IMG/VR virus record: IMGVR_UViG_3300031884_000053
Coordinates: 1 to 43,764 of that record
Length of the DNA: 43,764 nt
Strand: one strand, 5' to 3'
DNA from: a virus
Positions 1 through 43,764 of this stretch are shown one piece after another; the first letter of the stretch is position 1, and each line of letters begins with the position of its first letter. The notes beneath the pieces are model-generated. The model was not told the DNA's origin and ran no database searches. It saw only the letters and a list, made by a program, of their open reading frames with translations. Both the position numbers and the translations under genes were made by a program.

Positions 1-2362
<2,362 letters not shown>

Positions 2363-2399
2363 TTTTATTCCCTACAATCTAACAATTCACACAATGTCT

Positions 2400-2714
2400 T
2401 TAATTGGTGCAGCCTTTTATGATAGCCGCCTGTTTGTTTTCATAATCTAAATGATCTAACAATGATGCCGCAAGAATGGAAACATCATGCACAGCGTTGC
2501 CGTTCAAATCGTTTCCCACGCTACGCGGCAAAGGCGGCACATCGGACTGATTAATGCAGGTGGCAGTCACCACTTTGTTTACAGTCACAATCGAGGGAAC
2601 GTCAGGCTTGTCAGCATGGGGCACCGTCGCGCAGCCGGTTAGTGCCGTGAGGATTCCAAACGCCAGCATAGTCACAACGCAAGTCAGGATATATCGGATG
2701 GCTTCGCGGCTCAT
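2400..2714 (-). CDS. Outer-membrane spanin lipoprotein (o-spanin, Rz1-like)
   Basis: This 104-aa protein has a positively charged start, a hydrophobic stretch (about residues 9-26) and a lipobox ending LTGC with the lipidated cysteine at residue 28. The mature part is therefore about 77 residues. Its start overlaps the stop of the upstream i-spanin (ATGA at 2711-2714), the usual arrangement of two-component spanins. Established role: anchored in the outer membrane, it binds the i-spanin across the periplasm and fuses inner and outer membranes at the end of lysis. It is longer and less proline-rich than lambda Rz1. The call rests on lipobox plus position. Confidence 0.8.
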   Translation of the reverse strand: MSREAIRYILTCVVTMLAFGILTALTGCATVPHADKPDVPSIVTVNKVVTATCINQSDVPPLPRSVGNDLNGNAVHDVSILAASLLDHLDYENKQAAIIKGCTN

Positions 2715-3154
2715 AGTTCGCCTTTCACTTTCATCACACCATCAGGTGTGCGGCAGTTATAAGCCCCGTGGAGCGCGTTGGCGTCGATCTGGCGGGATTG
2801 TGCCTCTAGGGCCGCTCCACGCGCTGTAGCAGCCCCTAGCGCCGATTTAGCCGCCTTTGCGCGGTTATCGCTCGTTTGGGCAAGCGTTGTGATGCTGGCG
2901 TTCTGGCTTTCAATCTGCGCGACAAGATTGTGCGCCGTCTGCTGCTCGGTGCGAAAGGCCCCTTGCTCGGTGGCAAAGGCTTTTTGCCAGACGGGCAGTT
3001 CCTCCTTGGCTCGGTCCTTTTCATGCCATTGCCATCCAGCAATAATAGCAAGAGCCACACAAGCGCAGGGCCACGGGTAGCGCGCCAGCACTCCAAAGAG
3101 CGAGGACACGCCACCCTTAACCCAGCCCCATGCAGAAAGGACCAGAGCCAGCAT
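2711..3154 (-). CDS. Inner-membrane spanin (i-spanin, Rz-like)
   Basis: This 147-aa protein has one strong membrane segment (about residues 27-43, YPWPCACVALAIIAGWQW). A long charged alpha-helical region follows (about 44-128), rich in Ala, Gln and Glu, as expected for a periplasmic coiled coil. Two cysteine-containing hydrophobic positions lie near the membrane. The gene sits directly before the lipoprotein o-spanin gene with an ATGA overlap. The ATG overlaps the stop of the 58-aa membrane-protein gene upstream (TAATG at 3152-3156). Together they form the Gram-negative outer-membrane disruption step of lysis. Sequence similarity to lambda Rz is not visible, so the call is architectural. Confidence 0.8.
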   Translation of the reverse strand: MLALVLSAWGWVKGGVSSLFGVLARYPWPCACVALAIIAGWQWHEKDRAKEELPVWQKAFATEQGAFRTEQQTAHNLVAQIESQNASITTLAQTSDNRAKAAKSALGAATARGAALEAQSRQIDANALHGAYNCRTPDGVMKVKGEL

Positions 3155-3330
3155 TAGATCAGAGCCTTGGCAATCGCGCCCACCACAACGGCCACGCCAA
3201 TGGCTGCGAATACATGGGCCGAAAGGAAAGCCCGCACCTTGTCAAAGATGCTAACAGCATCCGCCTCAACCTTGGCAACATCGGCCTTGGCGGCGGTTTT
3301 AATAGCGGTGATTTCAGTCTTGATTGTCAT
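3154..3330 (-). CDS. 58-aa membrane protein, candidate holin or antiholin
   Basis: A short ORF starts MTIKTEITAIKTAAKADV. It has a charged amphipathic helix (residues 1-35) and one C-terminal hydrophobic helix (about 38-57, containing FAAIGVAVVVGAIAKAL). An excellent ribosome-binding site (AAGGAG) lies 7 nt before the ATG at 3330. The stop overlaps the i-spanin start. Its size, single membrane helix and place between endolysin and spanin genes fit a small holin-like protein. The two-helix protein at 3815-4045 competes for that role, and one may be the antiholin. Confidence 0.7.
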   Translation of the reverse strand: MTIKTEITAIKTAAKADVAKVEADAVSIFDKVRAFLSAHVFAAIGVAVVVGAIAKALI

Positions 3331-3345
3331 GATATTACTCCTTGG

Positions 3346-3822
3346 TTAAGCGTTGTCATCGCCGTCAGAGCCACCCGTCGGCTTACTGCCGATTGACTTC
3401 AGTTCCACGACGCCATTGCGAGCGACGACTTGCGAAATCCAATTTGGGAATGGCACAAGGTGAATACCCGTTCCTCGCCCACGGTGGCATTCGACGCATA
3501 AAATAACGAGATTCCGAATGTCATCAGGGCTAGTGATAGGCTTATCGCCAAGCTGTCCCGCAAAGCCGTAAATGTCGAAGTGGTGAGATAATTGCGTCAC
3601 CTTCGCCCAGTCGGTATTTTCAGCCTCACTCCATTCCACTAGAAAATGATGGGCTTCCAAATGCTCAGTCGCGCCGCAAGAAAGGCATGGCGTTTTCAGC
3701 TTTCCAATCAATTGGCGGCGATTTGCCTCAAACTCGGAACTGGCCTTGCGCTGAATATGCTCGGGATATTCCACATCAATCGTGAATGTCTCGCGCTGCT
3801 CATGGGCGGCTGTTTTATCCAT
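3346..3822 (-). CDS. HNH-type nuclease within the lysis cassette
   Basis: This 158-aa protein has two zinc-knuckle pairs, CLSC at 46-49 and CVEC at 109-112. A beta-beta-alpha core is visible: LEAHHF at 55-60, an Asn at 104 (RNLVILCVECHRG) and a final His at 113. That is the HNH/McrA-like layout in which His and Asn bind the catalytic metal. A GGAGG motif precedes the ATG. It overlaps the holin-like gene by 8 nt and lies between it and the small membrane protein. It could be a free-standing homing endonuclease or a phage nuclease captured in the lysis module. The DNA target is unknown. Confidence 0.7.
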   Translation of the reverse strand: MDKTAAHEQRETFTIDVEYPEHIQRKASSEFEANRRQLIGKLKTPCLSCGATEHLEAHHFLVEWSEAENTDWAKVTQLSHHFDIYGFAGQLGDKPITSPDDIRNLVILCVECHRGRGTGIHLVPFPNWISQVVARNGVVELKSIGSKPTGGSDGDDNA

Positions 3823-4045
3823 TGCCCTTGGCCTCCGGTGTTAGTTTTGCTCCAACGCCTCCGCCCATCAAAATACCAGCCCAAGCCATAGCAAAAGCTT
3901 GGTATATCTCTGGCGTTAACGTGCTATGCCATATTTGTGACGCAAAGCCCGCTGCCACCATAAGCAAACCCATGCCCACACCTACTCTCTGAAGAGAATA
4001 TGTCTCATTGTCGCTTTCAGTGAGAATATCAAAAAAGAACTTCAT
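3815..4045 (-). CDS. Two-helix holin-like membrane protein
   Basis: This 76-aa protein starts MKFFFDILTESDNETYSLQR. Two hydrophobic helices are visible (about 17-34, VGMGLLMVAAGFASQIW, and about 44-62, FAMAWAGILMGGGVGA), separated by a short polar turn and followed by a charged tail. This is class II holin topology. I chose ATG at 4045 rather than an upstream in-frame start because it makes an ATGA overlap with the metallophosphoesterase stop. It is the best candidate for the pore that lets the downstream-acting lysozyme reach the periplasm, since that lysozyme lacks a signal sequence. Confidence 0.65.
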   Translation of the reverse strand: MKFFFDILTESDNETYSLQRVGVGMGLLMVAAGFASQIWHSTLTPEIYQAFAMAWAGILMGGGVGAKLTPEAKGNG

Positions 4046-5019
4046 GCCATTATGTCCCCGCGAAACCACGCCTTGCCATCTATTACTTGGCAAAGTTCAG
4101 GGTGTAGCAATCTATTATCACGAAAAGTTAATACCACAAAACCCGAACAAGCTTGCGATGGTCTATTTCCCTGATATTCAAATTGAGGGCCGTCTAAATC
4201 AGCAATTGTGCCAGATTGAACGCCATATCTGCGCCCGCGAAGATCATGAAAAGGCTTGCATTCCAAAGCGTGTGTGTGTCCCGTTACGGTTGTAACGCCG
4301 CTTTTCATGGCATTGTTATAACCTGCGTGGACCCCATTAGCGTAGTTGTGAAACAGCATTACCGGATCAAGGCTGTTTTTATTAATCCAAAAGGAATGCC
4401 TTATATCCCAACCGGGGAAATGATCGGCCAGCCTCATGCCATGCAGGCCCGCCATTTCAGGAGCCTTTGTCACGATATTGCGCTCAAAACGCGCGTCGTG
4501 ATTGCCAATCGCCCAAATCCTCTCGCAACCCTTGGGGAGCGCCTGCTCTATTTCTCCAACCCGCTCTTGACAGGCGTGTAGTTCATCAACCGGCGATGGC
4601 CTCTCACTCCAGCCAAAGGGAGGATGGCGGGAGATTGAGCCACCATCAAACACATCGCCATTCAGCACCTTCAATCGCGGCTTGACGATCTTGATGACTT
4701 TGAGAAGGGCTTTGTGAGCGAGGGGGATCACTCCCGGCCAATAATGATGGTCCGATGAAATAATGATTGATCCTGAGAATATCTCTATTTCTCGGTTTAG
4801 GGGAAACGTCCAGCCGGTGTCGCGGTATTGCGGTGGAACGCGCCGGTCATCACCATCCGCCGACCTACTGGGGATATGGTGCCCGCGCTCCATAAGACGC
4901 AATCTTCGCCTTTGCAGGCCGCGCAAATCAACATTATATTCCTTTGCGACAAGGGCAATAGACCCAAGGCGATGCATTTCCGCTATTAACTGAGCGTCCG
5001 TCATTTTGGGAGTCGTCAT
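4042..5019 (-). CDS. Calcineurin-like metallophosphoesterase with N-terminal helix-turn-helix-like segment
   Basis: A 325-aa protein when started at ATG 5019, which forms an ATGA overlap with the lysozyme stop. Residues 5-42 look like a helix-turn-helix (LIAEMHRLGSIALVAKEY then RGLQRRRL). The metallophosphoesterase signature follows in order: SDHH (89-92), GDVFD (121-125), GNHD (172-175) and GHTH (247-250), so both metal sites appear intact. The family hydrolyses phosphomono- or diesters, including nucleic acids and nucleotides. Its place inside a lysis cassette is unusual, and co-transcription alone does not show a lysis role. Candidates include DNA-end or nucleotide processing or a moron function. 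Confidence 0.85.
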   Translation of the reverse strand: MTTPKMTDAQLIAEMHRLGSIALVAKEYNVDLRGLQRRRLRLMERGHHIPSRSADGDDRRVPPQYRDTGWTFPLNREIEIFSGSIIISSDHHYWPGVIPLAHKALLKVIKIVKPRLKVLNGDVFDGGSISRHPPFGWSERPSPVDELHACQERVGEIEQALPKGCERIWAIGNHDARFERNIVTKAPEMAGLHGMRLADHFPGWDIRHSFWINKNSLDPVMLFHNYANGVHAGYNNAMKSGVTTVTGHTHALECKPFHDLRGRRYGVQSGTIADLDGPQFEYQGNRPSQACSGFVVLTFRDNRLLHPELCQVIDGKAWFRGDIMA

Positions 5020-5567
5020 GCACCCCCCATAATCTGTTGGAGGGCAGGCATAATATCCATCATTTTCCCGCCTACCGGAAGATAGTGAGGGCCCTGAGCC
5101 GTAAATACACGAATGCGCATATTGGCAGGCCATGAATCATTAAAAAAGAGCGCCATTTCTCTTTTGCAGCGCGCAGATTCATTCCCGTGATTTGTCCAGA
5201 AAGCCCAATCAGCTTTGGCGCTAGTTGGCTTCCCGTCCAGAAAATCCTTGACCCATTGAGCGGTGCGAAAATTACCCTGTCCATTTCGCCACAAAAAAGA
5301 CAAAGATGCCGCTAGTTGGTTTTCCTCTAAATTAGGAAGGGCCTTAGCAATAACCGGGAGATATTGCGCCTCTATCATTTCAATCGCCGCCTTGAGGCAT
5401 ATGTCAATTGATTGGGGCTTGTCTTTATATTGCCTGACTTTATGGCCGCCGCTCTCGGCAATGCCAATACTCCAAGTCCATATACCAGCGGAATCCAAAT
5501 ATGCGGACAAACCGACCGCTTCCTCGCTGGCAATGTAGGCAACGCATTTCGGTGTCAATTTTAGCAT
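5016..5567 (-). CDS. Endolysin, T4-type lysozyme (glycoside hydrolase family 24)
   Basis: This 183-aa enzyme starts MLKLTPKCVAYIASEEAV with AAGGAG upstream. Glu16, Asp25 and Thr31 keep exactly the spacing of the T4 lysozyme triad Glu11-Asp20-Thr26, in EAVGLSAYLDSAGIWT. The usual TIGYGH loop has diverged to SIGIAESGGH. It cleaves the MurNAc-GlcNAc bond of peptidoglycan. No signal or signal-anchor segment is present, so export depends on a holin. The neighbours provide two or three candidates. In-frame upstream ATGs would add a non-protein-like tail and were rejected. Confidence 0.88.
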   Translation of the reverse strand: MLKLTPKCVAYIASEEAVGLSAYLDSAGIWTWSIGIAESGGHKVRQYKDKPQSIDICLKAAIEMIEAQYLPVIAKALPNLEENQLAASLSFLWRNGQGNFRTAQWVKDFLDGKPTSAKADWAFWTNHGNESARCKREMALFFNDSWPANMRIRVFTAQGPHYLPVGGKMMDIMPALQQIMGGA

Positions 5568-5584
5568 CGAAGCGCTCCTTGCAA

Positions 5585-5932
5585 TTAATGTTGCGCTGTA
5601 AAGAATGCCTTTATCGCGCCGCTTAAAACAGAAAAAACAGAAACACAAAGGGCCATAAGCGAAACGACAACAGACCATCCGTGCTTTTTTATTTCTTCCT
5701 TTGCCTCATGCTTCCCGCCCTCAACCTTCAGTTCCGTAATGTCTGAATGAATGCCGGTAATTAAATCCTTAATTTCCTTGAATCCGTCAGCCATGGCCTT
5801 GTCAATTCTATCCATACGGTCATTCAAGTTGGCCTCCATACGCACGCCGGTGGTTTGCGCAGCCTCAGCCATCGCTTGGGCTTTTCCTATCTCTATGCCC
5901 AAGTCGGCGTGTGAAGGTTGAAGGGGAGACAT
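5585..5932 (-). CDS. XhlA-like coiled-coil membrane protein, lysis-associated
   Basis: In this 115-aa protein a long charged helical region (about 10-85, including LNDRMDRIDKAMADGFKEIK) leads into one C-terminal membrane helix (about 87-108, VVVSLMALCVSVFSVLSGAI). This is the plan of haemolysin XhlA proteins, which sit next to holin and endolysin genes and assist lysis. The start has a weak ribosome-binding site and lies 8 nt after the previous stop, suggesting coupled translation. It is first in the lysis cassette in transcription order. A spacer or holin-chaperone role is equally possible. Confidence 0.65.
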   Translation of the reverse strand: MSPLQPSHADLGIEIGKAQAMAEAAQTTGVRMEANLNDRMDRIDKAMADGFKEIKDLITGIHSDITELKVEGGKHEAKEEIKKHGWSVVVSLMALCVSVFSVLSGAIKAFFTAQH

Positions 5933-5940
5933 TCTAGTGA

Positions 5941-6258
5941 TCAGTAGTAATAGGAAACGAGTAAGGTCGATCCGCCCGAGGCGGTGGAAATGAATTTAAT
6001 GGCAGACAAATCACCATTGAAACCCTCTGGCTCAGTACCCGCATTCAATACCATGCCACCACCAACGCTGGCCGTAGGATTAACGCCATCATCGCGCCAA
6101 TTAACGCTATTAGTCAGAGCCTGTATAAGCGCATATTTGGGAGTGCCATTAGTCCCGGTGGGGAGTGTCAGGCCAGTGGCCGCAGAGTTGGTGAGGCTGA
6201 TGGCCTGAAAAGAGGAGGGATAGGGCTGATACTGACCGGGAAAAAGGGGAGTGGACAT
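5941..6258 (-). CDS. Small virion-type protein of unknown function
   Basis: This 105-aa protein starts MSTPLFPGQYQPYPSSFQAI and ends with two tyrosine-rich strands (LLVSYYY). It is beta-rich, has no cysteine, and has no membrane segment or signal. It lies between a fibre-assembly gene and the lysis cassette. Its style (SLTNSAATGLTLPTGT) resembles small decoration or fibre-associated proteins, but no family was recognised. Confidence 0.55.
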   Translation of the reverse strand: MSTPLFPGQYQPYPSSFQAISLTNSAATGLTLPTGTNGTPKYALIQALTNSVNWRDDGVNPTASVGGGMVLNAGTEPEGFNGDLSAIKFISTASGGSTLLVSYYY

Positions 6259-6282
6259 GATATATTCCTAATCACAAGGGGT

Positions 6283-6669
6283 TTAGTTAGAAGGCGAAAC
6301 CGGCCATTTAATCTTTTGCGGAAAGCCCTTTTGGGCGGTAAGATCGCGCAGAGCCTGACGATACGTTATCCAATCAGATGTAGGGAGTTGCGCAATTTCG
6401 ACTGCCTTAACCACAATAAAATCACTGCTAGCCAGCAATGCGTTTCTTTGTGATCGAATGGCGAGCGCCAGTTGATCGGAAAGATTGGGCGGATCTGAAA
6501 GCGCGGGATTGCCATTTTCATCAATGGTGATAATTTGACAGGCTGATTGACCCGCCAAAAGTTGATTGCGCTGATCTTCGGTAATCACAACGCAATCGGC
6601 TGGGCGCGCATCCCCATGCAGGGTGTCTAGGTAAAACCCGCTAGTAGATGGTGAATAATACCAAGTCAT
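6283..6669 (-). CDS. Tail fibre assembly chaperone
   Basis: In this 128-aa protein the C-terminal half carries the tail-fibre-assembly (Caudo_TAP-like) pattern: LRSQ-type helices ending WITYRQALRDLTAQ then GFPQKIKWPVSPSN. The N-terminus (TWYYSPSTSGFYLDTLHGD) matches the small beta segment usual in these chaperones, which bind the fibre tip and help trimerise it. It sits directly after (downstream of) the stalk-type tail fibre gene, as in Mu, lambda and P2 relatives. Function is inferred from family and order. Confidence 0.8.
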   Translation of the reverse strand: MTWYYSPSTSGFYLDTLHGDARPADCVVITEDQRNQLLAGQSACQIITIDENGNPALSDPPNLSDQLALAIRSQRNALLASSDFIVVKAVEIAQLPTSDWITYRQALRDLTAQKGFPQKIKWPVSPSN

Positions 6670-6700
6670 ATAAAACCGCCTATTTCTGCGTCAAATTGCT

Positions 6701-7924
6701 TTAAATTACACCCACGGCAATCCAGCTTGCGGTGCGAGGGCCGGATCCGTCATCGCAGGTCAATCCATATTGCGTATTAGTCAAAGTAGGAGCCGCAACG
6801 CTATTGCCGCTGGTGGCCCCGGCCTTTGATTGGCTCCACGAAACCACAATCCTATAGGCCGTGGTAAAGGCAACCGGGAAGCTGAAAAGCTGCGGGGTGG
6901 TGCTAGACCCAGCCGCAACCGTCGCCGTTCCCCACTGGTAGGTAAAGCCGCTAGAGGCCGTGTAATATCCCGAGGCGCTTAGTGAATTAGTGCCAAAACC
7001 CAAGGCGGTATAAAGGGCGGATAGCGTCACATCATTGGCATTGTTTGTCGTTCCCGTCAGGTTTGCCTTGACGGTACCGGCAGACATTTGCGCCAAATCT
7101 GAATTAGCCACCGTGTTGTTGACAATGGCCGCGCTTGTCACTGAATTGGCGGCAAGGCCATTGCTGGTGACAGCGCCAGTGGCAATTGCGGAACTTGTGA
7201 CCGCGCCCGAGGCAATGGCCGAAGATGTCACAGCGCCAGCCGCAATGGCTCCGCTTGTAACCGCACCAGAGGCGATGGTGGTGGAAGTAACCGACCCGCT
7301 ACTTAGCTTGGCGGGAAAACTTAGCAGTTCAAAACTAGTGCCATCCCATGCCACCTCATAAATCTGAGAGGCAGCAAGCTGGCCCGATTGCAAAGCGCTG
7401 CCATTTAATAGAACGTTTTTGTCACCTATGCCGTTTACATTCAGAGTATAAGCGCCCGTGTTGGCTGCGTTTATTTTTTCAACGCGGATAGGCGAATAAA
7501 GTATCTGCGAAAGCGCGCTGATTGAGGGCGAGAGAGTTATTGCCCCGTTGTTGGCCGATCCCGTATCAACTGCCGAATTGCCAAACTGAGATTGAATATT
7601 ATTGGCACCGGCAAGCTGATTCAAAAAGCCAGCAGTCAGAAAATTGGAAACAACAGACCCAACAGGCCAAGTTGCGTCAGTCGTTCCCTCCTGCCCTCGG
7701 ATAACGGTCATTGTATCGCCTGTGCGAGCCGTAACCAACACGATTTCATTCGGGGTGCCAGTGGGGCTGCCAGCGGCAAAGATAGTCGCGGTAAACGTTT
7801 GCCCAACAGAAAGTGAGGGGAAATTAACACCCGTGCCCGTTGCCACTGTCATAGTGGTGGAGCCGCTATTGAGCGTGGAACCCAGCGTGGTGTTGGCGTT
7901 GTTAGTAAATTGATAAGCGCTCAT
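6701..7924 (-). CDS. Tail fibre with repeat stalk and gp53-like C-terminal domain
   Basis: A 407-aa protein from ATG 7924 (ATGA overlap with the previous gene). Residues 1-110 form a beta-rich attachment domain. About residues 210-270 hold tandem repeats of the type SGAVTSxAIA, a trimeric stalk motif. The end has the pattern FTYQWGT, then FPVAFTTAYRIVVSW, typical of the terminal receptor-binding domain of many tail fibres. It sits directly after the baseplate-to-fibre connector gene and before the assembly chaperone. It probably binds the host surface. The repeats make length variation likely. Confidence 0.85.
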   Translation of the reverse strand: MSAYQFTNNANTTLGSTLNSGSTTMTVATGTGVNFPSLSVGQTFTATIFAAGSPTGTPNEIVLVTARTGDTMTVIRGQEGTTDATWPVGSVVSNFLTAGFLNQLAGANNIQSQFGNSAVDTGSANNGAITLSPSISALSQILYSPIRVEKINAANTGAYTLNVNGIGDKNVLLNGSALQSGQLAASQIYEVAWDGTSFELLSFPAKLSSGSVTSTTIASGAVTSGAIAAGAVTSSAIASGAVTSSAIATGAVTSNGLAANSVTSAAIVNNTVANSDLAQMSAGTVKANLTGTTNNANDVTLSALYTALGFGTNSLSASGYYTASSGFTYQWGTATVAAGSSTTPQLFSFPVAFTTAYRIVVSWSQSKAGATSGNSVAAPTLTNTQYGLTCDDGSGPRTASWIAVGVI

Positions 7925-8592
7925 ACGAGTTCCACCGTCCATTGAATTTGAATGGGCAATTCCACAACTCCGGTTTTAACAGCCGATTGGAATATTTGAG
8001 ATTCAGTTGTAGTCGCCAGTTCTATAGTCCAAGTCTTAAACCCAGTAGGATAAACAGAGATATTGTATTGGGTGTCGTTTGTAACGTCAGTGCCCTGAAC
8101 GCCATTTAAAAAGCGATTGATACGCCTTTTCAGCCATGTCGGAGTGAATGTTTTTCCGTCGCCCTTGTAGAATGCCCAAGTGATAATTCGGCAAAATGTG
8201 TCGTCTGTAGTTGCCGTGTAGGTTCCGGCAATGCCCTTGATATATCCATTAAGGGGCAGGGCGTTTACATTGAAAGTGTTAACATCACCAATATTAGGCG
8301 TGCCCGTGCTGGTAGGAAGGCCCGGCCTGCTTATGCCATAAAGACCCTCAGCCACCCAATCCAGCAAGGGAGTAATCGCGTTGCCGGGCTGCGAAACGGG
8401 CGCTTGGGTGTAAATGGGCAGATTAAGCGCATTAAACCAGTTAATATAGGCTTGGGTGTATTGGTTATATGCCGTGAAAAAAGCCTGCACATTATCATCA
8501 TTCTGATACTGCACATAGAGATAAGCCGGTATCGTGTTCTGAATACTCGTAGGGCCCGTGGTCGGCCAGCTCGTATCTACACCCGCTACCAT
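7921..8592 (-). CDS. Baseplate-fibre connector (tail protein I / DUF2612-like position)
   Basis: This 223-aa protein lies immediately after the baseplate J gene and before the tail fibre gene, the place of P2 gpI or Mu gp48 and their DUF2612 counterparts. Its middle has the motif YKGDGKTFTPTWLKRRINRF followed by NISVYPTG strands, reminiscent of DUF2612. The N-terminus has long aromatic helices (YNQYTQAYINWFNALNLP). It is expected to close the baseplate wedge and hold fibres. The name rests on order plus partial motif memory. Confidence 0.7.
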   Translation of the reverse strand: MVAGVDTSWPTTGPTSIQNTIPAYLYVQYQNDDNVQAFFTAYNQYTQAYINWFNALNLPIYTQAPVSQPGNAITPLLDWVAEGLYGISRPGLPTSTGTPNIGDVNTFNVNALPLNGYIKGIAGTYTATTDDTFCRIITWAFYKGDGKTFTPTWLKRRINRFLNGVQGTDVTNDTQYNISVYPTGFKTWTIELATTTESQIFQSAVKTGVVELPIQIQWTVELV

Positions 8593-8593
8593 A

Positions 8594-10033
8594 TCAAATC
8601 TGCGTAATTGTAATGTTGGTGGTAGTTATGGTGAAATAGCTTTCCGCATCACCATAGATCAGGGAAGTTCCCGCCTCGGGAACTGCCTCATACCCATTAA
8701 TCGTAACCGTCCAATCCAACGTGCTAATAAGTGCCGGGTTGTTATTAAACAAAGACAGCACAGATTCGATAAAATCAGTTTGCAAAGCAAATAGATTGAT
8801 TGGAGCGCCAACAGGAATGCTGTTAATGTAATTGGAGATAGCAGTAGAGCCAAGCTGAGAAACAGAAGTGGCGTCAACGTAATTGGGGCTTATGGAGTTC
8901 CAACTAAGCTGAATTGTTACCGTCTCATCGGGCGGATTAACAAAGGGCACTGTATAAGTGTCTGGATAGCTATTAATGTTAACCGATATTGTCCTCGTAT
9001 TAGGGGTGACAACGCCACCCCCGCTATACGTTCCCAAACCTATCGTATTAACGCCAAAGCTGAATTGCGTGGGCGAAATAACGGTGACTGTGTAAGGGCC
9101 GCCATTAACGCCGCCAATCCCCAAAACGTCTTCAATGTAAACGTTGCTCTGCCCTGTAGTTAGGCCGTGATATAGGTTAGTCGTCACAACGCCGGGATTG
9201 GCATTGGTAACGCCTGTAACGCCAATTGTGGAGCCGACCAGCGTGGAAATATCCAACCCCGAATTGTAGATGGCATTAGCCACATTGTAGGGATCGCCGC
9301 CGCCGCAAATAACTTCCCATCCGCCGCCATTGACCTGCTTAACCGCGATAAGGCGGGGCTGCACGTTAGGCACGTTTGCAAGTAGCGTTTTCGCCATGCT
9401 GGCATTGCCCTGCCCGGAAACCAAACCAGCCTGCAACACCAAGGCAGCATATTGCTCTTGCGTTTGTGCTCCCGCGCTAGGAATGCCGACTTGCGGATTG
9501 GTGACGGTTAGAGTGATGCTGGACGGCACGCTTGATACAATTGTAATAACGGTATTAGCCGCGACCGCCCAACTACCGCTTACTGTTGCAACGCAATACA
9601 GCGGGATCGATGAGCCGGTTGATTGTATTATGCCGCCATCTTGCACTTGATACTGATAAGTGCCATCGCTAACCAAAAAGCCGGGGGGAATCTGAAAACC
9701 AACGGTCCCGGTAAACACCACATAGACTGAAGTGTTTGAAGTGGTGCCCTGAGGCACACCATAGATATTGCCAAGTTCCGTCAACAAATACGGATTAGCA
9801 CCAAATGGCGTCAAAGAGTTGATGGTCTCAACAGCGGCGGAATCGCACAAGGCCAGAGCATAGGTGGCAGTGCTGGCAAGGTCTTCAATCAAGCCGCCGG
9901 GGAGAACGGTGTAACCGGGGTTATTAGCCGCCACCAACTGAATAAGATTAGACCATAGCGTAACAGGAGACGTAGGCTGGGCCCCAGCAGACGTAACATT
10001 GAGATTAACGCTAATTGGGGTGGATGTTGTCAT
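8594..10033 (-). CDS. Baseplate J-like wedge protein
   Basis: This 479-aa protein has a typical baseplate J/gp47 layout. The N-terminal helix set (ANNPGYTVLPGGLIEDLAST) is followed by IYGVPQGTTSNTSVYVVFTG, the PPGFLVSDG strand, and a helix run AQTQEQYAALVLQAGLVSGQ. Residues about 270-346 are an inserted beta-domain (YHGLTTGQSNVYIEDV to GTYSGGGVVTP) that also appears in the sheath and in a head protein. The conserved C-terminal wedge part resumes at TRTISVNINSYPDTYTV. It forms the ring of wedges that triggers sheath contraction. It overlaps the gp25-like gene by one base. Confidence 0.88.
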   Translation of the reverse strand: MTTSTPISVNLNVTSAGAQPTSPVTLWSNLIQLVAANNPGYTVLPGGLIEDLASTATYALALCDSAAVETINSLTPFGANPYLLTELGNIYGVPQGTTSNTSVYVVFTGTVGFQIPPGFLVSDGTYQYQVQDGGIIQSTGSSIPLYCVATVSGSWAVAANTVITIVSSVPSSITLTVTNPQVGIPSAGAQTQEQYAALVLQAGLVSGQGNASMAKTLLANVPNVQPRLIAVKQVNGGGWEVICGGGDPYNVANAIYNSGLDISTLVGSTIGVTGVTNANPGVVTTNLYHGLTTGQSNVYIEDVLGIGGVNGGPYTVTVISPTQFSFGVNTIGLGTYSGGGVVTPNTRTISVNINSYPDTYTVPFVNPPDETVTIQLSWNSISPNYVDATSVSQLGSTAISNYINSIPVGAPINLFALQTDFIESVLSLFNNNPALISTLDWTVTINGYEAVPEAGTSLIYGDAESYFTITTTNITITQI

Positions 10034-10455
10034 CAGAGGGGCACCGGATTCAACAGGATAGCGCCGGGATTGGCAGTGGCGTTAATATTGTAAACTGGAT
10101 CAAAGACGTTCTTTTTGGCAATCAAAAGAGCCATAAAATACTGAGAAAAATTCTGTTGCGTTAGCGAAACATAGTAATCAGGGAAAACCTGAGTTACAAC
10201 GCTTTGCTGTGAGGGAATGCCATAATTCCCAAAAAAGGGCGATTCATTCAAGTTCAATTGAAGAACCTGCGCCAAGGTTGTCAGCCACACAGCATCATTA
10301 TAACCATTGTCGTCAGTAGTTACTTCGACCCAATTATATGTTGGATAAATATTTGAATTAGTGGCATTGGAGCCGCCGATCGCGCTTATGCCTATGGAAA
10401 ATTCACCAATCGCGCTGCTTTGCGCACTAGCGTAATCTCGGCCCCAAGTTCTCAT
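10033..10455 (-). CDS. gp25/gp46-like baseplate wedge protein
   Basis: This 140-aa protein contains a conserved-looking block WLTTLAQVLQLNLNESPFFG then YGIPSQQSVVTQVFPDYYV. This matches the gp25/lysozyme-like baseplate wedge or Mu gp46 families, which nucleate the sheath on the baseplate. It lies directly upstream of baseplate J with a one-base overlap, the standard order. The ribosome-binding site is weak. A 37-codon ORF just ahead may couple its translation. Confidence 0.7.
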   Translation of the reverse strand: MRTWGRDYASAQSSAIGEFSIGISAIGGSNATNSNIYPTYNWVEVTTDDNGYNDAVWLTTLAQVLQLNLNESPFFGNYGIPSQQSVVTQVFPDYYVSLTQQNFSQYFMALLIAKKNVFDPVYNINATANPGAILLNPVPL

Positions 10456-10540
10456 TGCGCTGCCCTGTTATTAAAGCCTGAGATAGATTGATACTTTGGC
10501 TCATTTTTGACAAAAAGTAAACCCACCTTGCCTTGGTCAT
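10427..10540 (-). CDS. Possible 37-aa ORF between spike-side and wedge genes
   Basis: An ATG at 10540 lies 9 nt after the stop of the coiled-coil gene, with AAGG at a fair distance. It opens a 37-codon frame (MTKARWVYFLSKMSQSINLS and on) that overlaps the next gene by 29 nt in another frame. It is basic and has no recognisable domain. It may be only a coupling leader or chance. I include it because this genome leaves almost no other 95-bp gaps. Confidence 0.25.
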   Translation of the reverse strand: MTKARWVYFLSKMSQSINLSQALITGQRNENLGPRLR

Positions 10541-10549
10541 TTTGCCTTA

Positions 10550-11116
10550 TCAGAAACCCGGCACCACGCAGTTTTCAAATTTAGATGCCGCCGCCTGCAC
10601 CGCATTAGTCACGGCGGTTATGCTTTCTGGCAATTGCGTCAGTTGGGTTTCCAAAGTGTCAATCTGATGAGTTAGTTTGGTGATGTCGTTATTGAGGGTT
10701 TGATATGCGCTGTTCAACGCCAAAAGCTGCTCAACAATCGTGGCTAGAGATGTGGTGTTAACGGTGATCATTGCCGCAGCCTGCGCTTGGAGATACGATA
10801 CTATGCCGCCCACATCTGTCGCGGTCAAAGCCGATGCCGTGGTCAATTGAGCGCTAAGAGCGGTTTGTGAACTTTGCCACCCCGCAATGGCCGCAATTTG
10901 ATTGTATAGATTTAAGGCGTCTTGCTCTGTTTGATTTAGCGTAGCCGTGACGGCATTATATTGAGCCGTAACAGCGGCCAGCGTTTGATTCAGGCTGCCT
11001 ACGATATTTGTGGCAAGGCTGGTTAGCTGATTACAGTTAGAGGCGAGATTAATGCTGATGATACCATTTTGGACCACCAGTTCATTGTAAGGAGTGCTTC
11101 CCTGTGGAACTGACAT
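10550..11116 (-). CDS. Coiled-coil baseplate-region protein
   Basis: This 188-aa protein is almost entirely helical, with heptad-like spacing (NQTEQDALNLYNQIAAIA, LNNDITKLTHQIDTLETQLT). It is rich in Gln, Thr, Ala and Asn, poor in charge, and ends CVVPGF. It sits between the spike protein and the gp25-like wedge. It could be a baseplate rod or fibre-stalk component. No known family was recognised. Confidence 0.6.
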   Translation of the reverse strand: MSVPQGSTPYNELVVQNGIISINLASNCNQLTSLATNIVGSLNQTLAAVTAQYNAVTATLNQTEQDALNLYNQIAAIAGWQSSQTALSAQLTTASALTATDVGGIVSYLQAQAAAMITVNTTSLATIVEQLLALNSAYQTLNNDITKLTHQIDTLETQLTQLPESITAVTNAVQAAASKFENCVVPGF

Positions 11117-11126
11117 TTTAAATCCC

Positions 11127-11708
11127 TCAATAGATATTAGTGACTATGCCGTCTTGCACAGTGACCGTCAATCCTTCAGCCGTCGTGAACGTTCCCGTTG
11201 CCCCTGATCCCACGACAACATTGCCACTAACAAATTCGCTGCCTTGCAAGGTAGTTCCCGAGGCAGAAACAGACGCATAAGAATTGCCAGTGGGCTCTAG
11301 CAACGTGGTGGCTTGGGAATTGATGAATGTCTCTTTGGTGCTACCTAGCCAGAAGAATGTCATGGTGGACAAATTGCCGACCGTATCCTGCAAGTTCGGC
11401 ACACCTGCGCCAAGCCCCGTTAACCCGCCCGTGCGGAAATCGGCAGACAATGCCACGCCAATATCGCCTATCTGGATGGGGTATTGAATGTAAGGAGGCT
11501 TCCCCACCGGCATAGTCATTTGAGGCAATGGCGCTGGCGTTACGGCAACTTCAAAGTTAACAGTCACAATGCCGGGATTGATGATTGCGACTACTGTGCA
11601 GGGCAGCCCTTTGCCGAGGGCTTGCACTGCGTCCTGCGCCTTAGCGCGCATCATTTTATTAAGTGAATCGCCAATAAACAGCTTTTGAGAGGCGTCATCA
11701 TACATCAT
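11127..11708 (-). CDS. Baseplate spike protein (gpV/gp45-like, OB-fold plus beta-helix)
   Basis: In this 193-aa protein residues about 30-110 look like the OB-fold of phage spikes (GLPCTVVAIINPGIVTVNFE, then IGDIGVALSADF). The last 60 residues are Gly/Ser/Thr/Val repeats (GTTLQGSEFVSGNVVVGSGA) suited to a short membrane-piercing beta-helix. The start forms TAATG with the hub gene stop. The spike caps the tail tube and punctures the outer membrane. The short helix fits a minimal contractile tail. Confidence 0.8.
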   Translation of the reverse strand: MMYDDASQKLFIGDSLNKMMRAKAQDAVQALGKGLPCTVVAIINPGIVTVNFEVAVTPAPLPQMTMPVGKPPYIQYPIQIGDIGVALSADFRTGGLTGLGAGVPNLQDTVGNLSTMTFFWLGSTKETFINSQATTLLEPTGNSYASVSASGTTLQGSEFVSGNVVVGSGATGTFTTAEGLTVTVQDGIVTNIY

Positions 11709-12775
11709 TAGCTTACGTAACTTTCAGAAATAACGAGAGGAGACGCCTGAGTGCTATAAGCGGTATAATTACTAATCCAGCTTTGCGCGCTTGGTTCTCT
11801 GGAATTGCCAACGTGTTGTATGCTTTGTATTATCCAAGTGCCATTAAAAGCATTTTTGACCCTTGCATTGCTGGCGCTATTTGAATTTGTAACAGCTTGT
11901 AGACCCGCAATTAAGGGTAAAGTGATTTCGCTAGAGATTGTCAGATCACATCTTAAAACAGTGTTAAATTGAATAGTGTTGTTTCCTAGCCAAGTTGGCT
12001 GACCTATAATATCTTGTTGCTTAATGTCTATTGCTTTAGATTTTGTTTTGCTGCCATCCGTAGCCACTATTCCATTGCCTTGCCGAAATATTTTAACACC
12101 TTGATATGGCTTTCCATTCAACGTGGTGGTTAAAATATTCTGACTAACATTGGTAACATAATTCCCCAATTGCTGAATGGTCTGAAAGACAGCGCCTTCA
12201 TCTTGTGGCAGTATCAATCTGTCATCAACGCTTACCGTGATCTTAGTTCCCGGAAACGCAATGTTTAAACAATTAGATAAAACATCTCCCAGCTTCTGCC
12301 CCTTTTTCCAAATAAATTGTAAGTTGGCTGGTGTTGACTGAGTGTTTCCTAAATCAGAAGTTATGATAAACTCTAGTGTCTGATTGAGACCCTGCCAGTT
12401 TCCAAACGCTTGATATATTTCACCGGCAACAAGCAATCCCGCTTGGCCGCTGTTGACTGCGTCATTTGCCAAGGGAAGTCCCGGCTGCATTCCCCCATAA
12501 ATCTGAATAGGAGCGTTGTTGAAATCAGAAGCCAGCGAAATTTGAGCTTTTGTAGGACCCCAGATTCTAACCCACCCTTGCCCATTGGGCTGATCGTATG
12601 ATGTAACGGGAAGTACAAATTCAACTTGTTGAGCGCCTAAATCCGCCTTGCCACTAACCCCATTGTTGGCACTTAGCTGGTTAGTCCACATTGCCGGGGC
12701 AAGATTGCTGGCAGAGGATAGACCAGTTTGTACTTTGGTTTCTGCACCAACAAGAATCTGATAATACCGGCTCAT
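11708..12775 (-). CDS. Baseplate hub protein (gp27/gpD-like)
   Basis: This 355-aa protein lies immediately before the spike gene, with TAATG coupling, as hub and spike genes normally pair. It is beta-rich with a conserved-looking segment SNCLNIAFPGTKITVSVDDR and a C-terminal INVxHxG-like run (NGTWIIQSIQHVGNSREP) seen in tail hub proteins. It forms the ring between tube and spike. The family assignment rests mainly on size and gene order. Confidence 0.75.
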   Translation of the reverse strand: MSRYYQILVGAETKVQTGLSSASNLAPAMWTNQLSANNGVSGKADLGAQQVEFVLPVTSYDQPNGQGWVRIWGPTKAQISLASDFNNAPIQIYGGMQPGLPLANDAVNSGQAGLLVAGEIYQAFGNWQGLNQTLEFIITSDLGNTQSTPANLQFIWKKGQKLGDVLSNCLNIAFPGTKITVSVDDRLILPQDEGAVFQTIQQLGNYVTNVSQNILTTTLNGKPYQGVKIFRQGNGIVATDGSKTKSKAIDIKQQDIIGQPTWLGNNTIQFNTVLRCDLTISSEITLPLIAGLQAVTNSNSASNARVKNAFNGTWIIQSIQHVGNSREPSAQSWISNYTAYSTQASPLVISESYVS

Positions 12776-13044
12776 GGAGTGACTTCAAAATTATTTGTGG
12801 AAACCCTGTAAACCAAAGTTGAAGTAGTGAAATATCCCTGCATCAAATTTATGTCGTATTCTGGAGGAGAGCCAGTCAATGGTTTAGATACGATCAATTC
12901 ATTTTGTAGCGTATATACATTTAAAATCCAGCGCCTTCCAAAAAGTCTCCATGTGACAACTGCGCTATATTGCTGCCCATCCAATGTAGGCAAAAAGGCA
13001 AAATTTTCATTAATGGTTGGCGTGAACTGAGTTAAAGTGGTCAT
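12772..13044 (-). CDS. Baseplate hub plug protein (Pam3 gp18-like / DUF6983)
   Basis: This 90-aa protein shows the compact pattern LDGQQYSAVVTWRLFGRRWI, then YDINLMQGYFTTSTLVYR, which I recognise as the small plug family described in the cyanophage Pam3 baseplate. It is thought to fill or stabilise the hub. It overlaps the hub gene start by ATGA and has no membrane or signal segments. Confidence 0.75.
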   Translation of the reverse strand: MTTLTQFTPTINENFAFLPTLDGQQYSAVVTWRLFGRRWILNVYTLQNELIVSKPLTGSPPEYDINLMQGYFTTSTLVYRVSTNNFEVTP

Positions 13045-13045
13045 T

Positions 13046-13810
13046 TCACAGACTCACTGAAATGGGACTAATTGATGTAAGCGATGGTGCATTTAAAGAA
13101 GATGATGGGGGCGCCAAATTGGCGGCCAAAGAGCCCGCATTTGAAGGCACAAAGTTTTGCGAGATATTCGCGGACGGATCGTTATAGTAAACGGTAATGG
13201 GATTATACCCCGGCGGATCACCAGCGCTATATGTTTGATTGGTGGTTTTTGCCATACCTTGATTTTGCGATCCCTGCAGGGTGCTCGCCGTGATAAGCGG
13301 TTGCATGAAATTCCAAACCCAACGCACTTGAGTTTGTCCGCCTTCATCTTCCTCCGTCGCGTCTACTAGCGTGGTCAAAAGACACCCCTGATATACATAA
13401 CTAGGGGTTGATACGTTATACCATCCGCCCAGAGCGGTGTGCTGATCTAAGCGCTGTTTCAAATTAGTGATAATAGAGAGTTTAGTGTCCATTGAAATGG
13501 AACTATTAGCAGGGACCAGCATTTCCAAAGAAATTTCAAGTGGCGCTGTAATTATGGCATTTGCCGCAGTAGTTTGATTGGAAAATGGATAAGTGGCAAC
13601 TTCATTATTCATTAATGTATGGCCGGGTATTGGCCTAAAACTAGCAAATGTCGGACTGCCCGGCGCGGCGCGGCCAGTCAAGCCGGCGCTATAATTTAAT
13701 TGCTGCAAGAGGGTTTCAATGCCCATTACGCCGGTTTTGGCGATACCATTAATCAAAGCAATAGGACTTATCTGAAAACGATATTCATAATCGCTAATGT
13801 TAATGGTCAT
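13046..13810 (-). CDS. Baseplate or tube-initiator protein
   Basis: This 254-aa protein lies between tape measure and plug, where contractile phages encode the tube initiator or inner baseplate ring. The centre is a mixed beta domain (PLEISLEMLVPANSSISMD, YNVSTPSYVYQGCLLTTLVD). The C-terminal 70 residues are low-complexity Ser/Pro/Asn-rich and probably disordered. It overlaps the tape-measure stop by 4 nt. No exact family name is claimed. Confidence 0.65.
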   Translation of the reverse strand: MTINISDYEYRFQISPIALINGIAKTGVMGIETLLQQLNYSAGLTGRAAPGSPTFASFRPIPGHTLMNNEVATYPFSNQTTAANAIITAPLEISLEMLVPANSSISMDTKLSIITNLKQRLDQHTALGGWYNVSTPSYVYQGCLLTTLVDATEEDEGGQTQVRWVWNFMQPLITASTLQGSQNQGMAKTTNQTYSAGDPPGYNPITVYYNDPSANISQNFVPSNAGSLAANLAPPSSSLNAPSLTSISPISVSL

Positions 13811-15588
13811 TGGCTTGCGTTTCTCTTGAGTGCTATCGGCAAGTTTCCGCTTGGAGAATGCTGGTGCGGAAGTTTGTTTACCACAGTAGTCTTAACGTAA
13901 ATAGAAGCCTTTTTCTTTGGTTTTGACGAATGCAAAATGGGTTTGTTTTGCAGTTCTGGATGGCCCAATAGTCGCATAACGTAATTATGCGTTTCCCATT
14001 GCGATTTGTCGCCCTGCCACGGAATTTTCTTAGCCCATTCCAAATCGCTTATTTTACCCGTTCTAGGGTCTCCGAAGTGTTTGTTCCAGTAATTAACCGC
14101 TGCTGGCCCCGCATTATATGCTGCATATATTAAAGCGGGATCTGCGTCATATAGATTATTAAGATATGTAACAAAAGTTCTGCCGAGGAGTTTGTTATAC
14201 ACCTCTCCCTGTGGCGTTTTGGCATTAAGCAACTGAGGATCGTATGTAACAAAAGCCTGAGACGCCGCAAACTTGGCGGTTTCTGGCATCAACTGGGATA
14301 TTCCCATTGCGCCCTTACTACTTACTTGCCCTTGTTGCCCATGCTCCCCTATTGTCACTATATTGGAATATAGATCATTAGATAGTTTAGGATTTGACGT
14401 ATTTATAGCGTTTGCCGAGGAAGAGTCTCCAAATCTAAACAAATGCGCCACTTTATCCAGCATCGGGACAATCTCTTTAAGATCATCCGCCAATTTACCA
14501 AACCAAGTTACGCATTCTGACAACTTGGGATCAAGTTGCCCAAGCCCATTAATGAATGTATCTTTAAGTTTAGATGTGGAATTATCCATCGCTGCTACAA
14601 AATCAGCGGCGGCATCACCCGTGCTTCTTGTGATGCCCATTTTAGATAAATCTTCACCCTTCGCCATTGATGCTTTTAGTTTAGCCTCGGAAGTGCCAGC
14701 TAAACGGATCAATGCGTCTGGGCTTAAAAAGCTAGTCAATCCTTGGCGACTAGCTAAATCAAGATTTTGCCCTTGCTGTATAAAAAGCCTTCGTGCACGA
14801 AGAACTGCCTCGTTTGTCAATTTAGCAGTGTTGGCATTGCGTGGGTTCAATCCCAAAAGACCAAAAGTACTCCAAGCCTGCGGAGTTCTTTGCATGATAG
14901 CCATGCTTTGAATGGCCTGATCTACATCATAATATCTTTGCTGATTGTTTTCTGCATATTCCAATTCGCCCGGAGACACGCCCATGCCGCCAGCGCGGCG
15001 ATAAATGCCAGCCGCATATTTGTTCACGCCATAGGCGGCTGTGGCGACCAATCCTGCGCCAGCAAGCGCACCAGCAACAGCCGTCCCAATACCAGAAACA
15101 ATGCCGCCAGCAACGCCCGCTAAAGCCTCTCCGGCGACTTCTGAGGCAACTCCTAGGCCCCCTCCAGCCGATTGAGCGAGTTCCCCAATATGTCCGCCGC
15201 CTGCCGCCCAATTCCCAAGTGAACCCGCAAACCCGCCAGCGCTTGCAGCATAATCTTTGACGTTTTTAATAGACTCTTTGCGACGACGAGCGGTCTCTTC
15301 GTCCCTTCTGCGCAAATCATTATCTTCTTGTTTGCGCTTTTGTGCAGCGGTTTGTAGCTTTCTGTCTCTTTTATCTTCTTCCTCAGCTAGTCTTTTAGTG
15401 GCTTCCATTTGCTTATCAATGGAGACAGCCAAATCAACGCTTGTAGACAGTAAGTCTTTGATGCTTTCATTTACATCATTCCAGATTTCGGGTTGCTCCT
15501 GAACCTGATCTTGATATTTCTTGAAAGCATCTAAAAAATTCTTGAAGTCTTCATCATCTATGGGGATTTGTATAATAGGAGCGACCAT
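13807..15588 (-). CDS. Tape measure protein with lytic transglycosylase domain
   Basis: In this 593-aa protein residues 40-112 are a strongly charged coiled coil. Residues 115-195 are Gly/Ala-rich hydrophobic helices. A helical tape-measure part follows. Residues about 400-505 form an SLT domain with Glu415 as likely catalytic residue (IGEHGQQGQVSSKGAMGISQ, then LIYAAYNAGPAAVNYW). The SLT domain opens peptidoglycan during DNA injection, and the helical part sets tail length. AAGGAG overlapping the stop of the frameshift ORF serves the ATG at 15588. At the usual 0.15 nm per residue this predicts a short tail of about 90 nm (inference). Confidence 0.88.
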   Translation of the reverse strand: MVAPIIQIPIDDEDFKNFLDAFKKYQDQVQEQPEIWNDVNESIKDLLSTSVDLAVSIDKQMEATKRLAEEEDKRDRKLQTAAQKRKQEDNDLRRRDEETARRRKESIKNVKDYAASAGGFAGSLGNWAAGGGHIGELAQSAGGGLGVASEVAGEALAGVAGGIVSGIGTAVAGALAGAGLVATAAYGVNKYAAGIYRRAGGMGVSPGELEYAENNQQRYYDVDQAIQSMAIMQRTPQAWSTFGLLGLNPRNANTAKLTNEAVLRARRLFIQQGQNLDLASRQGLTSFLSPDALIRLAGTSEAKLKASMAKGEDLSKMGITRSTGDAAADFVAAMDNSTSKLKDTFINGLGQLDPKLSECVTWFGKLADDLKEIVPMLDKVAHLFRFGDSSSANAINTSNPKLSNDLYSNIVTIGEHGQQGQVSSKGAMGISQLMPETAKFAASQAFVTYDPQLLNAKTPQGEVYNKLLGRTFVTYLNNLYDADPALIYAAYNAGPAAVNYWNKHFGDPRTGKISDLEWAKKIPWQGDKSQWETHNYVMRLLGHPELQNKPILHSSKPKKKASIYVKTTVVNKLPHQHSPSGNLPIALKRNASQ

Positions 15589-15603
15589 TTCTATATTGCT
15601 CCT

Positions 15604-15930
15604 TTATCTTGAGCCAGAAAGCATTGTAGCTAAAACAGTGAAACCATCCATTAAATATCTTTGCCTGAATGATTCAGCGGAAATATAGGATTCCCAAGGC
15701 TCGCCTTTGTCTTTGAAATATTCATTCCAGCCTTCGCTTGCCAAATACTGCAAGCTCTGTGAGATTATGCTAGGCTGTTCTCTCCAGTAATCTCTTCTGC
15801 CTTGTATGTCTTCAAAGAATTGGCGTATTCCATACAGTTTAAGGACGTAGTCTGTAGTCGATAGATTACAACTAAACCTTGAACAATCGTCGTTCTGTCC
15901 TGTTTGGGCGGAATTAGCGAACCCACAGTA
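15604..15930 (-). CDS. Minus-1 frameshift extension of the tail assembly chaperone (gpT-like)
   Basis: After a T-TTT-TTT slippery site at 15930-15936 the minus-1 frame stays open for 108 codons to TAA at 15604-15606. Its translation is protein-like (DYVLKLYGIRQFFEDIQGRR, then LQYLASEGWNEYFKDKGEPW). It has no start codon of its own before its last 20 residues. Fused to the first 142 residues of the chaperone it gives about 250 aa. Established knowledge: nearly all long-tailed phages make such a low-level fusion to load the tape measure, and the gene pair sits just before it, as here. Confidence 0.8.
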   Translation of the reverse strand, partial: YCGFANSAQTGQNDDCSRFSCNLSTTDYVLKLYGIRQFFEDIQGRRDYWREQPSIISQSLQYLASEGWNEYFKDKGEPWESYISAESFRQRYLMDGFTVLATMLSGSR

Positions 15931-16355
15931 AAAAAAGTCAGAAAGTTCATAACCTCCGATTTTTCTTCAGGGGTTATGATGGCTTTAGTAATGGCATCAT
16001 GCAGGGTTATAGAACTCCATCCATTATCTTTGTTGGGGGCTATAACATTGCTTAACCGCGTAATTTCAGCGAGAAGTCCACTTTCGCCGCCAACCCCATC
16101 AGAATCACTCCACCAATCAACTCCGGGATAGCGCGCTGTCGTTTTGGCGGTTTCTTTCAAAACCAATGCGGCAACTGCTGGCGCTGTTCTCGGGTCGAGA
16201 GTATTCTGAATAAAGGCACTCCAAGTCTTTGCCAACACCATGTAGTAAAACTCGAAAGTTTCTGGCCTAATTGGCGTGGAATGAACGTAAATAGTCGTGC
16301 CATCTTCACGAATAAGGGGGATTACAAGATTGAGTTGGCGGTTAATTGTGACCAT
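15765..16355 (-). CDS. Tail assembly chaperone, zero-frame product (gpG-like)
   Basis: This 196-aa protein lies between tube and tape-measure genes and begins MVTINRQLNLVIPLIREDGT. It is mostly helical and has no catalytic motifs. Its location and the frameshift extension make it the gpG-type chaperone that coats the tape measure before tube polymerisation. The slippery run falls in the codons for FF at residues 141-142, so about 54 residues are unique to the unshifted form. Confidence 0.8.
   Translation of the reverse strand: MVTINRQLNLVIPLIREDGTTIYVHSTPIRPETFEFYYMVLAKTWSAFIQNTLDPRTAPAVAALVLKETAKTTARYPGVDWWSDSDGVGGESGLLAEITRLSNVIAPNKDNGWSSITLHDAITKAIITPEEKSEVMNFLTFFTVGSLIPPKQDRTTIVQGLVVIYRLQTTSLNCMEYANSLKTYKAEEITGENSLA
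15930..15936 (-). promoter_or_regulatory. Slippery heptamer for minus-1 ribosomal frameshift
   Basis: On the minus strand the zero-frame codons are ACT TTT TTT ACT, which present the canonical X-XXY-YYZ heptamer T-TTT-TTT. The minus-1 frame from this point is exactly 109 codons including its stop. It is the only perfect heptamer found in the shared open region. No downstream stimulatory pseudoknot was worked out. Confidence 0.8.
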
Positions 16356-16376
16356 TGCGAGTGTCCAATTTCAGAA

Positions 16377-16814
16377 TTAAACAAAAAGAGTAGAGTTGAT
16401 GTAGTAAATGCCCTTCAGCATAACAGGGAAGTCATTGCTTTCGCCGGTCAGGTCCAGATCGGCAATGTTTTGCAGAATGCAGTTGCTGATATAGTAGGAG
16501 CCAAGCAAAGAGGAATCTGTTACAATAGAAATGTCACCAATAGCGGCATTGGTGGTGCGCTGTTTCTCCCACTGCTGCGCAAGGTATTGGCTCTTGTTGA
16601 GATACATCTGCACCGTCACGACTTGATAAAGACGCGGAGACGGCACCGAGCCAGTCAGGGTGGCGATGTAATCACTTGTGTCGCCCTCAAAGGTAATGCG
16701 CGCAACCTTGGTGCCGAAAAACCCAGAAGTGACATTGAGATTGGGGTGACTGATAACCGAGACGCTGGTTAGAGCGCGGTTAAGAGTGCCCTGAGGGATA
16801 ATAGGATTAGCCAT
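16377..16814 (-). CDS. Tail tube protein
   Basis: This 145-aa protein follows the sheath gene in transcription order and precedes the chaperone pair, the fixed place of the tube gene. It is beta-rich (SPRLYQVVTVQMYLNKSQYL), with a helix and a C-terminal strand YYINSTLFV. Its size is close to T4 gp19. Hexameric rings of this protein would form the inner tube pushed through the cell envelope by the sheath. Confidence 0.8.
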   Translation of the reverse strand: MANPIIPQGTLNRALTSVSVISHPNLNVTSGFFGTKVARITFEGDTSDYIATLTGSVPSPRLYQVVTVQMYLNKSQYLAQQWEKQRTTNAAIGDISIVTDSSLLGSYYISNCILQNIADLDLTGESNDFPVMLKGIYYINSTLFV

Positions 16815-16839
16815 GGTTTTTTGTCCCTAGAATGGTTTG

Positions 16840-18228
16840 TTAGCCGATCAAAAGCGTAGTGGCTTCAATGTTGAAGTAAACATTGAGGAACGGAAGCTGC
16901 GGAACCCATACGCATGACAGACCGGCATATTTACCAATCCCATAGTCATTTGGATTTTCGTTAGCATATGCTTGCATAGGCTCGGCGTTCACAACAATCT
17001 GGCCCGCATAATTACCGGCATTCAGATTTGCCAAAAACTGCGCAATGGGAAGCTGAGTGGCAACAACCTGCCCATTACCAAGGCCAGCACTGACGCCCGA
17101 ATTGGCAACAGCCAAAACGCGATTCTGAAGGCGGTTAATGCCCTGCTGATTGTAATACAGCGGATTGAGGCTAGATGCCGATCCGACGATCACCTCATTG
17201 GCAATGGCCTGCCCCATGTTAATCTGAGCCCAGTCAACGGAATACCAGAAGTTCCAGAAATTGCCGTCCGACATTTTGCCCTGAAAGACGATATTGCTGG
17301 AAATGCCGCCCTGCTGGCCCGTACCAATCCAACCGACATTAGCCGTTGCAAGTTGTTGCAGGATGGATTGATTGCCGGTCACAGGATAGGCCGTGGTGCC
17401 ATAACTAGGGGAATAGCTAAGGGGGACCAGCTTGTTTGTGCTGGACGGGTTTTGGGCCAGCGCATTGCCAAACGCCGAGGCAAGGGTAAATTCAGTCGAA
17501 GGGGCCGCAGGTGCATTCACTTCTGCATAAACACACTTCAGACCGGCGTAGACCGCCCTATTGGCAACAGTCGTCGTGACCCAGAAATAAACCTGCGAAT
17601 TAGTCGAGGTATAATTACTAAGAAACGTCAGGAATGCCGCCTGATCGTCCCACTCTGCGGGAACGAGATAGTTGTAAATCTGCCCCGGAGTATTTGCAAC
17701 GCTGGCAATGAACGTGGCAAGATCGGGGACATTCTCAGTCGCGGTGCCCTCACCCAGTTCAACAATGTAAATGCTGGGCACGCCTTGACCCGCAAAGTAG
17801 GTGGTGCCCATAGCAAGCAACTCACCCACCGCGCCAAGCGTCACAGTGCCCGGAGTGGTCTCCACGCCGGGATTGGTCGCCAAGGGATAGGTCAGCGTTG
17901 TGGTGCCCGTTATAGTGCCCGTAAACGTGCCATTATATCCTATGGGGCTTGCGCCAGAGATGGTGATCGGAATAACGTCGGCGCTAGTCCAGCCATGCGG
18001 CGTAGTCGTCGTAACGGTGACAACGCCCGTAGACCAAGTAAGCGATGCAATGGCCTTGCCGGGTGCCAGCAATGCAGTCAGCTGAGTGATGTTGCTGACC
18101 AGAGTGGCAGTGCCGGGGGTAAGGGAAGATCCCCCCTGCGAAACAAGACCACCAGTCTGCTGAATCGTGTTTGGCGAAGGTGCCAATACCACTGAGGTAT
18201 TGACGGTGACAATATTAGTAGTGGTCAT
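16840..18228 (-). CDS. Tail sheath protein (DUF3383-like)
   Basis: This 462-aa protein has conserved-looking sheath segments: YLVPAEWDDQAAFLTFLSNY, TSTNSQVYFWVTT and the C-terminal LSCVWVPQLPFLNVYFNIEA that ends in a tube-facing strand. The length is usual for minimal sheaths. Residues about 60-130 hold an inserted beta-domain (VTTTTPHGWTSADVIPITIS, GYNGTFTG) also found in the baseplate J and head-decoration proteins. Sheath subunits contract to drive the tube. A long opposite-strand frame over this gene is a shadow. Confidence 0.88.
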   Translation of the reverse strand: MTTTNIVTVNTSVVLAPSPNTIQQTGGLVSQGGSSLTPGTATLVSNITQLTALLAPGKAIASLTWSTGVVTVTTTTPHGWTSADVIPITISGASPIGYNGTFTGTITGTTTLTYPLATNPGVETTPGTVTLGAVGELLAMGTTYFAGQGVPSIYIVELGEGTATENVPDLATFIASVANTPGQIYNYLVPAEWDDQAAFLTFLSNYTSTNSQVYFWVTTTVANRAVYAGLKCVYAEVNAPAAPSTEFTLASAFGNALAQNPSSTNKLVPLSYSPSYGTTAYPVTGNQSILQQLATANVGWIGTGQQGGISSNIVFQGKMSDGNFWNFWYSVDWAQINMGQAIANEVIVGSASSLNPLYYNQQGINRLQNRVLAVANSGVSAGLGNGQVVATQLPIAQFLANLNAGNYAGQIVVNAEPMQAYANENPNDYGIGKYAGLSCVWVPQLPFLNVYFNIEATTLLIG

Positions 18229-18274
18229 GTTAATGCCCTCTGGTCAGGGTTGAAGGTTGTTGGTTATTTACTGA

Positions 18275-18679
18275 TTAAGTAAAGTTGCCAACGGCCATAA
18301 CAGACACGTTTGCGCCAGCCGTTACATACCAACCGGGGTTCGCAGTTGTAGCGGCTTTGGCCTGCACCAGAACCTGAAAAGGCTTAAGGTCGGCAACCGA
18401 AGTAGCGCCGCCAGCAAACAGCACGATTCCAGTCGAGCCAGAGCCATCATAAAGCGTCACAGCGCCCGGCGAAGTGGAGGAGGGAACGATAGTAATCGCA
18501 TAAAGCGTATCGCCTACAGCGCCAGTGGCACCGAGAACGGCCTTTGTGGAACTAGCGGCCACCTGAATATGCGTTTCATTCTTTTCAGTAACGCGCAGAT
18601 TGCCCGCCGAATCAAGATTGGTAAACGCAACGCCACCCGAGGGGTTGAGGGCGGACTGAGCAGCAAGATTCTGACCCAT
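18275..18679 (-). CDS. Small virion protein beside the sheath gene
   Basis: This 134-aa protein starts MGQNLAAQSALNPSGGVAFT. It has a beta-sandwich composition with repeated Gly/Ala/Val strands and one helix-free core (GDTLYAITIVPSSTSPGAVT). It lies between neck and sheath genes. Similar small proteins are head-fibre or decoration proteins in other phages, but no family was confirmed. A short perfect 6-bp palindrome straddles its stop codon. Confidence 0.55.
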   Translation of the reverse strand: MGQNLAAQSALNPSGGVAFTNLDSAGNLRVTEKNETHIQVAASSTKAVLGATGAVGDTLYAITIVPSSTSPGAVTLYDGSGSTGIVLFAGGATSVADLKPFQVLVQAKAATTANPGWYVTAGANVSVMAVGNFT

Positions 18680-18702
18680 ATTAAATACTCCTTAAAGTTA
18701 AT

Positions 18703-19677
18703 TTACACTATCATTTCAGAGGGTGCATAGATACCCTCTAAAAAGGCACTCCGAATAATTTGTTGCGACAAACTATTCATTCTGTTTTGATAATAGTTGA
18801 CTTCAAACGTCACCGCCTTTTTCTGGGCCAATGCGCTTATTTCAACCTGCCCCCGCTTTGCGTCTCTCGGCATGGGGGAGTTCATAATACCGAGCATCAT
18901 AGGATTATTCAGCGCGTAGTTTTGCACTGAATCAATCCAATCCATAATCATGTTATTGCGAATGCCATAAGTAATCACGCGGACATGATCTTTAGTAAGC
19001 TGCCAACGGTTTCCTGCATTATCCCAAAATGGAGCCGACTGCATGGGGGACGTGCCGTCTTCATCAATATGGATAACCGCATAAGGCGGCTGTATATTAT
19101 CCGGCACCAAATAACTAGGATAAACCGGAAATAGTTGATTAAGCGTCAGCCAAACCGGCAGGGAATTGGAAACTACTTGAGCTTGCCCAAGGTCATTGGG
19201 GTTATTGAGTATCTGTGACGCTAGAGACGCGTAAACGGCATCACCGCTGTAGTGATACAGGCCCGATTGTTTATACCAGCCAGAGCGGGTCGAGAACGCA
19301 TATTGTTCCCCATCCGTGGAGGCCAGATACATATATTGCGGATCAGTGCGCGCCAGATCATTGATTGGCTGCAAGCTGGTAAAGATCATCCGATGAACGG
19401 AGAAACTCTCGTCCGGGTCTTGCCGGTTAACCGTGGTATGATGCAGGGAGCCTTGCGCCTCAAACATCAGGGAATAGGAACTGTCATAGGAACCCGGCGC
19501 GAGAACCGATGCGTTCACCCAGAACACAAAGCCATCAACGGGCAACACAATGCGCTTATATAGCTCAAAGGTGACGCGCTGCTGTAGATCAAGCGTCTCA
19601 AGCCCCGCCCGCAGCGTAGACGCCATCTGGCCTTGATTGCCGGTGGTCTCAAATACAGAACCGCCACCGCCGCTCAT
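18703..19677 (-). CDS. Neck or connector protein of contractile phage
   Basis: A 324-aa protein from ATG 19677, chosen because it forms an ATGA overlap with the upstream gene. Mixed alpha-beta, it contains ELYKRIVLPVDGFVFWVNAS and IRNNMIMDWIDSVQNYALNN. It sits in the block between capsid and sheath, where neck, gateway and tail-terminator proteins are encoded. It resembles, from memory, a large neck protein common beside DUF3383 sheaths. The exact role (terminator or collar) is uncertain. Confidence 0.6.
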   Translation of the reverse strand: MSGGGGSVFETTGNQGQMASTLRAGLETLDLQQRVTFELYKRIVLPVDGFVFWVNASVLAPGSYDSSYSLMFEAQGSLHHTTVNRQDPDESFSVHRMIFTSLQPINDLARTDPQYMYLASTDGEQYAFSTRSGWYKQSGLYHYSGDAVYASLASQILNNPNDLGQAQVVSNSLPVWLTLNQLFPVYPSYLVPDNIQPPYAVIHIDEDGTSPMQSAPFWDNAGNRWQLTKDHVRVITYGIRNNMIMDWIDSVQNYALNNPMMLGIMNSPMPRDAKRGQVEISALAQKKAVTFEVNYYQNRMNSLSQQIIRSAFLEGIYAPSEMIV

Positions 19678-20102
19678 TCTTCCACCCACGCAATCATTGA
19701 GGTTTCATATAGGGCCGTGTCGATGAACGATGGGCGGGGGCCAGATGCGACCTTATCCTTAAATCGCAGCGAACGACGGTTTTGCGCCGCCTTGGTAGGG
19801 ACGCCGGGAATACCCATGCCTTCAATCTCGCCGGTCATCAGAAACGTGCGGAACTCTTGCCGAATATCCTGCCCAGCACTAGCGAAGGGATCGCCCACAA
19901 AGCCGCCTTCCAGAATGGCAGACAGCGCGTTTTCTATAGACGACACAAGCGCCTTGGTGATATCTTGTTGATGGGCCTCGTAAAAATTCCGCATTACACC
20001 ATACTTTTCCTCAAGTATGGTGGCGACGGTATAGGTCGTGGCGGGCTGGCCATCGCGGTTATCATAGGGCACATCTATGACGCCCAAGCAGAGGTCGGCC
20101 AT
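19674..20102 (-). CDS. Putative tail-completion or neck protein
   Basis: This 142-aa protein has a helical core (ALVSSIENALSAILEGGFVG) followed by GQDIRQEFRTFLMTGEIEGM and a basic stretch. It lies in the neck gene block with an ATGA overlap to the next gene. The arrangement adaptor-completion-neck-sheath suggests a head-tail joining role. No family motif was recognised. Confidence 0.55.
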   Translation of the reverse strand: MADLCLGVIDVPYDNRDGQPATTYTVATILEEKYGVMRNFYEAHQQDITKALVSSIENALSAILEGGFVGDPFASAGQDIRQEFRTFLMTGEIEGMGIPGVPTKAAQNRRSLRFKDKVASGPRPSFIDTALYETSMIAWVEE

Positions 20103-20103
20103 C

Positions 20104-20595
20104 CTAACTGACCCCCCAGTTTGTGCCTACACTTTGGGCAATGCCCAAGTATGTTCTGCCCCACACCGTGGTTGTTAGCTGCAACTGCCCAATTGTCAGG
20201 TTATTCGCTTGATGCGGTACAACCATGCTGGCGCTAGTGCCCTCATCGCTTGAGGATGAGACCGTGCCGGTGGTAAATCCCAGCATATTGTTCTGTTTGC
20301 GGATATACTGAAAGAACCCGTAGTTCACGTTCTCAACAGTGATATAAACTAGCCCCGGCACATCCGGTGCCCAAGTAGCCAAATAATGTCCGGCCAAGTT
20401 ATACACCGCAATCAAATAAAGCGGCCCCGGCACACACTCCAGCATCATGTTAACTGTGGCCACAGCCGTATTGTAAGCATACCCAATGGAAGGGGAATCG
20501 CTGGGCAGATATTCCACAGGCACACCCATCACACCGTAAACCCAGTCTTGAAAACCGGCCTCGGTGGGGATTGGCGTGTAGGGATATGTTGTCAC
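20104..20595 (-). CDS. Head-tail adaptor-like protein (GTG start)
   Basis: This 163-aa protein begins at GTG 20595 with AGGGA upstream. The N-terminus is helical and aromatic (EAGFQDWVYGVMGVPVEYLP, LYLIAVYNLAGHYLATWAPD). The C-terminal part forms strands and ends LGIAQSVGTNWGVS. First of the neck genes after the capsid block, it is a candidate for the adaptor ring under the portal. This is inferred from position. Confidence 0.55.
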   Translation of the reverse strand: MTTYPYTPIPTEAGFQDWVYGVMGVPVEYLPSDSPSIGYAYNTAVATVNMMLECVPGPLYLIAVYNLAGHYLATWAPDVPGLVYITVENVNYGFFQYIRKQNNMLGFTTGTVSSSSDEGTSASMVVPHQANNLTIGQLQLTTTVWGRTYLGIAQSVGTNWGVS

Positions 20596-20612
20596 CAGCG
20601 ATTCCCTATCAG

Positions 20613-21185
20613 TTAAGCGGTTTTGCGGGGGCGACCGCGACCACGAGACGCTTCAGGGGCGGAATTAACCCGCAGACCCTCTTCCAGCTTGGGAGCGGTC
20701 ATTTCAGGATCGCTCTGACCCACGCTCTCAAATTCCATCTCGAACCCAGTGGACTGCGTATTGCCCATTTCATTAGCAATCTCACGCAGGCCATAATCCG
20801 AAACAATGGCAAGGTTCTTGCGGCGCTCAACGCCAATGTCCGAAAGGCGGCCCATGTTGTGCGCCTTCACATCTTCACAGATCGGGCGAGGCACTGGCTT
20901 GTCCAATGACCAAACCAGCTTAACCACGCCCATGGACTTTGCTGTGCGTACGTCATCAACATTGACTGCACCCGCGCTAAATTCCAACTGCTGAACCAAT
21001 TCTTCTACCTGCCCCGGAAACAGATCGCCGCCGAATTGCACCTGAGCGCCAGCGGGGATTTCCAGAAACTTAGGCGGCAGAATTTTAGCGTCCATACGGT
21101 TGCCATTGCCATCAACAGCAAAATCAAGCCGGTAATATACTTGCCGATTCTGCGCCGTGCAGTTCACAACATAGAGCCTTGCCAT
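20613..21185 (-). CDS. Capsid-adjacent protein with AT-hook-like tail
   Basis: This 190-aa protein has a beta-rich N-terminal half (YRLDFAVDGNGNRMDAKILP, EIPAGAQVQFGGDLFPGQVE). A helical centre leads to an acidic linker and a basic tail ending ASRGRGRPRKTA, which contains the GRP core of an AT-hook. It follows the major capsid gene and may be a head or head-tail protein that touches packaged DNA (inference). Its Shine-Dalgarno sequence directly abuts a pseudoknot-like structure, so its translation may be regulated. Confidence 0.6.
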   Translation of the reverse strand: MARLYVVNCTAQNRQVYYRLDFAVDGNGNRMDAKILPPKFLEIPAGAQVQFGGDLFPGQVEELVQQLEFSAGAVNVDDVRTAKSMGVVKLVWSLDKPVPRPICEDVKAHNMGRLSDIGVERRKNLAIVSDYGLREIANEMGNTQSTGFEMEFESVGQSDPEMTAPKLEEGLRVNSAPEASRGRGRPRKTA

Positions 21186-21196
21186 ATTAAATCTCC

Positions 21197-21247
21197 GCGA
21201 GTGGTGCGAGTGTTAGACGGGTAGGCGCACTCGCAACGCCTACCCGC
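21197..21247 (-). promoter_or_regulatory. Pseudoknot-like RNA element overlapping the translation-initiation region
   Basis: On the minus strand a 9-bp perfect stem (GGGTAGGCG with CGCCTACCC, 21237-21245 and 21219-21227) is extendable by one more pair. Its loop is TTGCGAGTG. The loop segment GCGAGTG is exactly complementary to CACTCGC, which occurs twice downstream (21206-21212 and 21197-21203). The second copy is followed at once by the GGAG ribosome-binding site of the 190-aa gene. An H-type pseudoknot or switch is therefore possible. There is no U-tract, so it is not a simple terminator. Confidence 0.6.
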
Positions 21248-21257
21248 CCAACGTCAT

Positions 21258-22283
21258 TTACTGATAGTTGGCAGTAATGATGGTCAATGCCTGCGGGCGC
21301 GGTGCCCAGCCCGGCGTCAGACGCCATTCGCTGAGAACGTCCGTTGCGCCACCAGCCAGCGGGCTGATGATCTCACGCGGAGCGGCCATGTCCGAATACT
21401 GCGTGAGGCAGGTCGGGTTGCTAGGCTTCAGCGTGGCAAACACGTTGGTATTCAGGGAAGCGGGGCCGCCGGGAACAGCAACCTCAGGCATCGCAATCAG
21501 GATGATGTCGGCGTTAGCCGAACCGCCAGCGCCCTGAAGCGTGTCGTCATAGGCCCAGACCAGTTCGTCCTCGTTGGCCACCAGCATATTCTTCAGCGTT
21601 TCCACTGTCGAAGCGGTGCCAGCACCGACGCGCTGGAACTGTGTCAGGCTGACCACGTTGTATTCAAACTGCGACAGAGCGCGCTGCGGGCCAAGCACCA
21701 CGAACTTGCGACCAATGCCAAGCTGCAGAGTGCGCGTTTTGATCTGCGCGATCTGGTTGGCAAGGAAAAACGCCATCTGACCATTATCATAGGTCGTGAT
21801 GGTGGTATCTCCATACTGGTCAGGGGGGAGGTTGGTGGCAGTAGCGCCGGGAGCGTTGATGAAACCCTCACCATACTGCGGCTGGAGACCGAACAGAGCC
21901 GCATCGCGGGCCTGCTGGAAGTGAGCCTGACGCATACCAAGGCGATAAGCCTCGGGAACCGCAAAGCCCCAACGGCCACCAGCAGCAACGTCGTGGTGGT
22001 CATAGTTGGCGCGGACGCGGAACTGATAGGTATTGGTGTTGAACATCTGGGCCGAAATATCGACACCCGGCAGTTCATTGGCAGTGGACTGCGAAGCCGA
22101 CATCTTGGTGCGGATGTTCAGCTGCTTCGCATAAACGACGAGATCGTCCTCGGCCAGCTTGGCGCGGATCTTGCCGCCCTCCAGCACCTCGGTATAACCC
22201 GAAGCCTGCTGGAACTGCATGAAGATTTCCGGTTCGCGGAAACTGGGTTCGATGATTTTATATGCACCGGCATTGATCGCCAT
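21258..22283 (-). CDS. Major capsid protein (DUF2184-like, HK97 fold)
   Basis: This 341-aa protein shows the DUF2184 capsid pattern: GAYKIIEPSFREPEIFMQFQ at the N-terminus, then QFRVRANYDHHDVAAGGRWG, MRQAHFQQARDAALFG and a C-terminal segment WRLTPGWAPRPQALTIITANY. There is no separate N-terminal delta domain of scaffolding type, so scaffold function probably lies in the charged protein upstream. The gene is preceded by decoration and protease-like genes and followed by a hairpin. Its product should be the most abundant virion protein. Confidence 0.85.
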   Translation of the reverse strand: MAINAGAYKIIEPSFREPEIFMQFQQASGYTEVLEGGKIRAKLAEDDLVVYAKQLNIRTKMSASQSTANELPGVDISAQMFNTNTYQFRVRANYDHHDVAAGGRWGFAVPEAYRLGMRQAHFQQARDAALFGLQPQYGEGFINAPGATATNLPPDQYGDTTITTYDNGQMAFFLANQIAQIKTRTLQLGIGRKFVVLGPQRALSQFEYNVVSLTQFQRVGAGTASTVETLKNMLVANEDELVWAYDDTLQGAGGSANADIILIAMPEVAVPGGPASLNTNVFATLKPSNPTCLTQYSDMAAPREIISPLAGGATDVLSEWRLTPGWAPRPQALTIITANYQ

Positions 22284-22318
22284 GGCTTTATTCCCTTTCT
22301 AATTAGGCTTGACTAGGC

Positions 22319-23230
22319 TTACGCCGTGGTGCCGCCGGTGAGTTGGATGATCGCGCAAGAACCGTTAAAGTTCCAAGTGGCGTTGCCGGTAATGGTGCTA
22401 TACAGCACGTTCATGCAGCCCGAGGGAACCACGTCCAGAACGGTGACGGGCAGGGCACCGCCGTTGGGCTCAATGGTGCCGCCCGACGAATATGTGCCAT
22501 AGTAGCCCGAAGCCGCAACAGCAACCACAACAACCGTGGACGACGTGACGCTAACAACAGTCCAGAAACCGTTGTAAGAGCCGCCTGTGCCGCCCGTGCT
22601 GACGATGCCGGCAACGTCAATGTCGTCACCAGCGGTCAGAACAGCGGTCAGGTTGGTGCCAACCGTAAAGGTGATCTGGCCGCCAGAAGTGTTGGCCCAC
22701 GTTGCACCCGTGATGGTAACTGCGGTGTAACCCGGAGCGTAGGGAGCCAGCTCTTGCGACGTGAAGTCCCAGCTAACCTGCTGATTGATGAGGCCACCAC
22801 GCAGTGAGATCAGCGAGGGATCGCAAGCCACGGCGATACGGGCACGCGAACCGAGCGGATAGTAGTTGATCGACTGGCCCGAACCGGCAGTGCCAACGGG
22901 GCTGTTGGGATCGGAAACGAGGTTGTAAGCCTGATCGAAGACCGTGAAGCCAACCAGAGCGGTCGAACCGGAGAGCGACGTAGCGCGCCCCAGAACCTGA
23001 CCCAACGAATTGCGGGGGCCGGTGCTGCTAATGGGCGAGATGTCGGCATAAACGCCAACGCCGCCCCACATCGGGATTGTTTCATTCTGCGAAACAATGC
23101 CCGAACGCAGCACGTTACGGGTGGATGGATCAGGGAAAGTCTGGCCCTGAATAAGACCATTCGAGGAAGCCCCGTTAAAGAGACCCTGCCCCGAAGTGGT
23201 CAGCGAAGGATAACCGTTGTTAGCAGCCAT
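22319..23230 (-). CDS. Head decoration or structural cement protein with inserted beta-domain
   Basis: In this 303-aa protein residues 1-165 look like a capsid-associated fold common before DUF2184 capsid genes (RSGIVSQNETIPMWGGVGVY, GFTVFDQAYNLVSDPNSPV). About residues 170-256 form a beta-domain (YNGFWTVVSVTSSTVVVV, GTYSSGGTIEPNG) similar in layout to inserts in sheath and baseplate J. The last 45 residues resume the first fold. It probably decorates the capsid surface, with the insert exposed. Confidence 0.7.
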   Translation of the reverse strand: MAANNGYPSLTTSGQGLFNGASSNGLIQGQTFPDPSTRNVLRSGIVSQNETIPMWGGVGVYADISPISSTGPRNSLGQVLGRATSLSGSTALVGFTVFDQAYNLVSDPNSPVGTAGSGQSINYYPLGSRARIAVACDPSLISLRGGLINQQVSWDFTSQELAPYAPGYTAVTITGATWANTSGGQITFTVGTNLTAVLTAGDDIDVAGIVSTGGTGGSYNGFWTVVSVTSSTVVVVAVAASGYYGTYSSGGTIEPNGGALPVTVLDVVPSGCMNVLYSTITGNATWNFNGSCAIIQLTGGTTA

Positions 23231-23255
23231 TTTCTTTTACCTTTGCAAAAATTGA

Positions 23256-24170
23256 TTAGGCGCGACGAGCGTGACCGGAAAAGTCACTCATCCACGACAC
23301 CGGCTCACCAACGAACTCGTTGATGATATGACCGCCAGCCTGACGCGAGATTTCGCGAAGCTGACCCGGAAGCACATCGGCACCACGGCGCGCAGCCGCA
23401 ATGGAATCCGAATACACTTCAGTCAGGATGGTATCGAGCATGGCGTCATCGCTAACAGCCGACAGGCGCGCAGTGGCCCACTTAGGCGAGTTCGATTGCA
23501 GCTTGGCACCAAGGCGGCGCTTGTACTGTGTCGGGGTCTCACCATCCAGCGGGGCAGGGGCGCGGTCGCCAAAAGCCTGAAAAGCCGGGTCGGCCTGCTC
23601 CTGAATGACAGCGAAGCGCTCGCGGTCCATATCAGAAAGCATGGCAGGGGCGCGACGGTTCAGGGCCGCGATTTCAGAGCGGAGAGCGGCCAGTTCGGCG
23701 CGAGTAGAATCTGCCACGCGCTTGTCACCTTCCTCTTCTTCAGCGTCCTTGCGACGACGATCAGCGGCGGTCTCGCGCGGCTCACCGGGCTCTTCCACTT
23801 CCAGATCGTCGTCATCTTTGCGGCGGCCAGCATCCTTGCGGCGGCTGTCCTTTTTATGCTCGGGCTCCTTAGCCTCTTCCTCGGCCCACTGCTTAAACGA
23901 TTCTTCGCCGTCCTTGCGACGCGAATCCTTGCGGTCGTCGTCGTCATCGTCCATGCAATCATCGTCGTCCTTGCGGCGAGCGTCCATGCGATCGTCGTCA
24001 TCGTCGTCTTTGCGCTTGGAATCCTTTTCCATGCGCTCTTCCATCGAGTCCATGCGGCTCTTGAGAGAGTCGAATTTGGAACACGCATCCTTAATCATAT
24101 CTGCGATCTGACCGAGTTTCTCATCAGCATCGCTGATTACTTCGTTCTTGTGGCCCTGTTCTTCAGCCAT
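23256..24170 (-). CDS. Highly charged scaffold-like head protein
   Basis: In this 304-aa protein residues 50-160 are almost only Asp, Glu, Arg and Lys, with repeated RRKDDDD and DSRRKD units. A helical segment then runs around ELAALRSEIAALNRRAP, and the C-terminal domain contains TPTQYKRRLGAKLQSNS. Its location between protease-like and capsid genes and its disordered, charge-segregated composition suggest an internal scaffolding or core protein. A long plus-strand frame over it is a shadow. No exact family is claimed. Confidence 0.65.
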   Translation of the reverse strand: MAEEQGHKNEVISDADEKLGQIADMIKDACSKFDSLKSRMDSMEERMEKDSKRKDDDDDDRMDARRKDDDDCMDDDDDDRKDSRRKDGEESFKQWAEEEAKEPEHKKDSRRKDAGRRKDDDDLEVEEPGEPRETAADRRRKDAEEEEGDKRVADSTRAELAALRSEIAALNRRAPAMLSDMDRERFAVIQEQADPAFQAFGDRAPAPLDGETPTQYKRRLGAKLQSNSPKWATARLSAVSDDAMLDTILTEVYSDSIAAARRGADVLPGQLREISRQAGGHIINEFVGEPVSWMSDFSGHARRA

Positions 24171-24258
24171 AGTGTTGACTCCTTAGTTGGTGCGTTCGCA
24201 TGACAATTTAAGTTTTTAAGGACTAGGGCTGCCATGCGTGCCCAAGCCGGTTAAATGT

Positions 24259-25341
24259 TTATATATTCCCAAACCTTGATCGCAGCGCCATCACCGATGC
24301 TTGTAGACGAAGCAGATCGAGGCTTTGGCTGGACTTGGGTGCGGAAATGATTTGAGCATCGGCAATCGCATCCGCTGCGGCGTCAATGCTCTCAACGCCA
24401 GTAGGATCGCCACCTTTGTCCCATACGCCATTGGCACATACGGCGATGTGATCCAGCAGAGATGGCTTGCCTTCGATGAGCATGACCTTTCCGTTTTCCA
24501 GTGTTACCCGGTCGTTCTCGGTGGGATCTGCAAAGTTAACGGCAGGGCTTGTAGACAATTGATTGTCACGCATGTTTTTAGCGGCGACTTCATCATAAAC
24601 CTTAGCGATCCCCCACACTTCATCGGGTTTGTCCGCCGGAATGTAAGGCAGCATAATGGAACCAATCACCCGGTCGCTAAACTCTTGGTCATTCAGCAGC
24701 GAACGCTCTGGATGCTCCCAGATTACGGCTAGGCCATTGCACCGGGCCAGAAATTCATCATTGATGTAGATGCTGGGATCGCGCCAAACAAACTCTTGCC
24801 GGGCATGACGGTAGCTTGCGCCCGTGCCTGTGATACGGATGGCAAACAACCATACGTTCTCGTAACGTTGGGGGCTTGTCAGGCGTCCATCGGCAATGGC
24901 TTGGGCCACGCCTAGTTCATCCATCTTAAACCGCTCCAGAGCGATCTCTACGCCCGGATGCAGCGGTTGCGGTGGGGCGGTAATGGGCGACCACGCATAG
25001 CCATCATGCTCATTGGAAAGGCGCGGCGTAAACTGGTGGCTAACCTTGACCAGAAACGTGGTGAAGTCTACGTCCCCCGACGGAGCGGGTTCCAGCCCTT
25101 CCATAGCCACAACCATCTCCGCCGGAGACAAAGTGCGCGTCCACGGGGCCAGTTCATCCTCTTTAATGTGGATACCGGCTTCCTCGTATGTCTCACGGAT
25201 GGCACCAGCCTCGGCAGTCTCGCCGTCATCCAGCTTGCCGCCGGGGACGCACCATTCGCCAGCATGATCGCCACCATCGGCGCGGCGCAAAAACAGCGCG
25301 CTATCGCCACAGGTGAAAAGAATGCCAGCCGCCTTAATCAT
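24259..25341 (-). CDS. Nudix hydrolase domain fused to DUF2213 prohead-protease-like domain
   Basis: A 360-aa protein from ATG 25341 (ATGA overlap). Residues 1-135 contain a complete Nudix box at 35-57: G-x5-E, x7, RETYEEAGI (Glu50, Glu53, Glu54). A DUF2213 domain spans about 145-350 (FVWRDPSIYINDEFLARCNG, VIWEHPE, STSPAVNF, LLDHIAVCANGVWDKGG). DUF2213 proteins sit before phage capsid genes and are regarded as head maturation proteins. The Nudix part would hydrolyse a nucleoside-diphosphate-linked substrate, so the fusion is unusual. It may be active on nucleotides or only structural. Confidence 0.8.
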   Translation of the reverse strand: MIKAAGILFTCGDSALFLRRADGGDHAGEWCVPGGKLDDGETAEAGAIRETYEEAGIHIKEDELAPWTRTLSPAEMVVAMEGLEPAPSGDVDFTTFLVKVSHQFTPRLSNEHDGYAWSPITAPPQPLHPGVEIALERFKMDELGVAQAIADGRLTSPQRYENVWLFAIRITGTGASYRHARQEFVWRDPSIYINDEFLARCNGLAVIWEHPERSLLNDQEFSDRVIGSIMLPYIPADKPDEVWGIAKVYDEVAAKNMRDNQLSTSPAVNFADPTENDRVTLENGKVMLIEGKPSLLDHIAVCANGVWDKGGDPTGVESIDAAADAIADAQIISAPKSSQSLDLLRLQASVMALRSRFGNI

Positions 25342-25670
25342 TTGCAGTTCCATGCTTTGCGAGACCAATAGTTAGGCGATGTCTTGTCGTCAGGATCACT
25401 AAGATGAGCCGACCGAGCGCAGTAGGATTCGCGGTGGGCATCGCTGTTCTTTTTGATCTTCATGTCGGGGTCGCCAAAATTGACCTTCTTGACGTTGCCG
25501 GTTTTGGGGTCTTCAACGTAGACTTTGGACTTCTTAACGTCACCCGGCATGGGCTTGTTAAGAGGAACTTCATGCCCGTGGTATTCAGCATCCGTCAGCG
25601 CACGGCTAAACCGTCCAGCGGCATCGGCCAGACGGTTAAGCGATTTATGGCTGATGGTGGCGCGGGTCAT
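25338..25670 (-). CDS. Small basic head-region protein with GDPxMxIKK motif
   Basis: This 110-aa protein has a basic, Lys-rich core, KPMPGDVKKSKVYVEDPKTG then KKVNFGDPDMKIKKNSDAHR, ending SPNYWSRKAWNC. Proteins with this motif recur in many marine and freshwater phages, without known function (from memory). It lies between two head genes and overlaps the Nudix-DUF2213 start. A virion-internal or DNA-contacting role is possible. Confidence 0.65.
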   Translation of the reverse strand: MTRATISHKSLNRLADAAGRFSRALTDAEYHGHEVPLNKPMPGDVKKSKVYVEDPKTGNVKKVNFGDPDMKIKKNSDAHRESYCARSAHLSDPDDKTSPNYWSRKAWNCK

Positions 25671-25671
25671 A

Positions 25672-26829
25672 TTAGGCTTTGCCGTGCTTACGGATAAACT
25701 TGTTTAGATCACTCTGCAAAACAGATGCGCCAGACATACTGTTTTGCTTAATAAGGCCCGCGCTTTTCATGCTTTGGAGAACATCCATAGAGGCATTTTC
25801 CCCAATGCCATCGCCCTTCATAACGCCAAGGGCTGCACTAAGGGAAAGCAATGCGTCGTCAGCATGAGTATCTTTGCGGAATTTGTCATATCCCTTGTCG
25901 CGAGATTCTTTAGCCTCACGATAGGCTTTGACCTTAGCCTCCAATGGGAGATTGGCCGCAGCGGCACGGGCTTTTTCATATTCCCGATCAATTTTTTTCA
26001 GTTCTTTAGCCACTGTAGGGTCATTAGTAACCCATGCAGCATCAATGCCATAGTTGCCCTCGGTGGTGCTGGAACCGGGAAGGTCGCGCTCGGCGTCCGC
26101 CTTGGCATACAGTGCATCAGCAGCGGCCAGTGCTCTATCCAGAGCAGGCAGGCTATCCTTGCGGTTGGTATACTGCGGATTGCTTAGAGCGTATTCCAGA
26201 GCATCGGCCTCGGTGGGGTATTCCGATACATCAAGACGGAAAATGGAAACGCTGCCGCCTTCGTCAACGGATATGATCCACTGACCACCTTCGCGGACGA
26301 TGGTGGGGGCGGCATCCGCCTTTGCAGCCTTACGCTTGGCGATGCCTTCCGCCACTTCCTTAGCAGCCGCCAGACTGTAGAACCGACCGCTACTGCCCTG
26401 CACCACCCAATAGTCGGCCTCGGTGCCATTACTGCCCTTCTTGAAGGACGTATCAATCATGATACCGTGGTGCCTAATGTGGGCGGGAATACGGTCATCA
26501 TCCGACCGGCCAAGGATAGCCTCATCATCCGCAGTGTCTTCACCCGGCAGATCACGCTCCGCATCGCCCACAACGCCAGCCTTTGCAGCGGCGTTGGTTG
26601 CCTCGGCCTTGCTGGCATAAGGGCCGTAACGCTCACGGCTGCCGGGCTTGGGGAAATAGAACTCGCCGTTTTCCTCATAGATGGCGGCATTGGCAGCATC
26701 GCCCCGCTTTTCACCCGACATCTTGTATGCAATCGCAACCGCTTGGGCCACAGGCTTTCCGGCCTTTACTTCCGTCTCAACATTGCGCGAAAAACCGGGA
26801 GTGCCGGGGGCTGCTTTTTCAAGAGGCAT
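25672..26829 (-). CDS. Large head-region protein of unknown function
   Basis: A 385-aa protein from ATG 26829 with AAGGATAG upstream. The N-terminus (MPLEKAAPGTPGFSRNVETE, then KPVAQAVAIAYKMSGEKR) is a small domain I recognise as common in phage structural regions. The middle has two similar beta blocks (RFYSLAAAKEVAEGIAKRKA, QWIISVDEGGSVSIFRLDVS). The C-terminal third is helical and charged. Two linkers both read AERDLPG, hinting at an internal duplication. It lies with portal and protease-like genes, so it is probably a head protein. Confidence 0.55.
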   Translation of the reverse strand: MPLEKAAPGTPGFSRNVETEVKAGKPVAQAVAIAYKMSGEKRGDAANAAIYEENGEFYFPKPGSRERYGPYASKAEATNAAAKAGVVGDAERDLPGEDTADDEAILGRSDDDRIPAHIRHHGIMIDTSFKKGSNGTEADYWVVQGSSGRFYSLAAAKEVAEGIAKRKAAKADAAPTIVREGGQWIISVDEGGSVSIFRLDVSEYPTEADALEYALSNPQYTNRKDSLPALDRALAAADALYAKADAERDLPGSSTTEGNYGIDAAWVTNDPTVAKELKKIDREYEKARAAAANLPLEAKVKAYREAKESRDKGYDKFRKDTHADDALLSLSAALGVMKGDGIGENASMDVLQSMKSAGLIKQNSMSGASVLQSDLNKFIRKHGKA

Positions 26830-27145
26830 GGGTGCTATCCTTGGACATGTTGACAATAAGCGTTTTAAGCGACTTCAATTCTTTCATAATTGCACGATGT
26901 TCTGCCTCGGCATGAGCGCGCTCTCGACGATTAGCCACTTCCTGAGCCACGAGGATAAGTGGAAGAAAAGTGAGCTGCAACAATGCAGAAGAAACATACT
27001 GCACAAATGGCGTAGTCTGGGGAAACCAAAGTGGGATCAGCACAAAAGCGGCAAAGGCGTAAACACACTCCATAGTCGCCACCAGTGCAACAACTTGCAC
27101 TGCTAGTTCCTCATTGAAGCGACGCCAATACCTATAAAGGCTCAT
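26819..27145 (-). CDS. Membrane protein inside the head gene cluster
   Basis: In this 108-aa protein two hydrophobic helices (about 15-39, VQVVALVATMECVYAFAAFV, and about 47-68, FVQYVSSALLQLTFLPLILV) are followed by a charged helix (EVANRRERAHAEAEHRAIMK). This is the pattern of small low-affinity-permease-like or DUF-type membrane proteins. It is coupled by ATGA to the gpF-like gene upstream and overlaps the next gene by 11 nt. A membrane protein here is unexpected. A superinfection-exclusion moron is one possibility. Confidence 0.6.
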   Translation of the reverse strand: MSLYRYWRRFNEELAVQVVALVATMECVYAFAAFVLIPLWFPQTTPFVQYVSSALLQLTFLPLILVAQEVANRRERAHAEAEHRAIMKELKSLKTLIVNMSKDSTHAS

Positions 27146-27990
27146 GCCGATAAAGCCGCCATCTTAGCTTTAGCTTCTTCCAACGCTTTTTGGCCCTTTT
27201 CGGTCAAACATTCAGCAGGAATAGAACGTAAGGAAAACACATGTTGGTAGCTGCACTTGCAGAAGGGAAGCGAAGCCGGGGCCTCTACTTCATCTGTATA
27301 GCCGTTTTTATTTTGCTTTACTAGCCCCGCCTTATGCGCCCAGCTATTTCTTATTAAATAAAATTCGCCCTCGCGCTTATTGTGGTCCGGCCTGCCATTA
27401 TACCCGCGCTGGTGAACGTGACTTCTCCAAAATCCCCCTATGGCACCGCCGTTAACAGCAACCGTAGTATTAATAGCGGCAAATAGCTTTTGGTTTTGGT
27501 CTATAATGACCCTGCGCTCTTCATATGGCAATTGCGCCAATGCTTTTTTTAGATTGGCCTTTTCATCGCGCTTTTTCACAATGCGACTGCCACCAGCGGG
27601 AACCGAGGTAGCCCAGCCACGAAAGCGCTGCATTGTCTTTTCAATTGCCTGCGGGCGGTTAACTTTAATCAGGTCAACACTAGCAGCAATCCGCCTGTCC
27701 AGTTCCGCGCGCAGTTCCGGCTTAATCTGTTGCAGCCGGTAAGGCGTCACGCCGGGGTTGTATTTTAGCACCCCGCCCATTTCCACCTGTTTGCGAAATA
27801 CCGCATACATTGAATCGCGGACCATGCGCTCAATCTCGCTCATTGATTTCATAGAGCGCTCGGCAGCTAGGCGAAGTTGATCTGCCCAATATGTGATGGC
27901 TTCCTCTGACTGATAGCCATGATCTGTGACGTAAGCCACCGCCTCGGTTAGCACCTCATTATAGGTTGGGGTGCCATCAGGATTAGGCAT
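27142..27990 (-). CDS. Phage Mu gpF-like minor head protein
   Basis: In this 282-aa protein the C-terminal domain has the head-morphogenesis pattern: FWRSHVHQRGYNGRPDHNKR, then GEFYLIRNSWAH and a cysteine pair FCKCSYQ near 252-256. The helical N-terminal half includes SVDLIKVNRPQAIEKTMQRF. In Mu and SPP1 relatives (gpF, gp7) this protein joins the portal in the procapsid and may help eject DNA. Portal and gpF-like genes are neighbours here, as usual. Between them lie a 74-aa gene and a tRNA-like element. Confidence 0.8.
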   Translation of the reverse strand: MPNPDGTPTYNEVLTEAVAYVTDHGYQSEEAITYWADQLRLAAERSMKSMSEIERMVRDSMYAVFRKQVEMGGVLKYNPGVTPYRLQQIKPELRAELDRRIAASVDLIKVNRPQAIEKTMQRFRGWATSVPAGGSRIVKKRDEKANLKKALAQLPYEERRVIIDQNQKLFAAINTTVAVNGGAIGGFWRSHVHQRGYNGRPDHNKREGEFYLIRNSWAHKAGLVKQNKNGYTDEVEAPASLPFCKCSYQHVFSLRSIPAECLTEKGQKALEEAKAKMAALSA

Positions 27991-28012
27991 GATTAAACAA
28001 ACGTCCTTTTAA

Positions 28013-28086
28013 TGGTGCCCCCACGAGGTAACGCTCCCCGGATTGATGCTTACAAGGCAACTGTTATGCTATTTAACTATAGGGGC
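28013..28086 (-). tRNA. tRNA-like cloverleaf, anticodon TGT (Thr), degenerate loops
   Basis: The minus-strand segment folds as follows. Acceptor stem of 7 pairs (28080-28086 with 28017-28023, one G-U), then T8 A9. D stem of 4 pairs with loop AATAGCA. Anticodon stem of 4 of 5 pairs with loop CTTGTAA (28050-28056). Variable loop AATC. T stem of 5 pairs with loop AGCGTTA. Discriminator A and encoded CCA (28013-28015). The D loop lacks GG and the T loop lacks the TTCRA core, so it may be a decayed tRNA or a tRNA mimic. It fills a gap between two late genes on the same strand. Confidence 0.45.
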
Positions 28087-28091
28087 AGAAA

Positions 28092-28316
28092 TTACTCTTC
28101 TTGTCCGGCCATCATAGACTGTATTCTACAAGCCCGCATATAGGCATCCATTGCCGCCTCTAGCATTGCGACTGAATGCAATTGACTGCGCGTTGCAGCC
28201 TCCCAATCGCCTAATTGAGCCAGCGTCACAAAGCTATGTAATGCCTGCGTGTGATTAAGCGATGCAACTTTGTAATTATACAGCTCTTGATTAATGCAAT
28301 TGGTGTGGTCTATCAC
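28092..28316 (-). CDS. Small helical protein after the portal gene
   Basis: This is about 74 aa if started at GTG 28316, two bases after the portal stop. A TTG at 28331 is the alternative, giving 79 aa. It is predicted all-helical (LNHTQALHSFVTLAQLGDWE, SVAMLEAAMDAYMRACRIQS) without membrane or catalytic motifs. Two short helical hairpins might dimerise. The function is unknown. Its position suggests a portal- or head-associated factor. Confidence 0.55.
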   Translation of the reverse strand: MIDHTNCINQELYNYKVASLNHTQALHSFVTLAQLGDWEAATRSQLHSVAMLEAAMDAYMRACRIQSMMAGQEE

Positions 28317-28317
28317 T

Positions 28318-29847
28318 TTAGTTGCCAACAATCCGAATGGCAGACATGGCCTTGCGCCTTACCTCATCATCGATGGCGTTTAGCCTTTCCACCTTGCGGC
28401 CCCTGCGCTTTGTAGGGGCGCTATCATGGGCGCTTTCAGGAGCAGGCTCTGGCACCATCCGCTCTGGAACGGGCGGCTCGTATTCCGCAATCGCTTCAAA
28501 ATCCAAATTGAGCGGCGATGCAAAAATCCTTTTATTATTGTTGATATTATCGCTAGCCCATTCCAGCAATTGCGCCTTGGCCTCAGAAGGCACCATAGGA
28601 GCGAAAACCTCCACAACGGCGATAATGGCCTTTAGGACAACATCCTCGCCCTGCATCTTCTCGCTGTCGGTCTCTTCGAGCAGATTAGGCCATTCAGCGT
28701 GGAAACTATTCCGCCATTCATTAAATGCGGCGGAATAAGACACGTTACCATATTCTTCAGGATATTTCTCCTGAACCGTGGCGTAGAAGTCCTCGTTCCA
28801 AGCGCGATACATGACTATCTCGGTCATGAAATCATAAAGCGGCTGCATCCATTGACGAATGCCGTCAATAAACTGCGCGATGGCCTTGGCGTCTTCTGTG
28901 CCCTCTCCAAAGCCCTCAGCGAATGTCTCGGTTAGGAGCAGCTTGGCAGGCGTGCCACAAGCCGACGCGATATTCTCGATGATATTTTTGCGCGCAAGGG
29001 AAAATGCGCCATCAAGATTTTGCAGATTAAGGCTCTCGATGCTCTCGGTGGTGCCGATAGATAAAACATTACCCACCTGCGCATCTTTAAGCATTTGCCG
29101 CTTCTGGCTGAAAATACGCATCATCGGCGCATCAACTGCGCTCGACTGGCTTTCCATTTTGGTGATGAGCAATCCCGCCTTGGTCGCCACCATCATATCG
29201 GTTGCCATTGTCATGAGAAATGACTTTAGCGGGAATAGACCGCGCTGATAAACCGACCGGCCAACAAAGCCAAAGCCAGCGCTTTCATATGCGATGTAGA
29301 TCGGGGCCTCGTTCATCAGCACGCAAACGCGCGAGCGATGGTAAGGCTTGCCTGAAACGCTAACGCCAGTGACCTTTTGGAAGTCCAAAGCATTAGGGTC
29401 TTGATTAAGCACCAAGCTGCCCGCCGTGTTGAGCGGGTCAAAGGTGCTGATTGCCATGCTCGCGCCGTATAGCTTTTTAAAGTCTACAGGCTCTTGCGTG
29501 TCTTCGTCTTTTACCACAAGGCCGAGTGTGGAAATGCCGTAAATGCGCGCAGTCCGGGCGGCGTTAATAATATGGTTATCCGCCTTTAGTGCTTTCCATT
29601 CCTGATTGAATGACTCCACCAGCATTAGCCCGTCATTAGGCGCCTTGGGCACGGTGATTTCGCGCGGCTTATATGTTGCCATATATAGCGGGAAATCAAC
29701 AATTTTTTGACCAAAAGGATGATATAAATACAGGGTTTTGCAAATAGAATAAGACGCTGATGAACCCGGCACAATATCATCGGAGTTCATTATAGCTTGC
29801 AATTCAGAGCCAAAAGTCTCCGTTCCATTGATGACATTGCTGGCCAT
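28318..29847 (-). CDS. Portal protein (DUF1073-like)
   Basis: This 509-aa protein has recognisable portal features of the DUF1073/Mu gp29 type: AARTARIYGISTLGLVVKDE, HRSRVCVLMNEAPIYIAYES, then NLDGAFSLARKNIIENIASA and GTPAKLLLTETFAEGFGEG, with a long C-terminal helix region. The tail ends in a basic stretch (TKRRGRKVERLNA). Twelve copies would form the DNA-entry vertex that docks terminase and neck. AGGA precedes the ATG at 29847. It lies unusually far from terminase because fibre genes intervene. Confidence 0.85.
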   Translation of the reverse strand: MASNVINGTETFGSELQAIMNSDDIVPGSSASYSICKTLYLYHPFGQKIVDFPLYMATYKPREITVPKAPNDGLMLVESFNQEWKALKADNHIINAARTARIYGISTLGLVVKDEDTQEPVDFKKLYGASMAISTFDPLNTAGSLVLNQDPNALDFQKVTGVSVSGKPYHRSRVCVLMNEAPIYIAYESAGFGFVGRSVYQRGLFPLKSFLMTMATDMMVATKAGLLITKMESQSSAVDAPMMRIFSQKRQMLKDAQVGNVLSIGTTESIESLNLQNLDGAFSLARKNIIENIASACGTPAKLLLTETFAEGFGEGTEDAKAIAQFIDGIRQWMQPLYDFMTEIVMYRAWNEDFYATVQEKYPEEYGNVSYSAAFNEWRNSFHAEWPNLLEETDSEKMQGEDVVLKAIIAVVEVFAPMVPSEAKAQLLEWASDNINNNKRIFASPLNLDFEAIAEYEPPVPERMVPEPAPESAHDSAPTKRRGRKVERLNAIDDEVRRKAMSAIRIVGN

Positions 29848-29859
29848 GATTTTTCCTAA

Positions 29860-30012
29860 TTATTGTGCAGGGGCTTCCGGCGCGGCGGCGGGAAGCTGTG
29901 TCCATATCTTCTGCAACAAAGGCCAAGCATTACTGCTGGTGGGCAATTGGCCGAGAACGTTAATAATGTCCTTAACTTCAGCTTCAGTCAGCGTGATTGT
30001 TACATTGTCCAT
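29860..30012 (-). CDS. 50-aa small protein between fibre and portal genes
   Basis: A compact ORF reads MDNVTITLTEAEVKDIINVL and continues with GQLPTSSNAWPLLQKIW and an Ala/Pro-rich end. It starts 12 nt after the preceding stop, with AAAGG upstream, and ends 12 nt before the portal start. The shape (one strand, helix, proline, helix) resembles tiny phage proteins of the TxxELxxIxNxLxxLP type seen beside fibre genes. The function is unknown, but coding is likely given the packing and the protein-like sequence. Confidence 0.6.
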   Translation of the reverse strand: MDNVTITLTEAEVKDIINVLGQLPTSSNAWPLLQKIWTQLPAAAPEAPAQ

Positions 30013-30024
30013 TGCGAGTGGCCT

Positions 30025-30657
30025 TTATTGCGGGAGAATTAGAAAGAAGCTAGAGCCCGAGGAAGGATAACCTTGCTTGAATGAAAAAGCTAAAGACGAA
30101 AATGTGAGCGCGTCACTTATAGTAGACGTCCGCGATGTAGAAGTGCCAGCGGTAGATTGAGCCTCATCAACAACGCGAAGGCCGTAGTAGGTTAATGCCG
30201 TCGCCCCCGATGCCCTTGACGTGGTGCTAGTAGGCGTTGTTGGTATATCGCCGTTGGAACTGTTACTTACCGTAAAGAGAGATATGAGCAGGTCATAAGT
30301 CGATGTGGTGGTTTGCGTGTTAGTCGAAATGGAAGTTGCGGAACTTGATGAGTTGTAAGTCGCCGCAACGTCAAAGCCCGCTATAGTGCTGTAGGCCAGC
30401 ATAACAGCCGAGCCAGAACTAAGCGTCATCGAAACCGACGATTCACTGCTACCGGCGAATTTATAAAACGCGCTTGCATGAGTGCCGTTAGTGCTTATCG
30501 CAGTCCATCCCGTCGGCGTTGAAGGGGTGGCACTAGCAGCTACGCATATGACAAGAAGATTGCCCGATGCATAACCGGACGGGACCGGGATAGTCGCCGT
30601 GCCCGAGCCAACCTGTTGAACGGCACCAGCGCCGATAAAGGACCATATCTGTGCCAT
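30025..30657 (-). CDS. Beta-rich fibre-companion or receptor-binding protein
   Basis: A 210-aa protein from ATG 30657 (TAATG with the collagen-like fibre gene). It is rich in Ser, Thr, Ala and Gly with alternating strands ([59 protein letters not shown]), consistent with a jelly-roll or immunoglobulin-like domain often at fibre tips. It is translationally coupled to the fibre, which suggests it attaches to or caps it. It has no signal peptide, and no family was confirmed. Confidence 0.6.
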   Translation of the reverse strand: MAQIWSFIGAGAVQQVGSGTATIPVPSGYASGNLLVICVAASATPSTPTGWTAISTNGTHASAFYKFAGSSESSVSMTLSSGSAVMLAYSTIAGFDVAATYNSSSSATSISTNTQTTTSTYDLLISLFTVSNSSNGDIPTTPTSTTSRASGATALTYYGLRVVDEAQSTAGTSTSRTSTISDALTFSSLAFSFKQGYPSSGSSFFLILPQ

Positions 30658-33050
30658 TATGAAAGCGCTATCACATCCCAAACGGTTGTGGCTGAATTAT
30701 ACATGCAGCCCACATAAAGCGGCTTGGTGGAACTGCCATTTGTTATCGTGGGCAAGGTAATGCCGTCGGCATTGTATTGCGTGCCCCATGATAGCGTCTG
30801 GCTTGTGCCATTGTCTGTAATGCGGAGAATAAGGCTCTGCCCGTTTACAGGGGTGCCGCTCGGGTTTGCAATGGTGGCCGATGTAGACAGGCCGGTGACA
30901 TAATAAACATTGCAGGTGCCGGGAGGTGTGATAGTCGACGTGGACGTTGTGCCGCTCACTGTGGGGATAAACAGCGGGGTGGTAACGCTGGTGGTGAAAT
31001 TAGGCGCGGTGGAGCTGATCGAAGTCGTCCAAGCCGAACCTGTGGAAACCGGAATACCAGCTCCGGGATAAACCTGCGTTCCAGCAGGGCCGGTGGGGCC
31101 AGTCGGGCCAGTTGGGCCGTAAGGGCCAGCAGATCCGGTAGGGCCGACAACACTAGCGCCAGCAGAGCCCGTGGGGCCCGTCGTTCCTGTTGGACCAGTT
31201 GGACCGTAAACACCCGCAGAGCCCGTAGGACCAGTCGGGCCAGTGCTACCCGCTGAACCTGTGGGGCCGGTAGTGCCTGCAACACCCTGAGCGCCAACGG
31301 GGCCTGTCGGTCCAGTCGGGCCAGTCGGACCCGCAACCGATGAACTTGCGCCCGTGGCGCCGGTCGGACCAGTGGGGCCGGTGCTACCCGCAGTGCCGGA
31401 ACTACCCGCAGGGCCGGTGGGGCCCGTTGGACCAGCAACCGAGGATGCAGCGCCGGTCGGGCCTGTAGGACCTGTCGGGCCAATGCCTGTGGGGCCGGTA
31501 GGACCTGTCGGCCCTGCTACAGCCGAGGCGGCTCCGGTTGGACCCGTCGGACCTGTAGGGCCAACGTTGCCGGTCGGGCCGGTCGGGCCAACAACGCCAA
31601 CAATCGAAAACGTCCAGCTAGAATAAGAGCCGGAGCCCACTGTGTAGGCAACGCTAACCGTGATCGATGTATTGGCCGTCAGCGAGGTGATAACCCCCTC
31701 CTGATAAGCGGAGACGTTATTTAGAACACGGACCTGATCGCCAACGGCATAAGCGCCCGTATTGCTGGTGGCAAAAGCCTGAGATCCTATACCAATCGTC
31801 TGCGTCGTGGTTGACGTAACGCCAGCATAGCTAAGGCCAGTTGCGCCGGTAGGGCCGGTGGGGCCTGCAACCGTGCTAGCCGCACCTGTGGGGCCAGTCG
31901 GGCCTGTAGGGCCTTGTGGGCCGCTCGCGCCATCAAGATTGACCGTCCAGCTTGTGAACGTGCCGGAGCCCGTAATAGCTGTTACATTAGCCACTAGAGC
32001 GCCGGTTGCGGTGTTGTAGCTTGTCACCAAGCCCACCATGTAATTGGAAATGCTATTGGCGATGATAATCGGCTGGGCCGGTGTGTAAGCTAGACCAGTG
32101 CCAATAGTCAGAGATTGCGCTCCCGTGGCAATCGTCAAACTGGTGGTGCTAGTCGAAGCGTAATAAGTGCCAGCAGGGCCGGTAGGGCCTGTTGGACCGT
32201 AAGGGCCTGTAGGGCCGGTGTTGCCGACAGTCCCCGTAGGACCAGTGGGGCCAGCAACCGTTGAGGCTGCACCCGTAGGACCAGTCGGACCAGTCGGACC
32301 AGTCGGACCATTGGGACCGGGCACTGTAGACGCTGCACCTGTAGGACCTGTCGGCCCGGTGGGGCCTGTCGGACCATTGATGCCAGCCATTCCAGTCGGG
32401 CCAGTAGGACCAGCCGGACCATTAGCACCAGCAGCGCCAGTAGGCCCGGTGCTGCCTGCCGATCCCGTCGGACCCGTAGGACCGGAGTTAGGCGCAACCC
32501 AAGCCATTACTCCCGATGTCGATGCAGACAAAACGTAGTTATTGGCGGCAGGGCCAGCAGGAGGCAAAGTGTAGGTGGCCGAGGCCGTTGCAGATGCGCT
32601 TGGCTGAATAATGGTCGTTTGCGAATTGCTGTTGAACGTTAGTGTTGTCGCAGTGGCCGCGCCGATATTGGGCGTGGTGAATGAGGGGCTAATAGTCAGA
32701 GCAACGGTTGATCCCGTCCCGCTTACGCCATAGCTTGAAAGCCAAGAAGAGCCGCTGGAATAGACCAGACCAGCAGAAGGAAACGAAAAGCTATTGGGCG
32801 AACTGATGGTAATGCCGCCCGAGGCATTCGTGATATTAATACCAGAGCCAGCGGTCAGATTTGCAAGGGTGAACGTCCCGCTTGAAGTGCTGCCAATTAA
32901 AAGCTGGCCGTCCAAGGGAGGCGTTGTAACACCGGTTCCGCCTTGGCTTGCAGGCGCAGGGTAATCAACCTTACCAGACCAAGTGCTATCCCACTCGGCG
33001 GCAGTCGGCACATAACCTGTCGTCCAGCCGGGATTCGATGGTGTTGACAT
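30657..33050 (-). CDS. Collagen-like tail fibre
   Basis: This 797-aa protein has an N-terminal fibre domain ([40 protein letters not shown]; about residues 1-180). Gly-Pro-Thr triplet blocks are then interrupted by two 80-residue beta modules near 300-380 and 405-490. The C-terminal domain of about 135 residues ends [19 protein letters not shown]. Bacteriophage collagen-like fibres trimerise and expose tip domains (family knowledge). Placement between TerL and portal is atypical for a fibre gene. One module is closely similar to that in the gene at 1-2009. Confidence 0.85.
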
Positions 33051-33077
33051 GAAGATTAAATCCGTTCCGAATTTTAA

Positions 33078-34367
33078 TTAAATACCATTGGGCGAGCCAA
33101 GAGCAACACCTAGCGAATAAGCGTAAACGTCTAACAAGTCGTCCGCCCGTCTGGCAGCGTCTTTATCACCAATCCTAAAGCCTGTAACCTGCGAAACCAA
33201 ATGATTGCGCGTTATGCCTTTATAGTTGGTGGTTTTATTAAAAGCAAAATCACTGATCTTGCACAGGCCTTGATGATGGTGCGATGAAACCGCAATAGCG
33301 CGCTCATCTTTACCGATGCTTGTGAACTTGGAATCCAGCGGGATTAAAGGCCAGCCCCGGCGTGCGCCATGCTGTAGCAAAACACTACCGCTGGATTTAT
33401 CCTCTATCCAAACACCCCTAACACCCTCCCGAGCGCCGACCTGTTTGCTTAACTCATTAAGCCGGGGCAAAATGACATTAGGCAGCCAAGAGGTGAGAAG
33501 ATCAGCCTCGACTTGGATTAAGTCCCAATCCAGAATAACCAGCGGTATGCCAGCATATTGATTGCGCGCCATGTAGATCACGGCGGTGCCATCATTATCG
33601 CTGCCAGTCTTAACGGCGCTATCCACAACCGCAAAAACCCTGTCGCAGTTAGTCGGATAAGCAACCGGCTGCCCGCTATCTAGCCACTTATCTATGCCGA
33701 AGAATGCAACACCAGACCAGTCGACAAACTGGCATTCAATCTCTTGCCTGAAAACGTCCGGGTGCAGTCGCGCCCTTTCAGTCTCCACCCACTCCCGATC
33801 AACGAGAGGATTCTCCCAGCTTGGCGCGTGATGCTCCACAAAGCCCATCTCAGGGTCATTGCATATGCGCCAAAAGAAGTTCTCAGGATCAATCCCGTTA
33901 GGCGTTGAAAATGCCCATACCGTAGCATTAGGCTTTGTCGCCATCGTGGGGACAAGTGACTTGTGCCATATGTCCAGCATCTGCGAGTTTTTGGTGTAAG
34001 CCGCCTCATCTATCAGGATAAGGTCATATTCACGGCCACGACCAGCCAAGGGGTTATCGGTGGTTTGCCAGAAGTCAGCCTTGCCGCCATTTAAAGCTTT
34101 TATCGTTCCCTCGCTGCGATTGCTCCCGGTTAAGATGGAATGCATCCCGGTCACTATCTCTTCATAGGGCTCTGATAGCTGCTTATAGGTCGGAGCGAAA
34201 AGGCCTACCTTCTGCCCCTTGAATATCGCATCACTTGCTAGGGTGATAATGCCTTTGGTCTTGCCCCATCGACGCCCGCACCGCACCGCATTACGCTTGC
34301 CGCGATTATTCCAGATTGAGACCTGCCCATCATGAAATGTGGGGTATGATACTTCAAGGGTAATCAT
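33078..34367 (-). CDS. Terminase large subunit
   Basis: In this 429-aa packaging motor the Walker A motif is CGRRWGKT (30-37), and Walker B with catalytic Glu is LILIDEAA (116-123). A coupling-type TPNG lies near 155-158. The RNase H-like nuclease domain starts at FAVVDSAVKTGSDNDG (Asp249) and continues to a late acidic site RADDLLDVYAYSLG. It pumps DNA through the portal and cuts concatemers together with the small subunit encoded 2 nt upstream. All key residues are present. Confidence 0.92.
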   Translation of the reverse strand: MITLEVSYPTFHDGQVSIWNNRGKRNAVRCGRRWGKTKGIITLASDAIFKGQKVGLFAPTYKQLSEPYEEIVTGMHSILTGSNRSEGTIKALNGGKADFWQTTDNPLAGRGREYDLILIDEAAYTKNSQMLDIWHKSLVPTMATKPNATVWAFSTPNGIDPENFFWRICNDPEMGFVEHHAPSWENPLVDREWVETERARLHPDVFRQEIECQFVDWSGVAFFGIDKWLDSGQPVAYPTNCDRVFAVVDSAVKTGSDNDGTAVIYMARNQYAGIPLVILDWDLIQVEADLLTSWLPNVILPRLNELSKQVGAREGVRGVWIEDKSSGSVLLQHGARRGWPLIPLDSKFTSIGKDERAIAVSSHHHQGLCKISDFAFNKTTNYKGITRNHLVSQVTGFRIGDKDAARRADDLLDVYAYSLGVALGSPNGI

Positions 34368-34369
34368 GT

Positions 34370-34774
34370 TTAATCGCTCGGCAATCCGCCGTGAGCGACT
34401 ATCCTAACCGTTTTATCCTCATCGCCTGACTTTTTGCCATCAGGGATAAGGCCGTTTAGTTTTGCTAAATCCATAATGGCAAGACGCCATACTGAAAGGC
34501 CTGATGGCTCATCTATGCGCTCTGCCTTTTGCGCCACTCTCATCAGCTCTTGGCTGAGGCTTGCTATTGTGATTTCCGTTTTCTCGGCTGCGTGCTCTTG
34601 TAGCTCTTTAACGCGAGCCTTTATGTTAGCGTTAGTTAGTAATTTGCACCCATTTACTTTGGCGGTAATGGGTATGGCTTTGTAACCGGCCTCCACATAA
34701 GCATCAGCTTGGCTTTTGCCCTTGGCAATGGCTTGCGCAAACCTTTCATGCTTTGGATTTGCTAGGACCGCCAC
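34370..34774 (-). CDS. Terminase small subunit (GTG start)
   Basis: This 134-aa protein begins at GTG 34774 with AAGGAG 8 nt upstream. The N-terminal helix-turn-helix region of the Terminase_2 kind is visible: NPKHERFAQAIAKGKSQADA, then YVEAGYKAIPITAKVNGCKL and LLTNANIKARVKELQ. A helical oligomerisation part follows. It recognises the packaging start site and recruits TerL. The recognition site is probably close by, and the unusual gap just upstream is one candidate. Confidence 0.88.
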   Translation of the reverse strand: MAVLANPKHERFAQAIAKGKSQADAYVEAGYKAIPITAKVNGCKLLTNANIKARVKELQEHAAEKTEITIASLSQELMRVAQKAERIDEPSGLSVWRLAIMDLAKLNGLIPDGKKSGDEDKTVRIVAHGGLPSD

Positions 34775-34849
34775 TCGGGTAACTCCTTATCCGGCGGTGA
34801 TCTTATTTTGCCGGGTTAGTTGGTATATTCTCCCATGTAGGGATTGCCC

Positions 34850-34883
34850 TAATAAAACGAAACCCCGCCGGTTGAGGGCGAGG
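34850..34883 (-). terminator. Intrinsic terminator before terminase genes
   Basis: On the minus strand a 7-bp stem CCTCGCC-GGCGGGG with loop CTCAACC (34863-34883) is followed by TTTCGTTTTATT. The third pair is T-G in this orientation but C-A on the plus strand, so the hairpin is stronger as minus-strand RNA. It would end the transcript from the structured gap upstream. TerS then needs its own promoter or antitermination. Confidence 0.75.
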
Positions 34884-35283
34884 CGTCGTGCGAAAGCTGT
34901 GAAGGCGTGTCGCACAAAACACAGTAGATGCTTTTTTCCAGCTGTCAAATTAAAACGTGCCCAGCCCGTTTAGGGGCTATGTAATTTACCCACCCTTTAT
35001 TCGCTCGCGTCTCTAGTGATACGCCTTCCAGTGATCGAATAGGATGGGAAGGCTCTTTGTGAGAGAGCCTAAACAAAAGCAAGGGCTTCCACCTGCTGCC
35101 AGTAGATCAGCACCGGATTGCCTCGGCTGCGAGACTACTGTCTGCCCTTGCAAGGGGCAAAGCTCGGAAATGACCGGCGCGCAGGGGTGGGGGATTAGGC
35201 ACCCAAGGCACTATTAGGATCGGAGTCCCGGCTTAAGAAAGCGCGAGTAAGGCCCAACTCCCTATCCGCGCTAGTGGTATTTT

Positions 35284-35310
35284 GAAAAATGCCGTGGCGC
35301 AATTCGCCAC
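35284..35310 (-). terminator. Terminator-like hairpin after the 182-aa gene
   Basis: The minus strand carries GTGGCG-AATTG-CGCCAC (35294-35310), a perfect 6-bp stem, followed by GGCATTTTTC. It lies 51 nt past the stop of the upstream gene and may end the early transcript. It could instead be the first hairpin of the structured RNA, since a promoter-like site is just upstream. Confidence 0.55.
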
Positions 35311-35320
35311 TCTGACTATT

Positions 35321-35349
35321 TGCTATCATGGTCCCGTGCCAATTGTCAA
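35321..35349 (-). promoter_or_regulatory. Sigma70-like promoter candidate for the structured gap
   Basis: There is a perfect TTGACA at 35344-35349 on the minus strand. At 16-17 nt spacing it is followed by a weak minus-10 region around GATAGCA (35321-35327). It lies in the gap just after the 182-aa gene and points towards the structured RNA and late genes. The minus-10 match is poor, so the call is tentative. Confidence 0.35.
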
Positions 35350-35360
35350 TAGGGATGCAA

Positions 35361-35909
35361 TTAAAAACCACCGATGGCTTTAGCTATTTTATCACCGGCC
35401 TTGCGTAGTTCTGCCATCGCCATTTTATGAATAGATGTTTTAGGCTCAAACCATGTTATTACTCTGCCGTCTTTTCCAATACGCTGGCGCATGATTGAGC
35501 CATATTTAGCCATAGCCCACTGACTGACCGTTTGCTCTTGTATGGTTACTGCTCGGACAATATCGCAAAGGGGGCCAAGCGCTTTATCCATTCGGCCCAT
35601 TTCTAGTATTGCTCTTATAGTGTAAGGCGGTAATCCACCGTCTCCACCTCCCCTTGGTGTCCTATCCAGAGTGCAGCGGGTAGGGGATAAGTCTTGAGCG
35701 ATAGCCATGTTGCGGTAATGGGTAAGGGCAGCATATTGCTGGTCTGTTATGTGACCCGCCGCCACCATGACATCAATCACGGGCAATCGGCGGTATGCCA
35801 GCTTGGCGCGGACAAATATCCCTTGGGCCATTTGCTCGTCTGTGGGGGCTACAATATCCACCCGATCTTCAACGGGCTTTGCCTTTTTGACCTTGCGCGC
35901 CTTTGCCAT
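35361..35909 (-). CDS. Unknown protein at the end of the early block
   Basis: This 182-aa protein has a basic start (MAKARKVKKAKPVEDRVDIV). A helical middle (YRRLPVIDVMVAAGHITDQQ) leads to a predicted helix-turn-helix-like segment AVTIQEQTVSQWAMAKYGSI and a basic C-terminus. It is the last gene before the terminators and late genes, where phages often place a late-gene activator or antiterminator. That role is suggested by position only. No family was recognised. Confidence 0.55.
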   Translation of the reverse strand: MAKARKVKKAKPVEDRVDIVAPTDEQMAQGIFVRAKLAYRRLPVIDVMVAAGHITDQQYAALTHYRNMAIAQDLSPTRCTLDRTPRGGGDGGLPPYTIRAILEMGRMDKALGPLCDIVRAVTIQEQTVSQWAMAKYGSIMRQRIGKDGRVITWFEPKTSIHKMAMAELRKAGDKIAKAIGGF

Positions 35910-35933
35910 TTTACCCCTCGCTGGATAAATGAT

Positions 35934-36167
35934 TTATCCGCCTTTGCCGCCGATGTAATTATGCCAAGCGTTGAATAGGCGGCGCAGAGCATAAGATCGT
36001 ACTAAGGACACAAACGTAAAGACCCCGCCGATTTCAAGGTTAGTGCTGGCGGCGGCGTGTATTCCGAAAATCGGAAACACAATCATTTGCGTCACTACGG
36101 CAATGCTATATCCGATAGTTGTGTTTGCAAGCGCCTCAAGCGCTGAGTGCTTTTTTGATTGCGTCAT
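35934..36167 (-). CDS. Small two-helix membrane protein (DUF7220-like)
   Basis: In this 77-aa protein two hydrophobic segments (NTTIGYSIAVVTQMIVFPIF and IGGVFTFVSLVRSYALRRLF) flank a short loop. It resembles, from memory, a small membrane family frequent in alphaproteobacterial phages and prophages whose end reads RSYALRRLF. It overlaps the next gene upstream by ATGA. The function is unknown. Confidence 0.7.
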   Translation of the reverse strand: MTQSKKHSALEALANTTIGYSIAVVTQMIVFPIFGIHAAASTNLEIGGVFTFVSLVRSYALRRLFNAWHNYIGGKGG

Positions 36168-36352
36168 TTTATGCCATTAAATTCATATTCATCATTTATA
36201 ATCGCGGGATTTACGCCAATCAATTCGCCGCGCCTATATCTTTCGCGCAATTTATCCCGAGATTCACCGTTGGCAATGTAGCCTAATGCTTTGCCATTGG
36301 AAACACCGGGTTTGGGCTCTGGTGGGGGCTTATCGGAGAATAAGTCATTCAT
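36164..36352 (-). CDS. Small basic hypothetical protein
   Basis: This 62-aa protein is proline-rich at the start (MNDLFSDKPPPEPKPGVSNG) and basic in the middle (SRDKLRERYRRGELIGVNP). It has no domain recognised. It overlaps the interrupted gene upstream by 8 nt and the membrane-protein gene by 4 nt, so it is part of a tightly packed operon. Confidence 0.55.
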   Translation of the reverse strand: MNDLFSDKPPPEPKPGVSNGKALGYIANGESRDKLRERYRRGELIGVNPAIINDEYEFNGIK

Positions 36353-36572
36353 TAGTATAATTCATGTAAAACTCATTATCTTCAGATTTATCAAGATAAT
36401 TTGTATAATCTTTATTAAATTTATCAAGCAATTCTACCCATACTTTATTGCTACCTAGCTCTGGGTAATTGCAATATGTATGTTGCAAGATAGCGTTGAC
36501 GTCATTCCAGCTTTACAATAGATTTTCTAAAGGCAGAAAAACTACTTCGTTTTCATGATTGATTTCGGACAT
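36345..36572 (-). pseudogene. Small AT-rich gene interrupted by an in-frame TAA
   Basis: ATG at 36572 overlaps the helicase stop (TAATG). The frame reads MSEINHENEVVFLPLENLL, then TAA at 36513-36515. It continues in the same frame with protein-like sequence (SWNDVNAILQHTYCNYPELG, VWVELLDKFNKDYTNYLDKS) to TGA at 36345-36347. The whole would be 75 residues, and the final overlap with the next gene fits this operon. Either a nonsense mutation, readthrough or a sequencing error separates the halves. Base composition is clearly more AT-rich than the neighbours, hinting at recent acquisition. Confidence 0.55.
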
Positions 36573-37990
36573 TATTTTATCTCCACAAAAGTGCTGTTTC
36601 TAAAATCAAACGTAACATTGACCGTGCCGCGCCTGCCCGGCATTCCCATGCGGACTTTTGTAATGACAATTTGCGCCTCGTTCTGATCGAAGTTCTTGCG
36701 GTGATAGGTCAGCCCATATTCTGGCTTGTTCGCCCAGTGTGCACTGCCAGAAATCTCATATAGGCCGGGGATAATCTTAACCCCCGGCTGTGGCTTGGCA
36801 GGGTGCGCAATAATCCAAAATGCCACATCATGCGTCTTTGCAAAGTGCTTTATCGCCCTAATGGAGCGCCCGATATATTCCGTCTCGGATTCATCGCGGC
36901 GGCGCTTGTGTTCTATTTCGTTCCACGGATCAAGGACGATCATTTTTGCACCGTGTCGTTTCACCGCCAGCGAGGCAAGGCGCAGGAACTCTTCCAAGTC
37001 CATTTCCATGCCTTCGTCCACCGTCTGCGAAATGATGGTAAGGCGCTCGCGCAAAAGCTGATCGACTTCGCGCAAGTCTCGGTTCGGCAAATCGTGCTTA
37101 CCGCACTTTAGCAACGCCATGCGAAGGCCATCCCTCAGGATGGGCTTAACGTCCGTCTCAAAGCTGGCGACGCAAACCGGGAAGTGCTTGGCTAGCGTAT
37201 GGCCGATAATCGCGTTTAGCAGGGTGGATTTACCCATATTGGCGTATCCGGTGACGACTGTAAGCGTTCCCGGCACGATACGGATCATGTCATCAATGGC
37301 GTCCACTCCAACGCTGTAGGAACGGATTTCGCCGCGCTCGGGAAAGTCGTCTAGCGTGTAAAGCCCCTGCACCGGGTATGGCTTAGCCGTGGTTATGCAG
37401 TCAACTACGCGCTCGGGGCCATATTCCTGCAAAACCTCGTTCAAATCTTTACAGGGGAATGGGTAGTCAATGAACCTGCATCGCTCTGCCCCCAAAAGAG
37501 CCACAAGATCGGCGGCAAGGTTATATCCTGCCGGGTCGGCGTCGGCGGCAATCACAAACTCTTTTACGCCAGCCAGAGAATCGGCATGGCGGTCAACCCA
37601 TTCATACCGCTTTGCAGTATCTAGGTTCTCAGTCGGCTTTCCGGGCGCTCCGTTGGGAACCGACACGGCGTATTGAAAACCCGCTTGAATTGCCGCCAGT
37701 GCGTCCCATTCCCCCTCGGTTATCACCAGCGGAGCGTGCCCGTTCCGAACCTTGGCTTCGCTCAGGCAATCGGCGTTCCATAGCGATAGAGGAGAGCCGC
37801 TGTCCATTCGGTGATCTTTTTCCGAGATCAACCGATATTTGTGATTTATGGTTTCCGCCCCCTCCCGGTAGGGCACCGCCAGCCAATTCTTTCCGTCTCG
37901 CAATACCGTTTTCAGGCCGTATTCCTCTGCAAGAGTCGGATCGAGAGCGCGAGCCATCAGCCATTCCGCGTGCTTGGGGTGAAGTGTCAT
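36572..37990 (-). CDS. Toprim-DnaB-type replicative helicase/primase (Twinkle/T7 gp4-like)
   Basis: A 472-aa protein from ATG 37990 with AGGAG 7 nt upstream. The Toprim domain shows LVITEGEWDALAAIQAG and FVIAADADPAGYNLA. The RecA-type helicase domain has Walker A GYANMGKST and a Walker B-like KMIVLDPWNEIEH, then FWIIAHPAKPQPG and a C-terminal EAQIVITKVRMGMPGRRGT. The order Toprim-helicase is that of T7 gp4 and Twinkle. The zinc-binding domain normally N-terminal to it is encoded just upstream in another frame. It unwinds the fork and may prime. Confidence 0.85.
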   Translation of the reverse strand: MTLHPKHAEWLMARALDPTLAEEYGLKTVLRDGKNWLAVPYREGAETINHKYRLISEKDHRMDSGSPLSLWNADCLSEAKVRNGHAPLVITEGEWDALAAIQAGFQYAVSVPNGAPGKPTENLDTAKRYEWVDRHADSLAGVKEFVIAADADPAGYNLAADLVALLGAERCRFIDYPFPCKDLNEVLQEYGPERVVDCITTAKPYPVQGLYTLDDFPERGEIRSYSVGVDAIDDMIRIVPGTLTVVTGYANMGKSTLLNAIIGHTLAKHFPVCVASFETDVKPILRDGLRMALLKCGKHDLPNRDLREVDQLLRERLTIISQTVDEGMEMDLEEFLRLASLAVKRHGAKMIVLDPWNEIEHKRRRDESETEYIGRSIRAIKHFAKTHDVAFWIIAHPAKPQPGVKIIPGLYEISGSAHWANKPEYGLTYHRKNFDQNEAQIVITKVRMGMPGRRGTVNVTFDFRNSTFVEIK

Positions 37991-38147
37991 TATCCGCTCC
38001 TGAAAATCCGCAACCGTTGTGGCAAAGCCAAACCCATCCATGTTTGTCGTGGGTAACGCTCAGGCTTTTATCTTTTTTATTTTTGCGCGTGTCTCCGCAC
38101 TGGGGGCATTTGTGTTTTCCCGCCTTTGTGGGCCGCCAATCTGTCAT
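37629..38147 (-). CDS. Primase-type zinc-ribbon, out of frame with the helicase
   Basis: The frame opens MTDWRPTKAGKHKCPQCGDT, and Cys14, Cys17, Cys42 and Cys46 form a zinc ribbon (KSLSVTHDKHGWVWLCHNGC). This is the T7 gp4 zinc-domain pattern, with one extra residue in the second knuckle. After about residue 60 the frame runs inside the helicase gene and becomes Arg/Gly/Ser-rich and shadow-like. The ribbon may be a separate short functional protein with a meaningless tail, or be fused to the helicase by a plus-1 shift, for example at CCC-C (37976-37979). Confidence 0.6.
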   Translation of the reverse strand: MTDWRPTKAGKHKCPQCGDTRKNKKDKSLSVTHDKHGWVWLCHNGCGFSGADNDTSPQARGMADGSRSRSDSCRGIRPENGIARRKELAGGALPGGGGNHKSQISVDLGKRSPNGQRLSSIAMERRLPERSQGSERARSAGDNRGGMGRTGGNSSGFSIRRVGSQRSARKAD

Positions 38148-38794
38148 GGTCCCAAATACCTCGGTTCGCCAGCTTCAATGCTATCACGCGCTTCCTGCTG
38201 TTTTCGTGATAACCAGCTTGACGTAGATTGAAACCATTTTTTCCGCTCATCTTCTGGACGGTCTTTTAACCAATCGTCTCTGGATTGCAAAGCCGCCATG
38301 ATGTCCACCTTGGGGTATGCCTTTTGCCAACGGCTCAGGTCGGCAGGTTTTAGTCGGATCACGAAACCCGAAAAAGCGTAATTATAATCTTTCTTTTCTT
38401 TATCTGTATCTGTATCTGTATCTGTATGGCATAGCGTTCGCTGAGCGTTCGCTGAGCGTTCGCTTAGCATTCGCTGAGCGTTCGCTAGACCCCCTTTCCT
38501 ATTTTTCAATGACTTACACCGCACCTTGTGCAGCTCATGCTCCACCCTACTATGAAACCATTTCCCGCCAACAACCTCGAAGAAGTCCGCTAAAGTTGGT
38601 TTTAGACGGTTCCAAGCACGGGCTTCAAGGCGGCAAATTCGGGCTAGTTTTTTGTCGTCATCGGGCAGCGCTTCACCCCTCTGCCAATAGGTCATGATGA
38701 GCAAAAGATATGCCCCATGCTCAATCGTCGACAGGTGCGCAGCGTCTGATAAATAGTCTGCCACATAGAGCGGCATATAGGGTAAGGCGGCCAT
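38144..38794 (-). CDS. DUF1376 replication protein carrying iteron-like repeats
   Basis: A 216-aa protein from ATG 38794 (TAATG with the gene upstream). The DUF1376 N-terminal domain is clear: LPYMPLYVADYLSDAAHLST, IEHGAYLLLIMTYW. It is followed by winged-helix-like RLEARAWNRLKPTLADFFEV. Residues about 103-131 are repeat-encoded (LSERSANAQR, TDTDTDTD). The C-terminal domain is basic and aromatic (RWQKAYPKVDIMAALQSRDD). DUF1376 proteins accompany helicase or loader genes and are likely initiators. The internal DNA repeats recall the lambda O arrangement. Confidence 0.75.
   Translation of the reverse strand: MAALPYMPLYVADYLSDAAHLSTIEHGAYLLLIMTYWQRGEALPDDDKKLARICRLEARAWNRLKPTLADFFEVVGGKWFHSRVEHELHKVRCKSLKNRKGGLANAQRMLSERSANAQRTLCHTDTDTDTDKEKKDYNYAFSGFVIRLKPADLSRWQKAYPKVDIMAALQSRDDWLKDRPEDERKKWFQSTSSWLSRKQQEARDSIEAGEPRYLGP
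38401..38427. repeat. Hexamer microsatellite tatctg (four copies plus tat)
   Basis: A perfect run of tatctg units codes for alternating Thr-Asp on the minus strand. It adjoins AT-rich sequence on one side (attataatctttcttttctt) and five 11-bp repeats on the other, an arrangement compatible with an unwinding element. Slippage here would change protein length in two-residue steps. Confidence 0.85.
38433..38487. repeat. Five tandem 11-bp iteron-like repeats, candidate replication origin
   Basis: The unit agcgttcgctg occurs five times head to tail (38433, 38444, 38455, 38466, 38477), with one internal substitution and two end variants. The 11-bp period is about one DNA turn and is not a multiple of three, so protein-level selection alone does not explain it. 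The array lies inside the putative initiator gene. Together with the AT-rich flank it resembles lambda-type iteron origins (inference). Confidence 0.65.
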
Positions 38795-38982
38795 TAAACT
38801 GATTCCAATCCGCCTAGCACAATCCAATCTTCCGCTTCCTCGGCGGTAAGGTGGCCGTGCTGATAAGCTATCATGATGCGATGCTTTTTTTCGCTTGGAT
38901 CAGCCTCTATCTCGATAAATCGTTCAATCAGCCTTTTGGCGAATATCCGCAAATCCAAATGCGTGCTGGTGACGTATGGCAT
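38794..38982 (-). CDS. Small hypothetical protein upstream of the DUF1376 gene
   Basis: This 62-aa protein is helical and charged (LRIFAKRLIERFIEIEADPS) with a C-terminal acidic helix (HLTAEEAEDWIVLGGLESV). It starts directly after the stop of the cysteine-rich gene and couples into the DUF1376 gene by TAATG. It might act with the initiator. No family was recognised. Confidence 0.55.
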   Translation of the reverse strand: MPYVTSTHLDLRIFAKRLIERFIEIEADPSEKKHRIMIAYQHGHLTAEEAEDWIVLGGLESV

Positions 38983-39276
38983 TTATGCCTCCGTCATTGA
39001 TGTTGAATTGACAGTAATGCCAAACTGGCTTTCCAGCTTGTCGGAGGGCAGACGGCGAAATTCACCGCACCAATCATTGATGCGCGTTGTGGGCCAAACG
39101 CATTCTTTATTGGCGGGATTTACAAATGGCGGGCGGCGGCGGCAGCGGCCATCATCCAATCCGATAAATCTATCCCAAAGGCGACAAAACTCGCATTTTC
39201 TGGGAACCAAAACGTCCAAAGATACAATATTATCTTGTGTTTTTGGCGTTAAAATACTAAGCGTTTTTCTCGTCAT
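38983..39276 (-). CDS. Cysteine-rich small protein, possible zinc binder
   Basis: This 97-aa protein has a CEFC pair near residues 28-31 and further cysteines at about 45, 59 and 70 (DDGRCRRRPPF, KECVWP, DWCGEF), suggesting a single zinc site. Such proteins are common in phage replication blocks and may bind DNA. It lies between the nuclease and initiator genes, after a hairpin in the intergenic gap. Confidence 0.55.
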   Translation of the reverse strand: MTRKTLSILTPKTQDNIVSLDVLVPRKCEFCRLWDRFIGLDDGRCRRRPPFVNPANKECVWPTTRINDWCGEFRRLPSDKLESQFGITVNSTSMTEA

Positions 39277-39302
39277 GGCGAACTTCCTTTCGCTAATGTC
39301 TA

Positions 39303-39359
39303 GGGCTGGGAAGAGGCGCTAACACTCTCCCGGCCCTCTTACCTTATACTACCCAGCCC
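39303..39359 (-). promoter_or_regulatory. Competing hairpins between nuclease and cysteine-rich genes
   Basis: A stem of about 12 pairs (39303-39315 with 39325-39336, one bulge) occupies the 67-bp gap. The segment 39303-39310 is also exactly complementary to 39352-39359 at the end of the nuclease gene (GGGCTGGG with CCCAGCCC). The two pairings exclude each other, as in attenuators. There is no clear U-tract, so transcript stabilisation or processing is equally possible. Confidence 0.45.
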
Positions 39360-39694
39360 CAATTCGCTAGCGCTTTATCAACGTCATCGGTGGACCTGCA
39401 AATGGCGTAGTGATGGCCCAAACTTTCAAGCCATGCCTTACACGCCTTCTGGCTGGGATGGATGGTGCCTGTGGGGGTTTTGACCTCGATATGGCCTATC
39501 CTGCCACCGCTGGCATATACTAGAAGATCGGCAAAGCCGGGCAGTAATCCGTCCGCCTTTAGGCTTGCCATTTGCCTAGACCGTTTAAGCTTATCTCCGG
39601 CCAATACAGCGCCATTAGGAACGTGGACGCTATCAAAGCCCCGCAAGGAAAGATGCTGCCTGATAAGGCGTTGCAGGGCGGATTCTGGCCTCAT
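39344..39694 (-). CDS. VRR-NUC domain nuclease
   Basis: This 116-aa protein shows the compact VRR-NUC fold: ESALQRLIRQHLSLRGFDSV, PNGAV, then KADGLLPGFADLLVYASGGR (Asp of GFADL), IGHIEVKTPTGTIHPSQKAC (Glu and Lys of EVK) and HHYAICRSTDDV. These are the catalytic PD-(D/E)XK residues. Phage stand-alone VRR-NUC enzymes act on branched or flap DNA during replication or recombination. It overlaps the Rmf-like gene by ATGA. Confidence 0.85.
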   Translation of the reverse strand: MRPESALQRLIRQHLSLRGFDSVHVPNGAVLAGDKLKRSRQMASLKADGLLPGFADLLVYASGGRIGHIEVKTPTGTIHPSQKACKAWLESLGHHYAICRSTDDVDKALANWGWVV

Positions 39695-39879
39695 GGTAAT
39701 TTAAATTCCAAAGCATCTAAATATCCGCGATACCATCTATCTTGCGACATGCACCAGCCGCTCGAATGTTTATATGGGCATTCCGGCGTGGGCAAATCCA
39801 AAAACCGCTTATTCAGACCGGCTGAGACACCAGCCCGATAGGCTTCCCTTAGCTTATAATCGGTTTTAGGATGGGCCAC
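39691..39879 (-). CDS. Rmf-like small protein (ribosome modulation factor family)
   Basis: This 62-aa protein begins at GTG 39879, overlapping the TAG stop of the GapR-like gene. The pattern AYRAGVSAGL, then CPYKHSSGWCMSQDRWYRGY, resembles the ribosome modulation factor/CrpP fold, which in bacteria binds ribosomes and drives 100S dimers. A phage copy could tune host translation, or it may be a repurposed nucleic-acid binder. The length is close to bacterial Rmf. Confidence 0.6.
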   Translation of the reverse strand: MAHPKTDYKLREAYRAGVSAGLNKRFLDLPTPECPYKHSSGWCMSQDRWYRGYLDALEFKLP

Positions 39880-40115
39880 TATTCCATCCCAAGGGCGGAT
39901 AGATAGGTTTCAATAAGCATGTCGGCCTCGCGCCTTGAATCGGGCGTCATCTTTCGCAAGCGCACAATCTGGCGCATGATCTTTGCATCATACCCCACGG
40001 ACTTAGCCTCGGAATAAACGTCTTTAATATCGTCAGCGATGGCTTTTTTCTCTTCTTCCAGCCTCTCCACCCGTTCGATCAAAAGGCGCAAGCGTTCATC
40101 GGTATTTGCAGTCAT
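39879..40115 (-). CDS. GapR-like DUF2312 nucleoid-associated protein
   Basis: A 78-aa protein from ATG 40115. AAAGGA lies 7 nt upstream, and a GTG at 40130 is less likely. The DUF2312 signature is clear: TDERLRLLIERVERLEEEKK, AIADDIKDVYSEAKSVGYDA, KIMRQIVRLRKM. In Caulobacter GapR clamps overtwisted AT-rich DNA ahead of polymerases and forks. The phage version may assist replication or mark its own DNA. This family is strongly alphaproteobacterial, supporting the host inference. Confidence 0.85.
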   Translation of the reverse strand: MTANTDERLRLLIERVERLEEEKKAIADDIKDVYSEAKSVGYDAKIMRQIVRLRKMTPDSRREADMLIETYLSALGME

Positions 40116-40126
40116 GTTTAATCCTT

Positions 40127-40561
40127 TCACACTACCATATCGTCAACAAGCCTGCCCATTCGAGGTAAGCTATATTTTTCTTGTTCGATTTTCAGCCAGC
40201 TTTCCCGCTCGGCGCGGCGCTTTTCCTGATCTCGCTCTATCCTATCAAACAATGATTCACGCTCAATAATTGCTTGTTGCACAAATACTTTTGACCGCGC
40301 CTTTTTCTCTTCCCAAGTCGTAATAGTTCTTTTTTTGCTTGATATGGTTTTTCCGGTTTCCACTATCGTTAGGGTGCAATGGCTCCCTTTCGATGAGCGC
40401 TTTATTTTATTTGCCCTGTCCAGCCTGTTTAAAGCATGGCCCACCGTGTCAATCGTCATGCCCAACTGATCGGCCAATTCTGCATTCTTAGGGCGCAAGG
40501 CGTTATTTTCGCAAAGGTTGTACAGCAAGTTGTACAAACGAATGTCTTCTATTTTTGTCAT
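40127..40561 (-). CDS. Winged-helix DNA-binding protein, replication or regulatory
   Basis: In this 144-aa protein residues 5-60 form a winged helix (LYNLLYNLCENNALRPKNAE, LADQLGMTIDTVGHALNRLD). A long charged helix follows (IERESLFDRIERDQEKRRAE). It lies within the early gene block and overlaps its neighbours by a few bases. It could be a transcription regulator or initiation factor. A MarR/GntR-type recognition helix is visible, but the target is unknown. Confidence 0.65.
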   Translation of the reverse strand: MTKIEDIRLYNLLYNLCENNALRPKNAELADQLGMTIDTVGHALNRLDRANKIKRSSKGSHCTLTIVETGKTISSKKRTITTWEEKKARSKVFVQQAIIERESLFDRIERDQEKRRAERESWLKIEQEKYSLPRMGRLVDDMVV

Positions 40562-40938
40562 ACTGCCTCCCCTTTTTTCATGGCCTGTTTATTTTGCAGG
40601 TTCCGGACAATCGCCGGATGTTCTCGGCACAGGGTTTTGTAGAGATACTCGCTGCCCCGCTCCATCATTAGGTCATTAGCCTTGGAATAAGCAAATTCTC
40701 CATTCTTGGCTTTTATGTCCAGCTTGTTTTGCAATTTTTCCTTTTGTGTATTACCCCTGTTATATTCATACATAAAATTGCGTATTTTGGCATAATTGAC
40801 GTTTGCCAGACGGCGGCCTTGGACGATTAGCATCATAATACCCTCATCATTAACCGCCAATTTTCCAAATTCCCTCGCCTCCATTTTGTGAAACTTCAGG
40901 AATTTTTGTATTTCGGTGAGTAGATTGGTTCTTGCCAT
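40558..40938 (-). CDS. Early DNA-binding-like protein
   Basis: In this 126-aa protein the N-terminus reads MARTNLLTEIQKFLKFHKME, AREFGKLAVNDEGIMMLIVQ, GRRLANVNYAKIRNFM. This is a helix-turn-helix-like pattern I associate with alphaproteobacterial phage and prophage regulators (F-G-x-L-A-V-N-D core). The basic helical C-terminal half ends QAMKKGEAV. It overlaps the next gene by 4 nt. Its role is probably regulation of early genes. Confidence 0.6.
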   Translation of the reverse strand: MARTNLLTEIQKFLKFHKMEAREFGKLAVNDEGIMMLIVQGRRLANVNYAKIRNFMYEYNRGNTQKEKLQNKLDIKAKNGEFAYSKANDLMMERGSEYLYKTLCREHPAIVRNLQNKQAMKKGEAV

Positions 40939-40948
40939 ATTTAATCCA

Positions 40949-41137
40949 TTAAATCCGAGGGAGACGGGGCATGGCCTTGGTCTCTTCTAGTATAATTCTC
41001 TTTATGGTGGAGTCATGAGTGCGGAATGACCGAGCCAGAGCGTCCGGTGATTGATAGAGCGAGCGGCACCTTATCGACATGCGCTCCTCTAGTGAAAAGC
41101 TATCAATGCTGCGGTGGATAGATGTTACATCACTCAT
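40949..41137 (-). CDS. Small helix-turn-helix protein
   Basis: This 62-aa protein contains SFSLEERMSIRCRSLYQSPD then ALARSFRTHDSTIKRIILEE, a plausible helix-turn-helix with a recognition helix at STIKRIILE. It starts on an ATGA overlap with the 40-aa gene. It may be a Cro-like or excision-type regulator. Sequence alone does not separate these. Confidence 0.6.
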   Translation of the reverse strand: MSDVTSIHRSIDSFSLEERMSIRCRSLYQSPDALARSFRTHDSTIKRIILEETKAMPRLPRI

Positions 41138-41256
41138 TTATCGTTCACCGGCTGAAACACGCCACGCGCGGAATATGTTTGATCAATGCGATAAAGAGTA
41201 AGCCAAATCGCCCGCAGGTGATCTTTTGATCTTTGCTCGATAGCGGGAATAATCAT
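41134..41256 (-). CDS. 40-aa small early protein
   Basis: The ORF reads MIIPAIEQRSKDHLRAIWLT, then LYRIDQTYSARGVFQPVNDK. Its ATG overlaps the repressor stop (TAATG) and its stop overlaps the next start (ATGA), so both ends are coupled, strong support for real translation. It is helical and basic. No family was recognised. Confidence 0.55.
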   Translation of the reverse strand: MIIPAIEQRSKDHLRAIWLTLYRIDQTYSARGVFQPVNDK

Positions 41257-41465
41257 TAGGCACCTTTCTTTATAACGCCAGATTCTATCATATCCAAAGC
41301 GGACTCCAGCTTACCCAAAACCCGAGGATTAATAGTAGCTGGATTGGCCTTCCAGCGTGAAGGTGTTGAAGGCGATACGCCTGCAATGTCGCACAAGGCA
41401 TACATTGGTAAACGGGCGTCAAAACACCGCTGATATAGGTTTTTCAATGCAGTTTCTTTATCCAT
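41256..41465 (-). CDS. Cro/CI-like helix-turn-helix regulator
   Basis: A 69-aa protein from ATG 41465. A TTG at 41516 would add 17 residues and is less likely. The helix-turn-helix is PMYALCDIAGVSPSTPSRWK, flanked by helices ALKNLYQRCFDARL and RVLGKLESALDMIESG. It is the first gene of the leftward early operon and faces the divergent rightward operon across 143 bp, a typical repressor/Cro position. It lacks a peptidase domain, so it resembles Cro more than a full CI repressor. Confidence 0.7.
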   Translation of the reverse strand: MDKETALKNLYQRCFDARLPMYALCDIAGVSPSTPSRWKANPATINPRVLGKLESALDMIESGVIKKGA

Positions 41466-41608
41466 GCGGCCTGTATGGTGGGAATTATTGCCAAAATCAA
41501 GCGCATTTTTTCGCAAAATAATGCTTGCAGGATGTGTAAAGATGGCATAGCAAAGGCCTATAGCCGGTGAGCGGGATGCTGACCCGGCCAGATAGAGGAT
41601 ACTCTAAA
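41466..41608. promoter_or_regulatory. Divergent control region between leftward and rightward early operons
   Basis: No gene lies in these 143 bp. An AT-rich core (41480-41520) carries an inverted ATTATT/AATAAT pair about 30 bp apart, around alternating A and T runs. Both operons must start here or nearby. No minus-35/minus-10 pair of good quality and no certain operator repeat was found, so boundaries are not assigned. Confidence 0.5.
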
Positions 41609-41893
41609 ATGTTTTTGGATGATCTTTTGAACTTGGATGACCGTCACAAGTTGATGGTGATTGATTGGATCGCGGACACGTTGCCCGAGGAATTGAGCGA
41701 AGAGCTGGCCAAAGGATTGGCGGTTGCTTTTGAGCGCGCCGAGGAAAGTCGGCCTAGTGCCTTTCTGCCCATTTATCCCGCTGGTGGCCCTCATGCAGTT
41801 TGGGCTTCGTGGCGGGCGGTGCGCGATAGGGTCATTGTTGAGGCTTTGGAAAATATGAAGCGTTTCCATAAAATGTGGAGGACGGAACGATGA
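41609..41893 (+). CDS. First gene of the rightward early operon, unknown
   Basis: A 94-aa protein from ATG 41609 with AGAGGA upstream. A GTG at 41567 is the alternative. It is helical (MFLDDLLNLDDRHKLMVIDW, LPEELSEELAKGLAVAFERA) and ends with a basic aromatic helix (RFHKMWRTER). It is acidic at the start and basic at the end. No family was recognised. Early divergent operons often encode host-takeover proteins. Confidence 0.6.
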   Translation: MFLDDLLNLDDRHKLMVIDWIADTLPEELSEELAKGLAVAFERAEESRPSAFLPIYPAGGPHAVWASWRAVRDRVIVEALENMKRFHKMWRTER

Positions 41894-42093
41894 TGAGCGC
41901 CCGCGATATTGGTGAAACCACCGCTTATGCCTGTGGTTTTGCGGAAACCCTCGTGGAAAAGTCATTGCGCTATCTGCATGACTTACCCGTTCCAGACGAT
42001 GCCATAGCCGCCATGAAGCTGATTTGGGCCATTGATGCCCTGAATGATGCGTTGAAGGCTTTGCAAGTTCCTTTTGAAAGGAAAAAACCATGA
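41890..42093 (+). CDS. Small helical early protein
   Basis: A 67-aa protein from ATG 41890, which overlaps the previous stop (ATGA). A second ATG follows at once. The sequence is helical (TAYACGFAETLVEKSLRYLH, MKLIWAIDALNDALKALQVP) and ends KKP. It has no signal and no clear motif. It is coupled to the next tiny gene by another ATGA. Confidence 0.55.
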   Translation: MMSARDIGETTAYACGFAETLVEKSLRYLHDLPVPDDAIAAMKLIWAIDALNDALKALQVPFERKKP

Positions 42094-42230
42094 TCCGCTT
42101 AGTTATTATTGCACTAGGATTTGTCCTGCTGCTTAACGCTTTTGACAAGATCGATGCTGGTATCGAGGCCAAGCGCGCCGGATTGCTGGTGAATTATCAT
42201 ATGCCTATGCCGGGGGGGGCCAACCGATGA
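42090..42230 (+). CDS. 46-aa membrane peptide
   Basis: The ORF reads MIRLVIIALGFVLLLNAFDK, then IDAGIEAKRAGLLVNYH. One N-terminal membrane helix (residues 2-17) is followed by a short polar tail. Both ends overlap neighbours by ATGA. Short phage membrane peptides can depolarise or block host channels, but no function is shown here. Confidence 0.55.
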   Translation: MIRLVIIALGFVLLLNAFDKIDAGIEAKRAGLLVNYHMPMPGGANR

Positions 42231-42448
42231 CTGCTATGCGGTTTTTCACGCAGGGAAATGGCCTGCCAGCGACAGGGCATTATTCGTATCTGAATGCCCT
42301 CCCTCGGATTTCCATTAATGACAATCAAGATGAGGCTCTACGCCGCCGCAGCCTTGCCCGGCGCGAAGGTCTGGCTTGGGATGCCTTTGCCAGCGATGAG
42401 CGCCCCGGATCGTGGGTGCCGTCTGTTTTTGAGGAATTGGAACAATGA
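42227..42448 (+). CDS. Small hypothetical protein of the rightward operon
   Basis: This 73-aa protein starts MTAMRFFTQGNGLPATGHYS and ends WVPSVFEELEQ. It is mixed and polar, with a basic helix (EALRRRSLARREGLAWDAFA). ATGA overlaps couple both ends. No family was recognised. Confidence 0.5.
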   Translation: MTAMRFFTQGNGLPATGHYSYLNALPRISINDNQDEALRRRSLARREGLAWDAFASDERPGSWVPSVFEELEQ

Positions 42449-42747
42449 CCAGCTATACATTTTGGGCCGATCTGGTCAGGGATGGAAAAGATATGGAAGT
42501 GGAAGTGCAATATACCTGCACACCATTTATTCCTGCCACCCATATTCAGCCAGAGGAAGGTGGGGAGATTGAGATTCTCAACGCTTGGATTGATGGCGAT
42601 GTCATTGATCTGACCGATGCCGAGGATGCGCTTTTGATCCAGTTGGCTGGGGATAGGGCGGAATCCGACATGGCCGATGATGATGCGGATCGTGGCGATT
42701 ATCTGTATGAACAAGCTCGTGATCGCCGCGCACTGGGGGATGATTAA
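42445..42747 (+). CDS. Acidic small protein
   Basis: This 100-aa protein begins MTSYTFWADLVRDGKDMEVE. The last 45 residues are strongly acidic (DVIDLTDAEDALLIQLAGDR, DMADDDADRGDY). Short beta strands near the start could form a small domain. Strongly acidic early phage proteins can mimic DNA, and that is only a possibility here. It is coupled to the next gene by TAATG. Confidence 0.55.
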   Translation: MTSYTFWADLVRDGKDMEVEVQYTCTPFIPATHIQPEEGGEIEILNAWIDGDVIDLTDAEDALLIQLAGDRAESDMADDDADRGDYLYEQARDRRALGDD

Positions 42748-43142
42748 TGACTGGCCGCGTCCAATATCTACCGTGGATTACCCGCGATATGCTTTGGGGC
42801 GATCCCGATGCCCGCTTTGTGTTTGGCGATAATGCCGAACGATGGGGATTGGGTGGGCAGGCCAAGGAAATGCGCGGCGAGCCTAATGCCATTGGCGTCG
42901 CCACGCTCTGGTCGCCGGGCAATTATTATCTCGCTGGAGACCTAGTGGCCATCCGCACGGTGCTGCGTGATCTGCGTATGGTCGGCGCTGCGCTGGCAGA
43001 AGGCCATGCTGTCTACGTTCCAAACGATGGCCTCGGAACCGGCCTTGCGCGCCTTGCTGAGAACGCGCCAGCCATTGCCAATCTTATCACCGCATTTTTC
43101 CACGCTTGCCCAGGCGAGCAGTGCCCATGGGAGTTCATCTAA
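42747..43142 (+). CDS. DUF7831-like protein with VFGDN motif
   Basis: In this 131-aa protein the pattern DPDARFVFGDNAERWGLGGQ, then AKEMRGEPNAIGVATLW, is a family I recall from many phages, sometimes compared with macro-like ADP-ribose or nucleotide-binding folds. The function is unestablished. The remainder (GDLVAIRTVLRDLRMVGAAL) alternates helices and strands. It is the sixth gene of the rightward operon. Confidence 0.7.
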   Translation: MTGRVQYLPWITRDMLWGDPDARFVFGDNAERWGLGGQAKEMRGEPNAIGVATLWSPGNYYLAGDLVAIRTVLRDLRMVGAALAEGHAVYVPNDGLGTGLARLAENAPAIANLITAFFHACPGEQCPWEFI

Positions 43143-43764
43143 ATGACCGATGCCATCGCCAAGCCGAAGCGCGCCAAGAAGGCCGCGAACCCTGCCGGTC
43201 CCACTGAGTTTGTGGCTTACAAGGGCTTCGATAAAAATCTGCAATGTCGTGGCTATCAATATGAGGTGGGGAAAACCTACGTCCACACCGGCAAAGTGAA
43301 GCGGTGCGATAGTGGTTTTCACGCCTGCCAGAACCCGCTTGATGTGCTGGACTTCTACCCGCTCGAAAATGGAAATCGTTTCGCCAAGGTCACGATGCGC
43401 GGTCAGGTTGATCGCAGCGATGACAGGAAATGGGCTGCGGCCGAACTGACGGTTGATGTTGAACTGACGTTCCCGGCCTTTGTCACTGAGGTGATCCGCT
43501 GGGCTTGGGATGCGTGCAAGGCCGATGCGAGCGTCGAAGGAAATGTGACTAGCGGGAAATACGCGACGAACGCCAGCAGCGGGGACTACGCGACGAACGC
43601 CAGCAGCGGGGACTACGCGACGAACGCCAGCAGCGGGGACTACGCGAAGAACGCCAGCAGCGGGGACTACGCGACGAACGCCAGCAGCGGGGACTACGCG
43701 AAGAACGCCAGCAGCGGGGACTCCGCGAAGAACGCCAGCAGCGGGAAATACGCGACGAACGCCA
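43143..43764 (+). CDS. DUF7666-like protein with 9-residue tandem repeats (cut by right edge)
   Basis: The ATG directly follows the previous stop (TAAATG). About 207 residues are seen and the C-terminus is missing. The first 125 residues show YKGFDKNLQCRGYQYEVGKT, RCDSGFHACQNPLDVLDFYP, RFAKVTMRGQV, a domain I recall as DUF7666. A basic leader (KPKRAKKAANPAG) precedes it. From about residue 139 the sequence is YATNASSGD repeats, which may form a solenoid. Such repeat tails vary in length between related phages. Confidence 0.75.
   Translation, partial: MTDAIAKPKRAKKAANPAGPTEFVAYKGFDKNLQCRGYQYEVGKTYVHTGKVKRCDSGFHACQNPLDVLDFYPLENGNRFAKVTMRGQVDRSDDRKWAAAELTVDVELTFPAFVTEVIRWAWDACKADASVEGNVTSGKYATNASSGDYATNASSGDYATNASSGDYAKNASSGDYATNASSGDYAKNASSGDSAKNASSGKYATNA
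43560..43764. repeat. 27-bp tandem repeats, seven full copies and a partial one
   Basis: The unit tacgcgacgaacgccagcag plus cggggac starts at 43560, 43587, 43614, 43641, 43668, 43695 and 43722, with a cut copy from 43749. Copies differ at one to three bases (ACG/AAG, TAC/TCC, GAC/AAA), giving Thr/Lys, Tyr/Ser and Asp/Lys swaps. The near-identity implies recent expansion. Confidence 0.95.

Follow-up and report, generated by a model that had tools for sequence, protein, structure and literature searches.

A structured RNA, probably common to unrelated phages, in a gene-free gap beside TerS of a lake phage

The gap beside TerS and its conservation within the clade

The window (the whole 43,764-nt stretch of an IMG/VR record that was analysed) comes from a tailed lake phage whose sheath gene indicates a contractile tail. 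A GapR-like DNA-binding protein encoded by the phage at 39879-40130 on the minus strand (Pfam E=9e-34), the counterpart of an alphaproteobacterial chromosome protein, points to an alphaproteobacterial host. Almost every gene runs leftward, with a few bases between neighbours. The exception is a 586-bp non-coding gap at 34775-35360, bordered on one side by the GTG of TerS at 34774 and on the other by the stop of a gene for a 182-aa protein at 35361. Elsewhere in the window, a tRNA gene lies within the structural gene block (28016-28086, minus strand; Rfam 44.9 bits). It is missed by ARAGORN and, judged from its anticodon loop, is probably Thr(UGU). A 797-aa collagen-like protein of Gly-Pro-Thr repeats is encoded between TerL and portal (30657-33050, minus strand), and collagen-like repeat DNA is also present near the left end of the window (about 1-300).

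A sequence-only reading of the window had described a gene-free gap of about 580 bp at this place, rich in inverted repeats, with a terminator and wobble pairs on one side only. The measured gap contains no conserved ORF, and the repeats, terminator and wobble pairs were all found in it as listed, including a 13-pair helix (H2, 35272-35260 with 35252-35240). Direct repeats are limited to two, 8 nt each, and do not form an array of the kind bound by TerS. Searches with TerS and TerL recovered two contigs identical in the region and two diverged ones (L003 and L004). The conserved core of the gap and the features that flank it are as follows.

35344-35349, minus strand: TTGACA, putative -35 element of a promoter for the RNA itself; kept in L003 and L004, with a poor -10
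35294-35310, minus strand: hairpin H1, GTGGCG-AATTG-CGCCAC; ATGACG-AATTG-CGTCAT in L003, two double compensatory changes; window clade only
35240-35272, minus strand: helix H2 of the 5' domain; window clade only
35077-35190, minus strand: conserved RNA core of 114 nt, common to all lineages; matched by covariance models R1/R2 in the window, L003, L004, VSN-002 and L097/L098
34995-35075, minus strand: variable block with hairpins AGGCTCT (about 35051-35071) and CTTCC..GGAAG; 61 nt of it absent from L003 and L004
34851-34884, minus strand: intrinsic terminator between the RNA and TerS (repeat at 34884-34862); present in L003, deleted in L004

The window and L003 share 91% identity in the gap core; at fourfold sites identity is 71% in the 182-aa gene, 59% in TerS and 47% in TerL. 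The longest ORF common to the two (53 aa, TTG start) carries 4 synonymous and 13 non-synonymous differences and the gap contains single-base indels, so that the constraint on the gap does not act on a protein. In H2, the window has one A-C and L003 none, since the A-C has become G-U in L003, which carries one extra G-U. These changes are consistent with wobble pairing only; the double compensatory changes of the 5' domain are in H1.

Several of the listed repeats are not conserved. The AGGCTCT hairpin, a 7-bp element of the sequence-only reading, is present in the window and lies in the block that L003 and L004 lack, and about 88 nt, the terminator included, are missing from L004. Because the block is absent from both contigs and the terminator from one of them, neither the two-hairpin 61-nt block nor the terminator is essential to the element as these contigs present it. 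The nest formed by an 8-bp inverted pair (GCAAGGGC/GCCCTTGC, 35079-35086 with 35144-35151) around CAGTAG/CTACTG is there in the window but is no conserved fold; its 8-bp pair is broken on the minus strand in both L003 and VSN-002.

The folding energy of 471 nt of the gap was moderately low on either strand (z=-2.1 on the minus strand, z=-2.4 on the plus strand). That of the 249-nt 5' part gave z=-0.7, the z-scores of core folds were close to the mean, and single-sequence energies were unremarkable. Since the energy is only moderately low, and on both strands, single-sequence evidence leaves the structure unsettled; folding energy by itself is weak evidence, and the comparative evidence decides.

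Carriers in other phages

A blastn search with the 5' part of the gap matched an unannotated gap of Sphingopyxis phage VSN-002 (MZ127829; 74% over 89 nt, E=3e-6). This P22-like phage with a telomere resolvase comes from Lake Biwa and was obtained on the Sphingomonadaceae strain BSN-002 (PMC9302152). Covariance model R1 was built from the window, L003 and VSN-002, leaving out two viral contigs, L097 and L098, of a third phage, which it then matched at 48.5 bits. The two contigs had been fetched from IMG/VR by a loose pattern that covered only part of the core, outside P4 and the 5' strand of P2 (helices listed below). When the L098 element was compared with phages by blastn, VSN-002 was the sole significant match (E=4e-6). 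Under the final model, R2, no carrier scored below 98 bits, and the best score among about 0.9 Mb of other sequence was 16. Among the proteins of the three phages a single weak similarity was seen, one VRR-NUC at 32%. From these sequences, the core is probably a real non-coding RNA common to phages, with at least two carriers unrelated to the window phage.

The neighbourhoods of the copies differ. In VSN-002 the core lies at 21.5 kb (21615-21496, minus strand of MZ127829), some 20 kb from TerS (1.5-1.9 kb). It follows the last late gene in a 377-bp gap with a convergent gene ahead, and no gene lies downstream on its strand. In L098 a gene for a 65-aa protein begins about 45 nt downstream of the core. 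Separately, 2.2 kb of VSN-002 (18893-21071) are without annotated genes despite open frames, which is probably under-annotation.

Wider searches added no carrier. Scanning IMG/VR for three exact fragments of the RNA and for one early pattern returned the four known contigs and chance matches only, a pattern scan of the genome collection gave only chance matches, and blastn of the window gap against plasmids found nothing. With VSN-002 and L098 as queries, plasmid matches were weak, and those in a Paracoccus response regulator and a Cupriavidus thiolase were rejected as coding coincidences. No host-genome copy was found in about 480 alphaproteobacterial genomes, among which coverage of Sphingomonadales is uncertain; the matches were all weak, the best, at 30.9 bits, apparently lying in a P-type ATPase gene, and two further ones reaching about 25 bits. 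The gaps upstream of TerS in distant relatives (L006-L011 and L074) are without the RNA core. In two of these (L006:4404-5000 and L074:1968-2583) about 600 bp precede TerS, opening with terminator-like sequence after the upstream gene, and are possibly other regulatory or packaging sites.

Structure, strand and novelty of the core

Structure statistics were taken from alignment A9 of four lineages (window, L003, VSN-002 and L098). Helices P2, P3 and P4, hairpin P5 on the 3' side and a pseudoknot with a loop are kept across all four. Their elements in the window, in the direction of the minus strand, are the following.

35173-35178, minus strand: 5' strand of P2, GCCGGT, pairing with 35103-35098; GCCGCT/AGCGGC in VSN-002, GCCAG/CTGGC in L098
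35144-35158, minus strand: hairpin P4, GCCC-CTTGCAA-GGGC; CCGC-CTCGCAA-GCGG in L098, two full compensatory pairs
35121-35134, minus strand: hairpin P3, TCTCG-CAGC-CGAGG; CCTTG-CRGC-CGAGG in VSN-002 and L098
35118-35120, minus strand: CAA 3' of P3, pseudoknot partner of TTG in the P4 loop (35153-35151), from covariation
35098-35103, minus strand: 3' strand of P2, ACTGGC, on the same basis as its 5' strand
35082-35094, minus strand: hairpin P5, AGG-TGGAAGC-CCT; A-T to C-G in L098, an A-C mismatch in L003

Pairs of P2 change from G-C to C-G and through G-U, G-C and A-U, and both changes in P3 preserve pairing on the minus strand only. The 7-nt loop of P4 has the consensus CUYGCAM. Its pseudoknot is TTG/CAA in the window and L003 and TCG/CGA in VSN-002 and L098, a double change from U-A to C-G. 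A pseudoknot had been suggested by the sequence-only reading; one exists, between the P4 loop and the CAA after P3, but it is not the pairing then proposed. An invariant segment, GGUGGAAGCCC, lies 3' of the pseudoknotted part. The P5 loop (TGGAAGC) is also invariant, and in the window P5 is followed by TTTTGTTT; the window is the only carrier in which P5 resembles a terminator with a T-tract. P5 excludes a further helix, P1 (CCACC at 35190-35186 with GGTGG at 35093-35089), and as both need the same strand, the RNA might switch between two conformations.

Compensatory changes in related phages had been named beforehand as the way to check the helices. In A9, an alignment fitted partly to the R1 structure (P2, P3 and P4), with P5 and the pseudoknot outside that model, five pairs of the core are altered on both sides and standard pairs fill 97.6% of pair cells. 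Shuffles matched the values for pairing, double changes and covariation in 0-1 of 500 cases and the number of pair types in 16 of 500, and structures slid along the alignment paired in 27-45% of cells. In an unguided MAFFT alignment (A8), the only double change was in the pseudoknot and the total was reached by 59 of 200 shuffles, which is not significant. The four lineages that are distinct provide few independent events. The minimum-energy fold of L098 does not contain P4.

Over the core and the 5' helices, G-U outnumbers A-C by 11:2 on the minus strand, and these wobble pairs fix the minus strand as that of the RNA. The covariation and this ratio bear out the earlier proposal of a structured non-coding RNA on the minus strand. 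A single RNA some 450 nt long that carries its own terminator was not supported: the conserved unit is 114 nt, the 5' domain is found in the window clade only and L004 is without the terminator. Comparison of the sequences establishes homology, structure, strand, non-coding status and differing contexts for the core; that it is transcribed, uses a promoter and acts in trans we infer.

The Rfam search proposed with the sequence-only reading gave no match: in Rfam 15, ROOL and GOLLD included, nothing was found for the window, L098 or VSN-002 up to E values of 5-10, and the best scores were far below gathering scores. A likeness between GAGGCRAUCCGG and a motif of RNase P was set aside, as there was no RNase P match in Rfam. 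Non-coding status and conserved structure with covariation, in four lineages only, place the core among phage-encoded structured non-coding RNAs, a known kind of which, judged from these comparisons, it is a new family absent from Rfam. To our knowledge, few structured RNA families are known from phages and hardly any has a function. ROOL and GOLLD are large ornate phage RNAs (PMC12286853, PMC7567579). Like them, the RNA described here is structured, non-coding and located in an ORF-free gap of a phage genome; unlike them, it has a conserved core of about 115 nt rather than several hundred, with clade-specific flanks, and does not lie beside a tRNA. Phage ICP1 makes an abundant non-coding RNA of about 800 nt near its lysis cluster (PMC7567579), which likewise lies outside coding genes, in a lytic-phage gap free of ORFs, but is several times larger.

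Alternative explanations and proposed action of the RNA

The gap very likely holds a functional structured RNA, judged from comparison. The alternative that survives best, though we consider it unlikely, is a cis-acting leader of the late operon, whose co-transcriptional folding would choose between read-through into TerS and termination, either at P5 with its T-tract or at the 34862 terminator. Lambda 6S RNA in the PR' leader and the HK022 put RNAs have a promoter, an RNA and a terminator ahead of late genes, and the window gap has the same layout, with the core directly upstream of TerS, TTGACA at the start and the terminator at the end. The mutual exclusion of P5 and P1 resembles a terminator/antiterminator switch, the 65-aa gene of L098 lies close downstream, and in L004 the core is kept and the terminator lost, which would there fuse it to TerS. 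Against this, same-strand late genes do not follow the core in every carrier, for the VSN-002 copy faces a convergent gene and has nothing to regulate on its strand. Only the window has a P5 and T-tract that convince as a terminator, no relation between the 182-aa neighbour and known antiterminators was detected, and no Q-like protein was recognised.

It is improbable that the gap acts as DNA, either as a cos/pac site bound by TerS or as a replication origin with extruded hairpins. It adjoins TerS, as is typical for cos/pac and as in SPP1 pac and lambda cos, it is conserved as DNA, and the TerS of the window is a Terminase_2 protein, of the family that includes pac-type proteins such as SPP1 gp1. 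The distance of 20 kb between core and TerS in VSN-002 breaks this association, however, and the differing context of that copy disfavours cos/pac and the late-operon leader alike, including the idea that the repeats are mere TerS binding sites. Moreover, two 8-nt direct repeats make no TerS-type array, and the helices show RNA-type covariation: they survive sequence change and use G-U pairs of one strand, neither of which a DNA site needs. We give similarly little credence to conserved non-coding DNA with inverted repeats by chance and no functional RNA; core folds near the mean and the few sequences would fit it, but homology across unrelated phages and compensatory changes in P2, P4 and the pseudoknot speak against it.

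A small or decayed protein gene, for which one could cite the 46-aa frame open across the VSN-002 core (ARADVTLAAEAIR) and several window/VSN-002 differences at third positions, is hardly credible: indels disrupt every reading frame of the core, this frame has a TGA common to the window and L003, a frameshift in L003 and two further +1 shifts in L098, the 91% identity of window and L003 persists despite its loss, and for the peptide tblastn gave no credible relative and Pfam no match.

We lean, by a narrow preference, towards a stand-alone phage RNA that acts in trans. The core occurs in unrelated phages, in differing neighbourhoods and once without a same-strand gene downstream, which argues for an independent RNA that would bind a protein or another RNA in the infected cell, rather than a TerS leader. 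In its predicted form P2 encloses P4 and P3, with the P4 loop paired 3' of P3 and GGUGGAAGCCC next to it. Three phages with almost no common proteins keep the same RNA, and this suggests a common host target. As a tentative extension, the RNA module may move among unrelated alphaproteobacterial phages and have as its trans target a conserved component of the host such as RNA polymerase, the ribosome or a defence system. The compact core, the covariance model, the three unrelated carriers and the cultivated pair of VSN-002 and its host (PMC9302152) make the proposal directly testable.

Transcription of the trans-acting RNA would run leftward, probably from its own sigma-70-like promoter with TTGACA near 35349, and in the window the 3' end would lie at about 35070, past P5, or else near 34851, at the terminator. 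Promoter-consensus matches in the window were not in excess over shuffles. The TTGACA of the window and L003 has a poor -10. The L098 copy is preceded by a near-consensus TTGACA-18-TATAAA, and no promoter could be recognised in VSN-002, whose copy may depend on late read-through. A further TTGACA in the window (34948-34921, minus strand), its -10 weak, lies upstream of the terminator and could drive an RNA of 60 nt (about 34914-34855). In L004 this -35 is mutated and the stretch from the -10 to the terminator is deleted.
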